Below, in pieces: positions 1 through 64,000 of a stretch of 64,000 nucleotides of DNA. Where the stretch lies: contig NZ_CP116304.1 in assembly GCF_028010285.1 (NCBI RefSeq), positions 4,480,501 through 4,544,500 of the forward strand. The letters are read 5' to 3'. Below the pieces are notes generated by a model, which made no database searches, was not told the DNA's origin, and worked only from the letters and a program-made list of their open reading frames with translations. The DNA comes from Pseudomonas sp. Q1-7 (lineage in GTDB: Bacteria > Pseudomonadota > Gammaproteobacteria > Pseudomonadales > Pseudomonadaceae). The position numbers and the translations under genes are program-made. Each line of letters begins with the position of its first letter. Position 1 is the first letter of the stretch.

Positions 1-365
1 TCTTCGCCTGCCGAATAGAGTGAAACTTCACACACCGCTTGACGCCGACCAAGTTTAAGTATCCGTGCCTCAGCAAGTAGGTCCACCGGCTTGGGGCGGG
101 TCAGGAAGTTGATATTCAAGTTGGACGTCACTGCCATTTCGACCTTGCCCAAGCGCCCCAGCACCACCGCATACATCGCCGCATCCGCCAGCGCCATGAT
201 GGTCGGACCGGACAAGGTACCGCCTGGACGCACCAATTTTGGCTGGAACGGCACCCGCGCTAATGCCCCCTGCTCGTCCATCCGCTCGATTCTCAGATCG
301 ATGTCATCCGCCATCGGCACGCCTGCTCGAATCAGCGCCTCGACCTGTTCCGCCGTCAGACTCAC
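1..365 (-). CDS. PaaI-type hotdog-fold thioesterase, 3' end outside window
   Basis: Minus-strand reading frame of 121 codons that runs off the left edge, so the C-terminus is missing. The GTG at 365-363 is preceded by GGAGG with 8-nt spacing, which fixes the start. The segment [20 protein letters not shown] followed by [15 protein letters not shown] is the typical hotdog-fold acyl-CoA thioesterase core (PaaI/YigI type), with the conserved G-x-x-x-x-x-x-x-D-x-A helix. Family members hydrolyse acyl-CoA thioesters; the substrate cannot be read from sequence. It is divergent from proS. Family call is good, exact function unknown. Confidence 0.7.
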
Positions 366-473
366 TACGTCGCCCTCCGCCCTCTGACAGGACCGCAATC
401 CTGTACGCCACTTGATCAGGGCCGTACAATGCCGAGCCATTCAAACCCATCGCAACCGACAAAACGGCCAAAC

Positions 474-2189
474 ATGCGTACCAGTCAGTACCTGCTGTCT
501 ACCCTCAAGGAAACCCCCACCGATGCCGTGGTGATCAGCCACCAGTTGCTGCTGCGCGCTGGCATGATCCGCAAGCTCGCCTCCGGCCTCTACACCTGGC
601 TACCAATGGGTCTGCGGGTTTTGCGCAAGGTCGAGACCGTGGTCCGCGAAGAGATGAACGCAGCCGGTGCGCTGGAAGTGCTGATGCCCGCCGTCCAGCC
701 CGCAGAACTCTGGCAGGAGTCCGGTCGCTGGCAGCAGTACGGCCCCGAACTGCTTCGCCTCAAGGACCGTCATGAACGCGATTTCTGCGTAGGTCCGACC
801 CATGAGGAAGTAATCACCGACCTCGCGCGCAATGAGCTGAACAGCTACAAGCAGCTACCGCTCAATTTCTACCAGATCCAGACCAAATTCCGTGACGAGA
901 TCCGCCCGCGCTTCGGCCTGATGCGTGGCCGTGAGTTCGTGATGAAGGACGCCTACTCCTTCCATATGAGCCAGGAATCCCTGCAGGAAACCTACGACCG
1001 CATGCACCAGGCGTACTGCAACGTGTTCAGCCGCCTGGGCCTGGATTTCCGCCCCGTGCTGGCCGACACCGGCTCCATCGGCGGCACCGGCTCCCACGAA
1101 TTCCATGTGCTGGCCGAATCCGGTGAAGACGACATCGCCTTCAGCGACAGCTCCGACTACGCCGCCAACGTCGAGAAAGCCGAAGCCCTGCCCCGTGAAA
1201 CCGAGCGGCCGGCGCCGGATCAGGAACTGAAGCTGGTCGACACCCCCAATACCAAGACCATCGCCGACCTCGTGGAGAACTTCGGCCTGCCGATCGAGAA
1301 GACCATCAAGACCTTGGTGGTACACGGTGCCGAGGAAGGCAAGCTGGTGGCACTGATCGTCCGTGGCGACCACGAACTCAACGAGATCAAGGCTGCCAAT
1401 CTGCCGCAGGTCGCCAACCCGCTGGTGTTCGCCAGCGAAGCCGAGCTGCGCCAGGCCATTGGTGCCGGCGCGGGCTCCCTCGGCCCGCTGAACCTGCCGC
1501 TGCCCTGCGTGGTGGACCGTTCCGTGGCCCTGATGAGTGATTTCGCCATCGGCGCCAATATCGACGACAAGCACTACTTCGGCGTGAACTGGGAGCGCGA
1601 CCTGCCGTTGCCGGAAGTCGCCGACCTGCGCAACGTGGTCGCCGGCGACCCGAGCCCGGACGGCAAAGGTACTCTGGTCATCAAGCGCGGCATCGAGGTC
1701 GGCCACATCTTCCAGCTCGGCACCAAATACAGCGAAGCCATGAAGCTGAATGTACTGAGCGAGCAAGGCAAGCCGGTTACCCTGATCATGGGCTGCTACG
1801 GCATCGGCGTATCGCGCGTGGTGGCTGCGGCCATCGAGCAGAACTACGACGAGCGCGGCATCCTCTGGCCGGCGGCCCTGGCCCCCTTCCAGGTCGCCCT
1901 GGTACCGCTCAAGTACGAGACCCCGGCCGTCAAGGAAGCCACCGACAAGCTCTACGCCGAACTGCGTGCCGCAGGCGTCGACGTGCTGCTGGACGACCGT
2001 GACAAGAAGACCAGCCCCGGCGTCAAATTCGCCGACATGGAGCTGATCGGCATCCCGCACCGCATCGTGGTGAGTGAGCGTGGACTGGCCGAAGGCAACC
2101 TGGAATACAAGAACCGCCGCGAAGCCGACAGCCAGAATGTGCCGGTCGCCGAGGTCCTGTCCTTCATCTCCGCCCGCGTGAATCGCTGA
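474..2189 (+). CDS. proS: Prolyl-tRNA synthetase
   Basis: Class II aminoacyl-tRNA synthetase of 571 residues that charges tRNA-Pro with proline in the cytoplasm. The start is set at the ATG giving [15 protein letters not shown], the usual N-terminus of bacterial ProS; an in-frame ATG at 429 would add 15 residues of low-complexity sequence and is less likely. Visible features: motif 2 region ([21 protein letters not shown]), a long editing (INS) domain in the middle (about residues 220-400) that clears mis-charged alanine, motif 3 ([17 protein letters not shown]) and the C-terminal anticodon-binding domain. Length equals the usual ProS of gamma-proteobacteria. The following lipoprotein gene starts 8 nt after the stop, so the two may be cotranscribed. 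Confidence 0.97.
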
Positions 2190-2197
2190 TCGAGAAA

Positions 2198-3154
2198 ATG
2201 TCCAAGCGTAGTTCCCCTTACCTCGTCGGCGCCGCCCTGTGCGGCGCCCTTTTCGTCAGCGGCTGTGCCAACCATTTGCCACAGCGCAGCGAGCACGAGG
2301 AGCGTGTCGAGCGCAAGTTGCTCAGTCACAGCCTGCAGATCGACGTGGGCGCCCCCCAGGTATTGGAACTGCCGCAACGTCGCGTTCGCATCAACGAGCA
2401 GAAGACCTTCGAAGTCACCGAGTTCGAGGTCAGCCGTCACTACGACCGCTACACCCCCTACCAGCCCTGGCGGGAACTCTACGAGATTCCGCTCGGGGCA
2501 GTGGCTGTGGTCGCTGGTGTCGGTGCCAATGTGCTCAACGTCGTGCTGCTTGGCAGCCTGCCGGACACCGCCACCAAGGACTGGATCAGCTATGGCTTCG
2601 CCGGCCTCAACCCGGCGATGAACGTCGAGTCCAACGGTCGTTCCGAGCAAAACCTGGCGAGCATCGACGAAAAGCAGTTGGACAGGCGGATGGAATACTC
2701 CAGCCTGCCCTGGGCGGAGCGCCCGGTGCTGGTCAAGCTGGGCAACCATAGCCATGAGCTGCTCACCGACCGCAACGGCGTCCTGCGTCTTAACCTGCTG
2801 GATGGTCCCTTCGCCGACCAGGACATCAGCCGAATCGGCATGCTCCAACTGAGCGTCGAAGACCCCATGGACAACACCGCTGCCAACGCCACCCTGGGCA
2901 TCAGCCGCGCCCTGCGTGGCAAGCTGGCGGAAGCCCATGCCTTGATCTTCGAGGACCTCGAAGACGACGAAGTCCCGCAGTGGGTGCATCGCGTCAAGCG
3001 CCTGTCGGAACTGGGCCTCGAAGAGGAAGCCAGTGAACTGGAACAGAGCCTGATCGAGCTGACCCGCAACGACCCGGAGCTGCAGCAGGAATTCCTCCAG
3101 TCGTTGATGACCACTGCCGGCCGACTTGCCGCGGACCCCGGCGACTCGGATTGA
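2198..3154 (+). CDS. Conserved lipoprotein of unknown function
   Basis: 318 residues. The N-terminus is a lipoprotein signal peptide ending in a lipobox (FVSGC, Cys at about residue 23), so the mature protein should be attached to a membrane, probably the outer one. One hydrophobic glycine/valine-rich stretch near residues 100-120 (GAVAVVAGVGANVLNVVLLG) could insert in a membrane. The C-terminal 90 residues are acidic and helical (EDLEDDEVPQWVHRVKRLSE), resembling repeat-type helices. Starts 8 nt after proS; an equivalent gene sits beside proS in P. aeruginosa as I recall. I do not recognise a functional domain. It converges with acyP. Confidence 0.8.
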   Translation: MSKRSSPYLVGAALCGALFVSGCANHLPQRSEHEERVERKLLSHSLQIDVGAPQVLELPQRRVRINEQKTFEVTEFEVSRHYDRYTPYQPWRELYEIPLGAVAVVAGVGANVLNVVLLGSLPDTATKDWISYGFAGLNPAMNVESNGRSEQNLASIDEKQLDRRMEYSSLPWAERPVLVKLGNHSHELLTDRNGVLRLNLLDGPFADQDISRIGMLQLSVEDPMDNTAANATLGISRALRGKLAEAHALIFEDLEDDEVPQWVHRVKRLSELGLEEEASELEQSLIELTRNDPELQQEFLQSLMTTAGRLAADPGDSD

Positions 3155-3185
3155 CGCACCGGGAGCGCCAGACGCGCTCTCGGCC

Positions 3186-3461
3186 TCAGCGCCGCACGAT
3201 GAAGCCGGTAATTCCCTGTAGCGGCTGCTCCTGAAGCTCCACGCCGGTTACCTGCGCATCGGCGGGCCCCTGCTCCAGCCAAGCTGCCAGCTCGCGTGCG
3301 GGAGCCTCTTCCCCCTCCACCAGCACCTCGACCCGGCCATCCGCCAGGTTGCGCACCCAGCCATCCAGCTCCAGGCGATCGGCCTGCTCCTGGGTGGCCT
3401 GGCGGTAATACACGCCCTGAACCTTGCCGCTCACGTAGCCATGCAGACAGATCCGCGCCAT
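3186..3461 (-). CDS. acyP: Acylphosphatase
   Basis: 91-residue small alpha/beta enzyme that hydrolyses carboxyl-phosphate bonds (acyl phosphates) in the cytoplasm. The family signature [16 protein letters not shown] carries the catalytic Arg that binds phosphate, and the catalytic Asn is in [13 protein letters not shown]. Length is typical of the family. The gene follows the thioredoxin-like lipoprotein gene by 4 nt on the same strand, so the two form an operon; there is no obvious metabolic link. Downstream it converges with the proS-linked lipoprotein gene. Confidence 0.93.
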
Positions 3462-3465
3462 CGCC

Positions 3466-3945
3466 CTAGCCTCCCTTGCGCAATTCTTCGAGGCGAGCGG
3501 TCAGGCCCGCAGCGCTCTGTTCGCCCAGCAGACGCTCACGCAATTTGCCCTGAGCATCGATGATGTAGGTGACAGGCAATGCTTCGCTGCGTGGCAGGTC
3601 GTAGCGTTTGGAGGGGTCCTCGGCCAGTACGGTGAAACGAATTCCCATTTTGTCGATCGCCTGACCGAGTTCATCCCCCTGCAGGCCGTCGAAATTGACA
3701 CCCAACACCTTCACGCCCTTGTCCCGCTGCTGCTCGGCGAGCGCGTTGAGCTCGGGAATCTCAGTGCGGCACGGCGCGCACCATTCGGCCCAGTAATTGA
3801 TGACCAGCCACTGGCCTTCGAGGCGCTCAACCGCTACCTTCTGTCCATGCTGATCGACACCTACGTCGTCCGAGCAGCTGGCCAGGAGCAGGCTGGCGCC
3901 CAGCAGTGCGAATGCCCCTATAACAGCTTGGAGTCGCGATCCCAT
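3466..3945 (-). CDS. TlpA-type thioredoxin-fold lipoprotein
   Basis: 159 residues. The signal peptide ends in a lipobox (SLLLASC, Cys about residue 24), so this is a membrane-anchored periplasmic thiol protein. The redox motif is [13 protein letters not shown], the WCxPC form of TlpA/ResA-type thioredoxins, followed by the cis-proline region (ALPVTYIID). Such proteins usually reduce disulfides for cytochrome c maturation or other periplasmic targets; the target here is unknown. The start codon is only 30 nt from that of the divergent PilZ gene, so their promoters must overlap each other or the coding sequences. Confidence 0.85.
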
Positions 3946-3975
3946 GCATTCGGTCCTCGTGTACGCGGGGTTGAT

Positions 3976-5382
3976 ATGACGCTGGATGCCTTGCGCCTGG
4001 AAGTGCCGGACATCCAGGAAGAGAACGGCACTCCGTTGGCAAGCGTGCCGACGCTGCTCACGGAAGCGCGCCGACTCCCTCAGGATAGTGCCTTGCAGCA
4101 GGTCCTTGGGCTTTTGTTCAGGCTCAACCGTAGCGCCCTGACCTTACTCGAAAGGCAACGCGTGCTGCAAAGCTTCGGCGAAGAGTTCCGGCACTATGCC
4201 CAGGCCTATCAGGACCGAACGCTTCCACCCACACTCTTCGTCAAGCTCTGCGACGAACTCGCTTGCGGTTTCAAACGCCTGTTGCTGCAGATCCTCCAGG
4301 GCCACCAGCCTTCGCGCCCCCACCTGGCCTGGTGCCTGTACATGGCCCAGCATTTCCTCGCCCAGACCCAACTGCGCCACTACCAGCTCTATCAGGAACC
4401 GAGCCCGCGCCTGTGGCGCGATAGTCACCTGCTGTACTGGATAGGCGAACACCAGAACTGCCTGGACGAGCCCGTCGCCGCAGCCTTCCGCCCCACGCCG
4501 GCCAATACGTTGCGCGGCCTCTACCAGCAGATGTTGCTGCTGGCACTGAGCAATCCCTTCCACCTGAGCGAAGGCGAATGCCCGCTCCTGTTCGGCGCCC
4601 TGGCGCCGCTGGCCGGACTCGCGCGTCTGCTGCCCTGGGACGAGGAGGACGAGAACGGCAGTCCGACCGTCGACCTGACCGAATCCCAACCCTGCCTGCC
4701 CCTGGATCAGCAACCCGATGGCGCCAATTCCTACCTGCGTCGCTTCGAACTGGGTGCCCTGCTGATCGCCGTGCACGAACCCGCGCCCCTGCGCAGCGAG
4801 AACGAACGCCAGCTCCTGGAAAAGGTTCGCCAGCACTGGCTGGGGCGACAGCAACGTCGCCACCCGCGCACAGAGCAGTCCGGAAGCTGCCAACTGGTCG
4901 TGGGTCTGACCGCCATCCATGCCGAACTGTTGGCACAGCATCCCGGGCGTTGCGACGCGCAACTTCTCGATGCCAGCCCCGGCGGCGCCCGCCTGCTCTG
5001 CCATGGCGACCTGGGCAATAAGTTGCCGGTGGGGCAACTGGTACTGGTGCAGACCCAGAGCACCCCGCTGCTCGCCCTGGTGCGCTGGCGCTACCAGAAC
5101 AGCGAAGGCCTGCACCTGGGCCTGCGCTACCTCAAAGGGCTGCCGCGTCCGGTCTGGCTGCGCCGCGCCCCCAGCGCCCAGACGCACGCCGGCGTCCTGC
5201 AGAGCACGCCGGAGCCCGGCAATGGCTGGCATCACGGCCTCTGGCTGCCCTGCCAGCAGTTCGTCGAAGGGGAAAGCCTCTGGCTGCAGCTGGCACAGGT
5301 GCATAACCAGGCCATCGTACTGCTGCCGGAACCCAACCTGCATTCATCGCTGGTGGCGCGCTACCCCCTGCAACTTGCCTGA
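3976..5382 (+). CDS. PilZ-domain protein with long N-terminal region
   Basis: 468 residues with the ATG at 3976; longer in-frame extensions would overlap the divergent thioredoxin gene. The C-terminal third holds both cyclic-di-GMP binding motifs of PilZ domains: RxxxR as RRHPR (residues 294-298) and DxSxxG as DASPGG (332-337), followed by a beta-barrel-like sequence with ALVRWRYQN and HLGLRYL. The first 280 residues are leucine-rich and helical without a recognised domain. I infer a c-di-GMP receptor that passes the signal to a partner through its N-terminal part. The partner and process (motility, pili, exopolysaccharide) cannot be told from the neighbours. Confidence 0.75.
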   Translation: MTLDALRLEVPDIQEENGTPLASVPTLLTEARRLPQDSALQQVLGLLFRLNRSALTLLERQRVLQSFGEEFRHYAQAYQDRTLPPTLFVKLCDELACGFKRLLLQILQGHQPSRPHLAWCLYMAQHFLAQTQLRHYQLYQEPSPRLWRDSHLLYWIGEHQNCLDEPVAAAFRPTPANTLRGLYQQMLLLALSNPFHLSEGECPLLFGALAPLAGLARLLPWDEEDENGSPTVDLTESQPCLPLDQQPDGANSYLRRFELGALLIAVHEPAPLRSENERQLLEKVRQHWLGRQQRRHPRTEQSGSCQLVVGLTAIHAELLAQHPGRCDAQLLDASPGGARLLCHGDLGNKLPVGQLVLVQTQSTPLLALVRWRYQNSEGLHLGLRYLKGLPRPVWLRRAPSAQTHAGVLQSTPEPGNGWHHGLWLPCQQFVEGESLWLQLAQVHNQAIVLLPEPNLHSSLVARYPLQLA

Positions 5383-5503
5383 GTGGTCAAACTGCGAGGC
5401 GAGTCACGCCAGACGGCGGCCAAGGCGCACAGTTCGCAGGGGATTGGCTGCTTATAATTCCGGCCCATCGGTACAAGCGTACCTTTACGAGCTTGGATGC
5501 CCC

Positions 5504-5893
5504 ATGCAACAGCACGACAGCCTGATCGGCCCGGTTCCTGCCTGTATCATCGAAGTCGCCCGCTCCACAGTCACGCCCTTCGAAGGCCGGGTGGCGGATT
5601 TCAATGTGGCGGCCTGGTTGCACCTGCCGGGCATGACCGAGCTGCCGGTTTCCCTGCTGGTGAACTACATGGATGGCGGGCAACCGCGCGAGGTCGCGGT
5701 GGATCACGGCCGACTAAATCCCAAGGGCAAGATCCTGCTGGCCGGCATCGCCCGCCTGCCCTTCAAGCAGAAGATCGAACTGATGCAGGTGCGCTTGCGC
5801 TGTGCCGTCCCGATCAAGGGATTGTTGGTTGACGAGCTCTTCGTGCAGGCAGTGGAACTGGCCGAACCGGCCAAGCGCCAGGTACGCGCCTGA
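5504..5893 (+). CDS. Conserved hypothetical protein, 129 residues
   Basis: Small soluble-looking protein without signal peptide or membrane segment. The ATG at 5504 is chosen because the preceding in-frame sequence overlaps the end of the PilZ gene out of frame and looks non-coding. A TATAAT hexamer lies about 45 nt upstream (5453-5458), so it may have its own promoter, though I see no convincing -35 box at proper spacing. The sequence has a beta-rich pattern (ELPVSLLVNYMDGG, GKILLAGIARLPF) suggestive of a compact beta fold. No family recognised; probably restricted to Pseudomonas. Confidence 0.65.
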   Translation: MQQHDSLIGPVPACIIEVARSTVTPFEGRVADFNVAAWLHLPGMTELPVSLLVNYMDGGQPREVAVDHGRLNPKGKILLAGIARLPFKQKIELMQVRLRCAVPIKGLLVDELFVQAVELAEPAKRQVRA

Positions 5894-5897
5894 GCCT

Positions 5898-6086
5898 TCA
5901 GCCGGGCAATGCCCGGTTGCTCTCCGGGGGCGGAGCCATTCCCTCCCGATCCTCATGCATGCTTACCGGCGCCAGGGATTGCGGCCAATGCCGGAACTTC
6001 AGTCCGGTCACCCGATTCAGCCCCTCCAGCGCCCGTTGCGGCACGCGCTCATGCAGGTGGATCAGTTTGTCTCTCGTACTACCCAT
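5898..6086 (-). CDS. Small conserved hypothetical protein, 62 residues
   Basis: Begins MGSTRDKLIHLHERVPQRAL and continues LEGLNRVTGLKFRHWPQSL, an amphipathic helical sequence that reads as genuine protein; the 44 codons upstream in the same frame are arginine/glycine-rich and look non-coding. The ATG at 6086-6084 is preceded by AGGGGG. The stop lies 4 nt from the stop of the convergent 129-residue gene. It is transcribed in the same direction as, and downstream of, the BrkB-family gene. I recall similar short proteins in other pseudomonads but know no function. Confidence 0.6.
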   Translation of the reverse strand: MGSTRDKLIHLHERVPQRALEGLNRVTGLKFRHWPQSLAPVSMHEDREGMAPPPESNRALPG

Positions 6087-6224
6087 TGCGTTCGCCCCCT
6101 GGCCATCGGCTCGACGGCCTTTTCCCTGCAGTGCCATAAACATGCCAACCGCACCAGCCCGCCATCGCACAGGTCGCCGCCGGGGCGGGCAGACACCGGC
6201 ACTGCCGCCAGCTGACAAATTTCG

Positions 6225-7445
6225 TCAGTCGTTTCCCGGCTTGAGCCACTGCGCCAGGCTGCCGCCGAACAAGGCCTGCTGCTCTTCCTGAAGCAACTCC
6301 AGGGCCTTGCGCAAGGGCGGATACCACTCCTCTTCCAGATGCTCGGGCAACTGTCCCAGACTGGGCAGCGGCCAGGGCATATGTGCGAGCAACTGGTAGA
6401 AACTGTAGCCGCTCAGATCGCGGCAGAGCACCCAGGAACCTCCGCTGGCGCGGCAGACCAGGTGCTGGCTTTCCAGCAGCTCCAGCATTTCCAGCCACTC
6501 GTCCTCCGGCAGGTGCCAGCCGGCCCGCTGAACGTCCAGGTGCCGCACCGGCATGCCACGCATCTGGCGGTCGTGGAACACCCGCAGGATCCCCAGCAGC
6601 ACCAGCAGGCGAGGCAACGCGCGACGGCGCCAGTGCCAGGGAGTGGAGAGGTTGCACACCAGTTCGGCGCCGAACAGCACGATGATCCAGGACAGGTAGA
6701 TCCACAGCAGGAACAGCGGCACCGTGGCGAAGGCCCCATAGATCAGTTGGTAGCCAGGAAAGAAGCTGACATAAAGCCCGAACAACGCCTTGGCCGCTTC
6801 GAACAGCAACGCCGTGAAAACACCGCCCGCCAGGGCATGGCGCACCGGCACCCGGGCGTTGGGCACCGCCGCGTAGATCAGGGTGAAGGCGGCGATGCTG
6901 GACAGCAACGGCATGAAACCGAGCAGGGTCTTGGCGCCGATCAGGGCATCCGGCCCCGAGATCAGCGACAGCGAGGTGATGTAGGTACTCACTGCGAATC
7001 CCGCGCCCAGCAGCAGCGGGCCAAGGCTGAGGATCGCCCAGTAAAGCAGGAAACTGGATATCCCCCGGCGCGGCTGGCGCACTCGCCAGATGGTGTTGAA
7101 GGCTTTCTCGATGGTTACCAGCATCATGAACGCCGTCACCACCAGCAACCCGACACCGACCCAGGTCAGATGCCGCGCCTGCACGGTGAATTCGCGCAGG
7201 TACTCCTGCAGGGTTTCCCCCGAGGAGGGTACGAAATTGCGGAAGATGAAGCTCTGGATCTGCTCGCCCGTGCCCTGGAAGGCCGGGATGGCCGAAAGCA
7301 TGGTGAAGGTCACCGTCATCATCGGCACCACCGCGAACAGGCTGGTGTAGGTCAGGGCGGCGGCGCTGTTGGTGCCACGATCGGCAATGAACCGCTGCAG
7401 CAGGAAGCGCCAGAATTCGACGACGTCGGTGAGGCGTTGGCGCAT
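6225..7445 (-). CDS. YihY/BrkB-family inner-membrane protein (historically 'ribonuclease BN')
   Basis: 406 residues. The N-terminal 280 residues carry about six membrane helices with the family signature [19 protein letters not shown] and the hairpin near [18 protein letters not shown]. The C-terminal 120 residues are soluble (winged-helix-like, rich in Leu and Glu). Members of this family were once named ribonuclease BN, but that activity belongs to a different protein; the present function is unknown. Start ATG at 7445 is near a GGAGATGG ribosome-binding region. It is divergent from arsC. Confidence 0.88.
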
Positions 7446-7569
7446 TCCATCTCCTTGATTCGATTCGATCCGGCCCGACTCAGCAGACCGCAGGCGCGGT
7501 GTACGGTTCAGGCCGGCACCACGACGCGGTTAGAATAGCCGCCTCGACCAAGCCCATGCGACCCCCGAC

Positions 7570-8925
<1,356 letters not shown>

Positions 8926-8941
8926 TTCCCGCTCCGATACG

Positions 8942-8970
8942 AAAAAGCCCGGCGTTCCAGCCGGGCTTTT
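8942..8970. terminator. Bidirectional rho-independent terminator after the DUF2069 gene
   Basis: Perfect 10-bp stem AAAGCCCGGC / GCCGGGCTTT around a 6-nt loop, with a T run on both strands. It ends the arsC-wrbA-DUF2069 transcript. Before the IS insertion it would also have stood just downstream of hda on the minus strand, so it was probably shared by the two convergent operons. Confidence 0.8.
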
Positions 8971-8980
8971 CGCTTCCACC

Positions 8981-9008
8981 TGTCCCGTCCTGAATAAGGT
9001 TTACACCT
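8981..9008 (+). repeat. IS left terminal inverted repeat
   Basis: 28 bp beginning TGTCCCGTCCTGAATAAGG; pairs with 10276-10303. The terminal TG/CA dinucleotides are those of IS3-family ends. Confidence 0.9.
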
Positions 9009-9033
9009 TGGCCTTTGTTTTCAGGAGCGTCCC

Positions 9034-9441
9034 ATGGCGCAAGGTGTACGACGTAGCCAGCGCGATTACACGCTGGCTTTTAAATTGGCGGTCGTCGACC
9101 AGGTCGAAAAGGGCGAAATGAGTTACAAGGAGGCTCAGGCCCGTTATGGCATCCAGGGTCGGTCGACGGTGTTGGTGTGGTTACGCAAGCACGGTCGGCA
9201 GGATTGGAGCCAGGGGGCGTCCATCCGTACCGCAAGGAGCCTTTCCGTGTCCGAGCCCGATCGACCCTTGACCCCCGAGCAACGCATCAAGGAACTGGAG
9301 CAGCAGCTGGAGCTAGCCAACCAGAAGGCCCAGTTCTTTGAGGCCGTGGTGGATGTGCTGAAGAACGACTACGGCGTTTCCATCGTAAAAAGCGTACCGG
9401 CAAGTCCTCACGCAAAGGCAAGTCCAAGGGCTGAGCGTTAG
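9034..9441 (+). CDS. IS3-family OrfA (helix-turn-helix / leucine zipper protein)
   Basis: 135 residues as read. N-terminal helix-turn-helix (FKLAVVDQVEKGEMSYKEAQ, then GRSTVLVWLRKHG) binds the element ends in this family; residues 85-115 form the leucine-zipper region (IKELEQQLELANQKAQFFEA). RBS AGGAG lies 7 nt before the ATG. The last 16 residues (after VSIVK) look out of frame: one base later the DNA reads KRTGKSSRKGKSKG-stop, the kind of basic tail usual for these OrfA proteins, ending at 9434. I infer loss of one A in the run at 9387-9391, so the annotated C-terminus is probably not the ancestral one. Confidence 0.85.
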   Translation: MAQGVRRSQRDYTLAFKLAVVDQVEKGEMSYKEAQARYGIQGRSTVLVWLRKHGRQDWSQGASIRTARSLSVSEPDRPLTPEQRIKELEQQLELANQKAQFFEAVVDVLKNDYGVSIVKSVPASPHAKASPRAER

Positions 9442-9457
9442 CAGGGCTTGCCAGTTC

Positions 9458-10255
9458 ATGGGCATCAGTCGCCAGGCCTATTACCAGCGCAACCGGACGG
9501 CGGATCGCCGCGGCCATCAGGATCGACAGGTCGCCCAGTTCGTGCGGCACCTGCGGATGCGTCAGCCGCGCCTGGGCACACGGAAACTGCATTTCGTGCT
9601 TCAGCGTCAGGCCGACCCGAGGCTGCGGGTCGGGCGGGATCGCCTGTTTCGCGTGCTGGCCGAGCACCGGCTGCTGATCTTGCCCAAGCGGGCGTATCAC
9701 AAGACCACTCAAAGCTTTCACCGCTTCTATCGCCACCCCAATCTGCTCAAGCCCGGCCCGCAGCAAGTGCAGCCCGACGCGCCGGAACGGGTCTGGGTCG
9801 CCGACATCACCTACCTGCCCAGCCAAAGCGGCCCGTTGTACCTGAGCCTGGTCACCGATGCCTACTCGCGCAAGATCGTGGGGCACCATGTCCATGAAGG
9901 GCTGCATGCCGAGTCGGTTGCCCGGGCTTTTAGCCTGGCCTTGCAGCGGCGCCGGACGCGCCAGCCCCTGGTGCATCACTCGGACCGTGGCATCCAGTAC
10001 TGCTCGGCGCATTACCAACGCCTGCATGCCCAGCACGGCATTACCTGCTCGATGACCGATGGCTATGACTGCTACCAGAACGCCCTGGCCGAGCGGGTCA
10101 ACGGCATCCTGAAGAACGAACTGCTGACCCAGACTCCAGCGAACCTGGTACAAGCCCGCCGGATGGTGCGCGAGGCCGTGGACATCTATAACCGGGAACG
10201 CCCTCACCAAGCCCTGAAATACAAAACGCCCGATGCGGTGCATCGGGCGTTTTGA
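9458..10255 (+). CDS. IS3-family OrfB transposase catalytic subunit (rve integrase fold)
   Basis: 265 residues from the ATG; the open frame extends back to 9389, adding KAYRQVLTQRQVQGLSVSRA before the ATG, and OrfB is normally made as an OrfAB fusion by -1 frameshifting. Catalytic triad is intact: Asp in VWVADITYLP, Asp in HHSDRGIQYCS, Glu in NALAERVNGILK, plus the closing YNRERPHQAL motif. Here orfB lies in the +1, not the -1, frame of orfA because the A run is one base short, so fusion production by the usual route is doubtful. The last 11 codons form a perfect hairpin (see 10223-10253). Confidence 0.9.
   Translation: MGISRQAYYQRNRTADRRGHQDRQVAQFVRHLRMRQPRLGTRKLHFVLQRQADPRLRVGRDRLFRVLAEHRLLILPKRAYHKTTQSFHRFYRHPNLLKPGPQQVQPDAPERVWVADITYLPSQSGPLYLSLVTDAYSRKIVGHHVHEGLHAESVARAFSLALQRRRTRQPLVHHSDRGIQYCSAHYQRLHAQHGITCSMTDGYDCYQNALAERVNGILKNELLTQTPANLVQARRMVREAVDIYNRERPHQALKYKTPDAVHRAF
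10223..10253. terminator. Bidirectional hairpin terminator embedded in the end of orfB
   Basis: Perfect 14-bp inverted repeat AAAACGCCCGATGC / GCATCGGGCGTTTT with a 3-nt loop, giving a GC stem flanked by A4 and T4, so it can act on both strands. It lies within the last codons of orfB. On the minus strand it is the first hairpin met by transcripts leaving hda. Confidence 0.7.
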
Positions 10256-10275
10256 GGTCTGGATCCTGGCCTGAT

Positions 10276-10303
10276 AGGTGTAAACCTATTTCAGGACTAG
10301 ACA
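10276..10303 (-). repeat. IS right terminal inverted repeat
   Basis: 28 bp whose complement begins TGTCTAGTCCTGAAATAGG; pairs with 8981-9008 and is followed by the duplicated ACC. Confidence 0.9.
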
Positions 10304-10318
10304 ACCACTTCGGGTCGA

Positions 10319-11023
10319 CTACCAGCCGAAGATTTCCTTGAGGAAGGGAATGGTCAGCTTGCGCTGGGCCTGCAGCGAGGCCTGGTCGAGGATGTCCAGC
10401 AGGTCGAAGAGCAGATTCATGCTGCGCGGACCACGGGTAAGGATGAAACGCCCGACCTCATCGGTCAGGTGCAGGCCACGGCGCGAGGCACGCAACTGCA
10501 GGGCACGCAGTTTGTCCTCGTCGGACAGGGCGTGGAGCTGGAACACCAGGGCCAGGGTGAGGCGCGACTTCAGGTCCGGCAGTTTAATGCCCAACTCGCG
10601 CGGCGATTTGCTGGCCGACAGCAACAGCTTTCGGCCAGCATCACGCAGGCGGTTGAACAGGTGGAACAATCCCTCTTCCCACTCCGGGCGTCCGGCCAGC
10701 GCGTGCAAGTCGTCCAGGCACACCAGCTCGCACTGTTCCAGATTGTCGAAGACTTCCGGACCGTAGTGCACCAGTTCGTCCATTGGCAGGTAGATCGCCT
10801 GCTCGTCGCGCTGCTCGAAGCGCAGGCAGGCGGCCTGCAGCAGGTGACTGCGCCCGGCACCCTCGCCTCCCCAGAGATAGATCAGGCTCTCGGTCCAGCC
10901 GGCGTCGGGCTCGCACAGGCGCTCGACATAGCCGAGAGCCGCAGCGTTGGCGCCGGGATAGAAGTTGGCGAAGGTGGCGTCGTCACGCAGACGCACACTC
11001 AGGGGAAGCTGGATCGGTGTCAT
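10319..11023 (-). CDS. hda: DnaA regulatory inactivator Hda
   Basis: 234 residues, AAA+ ATPase homologous to DnaA domain III. With the DNA-bound sliding clamp it stimulates ATP hydrolysis by DnaA and so prevents re-initiation. N-terminal clamp-binding motif is QLPLSVRL (residues 4-11); Walker A is degenerate as GGEGAGRSHLL; Walker B is LVCLDDLHAL; the arginine region is FKSRLTLALV-like (LPDLKSRLTL). ATG overlaps the stop of the upstream transporter gene (ATGA), so the pair is translationally coupled. Its original terminator is now separated from it by the IS. Confidence 0.93.
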   Translation of the reverse strand: MTPIQLPLSVRLRDDATFANFYPGANAAALGYVERLCEPDAGWTESLIYLWGGEGAGRSHLLQAACLRFEQRDEQAIYLPMDELVHYGPEVFDNLEQCELVCLDDLHALAGRPEWEEGLFHLFNRLRDAGRKLLLSASKSPRELGIKLPDLKSRLTLALVFQLHALSDEDKLRALQLRASRRGLHLTDEVGRFILTRGPRSMNLLFDLLDILDQASLQAQRKLTIPFLKEIFGW

Positions 11024-12114
11024 GCCGTACTGGGAGGGTCGTCGGGACCGCTACTCGACTGTCCGTAAAGGTCGGAAAGTTTATAGAAATCATGCGCATG
11101 GCGCAGCAAAACCATGATCACCGCCGCCACGGGCAAAGCCAGCAGCACGCCGGTGAAGCCAAACAGCTGGCCGCCGGCAAGTATCGCAAAGATCACCGCC
11201 ACTGGATGCAGCCCGATGCGATCGCCCACCAGCAGCGGCGTCAGCAACATGCCTTCGAGCAATTGGCCCACGCCGAAAACCGCGGCCACGCCGATCAGCG
11301 GATAGAGTTCGAAGCCGCCGAACTGGAACAGGGTGGCGATCAGCGCGGCGCCGAATCCCACCACGAAGCCCATGTAGGGCACGATGCTGGCAAGGCCCGC
11401 CAGCAGGCCGATCAACAGCCCCAGATCCAGGCCCACCAGCATCAGGCCAGCCGCGTAGATCAGGCCCAGCGCCAGCATCACCAGCAGTTGGCCCCGAACG
11501 AAGGCCCCCAGCACCTCGTGGCACTCCCCCACCAGCCCGACAATGTAGGACTCGCGAGTGCGCGGCAGCAGGCCGCGCAGCTTGGTCATCATCAGGTCCC
11601 AGTCCCGCAACAGGTAGAAGCCCACCACCGGGATCAGCAGCAGGTTGCCCAACCAACCCAGCAACGCCAGCCCGGAGGCGGTAACACTGGCCAGCAAGGT
11701 GCCAGCGATGTCGCCAGTCTGGCCGAGATGACCGCTGAGCACCGCCTTGAGTCGGTCGAAGCGCCAGAAATCCCCGGGTAGTCCCAACTGGCCTTGAGCC
11801 CAGGGCAACGCGGACTGTTGCAGCCAGTCGAGCATCTGCGGCGCAACCTCGTAGAGACGCAACAACTGGCGGCCGAGCATGGGCAGCAGCACCAGCAGCA
11901 GGGCCAGCAGGATCAGCCCGAACAGGCCGAAAACCAGCACCACCCCCCAGGTGCGGGACAGACCCGAGCGTTCCAGGCGGTCCACCAGCGGGTCGCCCAG
12001 GTAGGCCAGCAACATACCCACCAGGAAGGGCGAAAGCACGGGAAGCAGCTGGTACAGCAGCCAGCCCAGAAGCAACAAGCCACCCAGCCAGAGCCAGCGG
12101 CGCGAGTCGGTCAT
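11020..12114 (-). CDS. AI-2E family (PerM-like) transporter
   Basis: 364-residue inner-membrane protein with about eight helices. N-terminal helix pair (WLWLGGLLLLGWLLYQLLP and LVGMLLAYLGDPLV), a soluble segment around residues 70-150, and the C-terminal block with the family-typical GFVVGFGAALIATLFQ and PVAVIFAILAGGQLFGFTGV. Family members export small molecules or ions (TqsA exports AI-2 in E. coli); the substrate here is unknown. Lies between the phosphatidyltransferase gene (1-nt gap) and hda (4-nt overlap) in one operon. Confidence 0.85.
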   Translation of the reverse strand: MTDSRRWLWLGGLLLLGWLLYQLLPVLSPFLVGMLLAYLGDPLVDRLERSGLSRTWGVVLVFGLFGLILLALLLVLLPMLGRQLLRLYEVAPQMLDWLQQSALPWAQGQLGLPGDFWRFDRLKAVLSGHLGQTGDIAGTLLASVTASGLALLGWLGNLLLIPVVGFYLLRDWDLMMTKLRGLLPRTRESYIVGLVGECHEVLGAFVRGQLLVMLALGLIYAAGLMLVGLDLGLLIGLLAGLASIVPYMGFVVGFGAALIATLFQFGGFELYPLIGVAAVFGVGQLLEGMLLTPLLVGDRIGLHPVAVIFAILAGGQLFGFTGVLLALPVAAVIMVLLRHAHDFYKLSDLYGQSSSGPDDPPSTA

Positions 12115-12115
12115 G

Positions 12116-12664
12116 TCAGGCCCTCATCCTTGCGTAGCGAAATTTCCGTCCCCATTCCCAGATGTACTGGGCCCCACTGCCCAGTGTCACCACCAGCACC
12201 AACCCGCCCAGCGGCCCGCGCAGCCCAGCCATTATCGGCATCAGACTGAGCTCCAGCAGCAGGCTCAGCACCAACAGCATCTGCAACAGCGTGGTCAGCT
12301 TGCCCAACAGGTTCGGCAAGAACGCCGCGGGTCCGACCAGTACCCGGAACAGGCCGGCCCCCAGCAGGATCAGCAGGTCCCGCAGGCACACAACCAACGT
12401 CAGCCAGAGCGGCAGCACCTGGGTGAGGGTCAGGCAGATGAAGCTGGTCACCAGCAGCAGCTTGTCCGCCAGCGGATCGAACAGGGAACCGAAGCGGCTG
12501 GTCCAGCCGAAGCGCCGAGCCAGGAAACCATCCAGGGCATCGGAGCAACCCGCCACGGCGAACAGCACCAGCGCCTGGGCATGCCGGTCGGACAGCAGCA
12601 GCCCGGCAATCGGCAGGACGAGTGCCAGGCGCAGCAGGGTCAACAGGTTGGGCAACTGGTGCAT
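12116..12664 (-). CDS. CDP-alcohol phosphatidyltransferase family protein
   Basis: 182-residue integral membrane enzyme. The family motif D-x2-D-G-x2-A-R-x8-G-x3-D-x3-D is present as DALDGFLARR followed by GSLFDPLAD, so all metal-binding aspartates are there. Five or six membrane helices. The family transfers a phosphatidyl group from CDP-diacylglycerol to an alcohol (glycerol-3-phosphate, serine, inositol); length and sequence resemble PgsA, but the housekeeping pgsA of Pseudomonas usually sits beside uvrC, so this is likely a second member with an unassigned acceptor. Confidence 0.83.
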   Translation of the reverse strand: MHQLPNLLTLLRLALVLPIAGLLLSDRHAQALVLFAVAGCSDALDGFLARRFGWTSRFGSLFDPLADKLLLVTSFICLTLTQVLPLWLTLVVCLRDLLILLGAGLFRVLVGPAAFLPNLLGKLTTLLQMLLVLSLLLELSLMPIMAGLRGPLGGLVLVVTLGSGAQYIWEWGRKFRYARMRA

Positions 12665-12702
12665 GACGTTCCCGGAGCGGGTAGGCCAGCAGTTTACGCC
12701 CG

Positions 12703-13740
12703 CTACCAGTGGAAGCGCAGCAGGTTGTTGCGCGGCACCACCTGGGGCGCCGGCGCAGCCTGCGGGTCGGCGACGGGAGCCGGCGCGGCCGGGGCTTCCG
12801 GCGGGGACTCCTGCAGACCGGCCAGGGCCAACTGGGCGCGCAACTGTTCGGGGCTGGCGTTGACCTGGTACTCCAGGCGGTCGCCATCGACCTTCAGCAG
12901 GCGCGCGCCGAAGGGTTCCAGCAGGCGTGACAGCTCGGCATAGCGGGCCAGATCGGCGCCCCGCACCTCCAGCGCCAGGCTTTGGCCGGCACCGGGCGCG
13001 ACCACGAAGCGCGGCGCCAGGCGCTGGCTCACGGCCGACATCACCGCGTCAGCCAGCGCGGCGTTGTCGGCCCCTTCGGCGGTGCCCTGCTCGCGGCCGT
13101 CCCCCAGCCACAGACGCCACTGGGCCTGCCACTTGCCGTCGGCCTCGCTGGCATCCACCGCCAGCAGGGCATCCGCGTCATAGCGCTCGGACGCCTGGGT
13201 CAGTGCGCCGGGCTGGGCGGAAGTGAGTTGTTCGGGAGTCGCCAGCAGCTGTTCGTTGAGGTCCGCCAGCGGCAGGCGCAGCGGCAAGCCCCGATTCTGC
13301 GCGGCCTGGCGCAGCGGCGTGGCGGCATCCTGGCCGTCCCCCACCAGGCTGGCGCTGGCAGCACTGCGGTTCAGCCACCAGGCCAGGATGGCCGGGCGAT
13401 TGGCGCTCCACAGCGGAATGCCGGCCTGGCGCAGGGTGCGTTCGGTGGTTATGGGGTCGAAATCCACCACCAGGGTCTGGCCTTCGTAGCCATATTGGCT
13501 GATCAGTTGCTGCGGGTCCTGGCGCACGGCCGCGAGGGACGGGTGCTGGGCGGCTTTGGGGTCGCCGGACAGGCGCAGCACCAGGGTGTCCAGGGCGCGC
13601 ACCAGGGCCTGGTTACGCTCATCCGGTTGCTGCGAGGTGACAGGTTCACGCACCTGGTAGAGGTTACTGACCGTCTCGGCATGGGCCGACAGGCCGAGCA
13701 GTGTGAGGCAGAGCAGGAAAGCTTGAGCGATCAGGCGCAT
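12703..13740 (-). CDS. DUF2066 periplasmic protein
   Basis: 345 residues with a cleavable signal peptide (MRLIAQAFLLCLTLLGLSAHA). The ATG at 13740 is used because the codons before it do not look like protein and this gives a perfect signal peptide. Conserved DUF2066 features: the N-terminal QALVRALDTLVLRLSGDP and the YGYEGQTLVVDFD segment. The C-terminal 45 residues are an alanine/proline-rich linker ending in RNNLLRFHW. Function unknown. Divergent from purM with about 230 nt between starts, and likely the first gene of the minus-strand operon running to hda. Confidence 0.8.
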   Translation of the reverse strand: MRLIAQAFLLCLTLLGLSAHAETVSNLYQVREPVTSQQPDERNQALVRALDTLVLRLSGDPKAAQHPSLAAVRQDPQQLISQYGYEGQTLVVDFDPITTERTLRQAGIPLWSANRPAILAWWLNRSAASASLVGDGQDAATPLRQAAQNRGLPLRLPLADLNEQLLATPEQLTSAQPGALTQASERYDADALLAVDASEADGKWQAQWRLWLGDGREQGTAEGADNAALADAVMSAVSQRLAPRFVVAPGAGQSLALEVRGADLARYAELSRLLEPFGARLLKVDGDRLEYQVNASPEQLRAQLALAGLQESPPEAPAAPAPVADPQAAPAPQVVPRNNLLRFHW

Positions 13741-13969
13741 GACGAACTCTCTGGAGGCGAACAGGTGCAGCATAGGCCGCAATCGAAGGGCTATACCTTA
13801 ATCAGCCGTCCGACCCGCGGCAACGCGGTCCGTTCCCGGGACTTTTCTTGCGGGGCCGACCGCTGCCGATGGCCGCTACCGGGCAAGCCTGATAAAATCG
13901 CGCGCCTTCGCAAACCGGCAGCCAGACTTGCCGGTCGATCCTCGAATTTCCCCCTATAGGCCTGGATTT

Positions 13970-15028
13970 ATGAGCAAGCAACCCTCCCTGAGCTACAAGG
14001 ACGCCGGTGTAGACATCGACGCTGGTGAAGCCCTGGTCGAACGCATCAAAGGCGTGGCCAAGCGCACCGCGCGCCCGGAAGTGATGGGCGGACTGGGCGG
14101 CTTCGGCGCCCTCTGCGAGATCCCGGCCGGCTACAAGCAGCCAGTGCTGGTTTCCGGCACCGACGGCGTCGGCACCAAGCTGCGCCTGGCGCTGAACCTG
14201 AACAAGCACGACAGCATCGGCCAGGATCTGGTCGCCATGTGCGTGAACGACCTGGTGGTCTGCGGCGCCGAGCCGCTGTTCTTCCTCGACTACTACGCCA
14301 CCGGCAAGCTCAACGTCGATGTGGCCGCCACCGTGGTCACCGGCATCGGCGCCGGTTGTGAACTGGCCGGCTGCTCCCTGGTGGGTGGCGAAACCGCCGA
14401 AATGCCCGGCATGTACGAAGGCGAGGACTACGACCTGGCCGGCTTCTGCGTCGGCGTGGTGGAAAAGGCCGAGATCATCGACGGCTCCAAGGTCCGCACC
14501 GGCGACACCCTGATCGCCCTGCCCTCCTCCGGCCCGCACTCCAACGGCTACTCGCTGATCCGCAAGATCATCGAAGTCAGTGGCGCCGACATCGAGCAGG
14601 TGCAGCTCGACGGCAAGCCCCTGGCCGACCTGCTGATGGCGCCGACCCGCATCTACGTCAAGCCGTTGCTGCAACTGATCAAGGAAACCGGCGCGGTGAA
14701 GGCCATGGCCCACATCACCGGCGGCGGCCTGCTGGACAACATCCCGCGCGTGCTGCCGGAAAACGCCCAAGCGGTGATCGATGTCGCCAGCTGGCAGCGC
14801 CCGGCGGTCTTCGACTGGCTGCAGGAGCACGGCAACGTCGACGAGACCGAAATGCACCGCGTACTCAATTGCGGCGTCGGCATGGTCATCTGCATTGCAC
14901 CGGAGCAGGCCGAAGCCGCGCTCAAGGTCCTGCGCGCCGCCGGCGAGCAGCCCTGGATCATCGGTGAAATCGCCGTGGCCGCCGAAGATGCCCCGCGCGT
15001 CGTGCTGAACAACCTGAAAAGCCACTGA
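13970..15028 (+). CDS. purM: Phosphoribosylformylglycinamidine cyclo-ligase (AIR synthetase)
   Basis: 352 residues; fifth step of purine synthesis, ATP-dependent ring closure of FGAM to AIR. Characteristic segments: [19 protein letters not shown] at the N-terminus, [14 protein letters not shown] and the glycine-rich [11 protein letters not shown] nucleotide-binding region, and [16 protein letters not shown]. The length agrees with the family. The stop overlaps the purN start (TGATG), which couples translation of consecutive-pathway enzymes. A -10-like TAAAAT lies about 75 nt upstream, but no certain purine operator is seen. Confidence 0.97.
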
Positions 15029-15678
15029 TGGCCGCACGCTGTGATGTGGTGGTGCTGATCTCCGGCTCCGGCAGCAACCTGCAGGCGCTGATCGACAGCA
15101 TCACCGGCGACGACCATCCGGCCCGCATCCGCGCGGTGATTTCCAACCGCGCCGATGCCTTCGGCCTGGAGCGCGCGAAGAAGGCCGGCATCGACACCCG
15201 GGTGCTCGACCACAAGGCCTATGCCGACCGCGAAGCCTTCGACGCCGCGCTGATCGAAACCATCGATGCCTACGCCCCACAACTGGTGGTGCTGGCGGGT
15301 TTCATGCGGATTCTCACGCCCGGTTTCGTGCGCCACTATCAGGGGCGCCTGCTGAACATTCACCCGTCGCTGTTGCCCAAGTACAAGGGCCTGCATACCC
15401 ACCAGCGCGCGCTGGAGGCCGGCGATGCCGAGCATGGCTGCAGCGTGCACTTCGTCACCGAGGAACTCGATGGCGGCCCTCTGGTGGTGCAGGCCCTGAT
15501 CCCGGTAGAGTCGGACGACACGCCGGATAGCCTGGCCCAGCGGGTTCACGTGCAGGAACACCGGATTTATCCGCTGGCCATGCGCTGGTTTGCCGAAGGC
15601 AGGCTGCGCCTGGGCCCTGACGGCGCCGAACTGGATGGACAAGCGTTGCCCCCTTGCGGGCAACAACTGCGTAACTAG
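15028..15678 (+). CDS. purN: Phosphoribosylglycinamide formyltransferase 1
   Basis: 216 residues; transfers a formyl group from 10-formyl-tetrahydrofolate to GAR in purine synthesis. Phosphate-binding N-terminus VVLISGSGSNLQALID; catalytic Asn-His-Asp set in LLNIHPSLLPKYKGLHTH and CSVHFVTEELDGGPLVVQ. ATG overlaps the purM TGA by one base. The DUF3108 gene follows 11 nt later with its own strong ribosome-binding site. Confidence 0.96.
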   Translation: MAARCDVVVLISGSGSNLQALIDSITGDDHPARIRAVISNRADAFGLERAKKAGIDTRVLDHKAYADREAFDAALIETIDAYAPQLVVLAGFMRILTPGFVRHYQGRLLNIHPSLLPKYKGLHTHQRALEAGDAEHGCSVHFVTEELDGGPLVVQALIPVESDDTPDSLAQRVHVQEHRIYPLAMRWFAEGRLRLGPDGAELDGQALPPCGQQLRN

Positions 15679-15689
15679 GAGATTCGCCA

Positions 15690-16406
15690 ATGCGTCGTGC
15701 CTTGTTGTTGCTCCTCGCTTTCTTCACCCTGCCGGCCGGGGCGGCCGAGCTGAAACCCTTCGAGGCCAGCTACACCGCCGACTGGAAGCAACTGCCCATC
15801 AGCGGCACCGCCGGCCGCAGCCTGAAGCAGCTCGACAATGGTCGTTGGGAACTGGACTTCGAAGCGTCCATGCTGGTGGCCAGCCTCAGCGAAGTGAGCA
15901 CCTTCCGCGTCGAAAGCAACGCATTCCTGCCTCTCACCTACCGCTTCAACCGCAGCGGCCTGGGCAAGAGCAAGCAGGTGGAGTTCGATTTCGACTGGGC
16001 CCAGAAACAGATCATCGGCAATGACCGCGGCAACCAGGTGCGTTTCCCCTTGAACCGTGGCCTGCAGGACAAATCCACCTACCAACTGGTGCTCCAGCAT
16101 GACGTCGCCGAGGGCAAGAAGAGCATGAGCTACCAGGTGGTCGACGGCGACGAGATCGAGACCTACGACTTCCGTGTGCTGGGCGAGGAGCGCGTGCGCA
16201 CCAGGGCCGGCCTGGTGGACGCGATCAAGGTGGAACGCGTACGCGACCCCACCCAGAGCAGCCGCAAGACCGTGCTCTGGTTCGCCAAGAACTGGGACTA
16301 CCTGCTGGTCCGCCTGCACCAGGTGGAGAAGGACGGCAAGGAGTACCAGATCATGCTCAAGGAGGGTACGGTGGACGGCAAGCCGGTCAAGGGCTTGCAG
16401 GAGTGA
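15690..16406 (+). CDS. DUF3108 exported protein
   Basis: 238 residues with a signal peptide cleaved near GAA (MRRALLLLLAFFTLPAGAA). The mature part has the beta-rich, basic and aromatic pattern of DUF3108 (FEASYTADWKQLPISGTAGR; LPLTYRFNRSGLGK; LWFAKNWDYLLVRLHQVEKDG). Expected to be periplasmic. RBS TAGGAG 8 nt before ATG. The family commonly follows purN in pseudomonads; function unknown. Ends before a strong terminator. Confidence 0.82.
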   Translation: MRRALLLLLAFFTLPAGAAELKPFEASYTADWKQLPISGTAGRSLKQLDNGRWELDFEASMLVASLSEVSTFRVESNAFLPLTYRFNRSGLGKSKQVEFDFDWAQKQIIGNDRGNQVRFPLNRGLQDKSTYQLVLQHDVAEGKKSMSYQVVDGDEIETYDFRVLGEERVRTRAGLVDAIKVERVRDPTQSSRKTVLWFAKNWDYLLVRLHQVEKDGKEYQIMLKEGTVDGKPVKGLQE

Positions 16407-16420
16407 CGCCTACCCCCAAC

Positions 16421-16449
16421 GAAAACCGGGCCCCGCGCCCGGTTTTTTG
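16421..16449 (+). terminator. Rho-independent terminator of the purM-purN operon
   Basis: Stem AAACCGGGC / GCCCGGTTT around a short GC loop followed by a run of six T on the plus strand. Confidence 0.85.
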
Positions 16450-16542
16450 TGCCTGCGGGAAACAGACCGATACTTGAAGAATCGCCAGGGCGCGCCGCCA
16501 GCGCCTATGCTGTTCATCCGGAATGCCGCAGAGGAATTCGCC

Positions 16543-16818
16543 ATGTCCGAGGACTACTTGCCGCTCTCCTGCGACCTCTACGACTACATCGAGATCGCCT
16601 GCCTGCATCGCTACCAGTTGCATATCGAACTGGCCGGCGGCGCCCGCCTGGACGCCCGCGCCATGACCACCCTGACCACGCCGGACAAGGAGGAATTCCT
16701 CGTCGTGCAGAACGAGGGCGGTCAGGAACGCCTGCGCCTGGATCAGATCACGGCGATCACGCCGCTGACGGAGGGTGCGAGCTTCGGACGGGTGCTGCTG
16801 GGGAATCAGATCTGCTGA
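16543..16818 (+). CDS. rof: Rof-family Rho-binding antiterminator-like protein
   Basis: 91 residues. It follows the Rof pattern closely: LPLSCDLYDYIEIACLHRY at the N-terminus, then LDARA, EFLVV and RLRLDQITAITPL. E. coli Rof binds the Rho hexamer and inhibits termination, and this Sm-like fold protein is expected to act likewise. The ATG at 16543 is preceded by AGAGGAATTCGCC. Its gene stands alone between two terminators, so it should have its own promoter. Function assigned by similarity I recognise, not tested. Confidence 0.75.
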   Translation: MSEDYLPLSCDLYDYIEIACLHRYQLHIELAGGARLDARAMTTLTTPDKEEFLVVQNEGGQERLRLDQITAITPLTEGASFGRVLLGNQIC

Positions 16819-16860
16819 GGACCTGGCACGCCCGCCCTTCCGGCGCCCCGAATGCGCCAT

Positions 16861-16887
16861 GAAAAACCGGGCTTTCGCCCGGTTTCT
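16861..16887. terminator. Terminator between rof-like and DUF2058 genes
   Basis: Stem AAACCGGGC / GCCCGGTTT with a 4-nt loop. It lies between two convergent genes and has A and T flanks on both sides, so it may serve both. Confidence 0.75.
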
Positions 16888-17427
16888 TCACCACATCAGG
16901 TCGTCCGGCACCTTGTAGGCCGCGTACGGATCGTCCTCGTCCGGCTCCTCAAGCTGGGTATTGAGCAGCACCACGCGGCGCGGATCGCGCTCCTGGATGC
17001 GCAGCGCGGCGTCACGCGGGATCACTTCATAACCGCCGCCATGGCGGACGATAGCCAGGGAACCTCGGCTCAGCTTGTCGCGCATCAGGGCGTTGACCGC
17101 GATGCGCTTGACCTTCTTCTCGTCGACGAAGTTGTAGTAATCGTCACTGGTCAGCTTGGGCAGGCGGGTGCCCTCGATCAGTTGCTTGATTTGCGCAGCC
17201 CTGGCCTTCTGGTCGGCCTTTTCCTGCTGCTGGCGGTTCAGTTCCTGATCGCGTGCGGCCTTCTCGGCCTGGGCCTGTTGGGCGGCCTGGCGCAGGGAAT
17301 CATCCTTCTCGACCTGGTTTTTCTTTTCCAGGCGAGTCTGTTTCTGCTGTTGCTTGGTGGCCTGTTTGACCTGCTTTTCATTCACCAGCCCGGCTTTCAG
17401 CAGCTGGTCGCGGAGGGAAAGGCTCAT
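16888..17427 (-). CDS. DUF2058 (YaiL-like) protein
   Basis: 179 residues. Starts MSLSLRDQLLKAGLVNEKQ and has a long charged coiled-coil region of Lys, Gln and Glu (about residues 18-90), then the compact C-terminal part DDYYNFVDEKKVKRIAVN and DPYAAYKVPDDLMW. Reported as a nucleoprotein/polynucleotide-associated protein in E. coli annotations, without a defined activity. The high positive charge of the coiled coil is compatible with RNA or DNA binding. Same strand as mazG, 48 nt downstream of it. Confidence 0.8.
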   Translation of the reverse strand: MSLSLRDQLLKAGLVNEKQVKQATKQQQKQTRLEKKNQVEKDDSLRQAAQQAQAEKAARDQELNRQQQEKADQKARAAQIKQLIEGTRLPKLTSDDYYNFVDEKKVKRIAVNALMRDKLSRGSLAIVRHGGGYEVIPRDAALRIQERDPRRVVLLNTQLEEPDEDDPYAAYKVPDDLMW

Positions 17428-17474
17428 GTCGGTGTTCAGTCTCTCGAGTTATCAGGCTGTTGAAAAACTACCTG

Positions 17475-18305
17475 CTAGCAGCCAAGGCCGAGTTTTTCCT
17501 GTTTCTTGGCTTCGCCCCAGAGGGCATCCAGTTCTTCCAGGGTGCAATCTTCAATGGGACGCCCGGCATCGCGCAATGCCTCTTCGATAAAACGGAAGCG
17601 CCGCTCGAACTTGCCATTGGCGCCGCGCAGGGCGGTTTCCGGATCGATCTTGAGGTGCCGGGCCAGGTTGACCACCACGAACAGCAGGTCGCCCACTTCG
17701 TCGGCGATCGCCTGGGGATCGTTCTCGCTCATGGCCTCCAGCACCTCGTCCAGTTCCTCGCGCAGCTTGTCAATCACCGGCAGCGCCTCGGGCCAGTCGA
17801 AGCCGACCTGGGCGGCGCGCTTCTGCAGCTTGGCGGCACGGGACAGCGCCGGCAATGCGCCGGGCACGTCGTCCAGCAAGGAGAGCTGCTCGGGCGCGGC
17901 GGCCTTCTCGGCGCGCTCTTCGGCCTTGATTTCCTCCCAGCGCTGCTTGATCGCGGCCTCTTCCAGGCGCGCCATGTCCGGTGCGCCATAGAGATCGCCG
18001 TCGGGGAACACGTGGGGATGGCGACGCACCAGCTTGCGGGTGATGGCATCCACCACGCCGGCGAAGTCGAAGCGCCCCTCCTCCCTGGCCAACTGGCTGT
18101 AATAGACCACTTGGAACAGCAGGTCGCCGAGCTCGCCCGGCAGGTGCTCGAAGTCGCCCCGCTCGATGGCGTCGGCCACTTCGTAGGCTTCCTCGATGGT
18201 GTGGGGAACGATGCTCGCGTAGTCCTGCTTCAGGTCCCAGGGGCAGCCGTACTGCGGATCGCGCAGCCGGGCCATGAGGTGCAGCAGGTCATTGAGTTGG
18301 TACAT
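17475..18305 (-). CDS. mazG: Nucleoside triphosphate pyrophosphohydrolase MazG
   Basis: 276 residues with two MazG domains. N-terminal domain: CPWDLKQDYASIVPHTIEEAYEVADA with the metal-binding EExxE-type acidic helix and GDLLFQVVYY; C-terminal domain: LDEVLEAM, DEVGDLLFVVVNLARHL. Cleaves NTPs to NMP and pyrophosphate, removing damaged nucleotides, and in E. coli influences ppGpp level during starvation. It lies directly downstream of relA on the same strand, separated by the inverted repeat at 18329-18394, a gene pair that fits that link. Confidence 0.94.
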   Translation of the reverse strand: MYQLNDLLHLMARLRDPQYGCPWDLKQDYASIVPHTIEEAYEVADAIERGDFEHLPGELGDLLFQVVYYSQLAREEGRFDFAGVVDAITRKLVRRHPHVFPDGDLYGAPDMARLEEAAIKQRWEEIKAEERAEKAAAPEQLSLLDDVPGALPALSRAAKLQKRAAQVGFDWPEALPVIDKLREELDEVLEAMSENDPQAIADEVGDLLFVVVNLARHLKIDPETALRGANGKFERRFRFIEEALRDAGRPIEDCTLEELDALWGEAKKQEKLGLGC

Positions 18306-18328
18306 GACGAAATCCTGCGAAAGTCTTC

Positions 18329-18394
18329 CGTAGGTTGGCGCAGAGCGCAGCGAAGCCCAATGTCGGGCCTCGCGGGCTCGGCGCCCACCTACGC
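18329..18394. repeat. Imperfect inverted repeat between relA and mazG
   Basis: About 65 bp with outer arms CGTAGGTTGGCGC and GCGCCCACCTACG and a GC-rich middle. This is the common Pseudomonas 'GTAGGxTGGxxC' intergenic repeat type. The right arm overlaps the last codons and TAG stop of relA. It could fold as a hairpin in the relA-mazG transcript. Confidence 0.6.
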
Positions 18395-20635
18395 GGCCCG
18401 ATTACGGCGCGCTTCGATGATGTTGGGCAATTGCGAAATTCTCGCCAGCAGCCGGCCCAGCGCATCCAGCCCGGGAATCTCGATGGTCAGCATCATTGCG
18501 GCGGTGTTGTCTTCTTTGTTGGAGCGGGTGTTGACCGCCAACACGTTGATGCGCTCGTTGAGCAGCACCTGGGAGACGTCGCGCAGCAGGCCGGAGCGGT
18601 CGTAGGCGCGGATGATGATGTCCACCGGGTAGGTCTGCACCGGCACCGGGCCCCAGCTCACCTGGATCATCCGCTCGGGTTCGCGGCCAGCCAGCTGCAG
18701 CGCCGAGGGGCAATCCTGGCGGTGAATGCTGACGCCACGACCGAGGGTGATGTAACCCACGATCGGGTCGCCCGGCAGCGGCTGGCAGCAGCCGGCCATC
18801 TGCGTGAGCAGGTTGCCCACACCCTCGATCTGCACGTCGCCGCGCTTGCCCGGCTTGTAGGTGGAGGCTTTGCGCGGGATCAGCTCCAACTGCTCGCTCT
18901 GGCCGCGTTCGGGCTCCACCAGCGCCTGGGCAGCGTTGACCACATGGGCCAGGCGCAGGTCGCCGGCCCCCAGGGCCGCGTGCATGTCTTCGGCCGTGCG
19001 CAGGTTGCATTTCTCGGCCAGCTTCTCGAAGTCCACCGGCGGCAGCGCCAGGCGCGACAGCTCGCGCTCGAGCATGGCCTTGCCGGCGGCGACGTTCTGG
19101 TCGCGGGCCTGCAACTTGAACCAGTGGACGATCTTGGCCCGTGCCCGGGAGGTGGTGATGTAGCCCAGATTGGGGTTGAGCCAGTCACGACTGGGCGCGC
19201 CCTGCTTGCCGGTGATGATCTCGACCTGCTCGCCGGTCTGCAGGCCGTAGTTCAGCGGCACGATGCGCCCATTGACCTTGGCGCCCCGGCAGTTGTGGCC
19301 GATCTCGGTGTGCACGCGGTAAGCGAAGTCCAGCGGCGTGGCACCCTTGGGCAGGTCGATGGCGTGACCATCGGGGGTGAAGACGTAGACCCGGTCGGGC
19401 TCGATATCCACTCGCAGTTGCTCGGCCAGGCCGCCGATATCGCCGAGTTCCTCGTGCCATTCGAGCACCTGGCGCAGCCAGGCGATCTTCTCTTCGTAGT
19501 GGTCGGAGCTCGACTTGACGTCCGTGCCCTTGTAGCGCCAGTGGGCGCAGACCCCGAGTTCGGCTTCCTCGTGCATGGCGTGGGTGCGAATCTGCACCTC
19601 CAGTACCTTGCCGTCCGGGCCGATCACCGCGGTGTGCAGGGAGCGGTAGCCGTTTTCCTTGGGGTTGGCGATGTAGTCGTCGAATTCCTTGGGGATGTGC
19701 CGCCAGAGCGTGTGCACGATGCCGAGGGCGGTGTAGCAGTCACGCACCTCCGGCACCAGCACGCGGACGGCGCGCACGTCATAGATCTGGCTGAACTGCA
19801 GGCCCTTGCGCTGCATCTTCCGCCAGATCGAGTAGATGTGCTTGGCGCGACCGCTGATGTCGGCCTTGATGCCGGTGGCGGCCAGTTCCTCGCGCAGTTG
19901 CTTCATCACGTCGGCGATGTACTGCTCGCGGTCGAGGCGACGCTCATGCAGCAGCTTGGCGATCTGCTTGTACTGATCCGGCTCCAGGTAGCGGAAGGAC
20001 AGATCCTCCAGCTCCCACTTGATATGGCCGATGCCCAGGCGGTGGGCCAGCGGCGCGTAGATGTCGAACACCTCGCGGGCGACGCGGTGGCGCTTTTCCT
20101 CGTCGGCGTTCTTCACTTCGCGGATGGCGCAGGTACGTTCGGCCAGCTTGATCAGCGCCACGCGCACGTCATCGACCATGGCCACCAGCATCTTGCGCAG
20201 GTTCTCCACCTGCGCCTGGGCGCCCAGGACCATCGACTGACGTGGATTGAGGCTGGCGCTGATGGCGGCCATGCGCAGCACGCCTTCGATCAGCTTGGCC
20301 ACCACCGGGCCGAAGCGCTGTTGCACGGCCTGCAACTGGATCTTGCCTTCGCGCACGCCGCGGTAGATCACGGCGGCCACCAGGGACTCCTGATCCAGCT
20401 TCAGGTCGGCGAGTATCTCGGCGATCTCCAGACCGGTCTGGAAACTGGAGTTACCTTCCGCCCAGCTGTTCTGTGCGGCGATGGCCTGCTGCTCGGCGTC
20501 GCGGGCGAACTCGCACGCGTCCATGAGTACCGCGCGGTCAAGCACCGGGTCGAGGCTGATGACATGGTCCAGCCATGCCTCGAGGTTGATGCTGCCGTCC
20601 GTATTGACCGGCTGTTGCGCTCTCACCTGTACCAT
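18389..20635 (-). CDS. relA: GTP pyrophosphokinase RelA
   Basis: 748 residues. Ribosome-associated ppGpp synthetase of the stringent response. Order: degenerate HD hydrolase domain (no HD pair in FARDAEQQAIAAQNSW), synthetase domain with the RelA-type EXDD motif (KEFDDYIANPKENGYRSLHT) and EVQIRTHAMHEEAELG, TGS domain (VYVFTPDGHAIDLPKGA), zinc-finger/ribosome-contact region with CCQPLPGDPIVGYI, and C-terminal ACT domain. The EXDD motif and lost HD residues indicate a monofunctional synthetase. Neighbours mazG and rlmD match other gamma-proteobacteria. Confidence 0.97.
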   Translation of the reverse strand: MVQVRAQQPVNTDGSINLEAWLDHVISLDPVLDRAVLMDACEFARDAEQQAIAAQNSWAEGNSSFQTGLEIAEILADLKLDQESLVAAVIYRGVREGKIQLQAVQQRFGPVVAKLIEGVLRMAAISASLNPRQSMVLGAQAQVENLRKMLVAMVDDVRVALIKLAERTCAIREVKNADEEKRHRVAREVFDIYAPLAHRLGIGHIKWELEDLSFRYLEPDQYKQIAKLLHERRLDREQYIADVMKQLREELAATGIKADISGRAKHIYSIWRKMQRKGLQFSQIYDVRAVRVLVPEVRDCYTALGIVHTLWRHIPKEFDDYIANPKENGYRSLHTAVIGPDGKVLEVQIRTHAMHEEAELGVCAHWRYKGTDVKSSSDHYEEKIAWLRQVLEWHEELGDIGGLAEQLRVDIEPDRVYVFTPDGHAIDLPKGATPLDFAYRVHTEIGHNCRGAKVNGRIVPLNYGLQTGEQVEIITGKQGAPSRDWLNPNLGYITTSRARAKIVHWFKLQARDQNVAAGKAMLERELSRLALPPVDFEKLAEKCNLRTAEDMHAALGAGDLRLAHVVNAAQALVEPERGQSEQLELIPRKASTYKPGKRGDVQIEGVGNLLTQMAGCCQPLPGDPIVGYITLGRGVSIHRQDCPSALQLAGREPERMIQVSWGPVPVQTYPVDIIIRAYDRSGLLRDVSQVLLNERINVLAVNTRSNKEDNTAAMMLTIEIPGLDALGRLLARISQLPNIIEARRNRAA

Positions 20636-20718
20636 CTTGCCTACCTTCCCTACGACGTGAACCCCTCACGTCGAATTGTCGCCAGCCTCTGTCGTGCCGG
20701 TCGGATTACGCGGGCTTC

Positions 20719-22071
20719 CTAGCCCACCTCGAATAACGCCATGGCCTCGACATGGGCCGTCTGAGGAAACATGTCGAGAATCCCGGCCTTCTTCAGCTGG
20801 TATCCCTGCCGGACCAGTTCGGCGCTGTCACGCGCCAGGGTCGCCGGGTTGCAGGATACATAGACCACTCTTCGCGCACCGGTGGCGGCGATCTGCCGAA
20901 CGGCTTCGAAGGCGCCGTCACGCGGCGGATCGAGCAGCACGGCATCGAACCCCTGCCGGGCCCAGGGCGCGTCGGCCAGCGGGTTCGACAGGTCGGCCTG
21001 GAAGAAGTGCAGATTCTCCAGACCGTTGGCGGCGGCATTGCCGCGCGCCCGCTCCACCATGGACTCGACGCCTTCAACCGCCGCCACTTCGCGCACCTGG
21101 CGCGCCAGCGGCAGGGCGAAATTGCCGAGCCCGCAAAACAGATCCAGCACCCGGTCGCCCGGCTGCGGGTTCATCCAGTCTAGCGCCTGGGCCACCATCG
21201 CCTCGTTGACCGCCGCATTCACCTGGACGAAATCGCCGGGCCGGTATTCCAGGGTCAGGTTCCAGCGTTCCAGGCGATAGCCCAGGCGCGCGTCGGCCTG
21301 ATCCGGATGGGGCTCGCCGTCGCCATGCAGCCAGAGTTGCGCCTGGTGCGCCGCGCAGAACTCACGCAAGCGTTGCAGGTCGCTGTCGCCCAGCGGCTGG
21401 GTATGACGCAGCAGAACGGCCGAAGCCGTGCCATGGAAAAGCTCCACATGCCCCAATGCCTGTTGCTTATCCAGGCTGCGCAACAAATCGGGCAAGGCGC
21501 GCATCAGCGGCTGCAAAGGTTGTACCAGTACCTGGCACTCGGCGATCCCGACGATCACCTGGCTGGAAGCCGCGCGGAATCCGACTTCCAGACGACGGAC
21601 CTTCGCGTCCCAGCGCACGGCGATGCGCGCACGGCGCCGGTAACCGAATTCGGTCCCCACAAGTGGGGCCGCCCACTCATCCGGTTGCAGGTCGGCGAAA
21701 CGCGCCAGTTGCTCGGCCAGGGTGCGCTGTTTGAGGGCGAGCTGCTCGGCGTGGGGCAAGTGCTGCAGCGTACAGCCGCCGCACTGGCCGGCGTGGGGGC
21801 ATGGCGGCTCCAGGCGCAACGGACTGGCGTTCAGCACACGTTCGGTACGGGCTTCCACCACCTGGCTGCGGGCGGCAAGCACACGGGCTTCCACCTCTTC
21901 CTCGGGCAGGGCGCCAGCGACGAACCAGGTGCGCCCGTCGTGGAAGGCGATGCCGCGCCCGTCATGGGCCAGCCGCTCGATGGCGAGCCGCTGCTTCTTG
22001 CCCACCGGGACCTGCGGGGTCCGCGCCCCACCGCTGGGCTGGAAGCGCAGGCCGGAGTTACGCCGGGACAT
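20719..22071 (-). CDS. rlmD: 23S rRNA (uracil-1939-C5)-methyltransferase RlmD
   Basis: 450 residues. SAM-dependent RNA m5U methyltransferase with N-terminal TRAM domain ([20 protein letters not shown]), [4Fe-4S] cysteine cluster ([13 protein letters not shown] plus a later Cys), SAM site [16 protein letters not shown], and the catalytic cysteine in [12 protein letters not shown] near the C-terminus. The ATG at 22071 ([15 protein letters not shown]) is chosen; 14 further upstream codons exist but overlap cysM more. It overlaps the end of cysM by 14 nt, so the two are cotranscribed. Confidence 0.95.
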
Positions 22072-22969
22072 TGGGGTCTTCGTAAATACCGGTAGAGAGG
22101 TATCGATCGCCACGGTCGCAGATGATCGCCACCATCACCGCGTTCTCCACCTCGCGGGACAGACGCAGCATGGCCGCCACCGCGCCACCGGAGGACACGC
22201 CGCAGAAGATGCCTTCCTCGCGGGCCAGACGGCGCATGGTGTCTTCCGCTTCGCTCTGGGCCATGTCGACCACGCGATCGACACGCTCGGCCTGGTAGAT
22301 CTTCGGCAGGTATTCCTGCGGCCAGCGGCGGATACCGGGAATGGCCGAACCTTCCTGGGGTTGCAGGCCGACGATCTGGATATCCGGGTTCTGCTCCTTG
22401 AGAAAGCGCGACACGCCCATGATGGTGCCGGTGGTGCCCATGGAACTGATGAAGTGGGTGATGCTGCCCTGGGTCTGCTGCCAGATCTCGGGGCCGGTGC
22501 CGACGTAATGGGCTTCCGGGTTGTCGCCGTTGGCGAACTGGTCCAGCACCTTGCCGCGACCACCGCGCTGCAGACTTTCGGCCAGGTCGCGAGCGCCTTC
22601 CATGCCTTCCTCGCGGCTCACCAGAATCAGCTCGGCGCCGTAGGCGGTCATGGCGGCCTTGCGTTCGGCGCTCATGTTGTCGGGCATGATCAGCATCATC
22701 TTGTAGCCCTTGATGGCGGCGGCCATGGCCAGGGCGATGCCGGTGTTGCCGGAGGTGGCCTCGATCAGGGTGTCACCGGGCTTGATGTCACCGCGCAGTT
22801 CGGCGCGGGTGATCATCGACAGGGCCGGGCGATCCTTGACCGAGCCGGCGGGGTTGTTGCCTTCGAGCTTGACCAGGAGGGTGTTGCTGGTGTCGCCGGC
22901 CAGGCGCTGCAAACGCACCAGCGGGGTATGGCCGATGCAATCGGCGATTGTGGGGTACTGCGGGCTCAT
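22058..22969 (-). CDS. cysM: Cysteine synthase B
   Basis: 303 residues, PLP-dependent O-acetylserine sulfhydrylase. The PLP lysine is in [13 protein letters not shown]; phosphate-binding glycine loop is [15 protein letters not shown]; the substrate loop is [16 protein letters not shown]. The ending matches CysM rather than CysK in the short C-terminus ([15 protein letters not shown]). The ATG at 22969 is the family N-terminus ([20 protein letters not shown]). It is divergent from gacS. Confidence 0.95.
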
Positions 22970-23206
22970 GGCGGGGTTCGCAATCCGGACGCAAGGGGTG
23001 CATATGATAGCGGCAAACCGGCCGGCGCCATATCGCACAAGCGTTTCGGCTTATGGCGTGCGGCTATAAGGATGTGTCGGAAACGCCCCGCCGGGATCGA
23101 CGCCGGATGCCAGGTCGAAGACGGGACGCCGGACCGGTCGAATCTGTCGGGAGATTCCCATCCGCTGAGTCGCTACACTGCGCGAAAAGCCACGGGGAGA
23201 ACGGGC

Positions 23207-25966
23207 GTGTACAAGGATCTGGGTATCAAGGGCCGCGTGCTCATGCTGACGCTGCTGCCCACCAGCCTGCTGGCATTGGTACTGGGCGGCTATTTCACCT
23301 GGGTACAGCAGGCCGATATGCAGACCCAGATGCTGCAACGCGGCCAGATGATCGCCGAACACCTGGCGCCGCTGGCCGCCCCTGCCCTGATTCGTGGCGA
23401 TGCGGTGCTGCTGGAGCGCATCGCCGACCACGCCCTGGACCAGGCGGACGTACGCTCGGTGAGTTTCATCGGCGCCGACCACAAGCGCCTCGCCCATGCC
23501 GGGCCGCGCATGCTCAACGAAAGCCCCGAAGGCGGCGATAACCTCGCTCTGAAGAGCAATACCGACGCCACGCGCTTCCTGCAGCCGGTGTTCGAACGCC
23601 ATCGGGAGCTGTCCGGCGACCAAACGCCGCTGCCCAACGACAACCTGCTGGGCTGGGTGGAACTGGAAATGTCCCACCAGGGCACCCTGCTACGCGGCTA
23701 CCGCAGCCTGCTCGCCAGCCTGCTGCTGATCACCACCGGCCTGGGCGTCACCGCCCTGCTGGCCCTGCGCATGAGCCGCGCCATCAACGACCCGCTGCGG
23801 CGCATCAAGCAGGGGGTGGCGCTGCTCAAGGAAGGCCGCCTGGAAACCCGTCTGCCGCCGCTGGGCAGTCATGAACTGGACGAACTGGCCTCGGGCATCA
23901 ACCGCATGGCCGAGGCGCTGCAGACCGCCCAGGAAGAGCTGCAGCACAATATCGACCAGGCCACCGAGGACGTGCGCCAGAACCTCGAGACCATCGAGAT
24001 CCAGAACATCGAGCTGGACCTGGCGCGCAAGGAGGCTCTGGAGGCCAGCCGCATCAAGTCCGAGTTCCTCGCTAACATGAGCCACGAGATTCGCACCCCG
24101 CTCAACGGCATCCTCGGCTTCACCAACCTGCTGAAGAAGAGCGACCTCACCGCGCGCCAGCAGGACTACTTGGCAACCATCGAGAAATCCGCCGACAACC
24201 TGCTGGGCATCATCAACGAGGTGCTCGACTTCTCGAAGATCGAAGCCGGCAAGCTGGTGCTGGAGAACCTCCCTTTCAACCTCCGCGACCTGATCCAGGA
24301 CACCCTCACCATCCTCGCCCCGGCCGCCCACGAGAAGCGCCTGGAGCTGGTCAGCCTGATCTACCGCGACACCCCGCTGCAGCTGATGGGCGACCCGATG
24401 CGCCTCAAGCAGGTGCTGACCAACCTGGTGAGCAATGCCATCAAGTTCACCCGCGAAGGCACCATCGCCGTGCGCGCCATGCTCGAAGACGACAGCGACG
24501 ACGAGCTGGCGCAGCTGCGCATCAGCGTGCAGGACACCGGCATCGGCCTGACCGACGCGGACCTTCGCGCGCTGTTCCAGGCCTTCACCCAGGCCGACAA
24601 CTCCCTCTCCCGCCAGACCGGCGGCACCGGGCTCGGCCTGGTGATCTCCAAACGCCTGATCGAACAGATGGGCGGCGACATCGGCGTCAGCAGCACGCCC
24701 GGCGTGGGCTCGGAATTCTGGATCACCCTCAGCCTGCCCAAATCCCTGGACGAGATTGAAGATGGCGTCCCGCCCCTCCTGAACGGGCGCCACGTGGCCG
24801 TGCTCGAACCCCAGGAGCTCACCCGCCAGGCCCTGCACCATCAACTGGAAGACTGCGGCCTGAAGGTGCTTGATTTCCTCAGCATCGCCGCCCTGGTGGA
24901 CGACGTCGCCGCGCGCCGCCTGAGCGACCGCCCCATCGGCCTGGCGGTGATCGGCGCGGACGTCCAGTCGCTCTCGCCAGAGCAGCTCAGCCAGCGGGTC
25001 TGGGACCTGGAGCAACTCGGCTGCAAAAGCCTGGTGCTCTGTTCCACCACCGAACAGGCGCTCTACCACCGCGCCCTGCCCGAGGGCCACAGCCAGTTGC
25101 AGGCCAAGCCGGCCTGTACCCTCAAGCTGCAGCAGGCCCTCAACGGCCTGGTCAACCCGCGTCCGCCGCGCCTCGAACTGCCGCCGCCGAGCAACAGCCG
25201 CGCGCCCCGCCTGCTGTGCGTCGACGACAATCCGGCCAACCTGCTGCTGGTGCAGACCCTGCTGAGCGACATGGGCGCGGAGGTGCGCGCCGTCGACAGC
25301 GGGTTAGACGCCATCGCAGCGGTGCAGCGCGAACGCTTCGACCTGGTGCTGATGGACGTGCAGATGCCCGGGATGGACGGCCCCCGGGCCACCGAGGCGA
25401 TCCGCCGCTGGGAAAGCGAGCAGCGCATCGACCCGGTGCCCATCGTCGCCCTCACCGCCCACGCCCTGGCCAACGAGAAGCGCGCCCTGCTCCAGGGCGG
25501 CATGGACGACTACCTGACCAAGCCCATCGGCGAGCGCCAACTGACCCAGGTGGTGCTCAAATGGACCGGGCTCAGCCTCGGTGGCCAGCCAATCCCGCGC
25601 CAGGCCAGCGGCCGCGAAGGCCTGGACGACAACGGCCTGGAGGTGCTGGACCCGGAAGAAGGCCTGCGCCTGGCGGCCGGCAAGGCCGACCTCGCCGCCG
25701 ACATGCTGTCCATGCTGCTGGCGTCGCTGGATGCCGACCGCGAAGCCATTCGGCAGGCCGCCCGTAGCGGCGATCGCACCAGCCTGCTGGAGCGTCTCCA
25801 CCGCCTTCACGGCGCCACCCGATACTGCGGTGTCCCGCAGTTGCGCGCCGCCTGCCAGCGCAGCGAAACCCTGCTCAAGCAGAACGATCCGGATGCCCAG
25901 CAGGCGCTGGACGAGCTGGATGCGGCCATCGCACGCCTGGCCGACACGGCACGGACGGAGGCCTGA
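23207..25966 (+). CDS. gacS: Hybrid sensor kinase GacS
   Basis: 919 residues with GTG start at 23207 after GGGGAG. Global sensor kinase that phosphorylates GacA, which switches on rsmY/rsmZ. Order: transmembrane helix (residues 10-30), periplasmic segment, second helix (about 165-185), HAMP, HisKA with His293 in [16 protein letters not shown], HATPase (ATP lid [21 protein letters not shown]), receiver domain with Asp717 in [13 protein letters not shown], and C-terminal Hpt domain with His868 in [13 protein letters not shown]. The full phosphorelay is intact. Its target rsmZ is encoded at 54.1-54.2 kb in this window; gacA is not here. Confidence 0.96.
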
Positions 25967-26026
25967 CCCAGGGCAAGGTGCGCTGGCCAGACGCCAGCTA
26001 TGCTGCTGAACAACCAAGGAGAACCC

Positions 26027-27010
26027 ATGCGCACCATTCTGTTCAGCAGCCAGGCCCATGACCGCGAAAGCTTCCTCGGCGCCAGCCCGACCTTCGAACT
26101 GCATTTCCAGCAGGCCAGGCTGACGCTCGACACCACGGCCCTGGCCAACGGCTTCGACGTGGTCTGCGCCTTCATCAATGACGACCTCTCCGCCCCGGTG
26201 CTGGAGCGCCTGGCCAGCGGCGGAACACGCCTGATCGCATTGCGCTCGGCCGGCTACAACCACGTCGACCTGGCCGCCGCCAAGCGCCTCGGCCTGACCG
26301 TCGTGCGGGTGCCAGCCTACTCGCCCCATGCCGTGGCCGAACACGCGGTGGCGCTGATCCTGGCCCTCAACCGCCGGCTGCACCGTGCCTACAACCGCAC
26401 CCGCGAGGGCGACTTCACCCTCCATGGACTGACTGGCTTCGATCTGGTGGGCAAGACCGTGGGCGTGATCGGCACCGGCCAGATCGGCGCGGCCTTCGCC
26501 CGCATCATGGCGGGCTTCGGCTGCGGCCTGCTCGCCTTCGACCCGCAACGCAATGCCAGTGTCGAAGCACTCGGAGCGGTCTACGTCGAATTGCCGGAAC
26601 TGCTCGCGGACAGTGACATCATCAGCCTGCACTGCCCGCTCAACGACGCCACCCGGCACCTGGTCAACGCCCAGACCCTGGAGCAGATGAAGCCCGGCGC
26701 CATGCTGATCAACACCGGGCGTGGCGCCCTGGTGGATACCCCGGCCCTGATCGATACGCTGAAAGCCGGCCAACTCGGCTACCTTGGCCTGGATGTCTAC
26801 GAAGAAGAGGCCAACCTGTTCTTCGAGGACCGCTCCGACCTGCCTCTGCAGGACGACGTGCTGGCCCGGCTGCTGACCTTCCCCAACGTGATCGTCACCG
26901 CCCACCAGGCGTTCCTCACCCGCGAGGCCCTGGCCGCCATTGCCCGTACCACCCTCGACAATATCGCCGCGTGGGCCGCCGGGCGGCCGTGCCATCAGGT
27001 GGACACCTAG
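26027..27010 (+). CDS. ldhA: D-lactate dehydrogenase (fermentative, NAD-dependent)
   Basis: 327 residues of the D-2-hydroxyacid dehydrogenase family; reduces pyruvate to D-lactate with NADH. NAD fold GVIGTGQIGAAFARIMAG; catalytic Arg, Glu and His in INTGRGALVDTPALIDTL, GLDVYEEEANLFFED and TAHQAFLTREAL. The EEANLFFEDRSD segment is typical of LdhA. Start ATG follows AAGGAGAACCC. It is 60 nt after gacS, the same order as in P. aeruginosa as I recall. Confidence 0.94.
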   Translation: MRTILFSSQAHDRESFLGASPTFELHFQQARLTLDTTALANGFDVVCAFINDDLSAPVLERLASGGTRLIALRSAGYNHVDLAAAKRLGLTVVRVPAYSPHAVAEHAVALILALNRRLHRAYNRTREGDFTLHGLTGFDLVGKTVGVIGTGQIGAAFARIMAGFGCGLLAFDPQRNASVEALGAVYVELPELLADSDIISLHCPLNDATRHLVNAQTLEQMKPGAMLINTGRGALVDTPALIDTLKAGQLGYLGLDVYEEEANLFFEDRSDLPLQDDVLARLLTFPNVIVTAHQAFLTREALAAIARTTLDNIAAWAAGRPCHQVDT

Positions 27011-27045
27011 CCCGTGGTAGGATGCGCGCCTCAGTTGGAGGACCC

Positions 27046-27486
27046 ATGGCCGAACACGATTTTCGCTACAACCTGCTCAACCCCGCCCACACCCTGAACG
27101 AATGCCGTGCCCTCTCCCCGGGCCTCTACCAGGTCACGGGCACCGGCGGTTCGATCCAGGGTGGCGATACCCTGCTGGTCACCCTCAAGGGCAGCCGCGA
27201 CCTCAGCATGCGCCTGACCGTGGACAAGGTTCGCCACCTGATCAACCCGCCCGGCCAGTGGTTGGCAGTGGCCAAGGGGCCGGTCTTCAAGGAACTCTCG
27301 ATTCACAACTGGCAAGTGGACTGCGACGCCTGCGGCAAGCGCCTGGACTTCGAGTTCGCCGTGGATGGCAGCCTCGGCAAGCAGGCCCAGGCGCCTGCCG
27401 CGGAAACGCGCATCGCCGAGCTGGGGTGGCGCAGCCAGGCCGGTAAGCATTACTGCCCGAACTGCCGTCAGGAGGACGCCCCATGA
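27046..27486 (+). CDS. Conserved protein with two CxxC pairs (zinc-ribbon-like)
   Basis: 146 residues. No signal peptide. A beta-rich N-terminal part (GLYQVTGTGGSIQGGDTLLV) is followed by CDACGK at about residue 94 and CPNC at about 140, near the C-terminus. Four cysteines in two CxxC pairs suggest a structural zinc site, or possibly redox. The ATG is preceded by TTGGAGG. It overlaps the next gene by 4 nt (ATGA). Function unknown; conserved in pseudomonads next to ldhA. Confidence 0.78.
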   Translation: MAEHDFRYNLLNPAHTLNECRALSPGLYQVTGTGGSIQGGDTLLVTLKGSRDLSMRLTVDKVRHLINPPGQWLAVAKGPVFKELSIHNWQVDCDACGKRLDFEFAVDGSLGKQAQAPAAETRIAELGWRSQAGKHYCPNCRQEDAP

Positions 27487-27890
27487 TCAAGAACACCCTG
27501 CTGCTGGCCGCCCTGGCCGCGGCCCTCGCCGGTTGTGCCAGCGAGGGCCCGCGCGTCGAGACCGGCACCACCTACCAGGTGGAATGGATCGGCGAGCGCC
27601 CACTGATCGACCGCAGCCACTTGACCATCACCCTGGGCGACGATAACCGCGCCTACGGCAATGCGGGCTGCAACCACTGGTTCGCCCCCTACACCCTCGA
27701 AGGCGACAAACTCAGCTTCGGCGCCGCCGGCAGCACCCAGAAAATGTGCGCGCCGGCCCTGATGGAGCAGGAACGGCGCTTCCTCGACGCCCTGGGCAAG
27801 GTGCAGCGCTGGGACATTTCCCCCATCGACCAACTGCGTCTGTGGCCGGCCGAGGGCAAGCCGATCCGGCTGTGGCCGGTGGAAGGCTGA
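27483..27890 (+). CDS. META/HslJ-like lipoprotein
   Basis: 135 residues with signal peptide and lipobox (ALAGC, Cys about residue 18). The mature part has the META-domain pattern with GCNHWFAPYTLEGDKLSF and MCAPALMEQERRFLDAL. META/HslJ proteins are cell-envelope proteins linked to stress or antibiotic tolerance (HslJ, novobiocin) but without a defined activity. ATG overlaps the TGA of the preceding CxxC-protein gene. The gene ends just before a Pseudomonas inverted repeat. Confidence 0.82.
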   Translation: MIKNTLLLAALAAALAGCASEGPRVETGTTYQVEWIGERPLIDRSHLTITLGDDNRAYGNAGCNHWFAPYTLEGDKLSFGAAGSTQKMCAPALMEQERRFLDALGKVQRWDISPIDQLRLWPAEGKPIRLWPVEG

Positions 27891-27904
27891 GCCGACTCAT
27901 CCCT

Positions 27905-27979
27905 TGTAGGAGCGAATTTATTCGCGATACGGACCCACGGGCCGCTGCGCGACCCTTCGCGAATGAATTCGCTCCTACA
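27905..27979. repeat. Pseudomonas intergenic inverted repeat (TGTAGGAGCGAATT type)
   Basis: Arms TGTAGGAGCGAATT and AATTCGCTCCTACA with further pairing of ATTCGCGA-like segments inside. This palindromic REP-type repeat is very frequent between pseudomonad genes. It separates the convergent META lipoprotein and dinB genes and is likely a hairpin at both 3' ends. Confidence 0.8.
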
Positions 27980-27995
27980 TAAAAGCAGGCCTGCC

Positions 27996-29051
27996 CTAGA
28001 AGAGGTTCAACTGCTCGGCCACGCCGCGCAGGTCCAGCAACCGCACCCCCACGCCGATCAAGCGCACGGGCTTGTCGCCCCGGGCGAACGCCGTGCTGAG
28101 CAACTGCCGGTAACTGTCCAGGTCTCGACGGGCGCCAGCCTGCTCCAGGGTGGTCTGGGTGAAGTCGTGGAATTTCAGCTTCACGAAGGGTTTGTCCGGC
28201 CTATAGCTGCTGTCCAGCCGCGCCATGCGCCCGCGCAGTTCATCCAGCAACGCCGGCAGTTGCCGCAGGCAGGTATCCAGGTCCGGCAGGTCGTGATCGT
28301 AGGTGTTTTCCACGCTGATGGACTGCCGCCGGCTGTCCACCTGCACGATGCGCTCATCCACACCACGGGCAAGGTTGTACAACCGCTCGCCGAAGCTGCC
28401 GAACTCCCGCGCCAACGCCAGCTTGTTCCACTCCCTCAGATCGGCGCAGGTGCTCACGCCGAGACGCGCCAGCTTCTCGGCGGTGACCTTGCCTACACCG
28501 TGCAGCTTGCTCACCGGCAGCGCGGCGACAAACGCGTCCACCTCATCCGGCGTGACCACGAACAGGCCATCCGGCTTGCGCCAGTCACTGGCGATCTTGG
28601 CGATGAACTTGTTCGGCGCCACCCCGGCGGACACGGTGATGCGCAGTTCCGCAACCACCCGTCGACGGATTTCCTGGGCAATGCGGGTGGCGCTGCCGTC
28701 GAAGTGCGGGCTGTCGGAGACATCCAGGTAGGCCTCGTCCAGGGACAGCGGCTCGATGATCTCGGTAAAGTCGCGGAAAATCTGGTGGATTTGCCGCGAC
28801 ACCTCCTTATAGACATCCATCCGCGGCCGCACGATGGTCAGGTCCGGACAAAGCTTGACCGCCGTGCGCATCGGCATCGCCGACCGAATGCCATAGGCGC
28901 GCGCATCGTAGTTGCAGGTGGCGACCACCCCGCGCTTGTCCGGCGAGCCGCCCACCGCCAGCGGCTTGCCCGCCAGGCTGGGGTCGTCGCGCATCTCGAT
29001 GGCGGCGTAGAAACAGTCGCAGTCAATGTGAATGATCTTTCGTTGCGGCAT
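27996..29051 (-). CDS. dinB: DNA polymerase IV
   Basis: 351 residues, Y-family translesion polymerase. N-terminal catalytic motif IIHIDCDCFYAAIEMRDDP carries the first metal aspartate; SLDEAYLDVS carries the second Asp-Glu pair; helix-hairpin-helix LHGVGKVTAEKLARLGV; little-finger domain; and C-terminal clamp-binding motif QLNLF (family QLxLF). Length is typical. I found no CTG-N10-CAG LexA box in the 190 nt upstream, although dinB is often in the SOS regulon. Confidence 0.96.
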   Translation of the reverse strand: MPQRKIIHIDCDCFYAAIEMRDDPSLAGKPLAVGGSPDKRGVVATCNYDARAYGIRSAMPMRTAVKLCPDLTIVRPRMDVYKEVSRQIHQIFRDFTEIIEPLSLDEAYLDVSDSPHFDGSATRIAQEIRRRVVAELRITVSAGVAPNKFIAKIASDWRKPDGLFVVTPDEVDAFVAALPVSKLHGVGKVTAEKLARLGVSTCADLREWNKLALAREFGSFGERLYNLARGVDERIVQVDSRRQSISVENTYDHDLPDLDTCLRQLPALLDELRGRMARLDSSYRPDKPFVKLKFHDFTQTTLEQAGARRDLDSYRQLLSTAFARGDKPVRLIGVGVRLLDLRGVAEQLNLF

Positions 29052-29208
29052 GGCAGCGGATGCAAAGGGAGGACAGGCGCAGGAATGGCCTCATGATAAC
29101 CCAGCAAGGGCCCGCATCCCCCGCCGTGTTTTCCCCATCGGACGGCTCTGCCATGGGGTTTCGCGTTGCTAAATAGTTGAGTGAGAAAGAATTTTTTTCA
29201 GATATCGT

Positions 29209-29236
29209 TTGACAGCCCCCTGTCGATCTGTAGAAT
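29209..29236 (+). promoter_or_regulatory. Promoter of first initiator tRNA
   Basis: -35 TTGACA (29209-29214) and -10 TAGAAT (29231-29236) with 16-nt spacing, ending 6 nt before the mature tRNA 5' end, so the leader is very short. Confidence 0.8.
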
Positions 29237-29242
29237 GGCCGC

Positions 29243-29319
<77 letters not shown>

Positions 29320-29328
29320 GATTCAAGC

Positions 29329-29357
29329 AAAAGGCCACTCAAACGAGTGGCGTTTTT
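29329..29357 (+). terminator. Terminator of first tRNA-fMet
   Basis: Stem GCCACTC / GAGTGGC, loop AAAC, followed by GTTTTT. Confidence 0.8.
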
Positions 29358-29402
29358 CGTTTGGCCGCCAAATAAGCATTTGATTTAATTGGAAGAAATC
29401 GG

Positions 29403-29430
29403 TTGACAGCCTCCCGCCGATCCGTAGAAT
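29403..29430 (+). promoter_or_regulatory. Promoter of second initiator tRNA
   Basis: -35 TTGACA (29403-29408) and -10 TAGAAT (29425-29430), spacing 16 nt; same geometry as the first copy, which shows that each tRNA is transcribed independently. Confidence 0.8.
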
Positions 29431-29436
29431 GGCCGC

Positions 29437-29513
<77 letters not shown>

Positions 29514-29522
29514 GATTCGAGC

Positions 29523-29556
29523 AAAAGGCCACTCAAACGAGTGGCCTTTTTCTTTT
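29523..29556 (+). terminator. Terminator of second tRNA-fMet
   Basis: Stem AAAGGCCACTC / GAGTGGCCTTT with loop AAAC and a T-rich tail; the stem is longer than in the first copy. Confidence 0.8.
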
Positions 29557-29662
29557 CCGCCGCCTCCCCGCCCGTCCGTCCAGGCTGTTCGTCAGCCCCC
29601 CGTTCGCGTGAGCCTCCGCCTCTATACTTGAAGCGCACCCATCCACCAGGTGGAGGTTGGTC

Positions 29663-32068
29663 ATGTCCTCTCACTGCCCCTCCAGCGAGGAAGTCGAGTA
29701 CCTGAACCGTGCCCTGCGCACGCTGAGCGGCTGCAATCGGGCTCTGCTGCGGGCCGAGGATCCCTGCTTCCTGTTCAAGGAAATCTGCCGGGTGGTGGTG
29801 GAGGAAGGCGGCTACCGCATGGCCTGGGTCGGCCGCGCCGAACACGACGAGGCGCAATCCGTGACGCCCCTGGCCCACGTCGGCCTCGACCAGGAATATG
29901 TGAACTCGCTGAACATGACCTGGGCGGACCGCGAACGCGGACGCGGCCCCACCGGCACGGCGATCCGCACCGGCGAACCGACCATCAGCCGCAACATCCT
30001 CACCGATCCGGCCGTCAGCCCCTGGCGGGAAAACGCCATCACCCACGGAATTGCCTCGGTCCTGTCCCTGCCCTTGCGAGTGGACGGCCAGGTGTTTGGC
30101 GCCCTGGCCATCTGCGCCAAGGAGCCGGATGCCTTCGGCGAACGCGAGATGGAACTGCTCAGCGAAGCCGCCGACGACCTGGCCTTCGGGCTGCAGGCCC
30201 TGCGCAGCAAAACCCGCCGCCGACAGGCCGAGCTCCAGGTGGAAGCCCTCAATCGCGCCCTGGCCACGCGCGTGGCGGTCAACCACGCGGTCATCCACGC
30301 CACCCAGGAAACGCCACTGCTGGCGGAAATCTGCCGGGTACTGGTGGACGAATGCGGCTACCGTCAGGCCTGGGTCGACTACCGTCAGGACGATCCGGCA
30401 CACCCTTACAAAGTGATGGCCTGCCATGCCGCCAACGGCATCTGCCAGGGCTGGGGCGCCGGCAGCCACGACGCCAGCTTCCACAGCCAGCTCGAATCCA
30501 CCCTGCTGGCTGGCAATCCACTGGTGATGCGCGACCTGCTCAACGACCCCAGCGCCGCACTCCATGAGGAGGCCCGCGAGCTGGGCTTCGCTGCCGCCCT
30601 GGTGCTGCCGTTGCAGGCGGAGGACAAGCTGGTGGGCCTGCTGGTGATCATGGCCGCCAATGCCGACGCCTTCGATGAACAGGAAGTGGAATTGCTGCTG
30701 GCCATGGCCAACGACCTGGGCTTCGGCATTGCCACCCTGCGTATTCGCACCCGTGCCATCGAGGCTGAAGCGACCATCCGCCGGATGGCCTACGAAGACA
30801 CCCTGACCGGCCTGCCGAATCGCGTGCGCCTGCGCGAACTGCTGGATGCGGCCATCGTCAATGCCCGCCAGGATCGCCGCCCCTTCGGCCTGCTGCACCT
30901 GGAGATCGCCCGCAACCAGGAAATCAACGAAACCCTTGGCTACCGCGAAGGCGACCGCCTGCAGATCGAGATCGCCTCGCGACTGAAGCAGGTGGTGGGG
31001 GCAGATCGCACCGTAGCGCGCATGGGCGAATGCGAGTTCGCCGTGCTCATGCCCAACGCTGGCGCCGAGCAGGCGTCGCAACTGGCCAAGCAGGTCCTCA
31101 TGGCGTTGTACGACCCGGTGGAACTGTCCGGCCTCTATCTGGAAGCGCGCGCCAGCATCGGCATCGCCCTCTACCCCGGCCATGGCACGGCGCCCGAGGC
31201 GCTGATCCGCCGATCCGGCAGCGCCATGGAGCAGGCCAAGCGCTCCAATGCCGGCTTCGCGGTGTTCCAGGGCGGCCTCGACCAGGAATGCGCGCAGCAC
31301 CTGACCCTGATGGGCGACCTGCGCCGGGCCATCGACCGCAACGAGTTGCTGCTCTACTACCAACCCAAGGTGGAGATCGCCAGCAACCGCGTCTGCGGCA
31401 CCGAGGCCCTGGTGCGCTGGCGCCACCCACAACGCGGGATGTTGCCGCCGGACGAATTCGTGCGCCTGGCCGAAAGCACCGGGCTGATCACCCCGCTGAC
31501 CCTCTGGGTGCTGGATACCGCCCTCGGCCAAGGCTACGCCTGGCACGAGGAAGGCGATGAACGGCCGATTTCGGTCAACCTCTCGGCCCACGACCTGCGC
31601 GATCCACGCTTGCTGGAGCGCATCCAGGGGTCCTTCGCCACCTGGGGCGCCAAGCCCCACTGGATCGAGTTCGAGCTGACCGAAAGCGCCCTGATGGAAG
31701 ACCCGGTAGCGTCGCTGCAAACCCTGTCCGCGCTCAAGGAACTGGACGCCCACCTGACCATCGACGACTTCGGCACGGGCTATTCCTCCCTCGCCTACCT
31801 GCAGAAGCTGCCGGTCGACTCGCTGAAGATCGACCAGTCCTTCGTCACCCGCATGACCAGCAACGACGGCTCGGCGAAGATCGTCCGCTCGATCATCGAA
31901 CTGGCCCACAACCTCGACCTGACGGTGGTGGCTGAAGGCGTGGAAGACGAGCTGACCCTCAACCAGCTGGGCCAGTACGGTTGCGACATCGCCCAGGGCT
32001 ACAAGATCAGCCAACCGATCCCGGCCGAGCAGTTCCGCGATTGGGAAAGCGGCTCGGTCTGGCACTGA
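29663..32068 (+). CDS. GAF-GAF-GGDEF(degenerate)-EAL protein, probable c-di-GMP phosphodiesterase
   Basis: 801 residues, start ATG 7 nt after GGAGG. Two tandem GAF domains (about 20-180 and 210-365; repeats EICRVVVEEGGYRMAWVG and EICRVLVDECGYRQAWVD), a GGDEF-like domain (about 375-530) whose signature is GECEF instead of GGDEF, and an EAL domain (about 545-795) that keeps EALVRW (Glu581), VNLSAHDL, FELTESALM, IDDFGTGYSSLAYL, KIDQSFV and VVAEGVED. I infer an active phosphodiesterase with an inactive cyclase domain, controlled by ligand or redox through the GAFs. No membrane segment, so cytoplasmic. Stands alone between the tRNA cassettes and mprF. Confidence 0.9.
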   Translation: MSSHCPSSEEVEYLNRALRTLSGCNRALLRAEDPCFLFKEICRVVVEEGGYRMAWVGRAEHDEAQSVTPLAHVGLDQEYVNSLNMTWADRERGRGPTGTAIRTGEPTISRNILTDPAVSPWRENAITHGIASVLSLPLRVDGQVFGALAICAKEPDAFGEREMELLSEAADDLAFGLQALRSKTRRRQAELQVEALNRALATRVAVNHAVIHATQETPLLAEICRVLVDECGYRQAWVDYRQDDPAHPYKVMACHAANGICQGWGAGSHDASFHSQLESTLLAGNPLVMRDLLNDPSAALHEEARELGFAAALVLPLQAEDKLVGLLVIMAANADAFDEQEVELLLAMANDLGFGIATLRIRTRAIEAEATIRRMAYEDTLTGLPNRVRLRELLDAAIVNARQDRRPFGLLHLEIARNQEINETLGYREGDRLQIEIASRLKQVVGADRTVARMGECEFAVLMPNAGAEQASQLAKQVLMALYDPVELSGLYLEARASIGIALYPGHGTAPEALIRRSGSAMEQAKRSNAGFAVFQGGLDQECAQHLTLMGDLRRAIDRNELLLYYQPKVEIASNRVCGTEALVRWRHPQRGMLPPDEFVRLAESTGLITPLTLWVLDTALGQGYAWHEEGDERPISVNLSAHDLRDPRLLERIQGSFATWGAKPHWIEFELTESALMEDPVASLQTLSALKELDAHLTIDDFGTGYSSLAYLQKLPVDSLKIDQSFVTRMTSNDGSAKIVRSIIELAHNLDLTVVAEGVEDELTLNQLGQYGCDIAQGYKISQPIPAEQFRDWESGSVWH

Positions 32069-32236
32069 AGGCCGGCAACCGCGTCCTAGCCCTCGGCTCG
32101 CCAGGACTTGCCGCCACACCACGCTCCGCCGTGGTCACCTGGTGGCTACGCTACCCACGAAGAAAAAATCCGCCTGACACTTGGAACTTGTCGGCGGCGC
32201 CCACACTCAGTGGCGCACACTGCCCAGAGGTGCTCG

Positions 32237-34891
32237 ATGCGCGCCAACCCTCCGCAAATGGATAACGTGGAAACCCCGGCCAACGGCCAAGCCTGCGACG
32301 AACCCGCCCCGCTCCGCTGGCTAGACAGCCTCACGGCCTACCGGCAATGGGTCGTGGTCGCCTTCACCCTGCTGGTCTTCATCCTCGGCCTACTGGCCTG
32401 CTGGCATCTGTTGCGGGAGCTGGACCCCAACGCCCTGCACGCCGCGGTCCACGATGTGCCCGGCAGCAGCCTGCTGCTGGCCCTGGCTGCCACCGCCGTC
32501 AGTTTCATCGCCTACGTCGGCTACGAATGGTCCGGCTGCCGATTCGCCGGCGTGCACCTGCCCCTGCCACGCATGGCACTGGGCAGCTTCTGCGCCTCGG
32601 GCGTGGGCAACGCCGTCGGCCTGTCCATGCTCACCGGCGGCTCGGTGCGCTTCCGCCTTTACGGCCGCGACGAGCTGGGTGCCGCCGATATCGCCCGCAT
32701 CACCCTCTTCGCCAGCCTGGCCCTGGGCTCGGCCCTGCCGCCGCTGGCCGCCCTGGCGGCGCTGAGCGCACCGCAGGCCGCCGCCCAGGCCCTGCGCCTG
32801 CCCCAGGGCCTGGTCACGCTCCTGGCCCTGGGGGTACTGGCCGGTATGGCCCTGGCCCTCTTCTGGATCGCCCGCAATCGTACCGAAAGCGCACCGGTGC
32901 CCGACTGCATCGAACTGAAGCTGGGCAACCGGGGCGTGCGCCTGCCCGGCCTGCGCCTGGCGGCGCTGCAACTGCTGATCACCCTGGTAGACGTGTGCGC
33001 CGCCGCCTGCGTGCTCTACGTCCTGCTGCCAGAAGCACCGCCGCTGGGCGCCTTCCTGCTGATCTACCTGCTGGCCCTCGCCGCCGGCGTGCTCAGCCAT
33101 GTGCCGGGCGGCGTCGGTGTATTCGAGGCGGTGCTGCTGGCGGCCTTCGCCGGACAGCTGGGCGCGGCGCCGCTGGCGGCGGCACTGCTGCTCTATCGCC
33201 TGATCTACGTCGGCCTGCCGCTGGTGCTAGCCTGCCTGCTGCTGCTGGCCAACGAGGCCCAGCGCCTGGCCCCCGCCGGACGCCAGGCCCTGCGCGCCGC
33301 CTCCGGCCTGGCCGCGCCGGTGCTGTCGTTGCTGGTCTTCCTGTCCGGCGTGGTGCTGCTGTTCTCCGGCGTCACCCCGGCCGTGGACGTGCGCCTGGAA
33401 CACCTGAGCTTCCTCATTCCCCACCGCCTGATCGATGCCTCGCACCTGGCCGCCAGCCTGGTGGGCGTGCTTTGCCTGCTGCTGGCCCACGGCCTGCGCC
33501 ATCGCCTGTCGGCGGCCTGGGCGCTGACCGTGGTACTCCTGCTGGCAGGCGCCGGCCTGTCCCTGCTCAAAGGCTTCGATTGGGAAGAGGCCAGCCTGCT
33601 GAGCATGACGGCGGTGCTGCTGGCGATCTTCCGCTCGGCCTTCTACCGCCCCAGCCGGCTGCTGGAAGTACCCTTCTCGCCGCTCAACCTGGCGGCCAGT
33701 GCCTGCGTGCTGCTGGCCGCGCTCTGGGTGATGTTCTTCGCCTTCCAGGACGTGCCCTACCGCCATGAGCTGTGGTGGCAGTTCGCCGTGGACGGCGACG
33801 CCCCACGTGCCCTGCGCGCCTCCCTGGCCAGCGGCCTGCTGCTCGCCGGCGTGGCCCTGGCCTGGCTGCTGCGCCCAGTGCCGCCGACCATCCATGAGCC
33901 CACGGCGGAAGAACTGCAGCGCGCCGCCGAGGTGATCCGCCAGTCCGACCAGCCCGATGGCGGCCTGGTGCTGACCGGCGACAAGGCCCTGCTCTTCCAT
34001 CCCCAGGGCGATGCCTTCCTCATGTACGCCCGCCGCGGCCGCAGCCTGGTGGCGCTGTTCGACCCGATCGGCCCACCCGCCCGCCGGGCCGAGCTGATCT
34101 GGCAGTTCCGCGACCTCTGCGACTTTCACCGCGCACGACCGGTGTTCTACCAGGTCCGCGCGGAAAACCTGCCCTATTACATGGATATCGGCCTGTCCGC
34201 GCTGAAGCTGGGCGAGGAGGCCAGGGTCGACCTCGCGCGCTTCGACCTCGACGCCAAGAGCAAAGCCATGAAGGACCTGCGCTACACCCTCAGCCGTGGG
34301 CAGCGCGATGGCCTGAGCCTACGGATATTCGACGCCGGCACCGCGCCCCTGGAGCAACTCAAGGCCATTTCCGACGCCTGGATGCAAGGCAAGCAGGCAC
34401 GCGAGAAAGGCTTTTCCCTTGGCCGTTTCGACGCGGCCTACCTGAACCGCTTCCGCATCGCCACCATTGAGTTCGAGGGTCGGCCGGTGGCCTTCGCCAA
34501 CCTGTTGGAAACCGATGGCGACAGCCTGTCCAGCATCGACCTGATGCGGGTTCATCCGCAGGCGCCGAAGCTGACCATGGAGTTCCTCATGCTCAGCCTG
34601 CTGCTGCACTACAAGGCACGCGGCCATGCCCGTTTCAGCCTGGGCATGGTGCCGCTGGCGGGCCTGCAACCGCGCCGTGGCGCCCCGTTGACCCAGCGCC
34701 TCGGCGCCCTGGTGTTCCGCCGTGGTGAACAGTTCTATAACTTCCAGGGCCTGCGCCGCTTCAAAGAGAAGTTCCAGCCCGACTGGGAGCCACGCTACAT
34801 GGCCGTGCCCGCCGGACTCGATCCCTTGGTGGCGCTGGCCGACACCGCCGCCCTGATCGCTGGCGGCTTCACCGGACTGGTCAAACGCTGA
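32237..34891 (+). CDS. mprF: Phosphatidylglycerol lysyl/alanyltransferase (MprF family)
   Basis: 884 residues. The N-terminal ~530 residues hold about 13-14 membrane helices (flippase part: LTGGSVRFRLYGRDELG, LSHVPGGVGVFEAVLLA); the C-terminal ~300 residues are the soluble synthase domain (FLMYARRGRSLVALFDPIG; FSLGRFDAAYLNRF; RFKEKFQPDWEPRYM). It transfers an amino acid from aminoacyl-tRNA to phosphatidylglycerol, lowering surface charge; the P. aeruginosa enzyme uses alanine. The ATG at 32237 follows AGAGG; an alternative ATG is at 32258. The stop is 7 nt before the hydrolase gene, forming a synthesis/removal pair. Confidence 0.93.
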   Translation: MRANPPQMDNVETPANGQACDEPAPLRWLDSLTAYRQWVVVAFTLLVFILGLLACWHLLRELDPNALHAAVHDVPGSSLLLALAATAVSFIAYVGYEWSGCRFAGVHLPLPRMALGSFCASGVGNAVGLSMLTGGSVRFRLYGRDELGAADIARITLFASLALGSALPPLAALAALSAPQAAAQALRLPQGLVTLLALGVLAGMALALFWIARNRTESAPVPDCIELKLGNRGVRLPGLRLAALQLLITLVDVCAAACVLYVLLPEAPPLGAFLLIYLLALAAGVLSHVPGGVGVFEAVLLAAFAGQLGAAPLAAALLLYRLIYVGLPLVLACLLLLANEAQRLAPAGRQALRAASGLAAPVLSLLVFLSGVVLLFSGVTPAVDVRLEHLSFLIPHRLIDASHLAASLVGVLCLLLAHGLRHRLSAAWALTVVLLLAGAGLSLLKGFDWEEASLLSMTAVLLAIFRSAFYRPSRLLEVPFSPLNLAASACVLLAALWVMFFAFQDVPYRHELWWQFAVDGDAPRALRASLASGLLLAGVALAWLLRPVPPTIHEPTAEELQRAAEVIRQSDQPDGGLVLTGDKALLFHPQGDAFLMYARRGRSLVALFDPIGPPARRAELIWQFRDLCDFHRARPVFYQVRAENLPYYMDIGLSALKLGEEARVDLARFDLDAKSKAMKDLRYTLSRGQRDGLSLRIFDAGTAPLEQLKAISDAWMQGKQAREKGFSLGRFDAAYLNRFRIATIEFEGRPVAFANLLETDGDSLSSIDLMRVHPQAPKLTMEFLMLSLLLHYKARGHARFSLGMVPLAGLQPRRGAPLTQRLGALVFRRGEQFYNFQGLRRFKEKFQPDWEPRYMAVPAGLDPLVALADTAALIAGGFTGLVKR

Positions 34892-34898
34892 GGTGCCC

Positions 34899-36167
34899 AT
34901 GCTCAAACGCAACTGGCGACGCCTGCTGCTGATCCTGATCATCGCCCTGGTGGGGGCGGCCCTGCTGGTCTGGAGTCGCCCCGCGCCGCGGCTCGGACTG
35001 GAGCACCACAGGCTGCCCGACGGCAGCGCCATGACCCTGGCCAATCCCGCTGGCGCCGTGCGGCAGCGTGTGCTGCTGATGACCAGCGGCGACCAGCGCC
35101 TGTCCGGCGCCGAGTTGCTGGCCCTGGCTCGCGACGGCAACGCGCGCCTGCTGCAACTGGAGCTGCCGGAGAAGGACTGCGCGGCCCAACAGCAGCGCCT
35201 GGCGCTGGCCACTGAAGCCCTGGGCGGAGCGCCCAACCTGGTGGCCGGCATCGGGCCTGGCGCCGCATTTGCCTGGCGCTGGCTGGCCGGCCAGGACGAC
35301 GACAACGCCCAGGCCCTGTCCATCGACTTCCGCCTGGACGTCCCGGACTGCCCTGCGCCGTTGCCGCAGCAGGCGCGCCATGGTCATTGGCTGGCGGCCT
35401 GGAACGACAACCCCGACGATCCGAGCGCCGCCTTCGCGCGCAACCAGGGCAACGCCGACACCCTGATCGGCGACTACTCCACCAGCCTGGTGCAATTGCT
35501 GCAGCAACGCCTGCACGGCCTGCTGCAAGGCCAGGGCGAACCGCTTCCGGTGGTGGAAGTACCGGCGGTGAACACAATCGGAGCCGTCACCCTGTTCTAT
35601 TCCGGCGATGGTGGCTGGCGCGACCTGGACCGCGCCGTGGCCGACGAAATGGCCACACGGGGCCATCCGGTGGTGGGCATCGACGCACTGCGCTACTTCT
35701 GGCAACGCAAGAGCCCGGAACTGGGCGCCGCCGACCTCAGCCATCTGATGCAGGCCTACCGCGAAAAGTGGGGCGCCACGCGCTTCGTGCTGGCCGGCTA
35801 CTCCTTCGGCGCCGACGTGCTGCCGGCGTTCTACAACCGGCTGCCGAAGGCCGACCAGGACCAGGTGGACGCCATTCTGCTGCTGGCCCTGGCACGCAGC
35901 GGCAGCTTCGAGATCGAAGTACGCGGCTGGCTCGGCACGCCCGGCCAGGAAGCCGCCACCGGCCCGGAACTGGCGAAGCTGCCGGCAGCCAAGGTGCTCT
36001 GCGTGTTCGGCCAGGAAGAAGCGGCGGAGAGCGGCTGCACCCAGCCCGACGCCGTGGGCGAAAGCCTAGAACTGCCCGGCGGGCACCATTACGACGGGAA
36101 CTACCCGGCATTGGCGGAGAAGCTGCTGGCAGCGATGGAGAGGCGACAACATTCCCAGCGGGATTGA
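34899..36167 (+). CDS. AcvB/VirJ-family aminoacyl-phosphatidylglycerol hydrolase
   Basis: 422 residues. One N-terminal membrane anchor (residues 8-27), then a periplasmic alpha/beta-hydrolase with duplicated VirJ-like halves. Nucleophile Ser about 302 in LAGYSFGADVLPAF; the catalytic His is in the C-terminal LPGGHHYDGNY. Homologues in P. aeruginosa (PA0919) and Agrobacterium (AcvB) remove alanine or lysine from aminoacyl-PG; the coupling with mprF (7-nt gap, GAGG ribosome site overlapping the mprF stop) supports the same role here. Together the genes would set and reset the level of modified lipid. Confidence 0.85.
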   Translation: MLKRNWRRLLLILIIALVGAALLVWSRPAPRLGLEHHRLPDGSAMTLANPAGAVRQRVLLMTSGDQRLSGAELLALARDGNARLLQLELPEKDCAAQQQRLALATEALGGAPNLVAGIGPGAAFAWRWLAGQDDDNAQALSIDFRLDVPDCPAPLPQQARHGHWLAAWNDNPDDPSAAFARNQGNADTLIGDYSTSLVQLLQQRLHGLLQGQGEPLPVVEVPAVNTIGAVTLFYSGDGGWRDLDRAVADEMATRGHPVVGIDALRYFWQRKSPELGAADLSHLMQAYREKWGATRFVLAGYSFGADVLPAFYNRLPKADQDQVDAILLLALARSGSFEIEVRGWLGTPGQEAATGPELAKLPAAKVLCVFGQEEAAESGCTQPDAVGESLELPGGHHYDGNYPALAEKLLAAMERRQHSQRD

Positions 36168-36244
36168 TCCCGGTTCAGGTTTGCTTAATCCAGAGGAGCT
36201 ATCCTCCCTGACCGTTTTTGCCATAACCAGCAAGAGGAACCCTG

Positions 36245-36793
36245 ATGAGCCTCAAGAACGCGCCATCCCGCTATGGGAAGCTGTCCATCGCCCTGCACTG
36301 GCTGATGCTGGTGCTGATCGCCGCCGTCTACGCCTGCATCGAACTCAAGGGCAACTTCCCCAAAGGCAGCGAAACCCGCGAACTGCTCAAGCAATGGCAC
36401 TTCATGCTGGGCCTGGCGGTGTTCTTCCTGGTCTGGCTGCGCCTGCTCGGCCGCGTCATCTCCCCCACCCCGGCCGTCCGACCGGAACCCGCCGGCTGGC
36501 AGAACGCCCTGGCCAAGCTGATGCACCTGGCGCTCTACGCGCTGATGATCGGCGCGCCCCTGGCCGGCTGGCTGATCCTCAGCGCCGCCGGCAAGCCCAT
36601 CCCCTTCTTCGGCCTGGAACTGCCGGCGCTGATCGGCCCGGACAAGGCGCTTGTCGGACAGATCAAGGAACTCCACGAACTGGCCGGCACCGTCGGCTAC
36701 TGGCTGATCGGCCTGCACGCGCTGGCGGCGTTGTTCCACCACTACGTGAGCCGCGACAACACCCTGCAGCGAATGCTGCCGGGGCGCGGCTGA
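36245..36793 (+). CDS. Cytochrome b561 family protein
   Basis: 182 residues, four membrane helices. Begins RYGKLSIALHWLMLVLIAAVYA with the first heme histidine; further histidines in QWHFMLGLAVFFLVWLRLLGR, KLMHLALYALMIGAPLAGW and LIGLHALAALFHHYV give the two b-heme pairs. Members move electrons between the quinone pool and superoxide or other acceptors at the inner membrane. Start ATG has the AAGAGGAACCCTG ribosome-binding region. Follows the hydrolase by 77 nt, probably a separate or loosely linked transcript. Confidence 0.9.
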   Translation: MSLKNAPSRYGKLSIALHWLMLVLIAAVYACIELKGNFPKGSETRELLKQWHFMLGLAVFFLVWLRLLGRVISPTPAVRPEPAGWQNALAKLMHLALYALMIGAPLAGWLILSAAGKPIPFFGLELPALIGPDKALVGQIKELHELAGTVGYWLIGLHALAALFHHYVSRDNTLQRMLPGRG

Positions 36794-36798
36794 ACAGC

Positions 36799-36824
36799 AT
36801 TCCCGGCACTCCCCGGCCGGGAAT
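36799..36824 (+). terminator. Hairpin after the cytochrome b561 gene
   Basis: Stem ATTCCCGGC / GCCGGGAAT of 9 bp with an 8-nt loop. It lacks a T run, so it is a weak or factor-dependent terminator candidate. Confidence 0.4.
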
Positions 36825-36917
36825 CAGATGAGGCTGGAAATGGTCGACGCCTGCCGCTAGAATTGCGCACTTTTTGATCAGAGGCGCCCTTCTGAGCGCC
36901 CATCGAGGTTAGCCGCA

Positions 36918-38240
36918 ATGTCCACCGCTACTCCCAAAGTCGGATTCGTCAGCCTGGGTTGCCCGAAGGCCACGGTCGATTCCGAACGCATCCTCACCCA
37001 ACTGCGCATGGAAGGTTACGAAATCGTGCCGACCTACCAGGATGCCGATGTAGTGGTGGTCAACACCTGCGGTTTCATCGACAGCGCCAAGGCCGAATCC
37101 CTGGACGCCATCGGCGAGGCCATCGCCGAGAACGGCAAGGTGATCGTCACCGGCTGCATGGGCGTCTCCGAAGACAGCATCCGCGACGTGCATCCGAGCG
37201 TGCTGGCGGTCACCGGCCCGCAGCAGTACGAGCAGGTGGTCAGCGCCGTGCATGAAGTGATTCCGCCGAAGGCCGACCACGACCCCTTCGTCGACCTGGT
37301 GCCGCCGCAAGGCATCAAGCTGACCCCGCGCCACTACGCCTACCTGAAGATTTCCGAAGGCTGCAACCACAGCTGCAGCTTCTGCATCATCCCCTCCATG
37401 CGCGGCAAGCTGGTCAGCCGGCCGGTGGGCGACGTACTTTCCGAGGCAGAGCGCCTGGTCAAGGCTGGCGTCAAGGAACTGCTGGTGATCTCCCAGGACA
37501 CCAGCGCCTACGGCGTCGACCTGAAATACAAGCTGGACTTCTGGAACGGCCAGCCGGTGAAGACCCGCATGCTGGAGCTGTGCGAAGCCCTCTCCGCCAT
37601 GGGCGTGTGGGTGCGCCTGCACTACGTCTACCCCTACCCCAATGTGGACGATGTGATCCCGCTGATGGCCGAGGGCAAGCTGCTGCCCTACCTGGACATC
37701 CCCTTCCAGCACGCCAGCCCGAAAGTGCTCAAGTCCATGAAGCGCCCGGCCTTCGAGGACAAGACCCTCGCCCGCATCAAGAAATGGCGCGAGATCTGCC
37801 CGGACCTGACCATCCGCTCCACGTTCATCGTCGGCTTCCCCGGCGAAACCGAGGAAGACTTCCAGTACCTGCTGGACTGGCTGAGCGAAGCCCAGCTGGA
37901 CCGCGTCGGCTGCTTCCAGTACTCGCCGGTGGACGGCGCCCCGGCCAATGACCTGGGCCTGGAGCCGGTGCCGGACGCAGTGAAGCAGGACCGCTGGGAG
38001 CGTTTCATGGCCCACCAGCAGGCCATCTCCGCCGCCCGCCTGCAGAAGAAGATTGGCCGCGAAATGGACGTGCTGATCGATGAAGTGGACGACGAAGGCG
38101 CCGTGGCCCGCTCCTGGGCGGACGCACCGGAGATCGACGGCAGCGTGTTCGTCGAGTCCACCAACGTCAAGCCAGGCGACAAGGTGCGCGTGCGCATAGT
38201 CGATGCCGACGAATACGACATGTGGGCCGAGCTGGTCTGA
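36918..38240 (+). CDS. rimO: Ribosomal protein S12 (aspartate-89) methylthiotransferase RimO
   Basis: 440 residues, radical-SAM enzyme with two iron-sulfur clusters. N-terminal UPF0004 domain with Cys in [14 protein letters not shown] and [10 protein letters not shown] and a third in TGCMGV; radical-SAM CxxxCxxC motif in [18 protein letters not shown]-terminal TRAM domain ([17 protein letters not shown]). It adds a methylthio group to Asp89 of S12. The opening [11 protein letters not shown] and 'CxxxCSFC' spacing match RimO rather than MiaB. Ends before a strong terminator. Confidence 0.96.
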
Positions 38241-38257
38241 GTCGATCGCCGAATGGA

Positions 38258-38288
38258 AGAGCCCCGCCGATGCGGGGCTTTTTCTTTT
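38258..38288 (+). terminator. Rho-independent terminator of rimO
   Basis: Stem AGCCCCGC / GCGGGGCT with loop CGAT followed by TTTTTCTTTT. Confidence 0.88.
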
Positions 38289-38323
38289 GCGGGCGAGCGG
38301 TTGGTCCGGAAATATCCAATCGC

Positions 38324-38361
38324 CGTAGGATGGGATGAACGCAGCGATCCGCATCACTGGA
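38324..38361 (+). repeat. Partial GTAGGATGGG-type repeat
   Basis: GTAGGATGGGATGAACGCAG followed by CGATCCGCATCAC is a single copy of a family of imperfect hairpin repeats common between pseudomonad genes. It occupies the leader of the DCC-protein gene up to its ribosome-binding site. Confidence 0.5.
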
Positions 38362-38367
38362 GCCCCC

Positions 38368-38718
38368 ATGCTCAAGGTCTTCTACGACGGCGCCTGCCCC
38401 CGCTGCATCGCCGACCGCCGCTGGTACGAATCCCTCCCCGGCGGCGCCGAAGGCGTGGAATGGGTCGATATCACCGGCCGTGACGCGGAACTTCGCGCCC
38501 GCGGCATCGACCCCTACCAGGCCCTCACCGAACTCCACGTGGAGGACGAAAGCGGCCGCATCCACCGCGAACTGGACGCCTACATCCTGCTCCTTTCCCG
38601 CGTGCCCCGGCTGGCGCCGCTGGCCTGGCTGATCGACCTGCCGCTGCTCAAACCGATCCTGTCGCGCCTCTACCGCCACTGGGTACTGCGTCGCCTGCGG
38701 CGGGACGGCAGGCTCTAG
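38368..38718 (+). CDS. DCC1-like thiol-disulfide oxidoreductase family protein (YuxK)
   Basis: 116 residues. The DxxCxxC motif of the DCC family is YDGACPRCIADRRWYE (residues 6-21), with a possible redox cysteine pair. The middle DITGRDAELRARGIDPYQAL and the C-terminal basic, hydrophobic helix are family-typical. Redox activity is presumed from fold rather than proven. The ATG at 38368 comes after GGAGCCCCC; upstream codons belong to the repeat. Followed 50 nt later by a GST gene, possibly one operon of thiol enzymes. Confidence 0.82.
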   Translation: MLKVFYDGACPRCIADRRWYESLPGGAEGVEWVDITGRDAELRARGIDPYQALTELHVEDESGRIHRELDAYILLLSRVPRLAPLAWLIDLPLLKPILSRLYRHWVLRRLRRDGRL

Positions 38719-38768
38719 CCGCAGGGTCTAGACTCGCTCCATCCACGGCACAAGAGCGGACCACAACA

Positions 38769-39410
38769 ATGACCAGCCAGAACCGCCAGATCACCCTCTA
38801 CCACTGCCCCTACACCCGCTCCACCGGCGCCCTGACCCTGCTGGAGGAACTTGGCGCCGACTACCGGCTGCATGTCATGAATATGCAGCTCGGTGAACAG
38901 CGCAAGCCGGAATTCCTTGCCATCAACCCCATGGGCAAGGTGCCTACCATCCTCCATGGCAAATCGGTCGTCACCGAGCAGGTGTCGGTCTACCTCTACC
39001 TCGCCGACCTCTATCCCGAAGCCGGACTGGCGCCGCCCCTGGGCGATCCGCTACGTGGCCCCTACCTGCGCTGGATGGTGTTCTACGGTTCCTGCTTCGA
39101 ACCGGCGGTGGTGGACCGGGTGCAGAAGCGCGAACCAGTTCCCGAGCAGCGCTCGCCCTACGGCGATTTCGACAGCGTGATGAACACCCTGGTCGGCCAG
39201 TTGAAGAACGGCCCCTGGCTGCTCGGCGAACAGTTCACTGCCGCCGACGTGCTGTGGGGCAGCGCACTGAACTGGACCACCCAGTTCGGCCTGATCCCGG
39301 AAGTACCGTCGATCAAGGCCTACATCGCCCGGTTCATCGAACGCCCGGCCTACCAGCGCGCCCTGGCCAAGGACGCCGAACTGGCCGCCGCCCAGGCTGC
39401 CCCGGCCTGA
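38769..39410 (+). CDS. Glutathione S-transferase family protein
   Basis: 213 residues. N-terminal thioredoxin-fold domain (TLYHCPYTRSTGALTLLEEL; cis-proline in GKVPTIL; EQVSVYLYLADLYPEAG binding the gamma-glutamyl group) and C-terminal all-helical domain (LLGEQFTAADVLWGSAL). The N-terminal HCPYTRS resembles beta/theta-like bacterial GSTs with Ser or Cys as catalytic residue. Substrate unknown. ATG preceded by a weak ribosome site (CAACA region), start supported by alignment to family N-termini. Confidence 0.88.
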   Translation: MTSQNRQITLYHCPYTRSTGALTLLEELGADYRLHVMNMQLGEQRKPEFLAINPMGKVPTILHGKSVVTEQVSVYLYLADLYPEAGLAPPLGDPLRGPYLRWMVFYGSCFEPAVVDRVQKREPVPEQRSPYGDFDSVMNTLVGQLKNGPWLLGEQFTAADVLWGSALNWTTQFGLIPEVPSIKAYIARFIERPAYQRALAKDAELAAAQAAPA

Positions 39411-39504
39411 CAATGCCACCGTATTCCCCGCCTCGATAATGCCCCCGCCCCGGTATCGCCGGGGCTAGGGTATGGGCCTTCCCAGGCCCACTTGCGAGGT
39501 TCCA

Positions 39505-40275
39505 ATGCATCCCTACTTCAGCCTTCAGGGTCGTACGGCCCTGGTCACCGGCGGCACTCGCGGCATCGGCCGCATGATCGCCCAGGGCTTTCTCGAAGCC
39601 GGCGCCAGGGTATTCATCTGCGCCCGTGACGCCGAGGCCTGCGAGGCCGCCGCCGTGGAACTCTCTGCCTTTGGCCAGTGCCAGGGCCTTGCCGCCGACC
39701 TCTCCAGCGAGGCTGGCGCCAGGGCTCTGGCGGAGATGCTGGAGCAGCACGTCGGCCAGCTCGACATCCTGGTGAACAATGCCGGCACCACCTGGGGAGC
39801 GCCCCTGGAAAGCTATCCGGTGAAAGGCTGGGAGAAGGTCATGCAACTCAACGTCACCTCGGTGTTCAGTTGCATCCAGCAAATGCTGCCGCTACTGCGC
39901 AAGGCCGGCAGCGAGGCCAACCCGGCTCGGGTGATCAATATCGGCTCGGTGGCCGGCATCACGTCCCACGGTGAGGAGGCCTACGCCTACGGCCCGAGCA
40001 AGGCGGCGCTGCACCAGCTGTCGCGCATGCTGGCGCGGGAACTGGTGGCCGAGCACATCAACGTCAATGTGATCGCCCCTGGCCGATTCCCCAGCAAGAT
40101 GACCCGCTTCATCGCCAGCGATCCCGAGGCCCTGGCCCGCGACACGGCGCTGATACCCATGAAACGCTGGGGCCGGGAAGAAGAAATGGCCGCGCTGGCC
40201 ATCAGCCTGGCCAGTACGGCAGGCGCCTACATGACCGGTGCCATCATTCCCATCGACGGCGGTTTCCACCTCTAA
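39505..40275 (+). CDS. rhlG: RhlG-like NADPH-dependent beta-ketoacyl reductase (SDR)
   Basis: 256 residues, short-chain dehydrogenase. Cofactor motif TGGTRGIGRMIAQGFLE, NNAG motif, catalytic Ser in INIGSVAGITSHGEE, and YAYGPSK (Tyr-x3-Lys). From MHPYFSLQGR to the C-terminal IIPIDGGFHL it matches the P. aeruginosa RhlG sequence I remember nearly throughout. RhlG was first linked to rhamnolipid or PHA precursor supply; that role is disputed, and no rhlAB genes are in the window. ATG at 39505 gives the RhlG N-terminus. Confidence 0.85.
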   Translation: MHPYFSLQGRTALVTGGTRGIGRMIAQGFLEAGARVFICARDAEACEAAAVELSAFGQCQGLAADLSSEAGARALAEMLEQHVGQLDILVNNAGTTWGAPLESYPVKGWEKVMQLNVTSVFSCIQQMLPLLRKAGSEANPARVINIGSVAGITSHGEEAYAYGPSKAALHQLSRMLARELVAEHINVNVIAPGRFPSKMTRFIASDPEALARDTALIPMKRWGREEEMAALAISLASTAGAYMTGAIIPIDGGFHL

Positions 40276-40339
40276 GGCATCCCTTGCGCAGCGCATGGGC
40301 CGGCGCTAGGGTAGCCGCGCACATCACCGGAACTCCCCC

Positions 40340-40525
40340 ATGCGCCCCACCCTTATCGCCCTCCTGCTCACCTTCGCCGCCCCGGCCTTCGCCGCGCCGG
40401 CGCCCTTCTTCATCTGGCAGAGCAAGCTGGATGGCGCACTGACCTGCGCCCAGACCAGCCCCGGCGACGGCTGGCTGCGTCTGGGCGGCGCCTTCCGCGA
40501 TGCCGGTTGCCGCGTACCCTACTGA
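40340..40525 (+). CDS. Small exported protein, 61 residues
   Basis: Signal peptide MRPTLIALLLTFAAPAFA with a clear AxA cleavage site, leaving a mature peptide of about 43 residues starting APAPFFIWQSKLDG and holding two cysteines (LTCAQTS and DAGCRVPY) that could form one disulfide. Located between rhlG and trmO with a 1-nt gap to trmO. No family name recognised; such short periplasmic proteins recur in pseudomonads. Confidence 0.65.
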   Translation: MRPTLIALLLTFAAPAFAAPAPFFIWQSKLDGALTCAQTSPGDGWLRLGGAFRDAGCRVPY

Positions 40526-40526
40526 C

Positions 40527-41219
40527 ATGCAGCACACCATTTCGCCGGTGGGCTACGTCCGTTCCTGCTTCAAGGAAAAATTCGCCATTCCCCGCCAACC
40601 GCACCTGGCCCCCGCCGCCCGTGGCGTGCTGGAGCTGGTCCCGCCCTTCGACAGCGGCGAAGCCGTGGCGGGGCTGGAGCAGGTCAGCCACGTCTGGCTG
40701 CTGTTCCTCTTCCACCAGGCCCTGGAAGACAAGCCGCGCCTGAAGGTGCGGCCGCCACGCCTGGGCGGCAACCAGTCCATCGGCGTGTTCGCCAGCCGTT
40801 CCACCCACCGCCCCAACGGCATCGGTCAGTCGGTGGTGAAGCTGGACAAGGTAGAGGCCGGGCGTCTCTGGCTGTCCGGCATCGACCTGCTGGATGGCAC
40901 GCCGGTCATCGACATCAAACCCTACGTGCCCTACGCCGACCGCCAGGACGGCGCGCTGAACGCCATCGCCGACGCCGCACCGGAGCTGATTCCGGTGGAC
41001 TGGGAACCGGCCGCCCTGCTCCAGGCCCGCGCGCACGGCCAGCGCCTGGGCGAACCCCTGGCCGAACTGGTGGAACAGTGCCTGGCCCAAGACCCTCGCC
41101 CGGCCTACCAGAAGCCCGAACCCGAACGCCGCTACGGCGCCCGCCTGTGGGACGTGGATGTGCGCTGGCACTACCCCGAGCCAGGACGCATCCGCGTGCT
41201 GGAGATCGCCCGGAGCTGA
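40527..41219 (+). CDS. trmO: tRNA (N6-threonylcarbamoyladenosine-37-N6)-methyltransferase TrmO
   Basis: 230 residues of the TsaA/YaeB (VirR) family; methylates t6A37 of certain tRNAs using SAM. The N-terminal beta-barrel has ISPVGYVRSCFKEKFAIPRQ, then HVWLLFLFHQ, SIGVFASRSTHRPNGIG and DIKPYVPYADR. The C-terminal 80 residues form the small second domain found in YaeB proteins. The ATG at 40527 is 1 nt after the stop of the small exported protein, so translation may be coupled. Confidence 0.9.
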   Translation: MQHTISPVGYVRSCFKEKFAIPRQPHLAPAARGVLELVPPFDSGEAVAGLEQVSHVWLLFLFHQALEDKPRLKVRPPRLGGNQSIGVFASRSTHRPNGIGQSVVKLDKVEAGRLWLSGIDLLDGTPVIDIKPYVPYADRQDGALNAIADAAPELIPVDWEPAALLQARAHGQRLGEPLAELVEQCLAQDPRPAYQKPEPERRYGARLWDVDVRWHYPEPGRIRVLEIARS

Positions 41220-41250
41220 GGTTTTCGGGTGGCTCCCACTATCACGGCGT

Positions 41251-41553
41251 TCAGCGGGAAGGGTTGAGCGCCAAAGCGTCCGCTTCGATGCAGTCCTGTT
41301 GCAGGATCAACGGCTCCAGCAACGGCCGGCTGGCGAGGAAATGCGCAGTGCGCATATGGGCCTCGAAAGCGGCCTCGTCGGTGTAGACCTCGTAGAGCCA
41401 AACCAGCTCGGGGTCGCTGCGGTCCTGCAGCACATCGAACACCAGGCAACCCGGCTCGTCGCGCACCGAGGCGGCGGCGTTGACAGCCATGGCGTCCATG
41501 AACGCCTCCAGGCTGCCGGGACGAAGGCGGGTCTTCAATAACAGACAGTACAC
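41251..41553 (-). CDS. Antibiotic biosynthesis monooxygenase (ABM)-domain protein
   Basis: 100 residues with GTG start at 41553, selected because AAAGGAGTTTCGC precedes it at ideal spacing; longer in-frame starts cross the divergent gene. The dimeric ferredoxin-like ABM fold is recognisable by SLEAFMDAMAVNAAASVRDE, PGCLVFDVLQD, ELVWLYEVYTDEAAFEAHM and RTAHF. Such proteins range from quinol oxygenases to LsrG isomerases, so the reaction is unassigned. It is divergent from a VOC-family gene, and a perfect TTGTATACAA palindrome lies between them. Confidence 0.82.
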   Translation of the reverse strand: MYCLLLKTRLRPGSLEAFMDAMAVNAAASVRDEPGCLVFDVLQDRSDPELVWLYEVYTDEAAFEAHMRTAHFLASRPLLEPLILQQDCIEADALALNPSR

Positions 41554-41587
41554 GCGAAACTCCTTTTGTCTTATATTCACGACAATA

Positions 41588-41597
41588 TTGTATACAA
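41588..41597. promoter_or_regulatory. Palindromic operator candidate TTGTATACAA
   Basis: Perfect 10-bp palindrome in the 60-bp gap between the ABM and VOC genes. TTGTATACAA matches the operator core often bound by GntR-family (FadR/VanR-type) repressors. It lies 16 nt before the VOC start codon and 34 nt before the ABM start codon, so one regulator could act on both. No GntR gene is adjacent. Confidence 0.5.
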
Positions 41598-41613
41598 CAA
41601 TGGAGATTCGCCA

Positions 41614-42027
41614 ATGTCCCAGCGTCCCGGCCGTCTCAACGGCCTGCGCCATATCGCCATCGTCGTCCCCAACCTGGAGGAGTGCGAGCGCTTCTATGTG
41701 GACGTACTGGGCATGGAAGTCCTCAACCGTGCCCATGAAGACCTGGTCTACCTCACCTGCGGCAATGACAACCTGTCCCTGGGCCGCGCCTTCGCCCCCA
41801 GCAGCGGCATACAAGCGGTGGACCACTATGGTTTCGTCGTGGACAGCCTGGAAGAGCTGGAGGCCTGGTACCGCTACCTCAAGGACAAGGGCGTGACCAT
41901 GCTCGACCGCCCCTTCGCCCATGGCGACGGCGCACACAGCTTCCACGTGCTGGACCCGGCCGGGAACAAGATTCAGCCGATCTACCATCCGGCCATCTCC
42001 GGGCAACGCTTCAGCTCGCCGGTGTAA
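41614..42027 (+). CDS. VOC-superfamily protein (glyoxalase/dioxygenase fold)
   Basis: 137 residues with RBS TGGAGATTCGCC before the ATG. Two beta-alpha-beta-beta-beta modules: RHIAIVVPNLEECERFYVDVLGMEV and DHYGFVVDSLEELEAWYRYL. Metal ligand candidates: His in RHIAIVV, His in VDHYGF, and a Glu or Asp position in the C-terminal FHVLDPAGNKIQPIYHP. The pattern is that of ring-cleaving dioxygenase or glyoxalase-like enzymes; the substrate is unknown. Its divergent ABM partner suggests small-molecule or quinone catabolism. Confidence 0.82.
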   Translation: MSQRPGRLNGLRHIAIVVPNLEECERFYVDVLGMEVLNRAHEDLVYLTCGNDNLSLGRAFAPSSGIQAVDHYGFVVDSLEELEAWYRYLKDKGVTMLDRPFAHGDGAHSFHVLDPAGNKIQPIYHPAISGQRFSSPV

Positions 42028-42039
42028 GGCCCCAGAAAC

Positions 42040-42067
42040 GACAAAGCCCGCCGATTGGCGGGCCTTG
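42040..42067. terminator. Terminator between the VOC gene and fpr
   Basis: Stem AAGCCCGCC / GGCGGGCCTT with loop GATT between convergent genes; short T run on the plus strand. Confidence 0.55.
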
Positions 42068-42083
42068 GTGAAGCGTCCAGCGC

Positions 42084-42863
42084 TTACTTCTCGACGAAGG
42101 CGCGCTCGATCAGGTAATCGCCCGGCTCACGCATGCGCGGAGAGATCTTCAGACCGAAGCTGTCGAGGACCTCGCTGGTCTCGTCGAGCATGCTCGGGCT
42201 GCCGCAGATCATGGCGCGGTCGTCCTGCGGGTTGATCGGCGGCAGGCCGATGTCCTCGAACAACTTGCCACTGCGCATCAGGTCGGTCAGACGGCCCTGG
42301 TTCTCGAAGGGTTCGCGGGTCACGGTGGGGTAGTAGATCAGCTTGTCCTTCACCGCCTCGCCGAAGAACTCGTTCTGCGGCAGGTGCTCGGTGATGAACT
42401 CGCGGTAGGCCACTTCGTTCACGTAGCGCACGCCGTGAACCAGGATCACCTTCTCGAAGCGCTCGTAGGTTTCCGGGTCCTGGATCACGCTCATGAAGGG
42501 TGCGAGGCCGGTGCCGGTGCTCAGCAGGTAGAGGTGCTTGCCGGGGTTCAGGTCATCGAGGACCAGGGTACCGGTGGGCTTCTTGCTGATGATGATCTCG
42601 TCGCCTTCCTTCAAGTGCTGCAGTTGGGAGGTCAGCGGACCGTCCGGCACCTTGATGCTGAAGAACTCCAGGTGCTCTTCCCAGTTCGGGCTGGCGATGG
42701 AATAGGCGCGCATCAGCGGACGGCCACTGGGTTGCTGCAGGCCGATCATGACGAACTGGCCGTTCTCGAAGCGCAGGCCCGGGTCGCGGGTGCACTTGAA
42801 GCTGAACAGCGTGTCGTTCCAGTGATGAACGCTGAGGATGCGCTCCGAGTTCATGTTGCTCAT
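42084..42863 (-). CDS. fpr: Ferredoxin/flavodoxin NADP reductase Fpr
   Basis: 259 residues. FAD site RAYSIASPNWEEHLEFFSIKV (RxYS motif), NADPH site STGTGLAPFMSVIQD, and C-terminal region AMICGSPSMLDE. Pseudomonas Fpr supplies electrons between NADPH and ferredoxin or bacterioferritin-associated ferredoxin and is induced by superoxide through FinR. Its divergent neighbour here is finR. The ATG at 42863 gives MSNMNSERILSVHHWND, the typical N-terminus. Signal lengths equal those in P. aeruginosa (258-259). Confidence 0.95.
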   Translation of the reverse strand: MSNMNSERILSVHHWNDTLFSFKCTRDPGLRFENGQFVMIGLQQPSGRPLMRAYSIASPNWEEHLEFFSIKVPDGPLTSQLQHLKEGDEIIISKKPTGTLVLDDLNPGKHLYLLSTGTGLAPFMSVIQDPETYERFEKVILVHGVRYVNEVAYREFITEHLPQNEFFGEAVKDKLIYYPTVTREPFENQGRLTDLMRSGKLFEDIGLPPINPQDDRAMICGSPSMLDETSEVLDSFGLKISPRMREPGDYLIERAFVEK

Positions 42864-42966
42864 TGGTGGGGGCTCCGAAAATTTTGAAATCGCCAGCGCC
42901 GCAGAAGAGGCACAATTGCGCGACATTGTATTGATAGCGACAATATCTGTTAACTGAATTATCAAG

Positions 42967-42986
42967 ATATAGGTTATCGGTTATAT
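42967..42986. promoter_or_regulatory. AT-rich dyad in the fpr-finR intergenic region
   Basis: ATATA-N10-TATAT dyad just before the finR start codon within a 127-bp AT-rich gap between divergent genes. LysR-type regulators bind T-N11-A dyads, so this is a candidate FinR site; it is not proven. Confidence 0.35.
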
Positions 42987-42990
42987 AGAT

Positions 42991-43917
42991 ATGCGATTTA
43001 CGCTACGCCAACTCCAGGTATTCGTCGCCGTTGCCCAGCAGGAGAGCGTTTCCCGTGCGGCCGCACAACTCTCCCTCTCGCAATCGGCAGCCAGTACGTC
43101 GCTGACCGAGCTGGAGCGCCAGTCCGGCTGCCAGTTGTTCGACCGTGCCGGCAAGCGTCTCAGCCTCAATGCCCTGGGTCGCCAATTGCTGCCCCAGGCG
43201 GTTGCCCTGCTGGATCAGGCCCGCGAGATCGAGGACCTGCTCAACGGCAAGACCGGCTTCGGTTCGCTGGACGTCGGCGCGACCCTGACCGTGGGCAACT
43301 ACCTCGCCACCCTGCTGATCGGCTCCTTCATGCAGGCTCACCCGGAATGCCAGGTGAGCCTGCATGTGCAAAACACGGCGAATATCGTCCAGCAGATCGC
43401 CCTGTACGAACTTGACCTGGGTCTAATCGAAGGTGATTGCCAGCATCCGGACATCGAGGTCCTGCCGTGGGTGGAAGACGAGCTGGTGGTGTTCTGCGCC
43501 CCACAGCACCCGCTCGCGGCGAAGGGCCAGGCGAGCCTGGAGGAGTTGAGCCGGGAAGCCTGGGTCCTGCGGGAACGCGGCTCGGGCACGCGGCTCACCT
43601 TCGATCAGGCCATGCGCCACCACCCCACGCCGTTGAACATCCGCCTGGAGCTGGAACATACCGAGGCGATCAAGCGGGCCGTGGAATCGGGCCTTGGCAT
43701 CAGTTGCATTTCGCGGCTGGCGCTGCGGGACGCCTTCCGCCGCGGCAGCCTGGTGCCGGTTGAAACCCCGGGGATCGACCTGCGCCGACAGTTCTATTTC
43801 ATCTGGCACCGGCAGAAATACCAGACCGCCGCCATGCGCGAGTTCCTCGATCAGTGCCGGGCACTGACCGCCGGGGTGAAACGCAGCGACGAGATCGTGC
43901 TGCCGCCGATCGCCTGA
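42991..43917 (+). CDS. finR: LysR-family transcriptional regulator FinR
   Basis: 308 residues. N-terminal winged helix-turn-helix (LRQLQVFVAVAQQESVSRAAAQ, SLSQSAASTSLTELERQSG) and C-terminal LysR substrate-binding domain (LDVGATLTVGNYLATLLIGS; EAIKRAVESGLGISCISRLA). FinR activates the divergent fpr gene under superoxide or oxidative stress in pseudomonads. Divergent arrangement with fpr and 127 nt between starts is the known pattern. ATG at 42991 gives the standard MRFTLRQLQVF start. Confidence 0.9.
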   Translation: MRFTLRQLQVFVAVAQQESVSRAAAQLSLSQSAASTSLTELERQSGCQLFDRAGKRLSLNALGRQLLPQAVALLDQAREIEDLLNGKTGFGSLDVGATLTVGNYLATLLIGSFMQAHPECQVSLHVQNTANIVQQIALYELDLGLIEGDCQHPDIEVLPWVEDELVVFCAPQHPLAAKGQASLEELSREAWVLRERGSGTRLTFDQAMRHHPTPLNIRLELEHTEAIKRAVESGLGISCISRLALRDAFRRGSLVPVETPGIDLRRQFYFIWHRQKYQTAAMREFLDQCRALTAGVKRSDEIVLPPIA

Positions 43918-43921
43918 GACC

Positions 43922-44287
43922 TCATCCGAGGAGGATGGTGGCCCAGACCGCCGTAATCAGGGCGAGCGCGGTGAACTGCGCCGCACTGCCCATGTCCTTG
44001 GCGTTCTTCGACAGCGGATGACGTTCGAGGGAGATGCGGTCGATGGCCGCTTCCACCGCCGAGTTCAACAGCTCGACGATCAACGCCAGCAAGCAGGCAC
44101 CGATCATCAAGGCCCGCTCGCCCCGGCTCACATCGAGAAAGAAAGACAGCGGAATCAGCACCGCATTGAGCAGTACCAGTTGGCGGAAAGCGGCTTCGCC
44201 GACGAAAGCGGCGCGCAGGCCGTCGAGGGAGTAGCCGGCGGCGTTGAGGACACGTTTGAGGCCCGTCTGGCCTTTGAATGGCGACAT
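43922..44287 (-). CDS. dgkA: Diacylglycerol kinase
   Basis: 121-residue inner-membrane enzyme with an N-terminal amphipathic helix and three transmembrane helices. The signature EVELLNSAVEAAIDRIS-like stretch (LIVELLNSAVEAAIDRIS) carries the catalytic Glu and the Asn/Asp residues of the family, followed by LSKNAKDMGSAAQFTAL. Phosphorylates diacylglycerol to phosphatidic acid, recycling the lipid made during osmoregulated glucan synthesis. The ATG at 44287 is used; upstream in-frame codons are not hydrophilic family sequence. It is 71 nt after the response-regulator gene. Confidence 0.93.
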   Translation of the reverse strand: MSPFKGQTGLKRVLNAAGYSLDGLRAAFVGEAAFRQLVLLNAVLIPLSFFLDVSRGERALMIGACLLALIVELLNSAVEAAIDRISLERHPLSKNAKDMGSAAQFTALALITAVWATILLG

Positions 44288-44358
44288 AGGAAGAAAGGTT
44301 GTTGAAAGGAGCGCGCAGCCTAATGCAACGCGCCTCAAAATTGCGTGAAATGGCCGAT

Positions 44359-45009
44359 TCAGGCCGAGGGAATCGATTCCATCTGTTGCAGCAGCAGCGC
44401 GGCCTGGGTGCGGGTACGCACATTGAGCTTGCGGAAGATGGCCGTCACGTGGGCCTTCACCGTGGCCTCGGAGACATGCAACTCGAAAGCGATCTGCTTG
44501 TTCAGCAGCCCTTCGCAGACCATGGTCAGCACGCGAAACTGCTGCGGGGTCAGACTGGCCAGGCCTTCACTTGCGGCCTTGGCTTCAGCGGACAGGGCCT
44601 GAGCCTCCTCCAACTGCGGTGGCCACCAGGCATCGCCGTCGAGCACCGCGCGCACGGCATCCTGGATGACCTCGAGCGGACTGGACTTGGGAATGAAGCC
44701 ACTGGCCCCGAACTCGCGGGAGCGGGCGACCACCGAGGCCTCCTCCTGGGCGGAGATCATCACCACCGGAATCTGCGGATACTGGCCACGCAGCAGCACC
44801 AGCCCGGAGAACCCATAGGCGCCGGGCATGTTCAGGTCGAGCAGGACCAGGTCCCAATCGGCACGCTCGGCGAGGCGGGTTTCGAGTTCGGCGATGCTCG
44901 CCGCCTCCGCCAGCCGCGCATCCGGTCCGAGGCCCAGGGCCAGGGCCTGCTGCAGCGCACTGCGAAACAGCGGATGGTCATCGGCAATGAGGATTTCGTA
45001 TGAGGCCAT
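44359..45009 (-). CDS. erdR: LuxR-type response regulator (ErdR-like)
   Basis: 216 residues. Receiver domain with acidic pair in ILIADDHPLF, phospho-acceptor Asp in LVLLDLNMPG (about residue 57) and Lys in FIPKSSP; C-terminal LuxR HTH (LTPQQFRVLTMVCEGLLNKQ; VSEATVKAHVTAIFRKLNV). The ATG at 45009 has AGGAC 7 nt before; an ATG two codons upstream is too near the ribosome site. The sequence and its place beside dgkA fit ErdR/CrbR-type regulators, which in Pseudomonas control ethanol oxidation or acetate use through acs. No cognate kinase gene is adjacent. Confidence 0.85.
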   Translation of the reverse strand: MASYEILIADDHPLFRSALQQALALGLGPDARLAEAASIAELETRLAERADWDLVLLDLNMPGAYGFSGLVLLRGQYPQIPVVMISAQEEASVVARSREFGASGFIPKSSPLEVIQDAVRAVLDGDAWWPPQLEEAQALSAEAKAASEGLASLTPQQFRVLTMVCEGLLNKQIAFELHVSEATVKAHVTAIFRKLNVRTRTQAALLLQQMESIPSA

Positions 45010-45211
45010 GGGCATGTCCTTTTTGTAATGGGCCCAGACACGCCTCGCCGGGGGTAGGGAGAGGCATTTCGGCACAACCGGATACGCTGGCCAGGCCCGA
45101 AGCTCGATACGGGCGGGCCGTAAAGCGGCGCCCAGAATGCCGACCCGCGTCGGGGTGGTCAAGTCGCGCGCTTTACGGCAAAGTTCCGGGCTTTTCCAGC
45201 CGAGATCCACC

Positions 45212-46117
45212 ATGCGAAGCCAAGCCCTGCGCGCCGATATCCTGATGCTGATCACCGCCGCCATCTGGGGCGCGGCCTTCGTCGCCCAGCGCCTGGGGAT
45301 GGATGCCATCGGCCCCTTTCTCTATACCGGACTGCGCTTCACCCTCGGCGCCCTCATCCTTCTGCCCCTGCTGCTGGTGTTGCCCAAGCCAGCCGTGAAG
45401 CAGCCGTTCAACCGCGGCATGCTGCTCGGCGGCCTGTTGATGGGGCTGGCCCTGTCGCTGGGTATCAACCTGCAGCAGGTGGGCCTGCTGTTCACCACGG
45501 TGACCAATTCCGGCTTCATTACCGGCCTGTACGTGATCATAGTCCCGCTGCTGGGCCTCTTCCTCGGCCATCGTACTGGCATGGGCACCTGGCTGGGTGC
45601 CTGCCTGGCAGTCGTGGGGATGTTCCTGCTCAGTGTCGGTGAAGGCTTTCAGGTCGCCTCAGGCGACTGGCTGCAGCTGGCCGGCGCCTGCGTCTGGGGC
45701 GTGCATGTACTGCTGGTGGGTTACTTCGCCAGCCGCTACGACCCGATCCGCCTTTCCATCCTGCAGTTCGCGGTATGCGCGGTGGTCAGCCTGGTCCTCG
45801 CACTGGTGCTCGAAGAGATCAAGGTCGAAGCGATCCTCCAGGCGGGTCCCGCCATCCTTTATGGTGGCGTCATCGCCGTCGCCATCGGCTACACCCTGCA
45901 AGTGGTGGCGCAGCGTCATGCCATCGCGTCCCACGCCGCCATCATCCTCTCGCTGGAAGCGGTGTTCGCCGCCATCGCCGGCGCCCTGATGCTGGACGAG
46001 TCCCTGCATCCGCGCGGCTACCTCGGCTGCGCCCTGATGTTCACCGGCATGCTGGTGGCGCAACTCTGGCCGCAGAAGGCGATGGCCGAGACGGTCCCGA
46101 CCGAGGCCAAAGCCTGA
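45212..46117 (+). CDS. EamA/DMT-family transporter
   Basis: 301-residue inner-membrane protein with ten predicted helices in two EamA repeats: ILMLITAAIWGAAFVAQRLG begins the first and WLQLAGACVWGVHVLLVGYF the second; the repeat ends carry SGFITGLYVIIVPLLGLF and SLEAVFAAIAGALMLDE. These drug/metabolite transporters export small molecules; the substrate is not predictable. The ATG at 45212 follows GAGATCCACC; upstream alternative codons look non-coding. Converges directly with the DTW gene, whose stop adjoins its own. Confidence 0.88.
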   Translation: MRSQALRADILMLITAAIWGAAFVAQRLGMDAIGPFLYTGLRFTLGALILLPLLLVLPKPAVKQPFNRGMLLGGLLMGLALSLGINLQQVGLLFTTVTNSGFITGLYVIIVPLLGLFLGHRTGMGTWLGACLAVVGMFLLSVGEGFQVASGDWLQLAGACVWGVHVLLVGYFASRYDPIRLSILQFAVCAVVSLVLALVLEEIKVEAILQAGPAILYGGVIAVAIGYTLQVVAQRHAIASHAAIILSLEAVFAAIAGALMLDESLHPRGYLGCALMFTGMLVAQLWPQKAMAETVPTEAKA

Positions 46118-46828
46118 TCAGAGGTAGCTGCTGAGCGCCTGGTGCGCCAGGCTCGCCTCGTCCAGGGGCAGGGCCCGCTTGGCCCCCAGGTAGCGTTCGG
46201 TGAACACGTCCAGGTAGGCGTTCAACGCGCCGCCGGCCCGTTCGTCCCCGGCCAGCTCCAGGCACAGGGCTCCCACCTCAGCGGTGCACAGGTGCTCATC
46301 GCGCTTGGAGCGACGCAAGCGATAGCGGGAAATCTGCTCCGGTGAAAGGCTGAGGACCGGGAAGCGATCCAGGTAAGGACTCTTGCGGAACATCTTGCGC
46401 GCCTCTGTCCAGGTGGCATCCAGCAGGATGAACAACGGTCGCTTGCGCGCCTCCACCTCGACGCGATCCACCACCCGCTGCGATTCGGCGTACTCGCCGG
46501 GGAACACCAGGTAGGGTTGCCATTGTGGGTCTTCCAGCAGAGCGAGCAGTGCATCGTCCACTTCGGTACGCGACCAGCCGAAGGCCCAGGTATCGGGCAC
46601 CAGATCGGCGATGAGCCAACCGGTGTTGCTGGGTTTCATGGGCTCGGAGTAGTACATCATCAGGCAGACACCGGAGCGCACCGGGACCTTGGGACGCCAG
46701 GCGCAGAAGCAATAGTCAAGGGCGACCCGGCACTCCGGACAGCGCGGCGCGCGCGATCCGCGGGCAACGAAGGGACGGGGGCTGCGCGCAAGGCATTCGG
46801 CGCGCAGGCGGAAGACGGCGTGACTCAT
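46118..46828 (-). CDS. DTW-domain tRNA-uridine aminocarboxypropyltransferase-like protein
   Basis: 236 residues of the TapT/YfiP DTW family. Zinc-binding N-terminus CPECRVALDYCFC, the family motif DATWTEARKM (DxTW) and the C-terminal basic segment RYRLRRSKRDEHLCTAE. TapT adds an aminocarboxypropyl group to U47 of several tRNAs, and that is the likely role. The ATG at 46828 gives MSHAVFRLRAECLARS. It ends one base from the convergent EamA stop. Confidence 0.87.
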   Translation of the reverse strand: MSHAVFRLRAECLARSPRPFVARGSRAPRCPECRVALDYCFCAWRPKVPVRSGVCLMMYYSEPMKPSNTGWLIADLVPDTWAFGWSRTEVDDALLALLEDPQWQPYLVFPGEYAESQRVVDRVEVEARKRPLFILLDATWTEARKMFRKSPYLDRFPVLSLSPEQISRYRLRRSKRDEHLCTAEVGALCLELAGDERAGGALNAYLDVFTERYLGAKRALPLDEASLAHQALSSYL

Positions 46829-47041
46829 CGAAACGGGTTCCAGTACAGCAGGAGAGTGCCCCGTACCGGCCGAATTGCGGCAAGCAAGGGGGACAGGCGT
46901 CAAGGAGGATGGAGCGATTCTACCAGAGGTGCCTGGCCGTGCCGGCGACCGTCTGGAGCCGAATTTTCACGCGACAAGCACTGCAGGCGAACGCACAATT
47001 GCCGCGCTGGTCAAACGGCTACTTTTCGTCAGGAGATTCCC

Positions 47042-47455
47042 ATGCTGCGCCTCACCGCCCTCGCCCTTTGCGCGACCTTGCCCTTCTTTGCCCAGGCCAC
47101 GTCGCTCAAGGACTTCGAGCTGACCAAAATGCTGGAAAAAGTGGCCCGGGAGAGCAGCGCCGGCACCCCTCGCGCCATCAACGAGGACATCCTCGACCAG
47201 GGCTACACGGTGGACGGTAATGATCTGGTGAATCATCTCAGCGTGCGTGAAGCCCATGCCGCGCAGATGCGCGCCAATCCCGACGCGGTGCGCGCGCAGT
47301 TGGGCGCCAGCGTCTGTCGCAACACCGGCTACCGCCAGCTGCTGGCCCGAGGTGCTGGCCTGCGTTACGAGTTCAGCGAGTACAAAAGCAATCGCCCAGT
47401 GACCTCCGAACGCTTCATCGCCCAGGATTGTGGCCTGAAAGCCAAGTCCAACTGA
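47042..47455 (+). CDS. Secreted protein of the PA3611 type
   Basis: 137 residues with signal peptide MLRLTALALCATLPFFAQA cleaved near ATS. The mature part LKDFELTKMLEKVARESSAG, NEDILDQGYTVDGNDLVNHL and SVREAHAAQMRANPDAV ends with a cysteine pair (SVCRNTGY and QDCGLK) that probably forms a disulfide. It resembles the P. aeruginosa quorum-sensing-linked secreted protein PA3611, whose structure was solved but whose function is unclear. RBS AGGAG before ATG. Confidence 0.75.
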   Translation: MLRLTALALCATLPFFAQATSLKDFELTKMLEKVARESSAGTPRAINEDILDQGYTVDGNDLVNHLSVREAHAAQMRANPDAVRAQLGASVCRNTGYRQLLARGAGLRYEFSEYKSNRPVTSERFIAQDCGLKAKSN

Positions 47456-47575
47456 TCGAGCCGGGTCCACCGTTCGTTCCGCGATCGACGTCCGCGGCTC
47501 ATCATCACGAGCACCTCACCGCAATTGATTCGGTCTCCGTGAACTGGAAAAGATCCAGCGTCTGCCGCAAGCTGT

Positions 47576-47592
47576 AGTTGAGCGGCTCAACT
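47576..47592. promoter_or_regulatory. 17-bp palindrome upstream of the LOG-family gene
   Basis: AGTTGAGC-G-GCTCAACT, perfect 8-bp arms around one base, 67 nt before the LOG start codon. Could be an operator for a dimeric regulator or a short hairpin in the leader; nothing in the window names the binding protein. Confidence 0.4.
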
Positions 47593-47659
47593 GGGTCGCC
47601 CGGTTTCCGGCCCCATCCAGAAGAGCAGCTCCGAGAAGTTGATGAGCAAGGAGATTGCT

Positions 47660-48739
47660 ATGCCCTATGATCCGGACGATTACCTCTCCCGGCACTTCCA
47701 GACCAGCGGAATCGACCTGACCCAGAAGGTCGATGAATTGATCAACCTCACCGTCCCCAGCGGCAGCCCCAACCTGGCGCTCTATCGCGAAATGCTGATA
47801 ACCGTGGTGCGCATGGCCCAGGCCGACCGCAACCGCTGGGATGCCAAGATCATGCTGCAGACCCTGCGCGAAATGGAGCACGCCTTCAGCGTCCTGGAAC
47901 AATTCAAGCGTCGCCGCAAGGTCACCGTCTTCGGTTCGGCGCGGACCCCGGAGGGCCACCCTATCTATGCCTTGGCGCGCCAACTGGGCGCGGAGCTCGC
48001 CAAGCGCGACCTGATGGTGATTACCGGTGCCGGTGGCGGCATCATGGCCGCGGCCCACGAAGGCGCGGGGCTGGAAAACAGCCTGGGCCTGAACATCACT
48101 CTGCCATTCGAGCAGCACGCCAACACAACGGTGAATGGAACCGAACACCTGCTGTCGTTCCACTTCTTCTTCGTGCGCAAACTGTTCTTCGTCAAAGAAG
48201 CCGACGCGCTGGTGCTGTGCCCTGGCGGCTTCGGCACCCTGGATGAGGCGTTGGAAGTCCTGACGCTGATCCAGACCGGCAAGAGCCCGGTGGTGCCGGT
48301 CGTACTGCTGGACGAGCCGGACGGCAGCTACTGGGAAGACGCCATCGGGTTCCTTCACGAACAACTGGAACGCAACCGCTACATCCTTCCAAGCGACATG
48401 AACCTGATGCGCCTGGTGCGCAATGCCGATGAGGCGGCAGCCGAAATCGCCCAGTTCTACCGCAACTACCACTCCAGCCGCTGGCTGAATGCCAGCTTCG
48501 TGATCCGCATGAACCACTCTCTCAGCGAGCGAGCGCTGGGCCAGATTCAGGAGCAGTTCGCTGACCTCTGCCTGGAAGGAACCTTCAGCCAGCAAGCCTA
48601 CTCGGAGTCCGAGAAGGACGAACCGGAGTTCAGCGAACTGATTCGCTTGGCATTCCGCTTCAACGGCCGCGACCACGGCCGCCTGCGCGAACTCATTGAT
48701 TTCATCAACCTGCCACAACATTGGGCCGACTGGGCCTGA
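47660..48739 (+). CDS. LOG-family Rossmann-fold nucleotide hydrolase-like protein
   Basis: 359 residues. ATG at 47660 follows AAGGAG with 6-nt spacing. Rossmann core: KVTVFGSARTPEGHPIYALA, MVITGAGGGIMAAAHEGAG and the signature CPGGFGTLDEALEVLTLIQ (PGGxGTxxE). The N-terminal ~95 residues and C-terminal ~100 residues are extensions beyond the core, so this is the long 'TIGR00730' type nearer to PpnN than to short cytokinin-activating LOGs. Likely acts on nucleoside monophosphates (phosphoribohydrolase, or ppGpp-regulated as in PpnN), a guess from family. Stands upstream of the convergent recX. Confidence 0.83.
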   Translation: MPYDPDDYLSRHFQTSGIDLTQKVDELINLTVPSGSPNLALYREMLITVVRMAQADRNRWDAKIMLQTLREMEHAFSVLEQFKRRRKVTVFGSARTPEGHPIYALARQLGAELAKRDLMVITGAGGGIMAAAHEGAGLENSLGLNITLPFEQHANTTVNGTEHLLSFHFFFVRKLFFVKEADALVLCPGGFGTLDEALEVLTLIQTGKSPVVPVVLLDEPDGSYWEDAIGFLHEQLERNRYILPSDMNLMRLVRNADEAAAEIAQFYRNYHSSRWLNASFVIRMNHSLSERALGQIQEQFADLCLEGTFSQQAYSESEKDEPEFSELIRLAFRFNGRDHGRLRELIDFINLPQHWADWA

Positions 48740-48810
48740 CCCGCTACACGGCCGCCACGGCCTGCGGCAAACCAGCCATGCGCCGTCGCGCATGGCGCTT
48801 GTCGGGAAAT

Positions 48811-49275
48811 TCAGTCGTCCGGATTGCCGCGCAGGAGACGGCTGATCATTTCCATGGAATAGCCGCGGTAGGCGAGAAAGCGTCCTTGCTGGGCGCGCTC
48901 GCGGGCGTCCTGCGGTTGCTGCCCCTTGAACTTGCGGCGCCAGACATCGCGCAGCTGTTCTGTCCAGTCGATATCGGCTTCGCGCAGGGCCAGGTCTATC
49001 TCACCACGGGGCAAGCCACGTTGCGCCAGCTCCTCACGGATGCGCTGCGGCCCATAGCCGCCACGGGCACGGCTGGCGATGAAGCTTTCCAGATAACGGG
49101 ATTCGGAGAGCAGCCCCTCTTCCGTCAGACGGTCGAGGGCACTGTCGATCAACTCGGGAGCGGCGCCGCGCTGACGCAACTTACGCGTCAGCTCGACTCG
49201 TCCATGTTCGCGCTGCGCCAATAGATCCATGGCAGCCCGCCGCACTGCGGCGGGGTTGTCGAGCACGACGGGCAT
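48811..49275 (-). CDS. recX: Regulatory protein RecX
   Basis: 154 residues of helical repeats ([60 protein letters not shown]). Binds and inhibits RecA filaments. It lies 7 nt downstream of recA on the same strand, the usual recA-recX operon, in which a small amount of read-through makes RecX. Converges with the LOG gene. Confidence 0.95.
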
Positions 49276-49282
49276 GGGCGGA

Positions 49283-50332
49283 TCAGAGGTCTACGTCGGC
49301 CAGATCATCAGCGTCGGCGGTGGCCGCAGACTTGTTGGCTGCGGCATCGACCAGCAGCTTCTCGCGAATGATCTTCTCGATGGCGCTGCCGACTTCCCGG
49401 TTTTCTTCCAGGTACTTGGCAGCGTTGGCCTTGCCTTGGCCGATCTTATTGCCCTGGTAGCTGTACCAGGCACCGGACTTCTCTACCAGGCCGAGCTGTA
49501 CACCCAGGTCGATGATCTCGCCGGTACGGTAGATGCCCTTGCCGTACATGATCTGGAACTCGGCCTGGCGGAAAGGCGGAGCAACCTTGTTCTTCACGAC
49601 CTTGACGCGAGTTTCGCTGCCCACGACTTCCTCGCCTTCCTTTACCGCGCCGGTACGGCGGATGTCGAGGCGCACGGAAGCGTAGAACTTGAGGGCGTTA
49701 CCGCCGGTGGTGGTTTCCGGGTTGCCGAACATCACACCAATCTTCATACGGATCTGGTTGATGAAGATGACCAGGCAATTGGCATTCTTGATATTGCCGG
49801 TGATCTTGCGCAGGGCCTGGGACATCAGGCGCGCCTGGAGGCCGACGTGGGAGTCACCCATTTCACCTTCGATTTCGGCCTTCGGCACCAGGGCAGCCAC
49901 GGAGTCGACGATGATCACGTCGACGGCGTTGGAGCGTACCAGCATGTCGGTGATTTCCAGGGCCTGCTCGCCAGTGTCCGGCTGGGAGACCAGCAGGTCG
50001 TCCACGTTCACGCCGAGCTTGCCGGCGTAGTCCGGATCCAGGGCGTGCTCAGCGTCGACGAAGGCGCAGGTCGCGCCCAGTTTCTGGGCTTCGGCGATGA
50101 CGGAAAGGGTCAGGGTGGTCTTACCGGAAGACTCAGGACCGTAGATCTCGACGATACGGCCTTTCGGCAGGCCACCGATGCCAAGGGCGATGTCCAGGCC
50201 CAGGGAGCCGGTGGAAATGGCCGGGATGGCCTGGCGGTCGTGGTCGCCCATGCGCATGACCGCGCCTTTGCCGAACTGTTTCTCGATCTGGCCCAGGGCA
50301 GCAGCCAAGGCGCGCTTCTTGTTCTCGTCCAT
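49283..50332 (-). CDS. recA: Recombinase RecA
   Basis: 349 residues. Begins [20 protein letters not shown]; Walker [11 protein letters not shown] (about 66-75), Walker B region [18 protein letters not shown]-binding loops [16 protein letters not shown], and an acidic C-terminal tail [11 protein letters not shown]. Central for recombination and SOS induction. The ATG at 50332 follows AGTGAGGAC; a LexA box lies 45-60 nt upstream. Transcribed with recX. Confidence 0.98.
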
Positions 50333-50376
50333 TGAAGTCCTCACTAAACTCAAGAGGGCCTGGCGGCCACCAACAA

Positions 50377-50392
50377 CTGTATAAGTAGACAG
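50377..50392. promoter_or_regulatory. LexA box of recA
   Basis: CTGTATAAGTAGACAG fits CTGT-N8-ACAG (consensus CTGTATATATATACAG) and lies 45 nt upstream of the recA start codon. SOS control of recA-recX follows. Confidence 0.88.
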
Positions 50393-50419
50393 TATTATTC
50401 CATAGGGCAAGTCGCGCGC

Positions 50420-50932
50420 CTACCCCTGGACGGCTTTTTCTCCTGCAGCTAGTCGGATCAGTCCTTGCAGCGCTTCTGCGACCGTCTGCCGGCGCACGGC
50501 CAGGCGATCCCCCGCGAACTGGCGGCGTACCGCCTCCACCTCCGCGCCATCGCCCCAGGCCAGCCAGACCGTGCCGACCGGCTTCTCCGGCGAGCCGCCA
50601 TCGGGTCCGGCCACACCGCTTACCGCCACCGCAAAGCGAGCACCGCTGCGCTGCTGGGCCCCTCGCACCATGGCCTGGACCACCTCGCGACTCACCGCCC
50701 CCACTTGCTGAAACAGCTCGGCCGGCACCGCCAGTTGTGCGGTCTTCTGCCGATTGGAATAGGTGACGTAACCCGCCTCGAACCAGGACGAGCTGCCGGG
50801 AATGCGAGTGATCGCCTCGGCGATGCCTCCCCCCGTGCAGGACTCGGCGGTGCTCACCGATTCCCCACGCGCCGTCAATGTTTCACCCAGGCGGGCGGCC
50901 AGCGCTGTCAGTTCATCTTCGGAAACGGGCAT
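50420..50932 (-). CDS. pncC: Nicotinamide-nucleotide amidase (CinA C-terminal domain, PncC)
   Basis: 170 residues, single-domain CinA_C protein. [19 protein letters not shown] holds the conserved Ser/Thr nucleophile region; further SREVVQAM and [23 protein letters not shown] are family segments. Converts NMN to nicotinate mononucleotide in NAD recycling. The ATG at 50932 gives [17 protein letters not shown]. It is immediately upstream of recA on the same strand and divergent from mutS. Adjacent recA and CinA genes are common in bacteria. Confidence 0.93.
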
Positions 50933-51002
50933 GAGCACTCCGGGGTTAAAGCGAGCCAGCGGGATACCGTACACTAGCGCCTTTTGCGCGCAAGGCCAGG
51001 CA

Positions 51003-53570
51003 ATGAGCGATCTCAGCGAACACACACCCATGATGCAGCAGTACTGGAAGCTGAAGAACCAGCATCCGGATCAACTGATGTTCTACCGCATGGGCGACTT
51101 CTACGAGATTTTCTACGAGGACGCCAAGAAGGCCGCCAAGCTGCTCGACATCACCCTGACCGCTCGCGGCCAGTCGGCGGGCAAGTCGATTCCCATGGCC
51201 GGCATCCCCTTCCATTCGGTGGAGGGCTACCTGGCCAAGCTGGTCAAGCTCGGCGAATCGGTGGTGATCTGCGAGCAGATCGGCGATCCAGCCACCAGCA
51301 AAGGCCCGGTGGAGCGCCAGGTGGTGCGCATCATCACCCCCGGCACCATCAGCGACGAAGCGCTACTGGATGAACGCCGCGACAACCTGCTGGCTGCGGT
51401 GCTGGGCGACGAGCGCCTGTTCGGCCTGGCGGTACTGGACATCACCAGCGGCCGTTTCAGCGTGCAGGAGATCAAGGGCTGGGAGAATCTGCTGGCTGAA
51501 CTGGAGCGCTTGAACCCCGCCGAGTTGCTGATCCCAGACGACTGGCCCCAGGGGCTTCCGGCGGAAAAGCGGCGCGGCGTGCGCCGTCGTGCGCCATGGG
51601 ACTTCGATCGCGACTCGGCGAAGAAGAGCCTCTGCCAGCAGTTCGGCGTCCAGGACCTCAAGGGCTTCGGCTGTGAAACCCTCAGCCTGGCCATCGGCTC
51701 CGCGGGTTGCCTGTTGGCCTATGCCAAGGAAACCCAGCGCACCGCCCTGCCCCACCTGCGCAGCCTGCGCCACGAACGCATCGACGATACCGTCATCCTT
51801 GATGCCGCCAGCCGCCGCAACCTGGAGCTGGACGTGAATCTCTCCGGCGGCCGCGACAATACCCTGCAATCGGTGATCGACCGCTGCCAGACCGCCATGG
51901 GCAGCCGTCTCCTGAGTCGCTGGCTGAATCGCCCGTTACGTGACCGTGCTGTACTGGAGGCCCGCCAGGACGCCATCGACTGCCTGCTGGACCGCTATCG
52001 CTTCGAAGGCCTGCAACCCCAGTTGAAGGAAATCGGCGACGTGGAGCGCATCCTTGCCCGAATCGGCCTGCGCAACGCACGTCCCCGTGACTTGGCGCGC
52101 CTGCGCGACGCCCTCGCCGCCCTGCCGCTGCTGCAGGACGCCATGACCGAGCTGGAAGTGCCGCATCTGAAGGGCCTTGCCGGCAATATCCGCACCTATC
52201 CGGAGCTGGCCGACCTCCTGGCCCGCGCCATCATCGACACCCCGCCCGCGGTCATTCGCGATGGCGGGGTGATCAAGACCGGCTACGACGCCGAGCTGGA
52301 CGAACTGCAGGCGCTCAGCGAGAACGCCGGCCAGTACCTGATGGATCTGGAGGCCCGGGAAAAGGCCCGCACCGGTTTGCCGAACCTGAAGGTCGGCTAC
52401 AACCGCATCCATGGCTACTACATCGAATTGCCGCGCGTGCAGGCCGAGCAGGCACCCGCCGACTACATCCGCCGCCAGACCCTGAAGGGCGCGGAACGCT
52501 TCATCACCCCGGAACTCAAGGCGTTCGAAGACAAGGCGCTGTCGGCCAAGAGCCGTGCCCTGGCACGGGAGAAAATGCTCTACGACGAACTGTTGGAGCT
52601 GCTGATCGAACAACTGGCTCCGCTGCAGGACACCGCCGCTGCCCTGGCCGAGCTGGACGTGCTGAGCAACTTCGCCGAGCGCGCGCTGAACCTCGACCTG
52701 AATCGCCCGCGCTTCGTCGACGAACCCTGCATGCGCATCGACCAGGGCCGCCACCCGGTGGTGGAGCAGGTGCTGGACACGCCCTTCGTGGCCAACGACC
52801 TGGCGCTGGATGACGCCACACGCATGCTGATCATCACCGGCCCGAACATGGGCGGTAAGTCCACCTACATGCGCCAGACCGCGCTGATTGTGCTGCTCGC
52901 CCATATCGGTTGCTTCGTGCCGGCGGCCAGTTGCGAGCTGTCGCTGGTGGACCGCATCTTCACCCGCATCGGCTCCAGCGACGACCTGGCCGGCGGCCGT
53001 TCGACCTTCATGGTGGAGATGAGCGAAACCGCCAACATCCTGCATAACGCGAGCGCCAGCAGCCTGGTACTGATGGACGAAGTGGGTCGCGGCACCAGCA
53101 CCTTCGACGGCCTGTCACTGGCCTGGGCTGCGGCCGAACATCTCGCCCGCCTGCGCGCATTCACCCTGTTCGCTACCCACTATTTCGAACTGACCGTGCT
53201 GCCGGAGACCGAACCGGTGGTGGCCAACGTCCACCTGAACGCCACCGAACACAATGAGCGCATCGTCTTCCTGCACCACGTACTGCCCGGCCCGGCGAGC
53301 CAGAGCTACGGCCTGGCGGTAGCCCAGTTGGCAGGCGTGCCGGGCGACGTGATCCAGCGCGCCCGCGAGCATCTGGCGCGACTGGAAACCACCAGCCTGC
53401 CCCACGAAGCGCCGCGCCAGAGCCCCGGACAGCCCACTGCGCCCATGCAAAGCGACCTTTTTGCCAGCCTGCCACACCCGGTACTGGATGAATTGGCCAG
53501 GATCAAGCCGGATGATCTGACACCCCGGCAGGCGCTGGAGCTGTTATATACACTGAAGTCACGTATCTAA
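51003..53570 (+). CDS. mutS: DNA mismatch repair protein MutS
   Basis: 855 residues. N-terminal mismatch-binding FYE motif in [17 protein letters not shown]; connector, core and clamp domains; ATPase with Walker [14 protein letters not shown], Walker [16 protein letters not shown] and C-terminal helix-turn-helix; final residues [16 protein letters not shown] include a clamp-binding-like QSDLF. Recognises mismatches and starts repair with MutL. The ATG at 51003 ([15 protein letters not shown]) is the usual N-terminus. Divergent from pncC. Confidence 0.97.
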
Positions 53571-53710
53571 CCCCTGAACCGCACAAACTGCTAGAATCCC
53601 GCGCGCTCTGGAATACGCCCGGGAATCAGCCTGCCCGGCACCCTGAGTTCCAGCGCCGAGAAGCCGGAGATAAAAGGCTTCCGAGCCGCCGCTTGAGGAG
53701 AAGAATAGAA

Positions 53711-54034
53711 ATGACCTTCGTCGTCACCGACAACTGCATCAAATGCAAATACACCGACTGTGTGGAAGTCTGTCCGGTGGACTGCTTCTACGAAGGCCCG
53801 AACTTCCTGGTCATTCACCCGGACGAGTGCATCGACTGCGCACTCTGCGAGCCCGAATGCCCGGCACAAGCCATCTTCTCCGAGGATGAAGTGCCTGAGG
53901 ACATGCAGGAGTTCATCGAATTGAACCGTGATCTGGCCGAAGTCTGGCCGAACATCACCGAAAAGAAGGACTCCCTGGCCGACGCCGAGGAGTGGGATGG
54001 CGTCAAAGGCAAGCTGGAGCACCTGGAGCGCTGA
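53711..54034 (+). CDS. fdxA: Seven-iron ferredoxin FdxA
   Basis: 107 residues. First cluster [17 protein letters not shown] and second [15 protein letters not shown]: a [3Fe-4S]/[4Fe-4S] ferredoxin of the Azotobacter FdI type. C-terminal acidic extension is typical of pseudomonad FdxA. RBS TTGAGGAGAAGAATAG upstream of ATG. A TAGAAT box lies about 115 nt upstream as promoter candidate. Followed by its own terminator and then convergent rsmZ. Confidence 0.95.
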
Positions 54035-54055
54035 TCCGTCCTCTGCCCAAACGCA

Positions 54056-54081
54056 AAAAGGCCCGCATCTGCGGGCCTTTT
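54056..54081 (+). terminator. Terminator of fdxA
   Basis: Stem AAAAGGCCCGC / GCGGGCCTTTT of 11 bp with loop ATCT; short T run. Confidence 0.85.
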
Positions 54082-54095
54082 GCTTTCCTTCGGGC

Positions 54096-54226
54096 AAAAA
54101 AAGGGGCGGGGGTTACCCGCCCACTCTTTTGTCCCTATTCCCTGTAGTCCTTGCTCATCATCCTGATGAATCGCATCCGGCGATGTCCTGGTCGATATCC
54201 TTATCAACCTGCGTACATCCTGTACG
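54096..54226 (-). ncRNA. rsmZ: Small regulatory RNA RsmZ
   Basis: About 131 nt, minus strand, between fdxA and rpoS, which is the rsmZ position in Pseudomonas. It begins CGTACAGG like the P. aeruginosa RNA I recall. Eight GGA triplets, several in hairpin loops (GCGTAC-AGGAT-GTACGC-type stem at the 5' end; GATA-AGGA-TATC; CATC-AGGA-TGATG), are the binding sites for RsmA/CsrA dimers that the RNA sequesters. It ends in the hairpin GGGCGGG-TAACC-CCCGCCC plus T7. Promoter: TAACAT at 54240-54235 and TTGCAC at 54262-54257 with 16-nt spacing. A perfect GacA box lies 184 nt upstream. Exact 5' end is inferred. Confidence 0.9.
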
Positions 54227-54234
54227 CAAGAGTG

Positions 54235-54262
54235 ATGTTAGCGATCCAGCGGTCCGGTGCAA
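54235..54262 (-). promoter_or_regulatory. rsmZ core promoter
   Basis: -35 TTGCAC (54262-54257) and -10 TAACAT (54240-54235), spacing 16 nt, 8 nt before the inferred 5' end. Confidence 0.6.
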
Positions 54263-54401
54263 GTTGCAGGAATGGCGCTTCCGGAATCTGACTGGCTCAA
54301 CTCGACAAAAATATCCAATTAGATTTCAACGACTTACATGCTTTCCACATCAAGAATCGATCAATATCGAGCAGCGACTTCCTCAGATAACGTACACCGC
54401 G

Positions 54402-54419
54402 TGTAAGCAATCACTTACA
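54402..54419. promoter_or_regulatory. GacA upstream activating sequence
   Basis: Perfect TGTAAG-CAATCA-CTTACA dyad, identical to the TGTAAG-N6-CTTACA consensus bound by phosphorylated GacA. Its centre is about 184 nt before the rsmZ 5' end, the distance known for rsmZ promoters. An additional TGTAAG half-site lies nearer the promoter (plus strand around 54332-54338). Confidence 0.9.
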
Positions 54420-54502
54420 TGCCAATTCATAAAAAAGAACCTCGGGACCCATCCGCCAGATGGAACCTTCCTCGACCGCACTGGAGGTCAGCACAGGAAA
54501 TG

Positions 54503-54717
54503 AAAAGGCCCGGCCAAAGCCGTAATGCTGTTCACATAAGAAGTAACGGGACTCGATCAGTCCCCTCGCCCCTTTGGGGAGAGGGTTAGGGAGAGGGGGG
54601 AAACGACTGTTTCGCAGGGATTTCAACCCTCTCTCCCAGCCCCTCTCCCATAAATGGGAGAGGGGAGCGAGTCATGCGCGCTTAAGTGAACAGCATTACG
54701 GCCAAAGCCGGGCCTTT
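54503..54717 (-). terminator. rpoS terminator hairpin, split by an inserted element
   Basis: Removing 54520-54701 and one copy of CCAAAG restores AAAGGCCCGG-CCAAAG-CCGGGCCTTT, a perfect 10-bp hairpin with 6-nt loop and T run, placed just after rpoS. The insertion sits exactly in the loop. The outer arms can still pair, with the element's own terminal repeats extending the stem. Confidence 0.75.
54520..54701. mobile_element. MITE-like element, 182 bp, in the rpoS terminator loop
   Basis: Terminal inverted repeats of 16 bp, CCGTAATGCTGTTCAC (54520-54535) and GTGAACAGCATTACGG (54686-54701), perfect. The 6-bp CCAAAG occurs immediately outside both ends (54514-54519 and 54702-54707), as for a target duplication. 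The interior is palindrome-rich with CCCTCTCCC-type tracts, including a perfect 11-bp hairpin CCCCTCTCCCA-TAAA-TGGGAGAGGGG at 54640-54665. No open frame of note. Non-autonomous mobile element or miniature repeat is inferred from structure. Confidence 0.75.
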
Positions 54718-54732
54718 CAGGTGGTCAGAGTG

Positions 54733-55737
54733 TTACTGGAACAATGCGTCGCTGGACAGGCCGTTCTTCTCCAGGATTTCCCGAAGACGCTTCAGCGCTT
54801 CGACCTGAATCTGCCGCACGCGCTCGCGAGTCAGGCCGATCTCCTGGCCCACCTCCTCGAGGGTACAGCTTTCATGCCCCCGCAGACCGAAGCGACGCAC
54901 AACCACTTCGCGCTGCTTGTCAGTCAGCTCCGACAGCCACTGGTCGATACTCTGCGAGAGGTCATCATCCTGCAGCAGTTCACAGGGGTCGGTGGGACGC
55001 TCATCGGTCAGGGTATCCAGCAGCGTCTTGTCGGAGTCCGGACCGAGGGACACATCCACCGACGTCACCCGCTCATTAAGACCAAGCATGCGCTTGACCT
55101 CGTCGACGGGCTTTTCCAGCAGATTGGCGATTTCCTCCGGCGAAGGCTCATGATCCAGCTTGTGGGTCAGCTCACGGGCCGCCCGCAGGTAGACGTTGAG
55201 TTCCTTCACCACATGGATCGGCAACCGGATGGTCCGGGTCTGGTTCATGATGGCCCGTTCAATGGTCTGACGGATCCACCAGGTGGCGTAGGTAGAGAAG
55301 CGGAACCCCCGTTCGGGATCGAACTTCTCCACCGCACGGATCAACCCCAGGTTGCCCTCCTCGATCAGGTCGAGCAAGGACAGACCGCGATTGACATAGC
55401 GTCGCGCGATCTTCACCACGAGGCGAAGGTTGCTTTCAATCATGCGCTTGCGCCCGGCAGGATCTCCGCGTTGCGCCAAGCGCGCGAAGTGCACTTCTTC
55501 TTCCGGGGTAAGCAGGGGGGAAAAGCCGATTTCGTTGAGGTACAGCTGAGTCGCGTCGAGCGCGCGGGTGTAGTCGATGTACTTGTGTTGCTTGGGTGAG
55601 GTTGAATGCCGGGATTTCGCGGTGGGCAGAGGCGCGTCGTTCTCCTCGCTCAACGCATCATCCAAAATGACGCCTGGCTCCAGGAGGAGCAGTTCGTCAT
55701 CGACGTCAAACTCCGGCGCTTCTTTATTGAGTGCCAT
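54733..55737 (-). CDS. rpoS: RNA polymerase sigma factor RpoS
   Basis: 334 residues, sigma-70 group 2. Region 1.2 [23 protein letters not shown], region 2.4 [27 protein letters not shown] split as usual, region 3 and region 4.2 helix-turn-helix ([20 protein letters not shown]). Length and ending FQ match Pseudomonas RpoS. Master regulator of stationary phase and stress. Located downstream of nlpD, whose coding sequence usually contains the main rpoS promoter. Its terminator is interrupted by the element above. Confidence 0.97.
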
Positions 55738-55843
55738 TGTTGTTGTCCCTTGCTGAGTTCGACAACAAGCCCTGGCGAAGCCTTATATCCCTGGCGCCGC
55801 CCGAGCCCGTCCTTACCACGCGGTGGAACGGGCTGAAAACGGG

Positions 55844-56719
55844 TCAACGACGTGGCAGGTATTGCAGCGGGTCTACAGGCTTACCTTGACGGCGAATCTC
55901 AAAATGAAGCTTCACCCGGTCAGTCCCCGTTGAGCCCATCTCGGCAATTGTCTGCCCGACCTTGACCTGCTGTCCCTCCCGCACCAGCAACCTGCGGTTA
56001 TGACCATAGGCGCTTACGTAGGTATCGCTGTGTTTGATGATGACCAATTCGCCGTAGCCCCGTAATCCACTTCCGGCATAAACAACTGAACCATCCGACG
56101 CAGCCAAGACAGGCTGGCCTAATTCCCCAGCGATATCAATCCCTTTATTCAAACTGCCGTTTGACGAAAAACGACCGATCAGGGGCCCGCTCGCGGGCCA
56201 CACCCATCCGGCTGCAGACCGCGTCGTAGACACGCTTGGCTTCGATGATGGCGCTGTCGCCACCGGCTTCTGTGGCACTGGCTGCGGACGGACAGCCGGT
56301 TGCTGCGCCGGCACGGGCGGGCGGCTGGAACTGCTGCCAGTCTTTGGATTGGTCGTCGAGGCCGTGGCGACAGTCGAAGGGGCGGCCTGCCGGGATCGGC
56401 CGTCGAAACGGATGATCTGACCGGGCCGAATCACGTAAGGGGCGGGAATGCCATTGCGCGCGGCCAAGGCCTTCCAATCCCAGCCGAAGCGGAATGCGAT
56501 GGAATAAAGGGTGTCGCCACGCTGAACGCGGTACTGGCCGCTGGTGACAGGTTGCCGTTGCGGCGCGGAGGACGCTCCCGAGTGAGTGCGGTCGACTACG
56601 CTGACTTCGCCTTTCTGGGTGCTGGAACAACCGACCAGCAAGATGCCCACCGCAACTGCGGGCAACCAGGTGAGCCCATTTCCCATGCGAATCCACTGCC
56701 GAATGGCCATCAGGCTCAC
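55844..56719 (-). CDS. nlpD: Lipoprotein NlpD, amidase activator
   Basis: 291 residues with GTG start at 56719 after AGGGGAC; this gives VSLMAIRQWIRMGNG, similar to P. aeruginosa NlpD. Lipobox LLVGC (Cys about residue 31). LysM domain (YRVQRGDTLYSIAFRFGWDW), Pro/Ser-rich linker, and LytM/M23 domain from WVWPASGPLIGRFS to the end. The zinc-binding residues of M23 peptidases are not kept: the first His position reads NKGIDIAG and the last HxH reads KLHFEIR, so it should be a non-catalytic activator of AmiC-type amidases in cell separation. Upstream of rpoS. Confidence 0.93.
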   Translation of the reverse strand: MSLMAIRQWIRMGNGLTWLPAVAVGILLVGCSSTQKGEVSVVDRTHSGASSAPQRQPVTSGQYRVQRGDTLYSIAFRFGWDWKALAARNGIPAPYVIRPGQIIRFDGRSRQAAPSTVATASTTNPKTGSSSSRPPVPAQQPAVRPQPVPQKPVATAPSSKPSVSTTRSAAGWVWPASGPLIGRFSSNGSLNKGIDIAGELGQPVLAASDGSVVYAGSGLRGYGELVIIKHSDTYVSAYGHNRRLLVREGQQVKVGQTIAEMGSTGTDRVKLHFEIRRQGKPVDPLQYLPRR

Positions 56720-56869
56720 TCTTGTCCCCTTTCCCAACGTTTCAAGGTCTTGATTATTGTGCCGGAAATATCCGGACGAGCCAGCCGCCTGCCGCACAAT
56801 GTACAGCAGGCGGACGGCTTGGCGGTGCATCAGAAAGTTGCCCGCGACGCTGGTTCCCCGGCTATCCGC

Positions 56870-57505
56870 TCAGGCCAGCGGACCATTGAGCAGCGGTACG
56901 AAGCGCACCGCATCGAGTACGTGACGGGCGAAGCCCTGCTCTTCGCGAATGATCAGCATCAGCTGCTGGACATCGCCGGCCCCCACCGGGATCACCAGCC
57001 GCCCTCCCGGCGCCAGTTGATCCAGCAGAGCTTGCGGCACATCCGCCGCTGCCGCCGTAACGATGATGCCGTTGTAAGGCGCCAACGCCGACCAGCCTTC
57101 CCAGCCGTCGCCCCAGCGGAACACCACATTGCGCAGGTTGAGCTCGGCCAGGCGCTCCTTGGCCTTGTCCTGCAGGACCTGGATGCGCTCCACGGAAAAC
57201 ACCCGCTCCACCAGTTGGGCGAGGATTGCCGTCTGGTAGCCCGAACCGGTACCGATTTCCAGCACCTTGTCCAGCGGACCGGCGGCCAGCAACAGCTCGG
57301 TCATCCGCGCCACCATGTAGGGCTGCGAAATGGTCTGGTTGTGCCCGATCGGCAGCGCGGTGTCCTCATAGGCGCGATGGGCCAGCGCCTCGTCGACGAA
57401 CAGGTGACGCGGTGTCCGGCGAATCGTTTCGAGCACATGGGCGTTGGACAGCCCTTCCTCGTACAGACGCTGGATAAGGCGCTCACGGGTGCGCTGGGAG
57501 GTCAT
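56870..57505 (-). CDS. pcm: Protein-L-isoaspartate O-methyltransferase
   Basis: 211 residues from [18 protein letters not shown], the P. aeruginosa-length start; in-frame ATG codons at 57523 and 57547 are possible alternatives, the latter overlapping surE. SAM motif [18 protein letters not shown]; post-motif [14 protein letters not shown] and [13 protein letters not shown]. Repairs isoaspartyl residues in aged proteins. Second in the conserved surE-pcm-nlpD-rpoS run, so it should be expressed into stationary phase. Confidence 0.95.
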
Positions 57506-57546
57506 GCCGATCCCATGGCGCATAAGGTCATCCTGTTCCCGGGGCA

Positions 57547-58296
57547 TCAGAACAGGCCCTCCAACCAGTTGTCGAGGCCCTGGAAGGCCTCGTTGAAAGT
57601 CCGATCGAGCTGCAAGGGCGTAACGGATACGTAGCCCTGCATCACCGCATGGAAATCCGTACCCGGGCCACCGTCTTCGGCGTCGCCGGCTGCGGAAATC
57701 CAGTATCCCTCCTTGCCCCGTGGATTGACCACCTTCACCGGCGCGGCGGCCCGAGCGCGGTGCCCCAGCCGGGTCAACTGGATACCACGGATACGCTCAA
57801 GCGGCAGGTTGGGGATATTCACGTTGAGCACAGTGCGTGGCGGCAAGTCGAGCTGGTCATGGGCCGCGACCAGCCGGCGGGCAATATGCGCGGCGGTGGG
57901 CAGGTTGTCCGCCTGGCGGGACAGCAGGGAAAATGCGAACGCCGGCAGCGCGAGGAAGCGCCCTTCCAGGGCAGCGGCCACGGTGCCGGAATACAGCACG
58001 TCGTCCCCCAGGTTGGCACCCAGGTTGATACCCGACACCACCATGTCCGGCAGCTGTTCGAGCATACCGTTGAGCCCCAGGTGGACGCAGTCGGTCGGCG
58101 TGCCGTTGAGGCCGATGAAACCGTTCTCCAGCGTGCAGGGATGAAGCGGGCGGTCCAGGGTCAGGGAACTGCTGGCGCCACTCTTGTCCTGGTCCGGCGC
58201 GATGACCACGCAATCGGCGTAATCCTTGAGCGCGCCATGCAGAGCGGCGAGACCGGGGGCATTCACCCCGTCGTCGTTGGAAATCAGAATGCGCAT
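57547..58296 (-). CDS. surE: 5'/3'-nucleotidase SurE
   Basis: 249 residues. Metal site [16 protein letters not shown] with the NDD motif, [19 protein letters not shown], and [13 protein letters not shown] plus [19 protein letters not shown]. Dephosphorylates nucleotides and polyphosphate in stationary phase. Start overlaps the end of truD by 13 nt, and the pcm gene follows. Confidence 0.96.
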
Positions 58297-59342
58297 GGGT
58301 TTTCCGTCTGCCCTGCCGGCAGCAGATCGACGAGCTCACGCACCACTGCGGTGGCGAAGCATCCAGCCGGCAGGACGAATTCCAGTTGCAGAACGTCAGG
58401 CTCGGGATAATGCCACGTCAGGCCGCCAATGGGGAGGCGGAGGATGCGCCGTTCGTGCGCCATTCCCGCTTCCGCCAACCAATGGCAAAGTGCTGCTTCA
58501 TCCTCGGCTACCGCAGCCTCCAGACGGTGAGACGCCCCTTGAGCAGGAGAGGGACCCTCGCCCCAGAGCGGCCCGGTCGGGTGCAGGTCGAGCAGGGCCA
58601 GACGCGGATCGCCGCACTCGGCCTCGCCTGCGACGAAGAAGCTGCGACTGTCAGTGAACGCCAGCAGATCGCCAACCTGGGCCTGGTTCCAGGTTCCAGC
58701 GGCGATACGCTCCGCCAGCACGCGATTGAACAGATAGCTACGCCCTGCCGAGAGCAGGCGCGAACGCAGGTTGCGTTGCACCGGCAGCTCCCTGCGCTCG
58801 GCGAACGTGCGGGCGTCCACGACATTACCGCCGCCATGGCCGAAACGTTGCAGGCCGAAGTAATTGGGCACGCCCGATTCGGTCAGTCGCTTAAGTCGCG
58901 TGTCCAACGCCTCCCGATCCGCAACGAGTCGGGTAAGGCGCAAGGTGAAACCATTGGCCGAATGGGCGCCGCGCTGCAGCTTGCGCTTGTGGCGCACGCG
59001 CTTGAGGATTCGCAGACTGGCGTTCTCGGCGGCGGACAGATCCGGATCGGCCTTGCCCGGCAGGTGAAGACTGAACCATTGCCGGGTCAGCGCCTGGCGG
59101 TCCTTCAGTCCGGCGTAGCTGATCACCTTGATCGGCACTCCGGCGGCGCGGGCGATGCGGCGCGCTGCCTCCTCGGTGTTCAGTTCGCGCTTCTCCACCC
59201 AAAGCCAGAGGTGTTCACCCTCCCCTGCCAGCGGGATGTCCAGCACTTCGTCGACCTGGAAGTCCTCGGCCACCGCCTTCAGCAGCGCCTGCCCCAGGGG
59301 CTCGCCATAAGCACGCGGCCCCAGCAGTTCGAGCTCGGTCAT
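58284..59342 (-). CDS. truD: tRNA pseudouridine(13) synthase TruD
   Basis: 352 residues. Catalytic Asp in [20 protein letters not shown] (GxKDxxA motif), N-terminal [28 protein letters not shown] and the TRUD insertion domain. Makes pseudouridine 13 in tRNA-Glu. Overlaps ispF by 4 nt and surE by 13 nt, so the block is translationally coupled. Confidence 0.96.
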
Positions 59343-59812
59343 ACCGGCAGCAGCAGGGCCACCGCATGCACGGCGATCCCCTCCTCGCGCCCCGTGAAAC
59401 CGAGCTTTTCAGTGGTGGTGGCCTTGACGTTGACCTGGTCCTGCCCGACCTCCAGGTCGGCGGCGATGTGGGCGCGCATGGCCTCGATGTGCGGCGCCAT
59501 CTTCGGCGCCTGGGCGACGATGGTGCCGTCCACGTTCCCCACCTGCCAGCCCTTGGCCTTCACCAGCGACAGCACATGGCGCAACAACGCGCGGCTGTCG
59601 GCGCCCTTGAATTGCGGGTCGGTGTCCGGAAAGTGCTTGCCGATGTCGCCCAACGCCGCAGCACCGAGCAAGGCATCGGCCAACGCATGGAGTAGCACGT
59701 CACCATCGGAATGGGCGATGAGCCCGAACTTGTGGGGAATGCGCACGCCGCCCAGGGTAATGAAGTCGCCGTCGCCGAAGCGGTGTACGTCGTAGCCGTG
59801 GCCAATTCGCAT
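59339..59812 (-). CDS. ispF: 2-C-methyl-D-erythritol 2,4-cyclodiphosphate synthase
   Basis: 157 residues. Zinc site residues Asp and His in [21 protein letters not shown] (D8, H10) and the second His in [39 protein letters not shown] is the C-terminal signature. Non-mevalonate isoprenoid pathway. The ATG at 59812 is the family start; two upstream codons (MF) are possible but unlikely. ispD, the enzyme two steps earlier, is 3.1 kb upstream, separated by the formaldehyde genes. Confidence 0.96.
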
Positions 59813-59820
59813 AAACAAGT

Positions 59821-59842
59821 ACGCCCTGAAAAGTCAGGGCGT
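59821..59842 (-). terminator. Hairpin between fghA and ispF
   Basis: ACGCCCTGA-AAAG-TCAGGGCGT, 9-bp perfect stem; a short T-rich tail follows on the minus strand. It could end the adhC-fghA transcript. Confidence 0.55.
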
Positions 59843-59865
59843 GATTCTACCCGCTTTGGCGCCGC

Positions 59866-60711
59866 TTAGGCTTTCAGGGCCTCGGCATGGTGCCTCAAGT
59901 GATCGCCGATGAAGCTGGCGATGAAGTAGTAGCTGTGGTCGTATCCCGGCTGCAGGCGCAAGGTCAGCGGATGCCCCGCTGCCTTGGCCGCCGCCTGCAG
60001 GGCTTCGGGCTTGAGCTGGCTGGCGAGGAAGTCGTCACGGTCGCCCTGATCGACGAGGATCGGCAGGCGCTCGACGGCATCGGCCAGAAGCGCGCAGGCA
60101 TCCCACTCGCGCCAGCGGGTGCGGTCCTCGCCCAGGTAGCGGCCGAAGGCCTTTTCACCCCAGGGGCAGGCCATGGGGTTGTTGATGGGCGCAAAGGCCG
60201 ACAACGACTGGTAGCGCCCGGGGTTGCGCAGGGCACAGATCAAGGCGCCGTGGCCGCCCATGGAATGACCGCTGATGCCACGTTTGCCGGATACCGGGAA
60301 GTTGGCTTCGATCAGCGCCGGCAGCTCGTGGACCACGTAGTCGTGCATGCGGTAGTGACGCGCCCAGGGCTCCTGGGTGGCGTTCAGGTAGAAGCCGGCC
60401 CCCAGGCCGAAGTCCCAGGCATTGTCCGGATCTCCCGGAACGTCCGCGCCGCGCGGGCTGGTGTCGGGCGCGACGATGATGAGTCCGAGCTCCGCCGCCA
60501 GGCGCTGCGCACCGGCCTTCTGCATGAAATTCTCGTCGGTGCAGGTCAGTCCCGAGAGCCAGTAGAGCACCGGCAACTTCTTGCCCTGCTCTGCCTGGGG
60601 CGGCAGGTAGACGGCGAACACCATGTCGCAGTTGAGGCTGGTGGAGCGGTGGCGGTAACGCTTGTGCCAGCCGCCGAAGCTTTTGTTGCTGGAAACGATT
60701 TCGAGGGTCAT
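59866..60711 (-). CDS. fghA: S-formylglutathione hydrolase
   Basis: 281 residues, esterase D fold. Nucleophile Ser in [17 protein letters not shown], His in [17 protein letters not shown]; oxyanion region [18 protein letters not shown]. Hydrolyses S-formylglutathione to formate and glutathione, completing formaldehyde detoxification. It lies 82 nt downstream of adhC on the same strand. Confidence 0.95.
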
Positions 60712-60793
60712 GGAGCGATCTCCGTCGCAGCCGCGAGCCCGAGGCCGGAAGCACCGCTCGAGACGAGCCGCCGGCTTCGGGTCGGTGGCTTCA

Positions 60794-62899
<2,106 letters not shown>

Positions 62900-62924
<25 letters not shown>

Positions 62925-63610
62925 CGCAGCCAGTCGAGGTCTTCGGGACGGGTAATCTTGAGGTTGTCGGCGCGGCCTTCCACCAGCCTGGGCGCGTTGC
63001 CCGCCCACTCCATGGCCGAGGCCTCGTCGGTAATCGCAGCCCCAGCCACCAGGGCATCGGCCAGGGCGCGATGCAAGGCGCCGAAACGGAACATCTGCGG
63101 CGTATAGGCCTGCCAGATCAGGCTGCGATCGACGGTCTCCGCCACCCGGCCATCGGCGCCGGCACGCTTGAGGGTATCCCGGGCCGGAACGGCCAGCAGC
63201 CCCCCGACGTCGTCGTTGGCCAGCTCAGACAGCAGCAGGTCAAGGTCGAAGCGTGACAGGTTCGGTCGCGCCGCATCATGCACCAGCACCCAGTCATGGG
63301 GCCGAGCGCCGTGCTCGGCCAGGCGCAGCAAGGCGCTGAGTACCGAGTCCGCCCGTTCCTTGCCACCGTCGGCGCGGATGATGCGCTCGTCATTGGCACA
63401 AGGCAGTGCCGGCCAATAGGGATCGTCCACGGACAGGGCAACCACCAGCCCCTTGAGCTGCGGATGGTCGAGAAAGCAGTCGAGCGTATGTTCGAGAATG
63501 GTTCGGCCGGCCAGTTCGAGGTACTGCTTGGGACGGTCGGCACGCATGCGGGCGCCGACTCCGGCAGCAGGAATCACGGCCCAGAAGAAGGGAGTATCGG
63601 TCTGGTTCAT
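62900..63610 (-). CDS. ispD: 2-C-methyl-D-erythritol 4-phosphate cytidylyltransferase
   Basis: 236 residues. CTP site AVIPAAGVGARMRADRPKQYLEL, then VHDAARPNLSRFDLDLLL and ALVAGAAITDEASAMEW; ends DNLKITRPEDLDWLRQR. Makes CDP-ME in the non-mevalonate isoprenoid pathway. Overlaps ftsB by 4 nt (ATGA), so the two are coupled. Overlaps the 3' end of the convergent LysR gene by 25 nt. Confidence 0.96.
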
Positions 63611-63891
63611 TCGGCAATCTGGTAGAGGGTTTCGCCTTCCTTGACCATGCCCAGCTCGTGGCGGGCACGCTCCTCGACTGTCTCCATGCCCTTCTTCAGC
63701 TCCATCACCTCCGCCTCGAGAATGCGGTTGCGCTCCAGCAGGCGTTCGTTCTCGCCTTTCTGTTCGGCGATCTGCTGCTGGAGATCGTGGACCTGCGCCA
63801 GGCTGCCATCACCCACCCAGAGGCGATACTGCAGACCGGACAGCATCAGGATCAGGACGACGAACAACCAATAAGTGTTGGGGCGAGTCAT
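63607..63891 (-). CDS. ftsB: Cell division protein FtsB
   Basis: 94 residues. One membrane helix (residues 8-24, YWLFVVLILMLSGLQYRLW) followed by a coiled coil (VHDLQQQIAEQKGENERLLE; RNRILEAEVMELKKGME) and ending RARHELGMVKEGETLYQIAE. Part of the FtsQLB complex that links the divisome to septal peptidoglycan synthesis. Upstream of ispD and ispF as in other gamma-proteobacteria. Confidence 0.94.
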   Translation of the reverse strand: MTRPNTYWLFVVLILMLSGLQYRLWVGDGSLAQVHDLQQQIAEQKGENERLLERNRILEAEVMELKKGMETVEERARHELGMVKEGETLYQIAE

Positions 63892-63913
63892 GTTGCCAGG
63901 GAGTGTCCATGCG

Positions 63914-63939
63914 AAAAGGGCAGCTTGCGCTGCCCTTTT
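63914..63939 (-). terminator. Terminator of the gene upstream of ftsB
   Basis: Perfect 11-bp stem AAAAGGGCAGC / GCTGCCCTTTT with loop TTGC. It would end a minus-strand transcript entering from beyond the right edge (eno would be expected there). The remaining 61 nt to the edge are too short to assign; one minus-strand frame is open to the edge and stops near 63940. Confidence 0.75.
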
Positions 63940-64000
63940 ACCATTCCTGGAACGGTTGCGTCGCTGCCGTGCGGCGGGAGACGACCGACCAGGTGAGATC

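Follow-up and report, generated by a model that had tools for sequence, protein, structure and literature searches.

A MITE at the tip of the rpoS terminator in Pseudomonas sp. Q1-7 and the likely selection of intrinsic terminators by an IS4-subgroup transposase

An inserted element in the rpoS terminator

In a 64,000-nucleotide stretch of the Pseudomonas sp. Q1-7 genome (contig NZ_CP116304.1, positions 4,480,501 to 4,544,500; hereinafter, the window, in the coordinates of which all features are given), a minus-strand open reading frame for a protein of 334 amino acids (54733..55737), which we take to be rpoS given its sequence and the gene order mutS-fdxA-rpoS, is followed by a terminator that is split into two halves. 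The left arm of this terminator outside the duplication described below, AAAAGGCC, is located at 54503..54510, and its complement becomes the U tract of the rpoS transcript; the right arm, GGCCTTT, which was delineated from the sequence and the predicted fold, is located at 54711..54717. The two halves enclose an element with perfect 16-bp terminal inverted repeats, as a previous sequence-only reading of this DNA had claimed and as direct inspection of the window confirms. That reading assigned to the element a length of 182 bp and a 6-bp duplication, CCAAAG. Both values have to be revised: the element, TAATGC...GCATTA, spans 176 bp on the plus strand (54523..54698; TAATGCTGTTCAC...GTGAACAGCATTA), and it is bounded by an exact 12-bp direct repeat, CGGCCAAAGCCG, the left copy of which lies at 54511..54522 and the right copy at 54699..54710 (spacing 188) and which corresponds to the hairpin loop together with the flanking upper stem. 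Approximately 18-20 bp at each end of the element match a resident IS4-type element, and its length is insufficient for a transposase. The body contains a canonical G-quadruplex motif with 3-nt loops on the plus strand (GGGGAGAGGGTTAGGGAGAGGGGGG, 54576..54600) and a CCCTCTCCC hairpin (54628..54665) similar to hairpins that stand alone elsewhere in the genome.

When a single copy of the repeat is retained, the reconstructed empty site, AAAAGGCC-CGGCCAAAGCCG-GGCCTTT, is a hairpin with an 11-bp stem and the tetraloop CAAA. The insertion spans the tip of this hairpin, each cut falling 4 bp down the stem, and thus does not lie strictly inside the loop, where the earlier reading had placed it. The outermost G/C at the element ends, which is common to most of the copies described below, appears to be target sequence, because two copies (L066 and L142) differ in the outer bases and yet keep an exact longer duplication.

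The first known transcription unit past the rpoS terminator is the small RNA rsmZ (54096..54228, minus strand; RF00166, 113.1 bits, E = 3.3e-27), which sits between rpoS and fdxA on the same strand as rpoS. Upstream of rsmZ, at 54402-54419, there is a TGTAAG-N6-CTTACA palindrome that resembles a GacA upstream site.

We compared the corresponding place in the 17 other genomes of the genus, using the first-listed orthologous place in each (a second, weaker match in G016 was left out). All 17 contain an uninterrupted hairpin beside A/T-rich tracts just after rpoS, which is the contiguous structure that the sequence-only reading had expected of relatives without the element; for example, the place after rpoS at locus L176 reads AAAAAAGCCCGGCCAAAGCCGGGCTCCTTC, with an identical GGCCAAAGCC core. 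The element itself was detected by DNA search (E up to 1e-20) in only one of the 18 genus genomes, that of Q1-7. Given that the hairpin is uninterrupted in all 17 relatives, the rpoS element is an insertion.

The MITE family and its full-length IS4-type partner

Miniature inverted-repeat transposable elements (MITEs) are short, lack a transposase, carry the ends of a resident insertion sequence (IS) and are flanked by a target duplication. The genome search for the terminal repeats and the body that the earlier reading had called for yielded 18 MITE copies and 13 full-length IS copies, and the classification of the rpoS element as a member of a MITE family stands. The 18 copies, identified by DNA search and alignment, are 145-179 bp long and up to 99% identical; 17 have both ends, with 13 exact duplications and four with one mismatch, and the eighteenth (L017) is decayed and has no duplication. 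Thus, the elements are short, have no transposase gene, share terminal inverted repeats with an autonomous element, duplicate their target and occur in several copies. The terminal repeat pattern, with at most two mismatches allowed, has 63 matches in the genome compared with two for a reversed control. Of the 18 copies, 12 carry a G3+N1-7 motif on this strand, and 17 carry one on the opposite strand. All Rfam matches over the MITE were far below the gathering scores. Among 62 matching plasmid records, none holds 80% of the MITE, and in the 10 of these that were listed, the matches extend over no more than 61% of its length. Elsewhere in the Q1-7 genome (L023, L026, L029 and L263-L267), there are CCCTCTCCC hairpin repeats that lack the MITE ends. 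Because this type of body also occurs without IS ends, the MITE looks like a pair of IS ends that took up another intergenic repeat.

The 13 full-length IS copies, each 1,422 bp between TAATG ends identical to those of the MITE, differ from one of them, L072, by 0-16 substitutions, and 12 of the 13 (the exception being L069) are flanked by exact duplications of 10-14 bp. The L072 transposase is a 444-aa product of a single open reading frame that contains the Nterm_IS4 (PF13006) and DDE_Tnp_1 (PF01609) domains, scores 270 bits, over the cut-off, against the NCBIfam IS4-family model NF033592, is 37% identical to InsG of Escherichia coli IS4 in a pairwise comparison and shows the YREK signature Y(2)R(3)E(6)K as YRERWEIELGFRNIK (read by eye in this copy). 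For the IS4 subgroup, the 2008 survey of the IS4 family lists -AATR ends, a length of 1400-1650 bp and direct repeats of 10-13 bp (PMC2266710); the Q1-7 element has all these values, apart from one 14-bp duplication that exceeds the listed range. By its ends, size and duplications, the element can be assigned to the IS4 family, subgroup IS4. It resembles E. coli IS4 in transposase domains, YREK signature, size (about 1.4 kb), -AATR ends and 10-14 bp duplications but has only 37% protein identity to it and is stricter with respect to terminators in the sampled sites. Among named elements, copies annotated as ISAeme15 have approximately 63% protein identity to the Q1-7 transposase. DNA related to the Q1-7 IS was found in 27 of the 398 family genomes examined, Q1-7 included, in a survey that scored at most two places per genome. 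Named species with such DNA include P. indica and P. jinjuensis.

Directly before the transposase start codon, the IS contains a hairpin of 16 pairs with a T run after it (1572-1607 of L072), and the same arrangement precedes insG in E. coli IS4 (L164, minus strand). By analogy with IS10 and IS50, in which transposase production from read-through is blocked, this hairpin would prevent transcripts that run in from the invaded gene from yielding transposase, a property that fits an element living at gene ends. We found no sigma-70 promoter for the transposase gene of the Q1-7 IS.

Insertion into probable intrinsic terminators

To score insertion sites uniformly, we used a fixed terminator test that requires a stem of at least 6 pairs, at least 4 of them G-C, centred within 2 bp of the centre of the duplication, as well as four T or A in a row in the flank. 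Only 64 of 63,691 window positions (0.10%) pass this test, compared with 27 of the 29 duplicated copies in the Q1-7 genome (15 of 17 MITE and 12 of 12 IS copies), so that the proposed targeting of hairpins is well supported. The two MITE failures, L006 and L013, are terminator-like by eye, with an interrupted T run or an imperfect stem. In 26 of 30 copies, the stop codon of a heuristically predicted open reading frame is no more than 45 bp away from the element, which identifies these sites as gene ends; by sequence, the targets are GC-rich hairpins with a T run just past a stop codon, as expected of intrinsic terminators. Perfect terminators of the form AAAAGCCC-N7-14-GGGCTTTT occur 26 times in the genome, of which 10 are occupied and 16 empty, and the reversed-pattern control gave none. 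The IS copy L069 stands between two unmatched half-terminators without a matching duplication, and six IS copies from other genomes (L077, L079, L139, L140, L144 and L146) likewise lie between unmatched halves without a duplication, as would be expected if IS copies at different terminators had recombined. Because the shared ends, duplication size and target choice agree, the MITE was likely moved in trans by the resident 1,422-bp IS.

The same preference extends beyond Q1-7. For the IS in other Pseudomonadaceae, seven of eight rows, or six of seven distinct sites (L076 and L136 being the same), pass the terminator test. A class-level protein search with the Q1-7 transposase returned its own genome only. 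From a phylum-level protein search in which at most four places were scored per genome, we obtained distant IS4-type elements with 37-64% protein identity; 12 of their 13 sites, in four genomes, pass (13 of 15 loci were counted, leaving out L250, which lacks reliable ends, and L252, which lacks a duplication). Across these two sets, L138 and L257 fail the test but are terminator-like by eye, again with an interrupted T run or an imperfect stem. The hairpin arms of these distant members differ in sequence yet are complementary (GGG/CC, GCTC/GAGC, CCA/TGG, CGC/GCG) and follow the same layout. Partial IS ends were left out of the terminator counts; among them, there is no clear terminator half at the right end common to L087, L088, L090, L102, L147 and L148, or at the ends L092, L149, L152, L153 and L155.

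For E. coli IS4, we sampled 16 loci out of 5,360 places, namely K-12 and 15 loci hand-picked from a spread of 60 records, and counted 10 sites after excluding L186 and L194, which have no exact duplication, and four repeated duplications. Seven of these 10 sites pass the test, or six of nine by chromosomal place (L187 and L191 are both at bamD); the remaining three have no hairpin, and two of them lie inside genes, but AAA and TTT near the cuts are kept. At L194 (tdk-adhE), IS4 is flanked by the hairpin tip in inverted rather than direct orientation, CCCCAGAAGGGG / CCCCTTCTGGGG. In a sample of eight plasmid copies, five have a duplication (L269, L270 and L274, without one, were left out); three of the five (L272, L275 and L276) are in clear terminators, L271 is weakly so and L273 is not. 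Hairpins are therefore not strictly needed in the relatives, given these three of 10 and two of five exceptions. As a post hoc control, we examined eight loci of six other elements matching NF033592, hand-picked from a 30-locus model search in Gammaproteobacteria, and none of the eight passes; the remaining 22 loci comprise 15 without ends, two of the Q1-7 IS and five artefacts or implausible cases (L222, L227, L228, L229 and L235). One locus of this comparison set, L239, holds an element of 1,559 bp whose 13-bp duplication, GGGTTGCAAACCC, is a perfect palindrome; it fails only for lack of an A/T run and is possibly a relative with another palindrome preference. The sequences compared here suggest that the choice of terminators is a habit of the IS4 branch found in Q1-7 and of the distant IS4-type elements, and is less strict in E. 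coli IS4.

That the long structure after rpoS is an ancestral regulatory hairpin, with no insertion involved, has practically no chance of being correct: the whole 246-nt region does fold as one hairpin, but the short terminators at that place in all 17 other genus genomes refute this idea, and 17 further related copies stand at other places, 16 of them with a duplication of their own. Random insertion followed by purifying selection, under which insertions survive only at harmless sites, terminators being among these because the palindrome can form again, would account for the location of 26 of 30 copies just after a stop codon and for the pairing that the MITE keeps between its flanks. We nevertheless judge this scenario very improbable, considering that terminator tips represent only 0.10% of the window positions, other intergenic DNA presumably being far more common, and that none of the 29 duplicated copies in Q1-7 is clearly outside a terminator. 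Moreover, the 1.4-kb IS, which is unable to re-form a compact hairpin, makes the same choice in 12 of 12 cases, most of the cut positions agree to about 1 bp, and the other NF033592 elements score zero of eight. We hold with considerable confidence the reading under which the insertion at the rpoS hairpin tip is a MITE, likely moved in trans by the IS, whose IS4-subgroup transposase likely selects intrinsic terminators as targets.

Target geometry and folding of the filled terminator

The target duplications of the 17 MITE and 12 IS copies in Q1-7 are 10-14 bp long, with a mode of 12, and consist of the loop and the upper stem of the hairpin. When the element ends are set at TAATG, 3 bp separate the A tract from the cut in 24 of 33 MITE and 17 of 24 IS measured half-sites, and 4 bp separate the cut from the loop in 23 of 34 MITE and 11 of 24 IS half-sites (mostly 3-4 bp). 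With these ends, the half-site distances lean towards anchoring of the cut by the A tract over anchoring by the loop; with the ends placed one base further out, the variances of the two distances are about equal (0.51 and 0.47, respectively). Two-sided A/T tracts accompany 22 of 27 targets (those called by the hairpin rule among the 29; L006 and L015 are not) compared with 17 of 37 terminator-like hairpins (Fisher p = 0.005) in a rough background that contains weak hairpins, the internal hairpin of the IS and at least one site counted twice. An earlier hairpin rule, which lost nine of the 29 targets with stems running through the A tracts, gave 14 of 20 versus 13 of 35 (p = 0.026). We propose that the IS4 transposase makes staggered cuts, each approximately 3 bp away from one of two symmetrically placed A/T tracts some 16-21 bp apart, a layout typical of bidirectional terminators. 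Because the cuts keep this distance from an A/T pair so arranged, the transposase probably recognises a two-sided A-tract/GC-stem palindrome in duplex DNA and not the loop or a hairpin extruded from the duplex.

The earlier reading also held that the rpoS RNA could still fold with the element in place, and the minimum free energy (MFE) structure, in which both the outer and the inner stems are kept, agrees; the MFE of the filled terminator region is -136.5 kcal/mol, compared with -79.1 (sd 5.1) for shuffled sequences (z = -11.3), although an MFE structure is not equivalent to the co-transcriptional folding of a 200-nt hairpin. The fold originally envisaged (a 10-bp stem, a 6x6 internal loop and a 16-bp stem) was too pessimistic: the duplicated target is itself palindromic, and the MFE structure therefore has an outer stem of 13 bp and an inner stem of 18 bp with a 2x2 internal loop between them. 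Across the 17 two-ended copies folded on both strands, pairing between the 45-nt flanks is kept in 34 of 34 folds, with 13-35 pairs, compared with none of two folds for the decayed copy L017. Given that the target, the duplication and the element are palindromes about the same centre, the MITE-bearing rpoS transcript would form an extended hairpin with the same U tract beneath it. On the basis of these models, termination of rpoS and the protection of rsmZ from read-through are predicted to be kept, which matters because rsmZ is the first known unit to follow on that strand.

The alternative to duplex recognition is that the transposase reads secondary structure, either a cruciform extruded by the terminator or a hairpin of single-stranded DNA, with the cuts placed at a constant distance from the loop. 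In most sites, the cuts do lie symmetrically around the loop, 3-4 bp from it, which is compatible with this mechanism, as are the arms of the distant members that differ in sequence and yet are complementary. Nevertheless, we find it rather unlikely, given that the three hairpin-less sites of E. coli IS4 keep AAA and TTT near the cuts, that a loop reader would not need the two-sided A/T tracts that are over-represented in targets (against the rough background), and that in L062, L070 and L074, with duplications of 13-14 bp, at least one A/T tract is still 3 bp from the cut; these observations argue for recognition of the A-tract/GC-stem palindrome. A similarly doubtful possibility concerns the consequences of insertion: the element could harm rpoS termination and increase read-through into rsmZ, in which case the copies would be young and awaiting purge. 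The spread of the MITE does look recent, because copies are up to 99% identical and only one of the 18 genus genomes has it, and rsmZ follows immediately after rpoS on the same strand, but the retention of flank pairing in all 34 MFE folds points instead to the maintenance of termination.

Relation to known mobile elements

The 2008 survey also reports variable-length duplications and a "spectacular" arm specificity of some IS4-subgroup members, and its main text contains no word beginning with "terminator" (PMC2266710). Insertion of an IS4-family member into REP palindromes was described in 2006, and REP-targeting elements (ISRm22 of the IS4 family, IS1397, IS621, ISPpu9 and others) likewise land in short extragenic palindromes (PMC1525189). 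The REP-targeting elements, however, use one repeated sequence, whereas the targets described here are many different terminator-like hairpins with a common architecture: arms and loops differ between the sites, and the common trait is the A-tract/GC-palindrome/T-tract layout. In the descriptions of bacterial MITEs consulted, terminators are a property of the element or are sought inside it (PMC10969869, PMC6382973). The Q1-7 MITE resembles intergenic bacterial MITEs such as RUP, the Correia-type elements and MITEAba12 in its small size, lack of a transposase, resident-IS ends and target duplication, but in Q1-7 it is the terminator that serves as the target, and the element joins it at the tip.

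A single insertion of E. coli IS4 in the pheS,T attenuator, which is terminator-like, was reportedly described in 1984 and, similarly to the sites analysed here, represents an IS4-type insertion in a terminator-like structure. To our knowledge, there is no general rule for IS4 insertion in terminators, and we found no publication in the open-licence part of PMC that names terminators as the target of the IS4 subgroup, although older reports may exist. Thus, the IS4 family, palindrome-targeting IS and arm specificity within the IS4 subgroup are known, and the use of terminators as a target rule, together with a MITE that extends them, is new as far as we searched.

We lean, with some reserve, towards the broader view that the IS4 subgroup is a transposon clade specialised on terminators, one that reads the bidirectional layout, cuts across the hairpin tip and thereby secures, whatever the host, nearly neutral positions next to transcribed genes, with its MITEs growing terminators into long palindromic, G-quadruplex-bearing 3' ends. 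If this is the case, the common layout of terminators is a simple answer to the need of a transposon for harmless sites; the "spectacular" arm specificity of some IS4-subgroup members is explained and landing sites become predictable; and one can test whether it is structure or sequence that a DDE transposase reads. At the rpoS locus, the insertion concerns the boundary between two global regulators, rpoS and rsmZ.

The Q1-7 genome contains a second small element, probably older, at two loci, L262 (G000:C1, about 4596350) and L268. Its ends, of the TAATGCCAGTCAGATAAG type, are similar to those of E. coli IS4 and surround a CCCTCTCCC-type body; L262 lies between AGAGCCC and GGGCTT.
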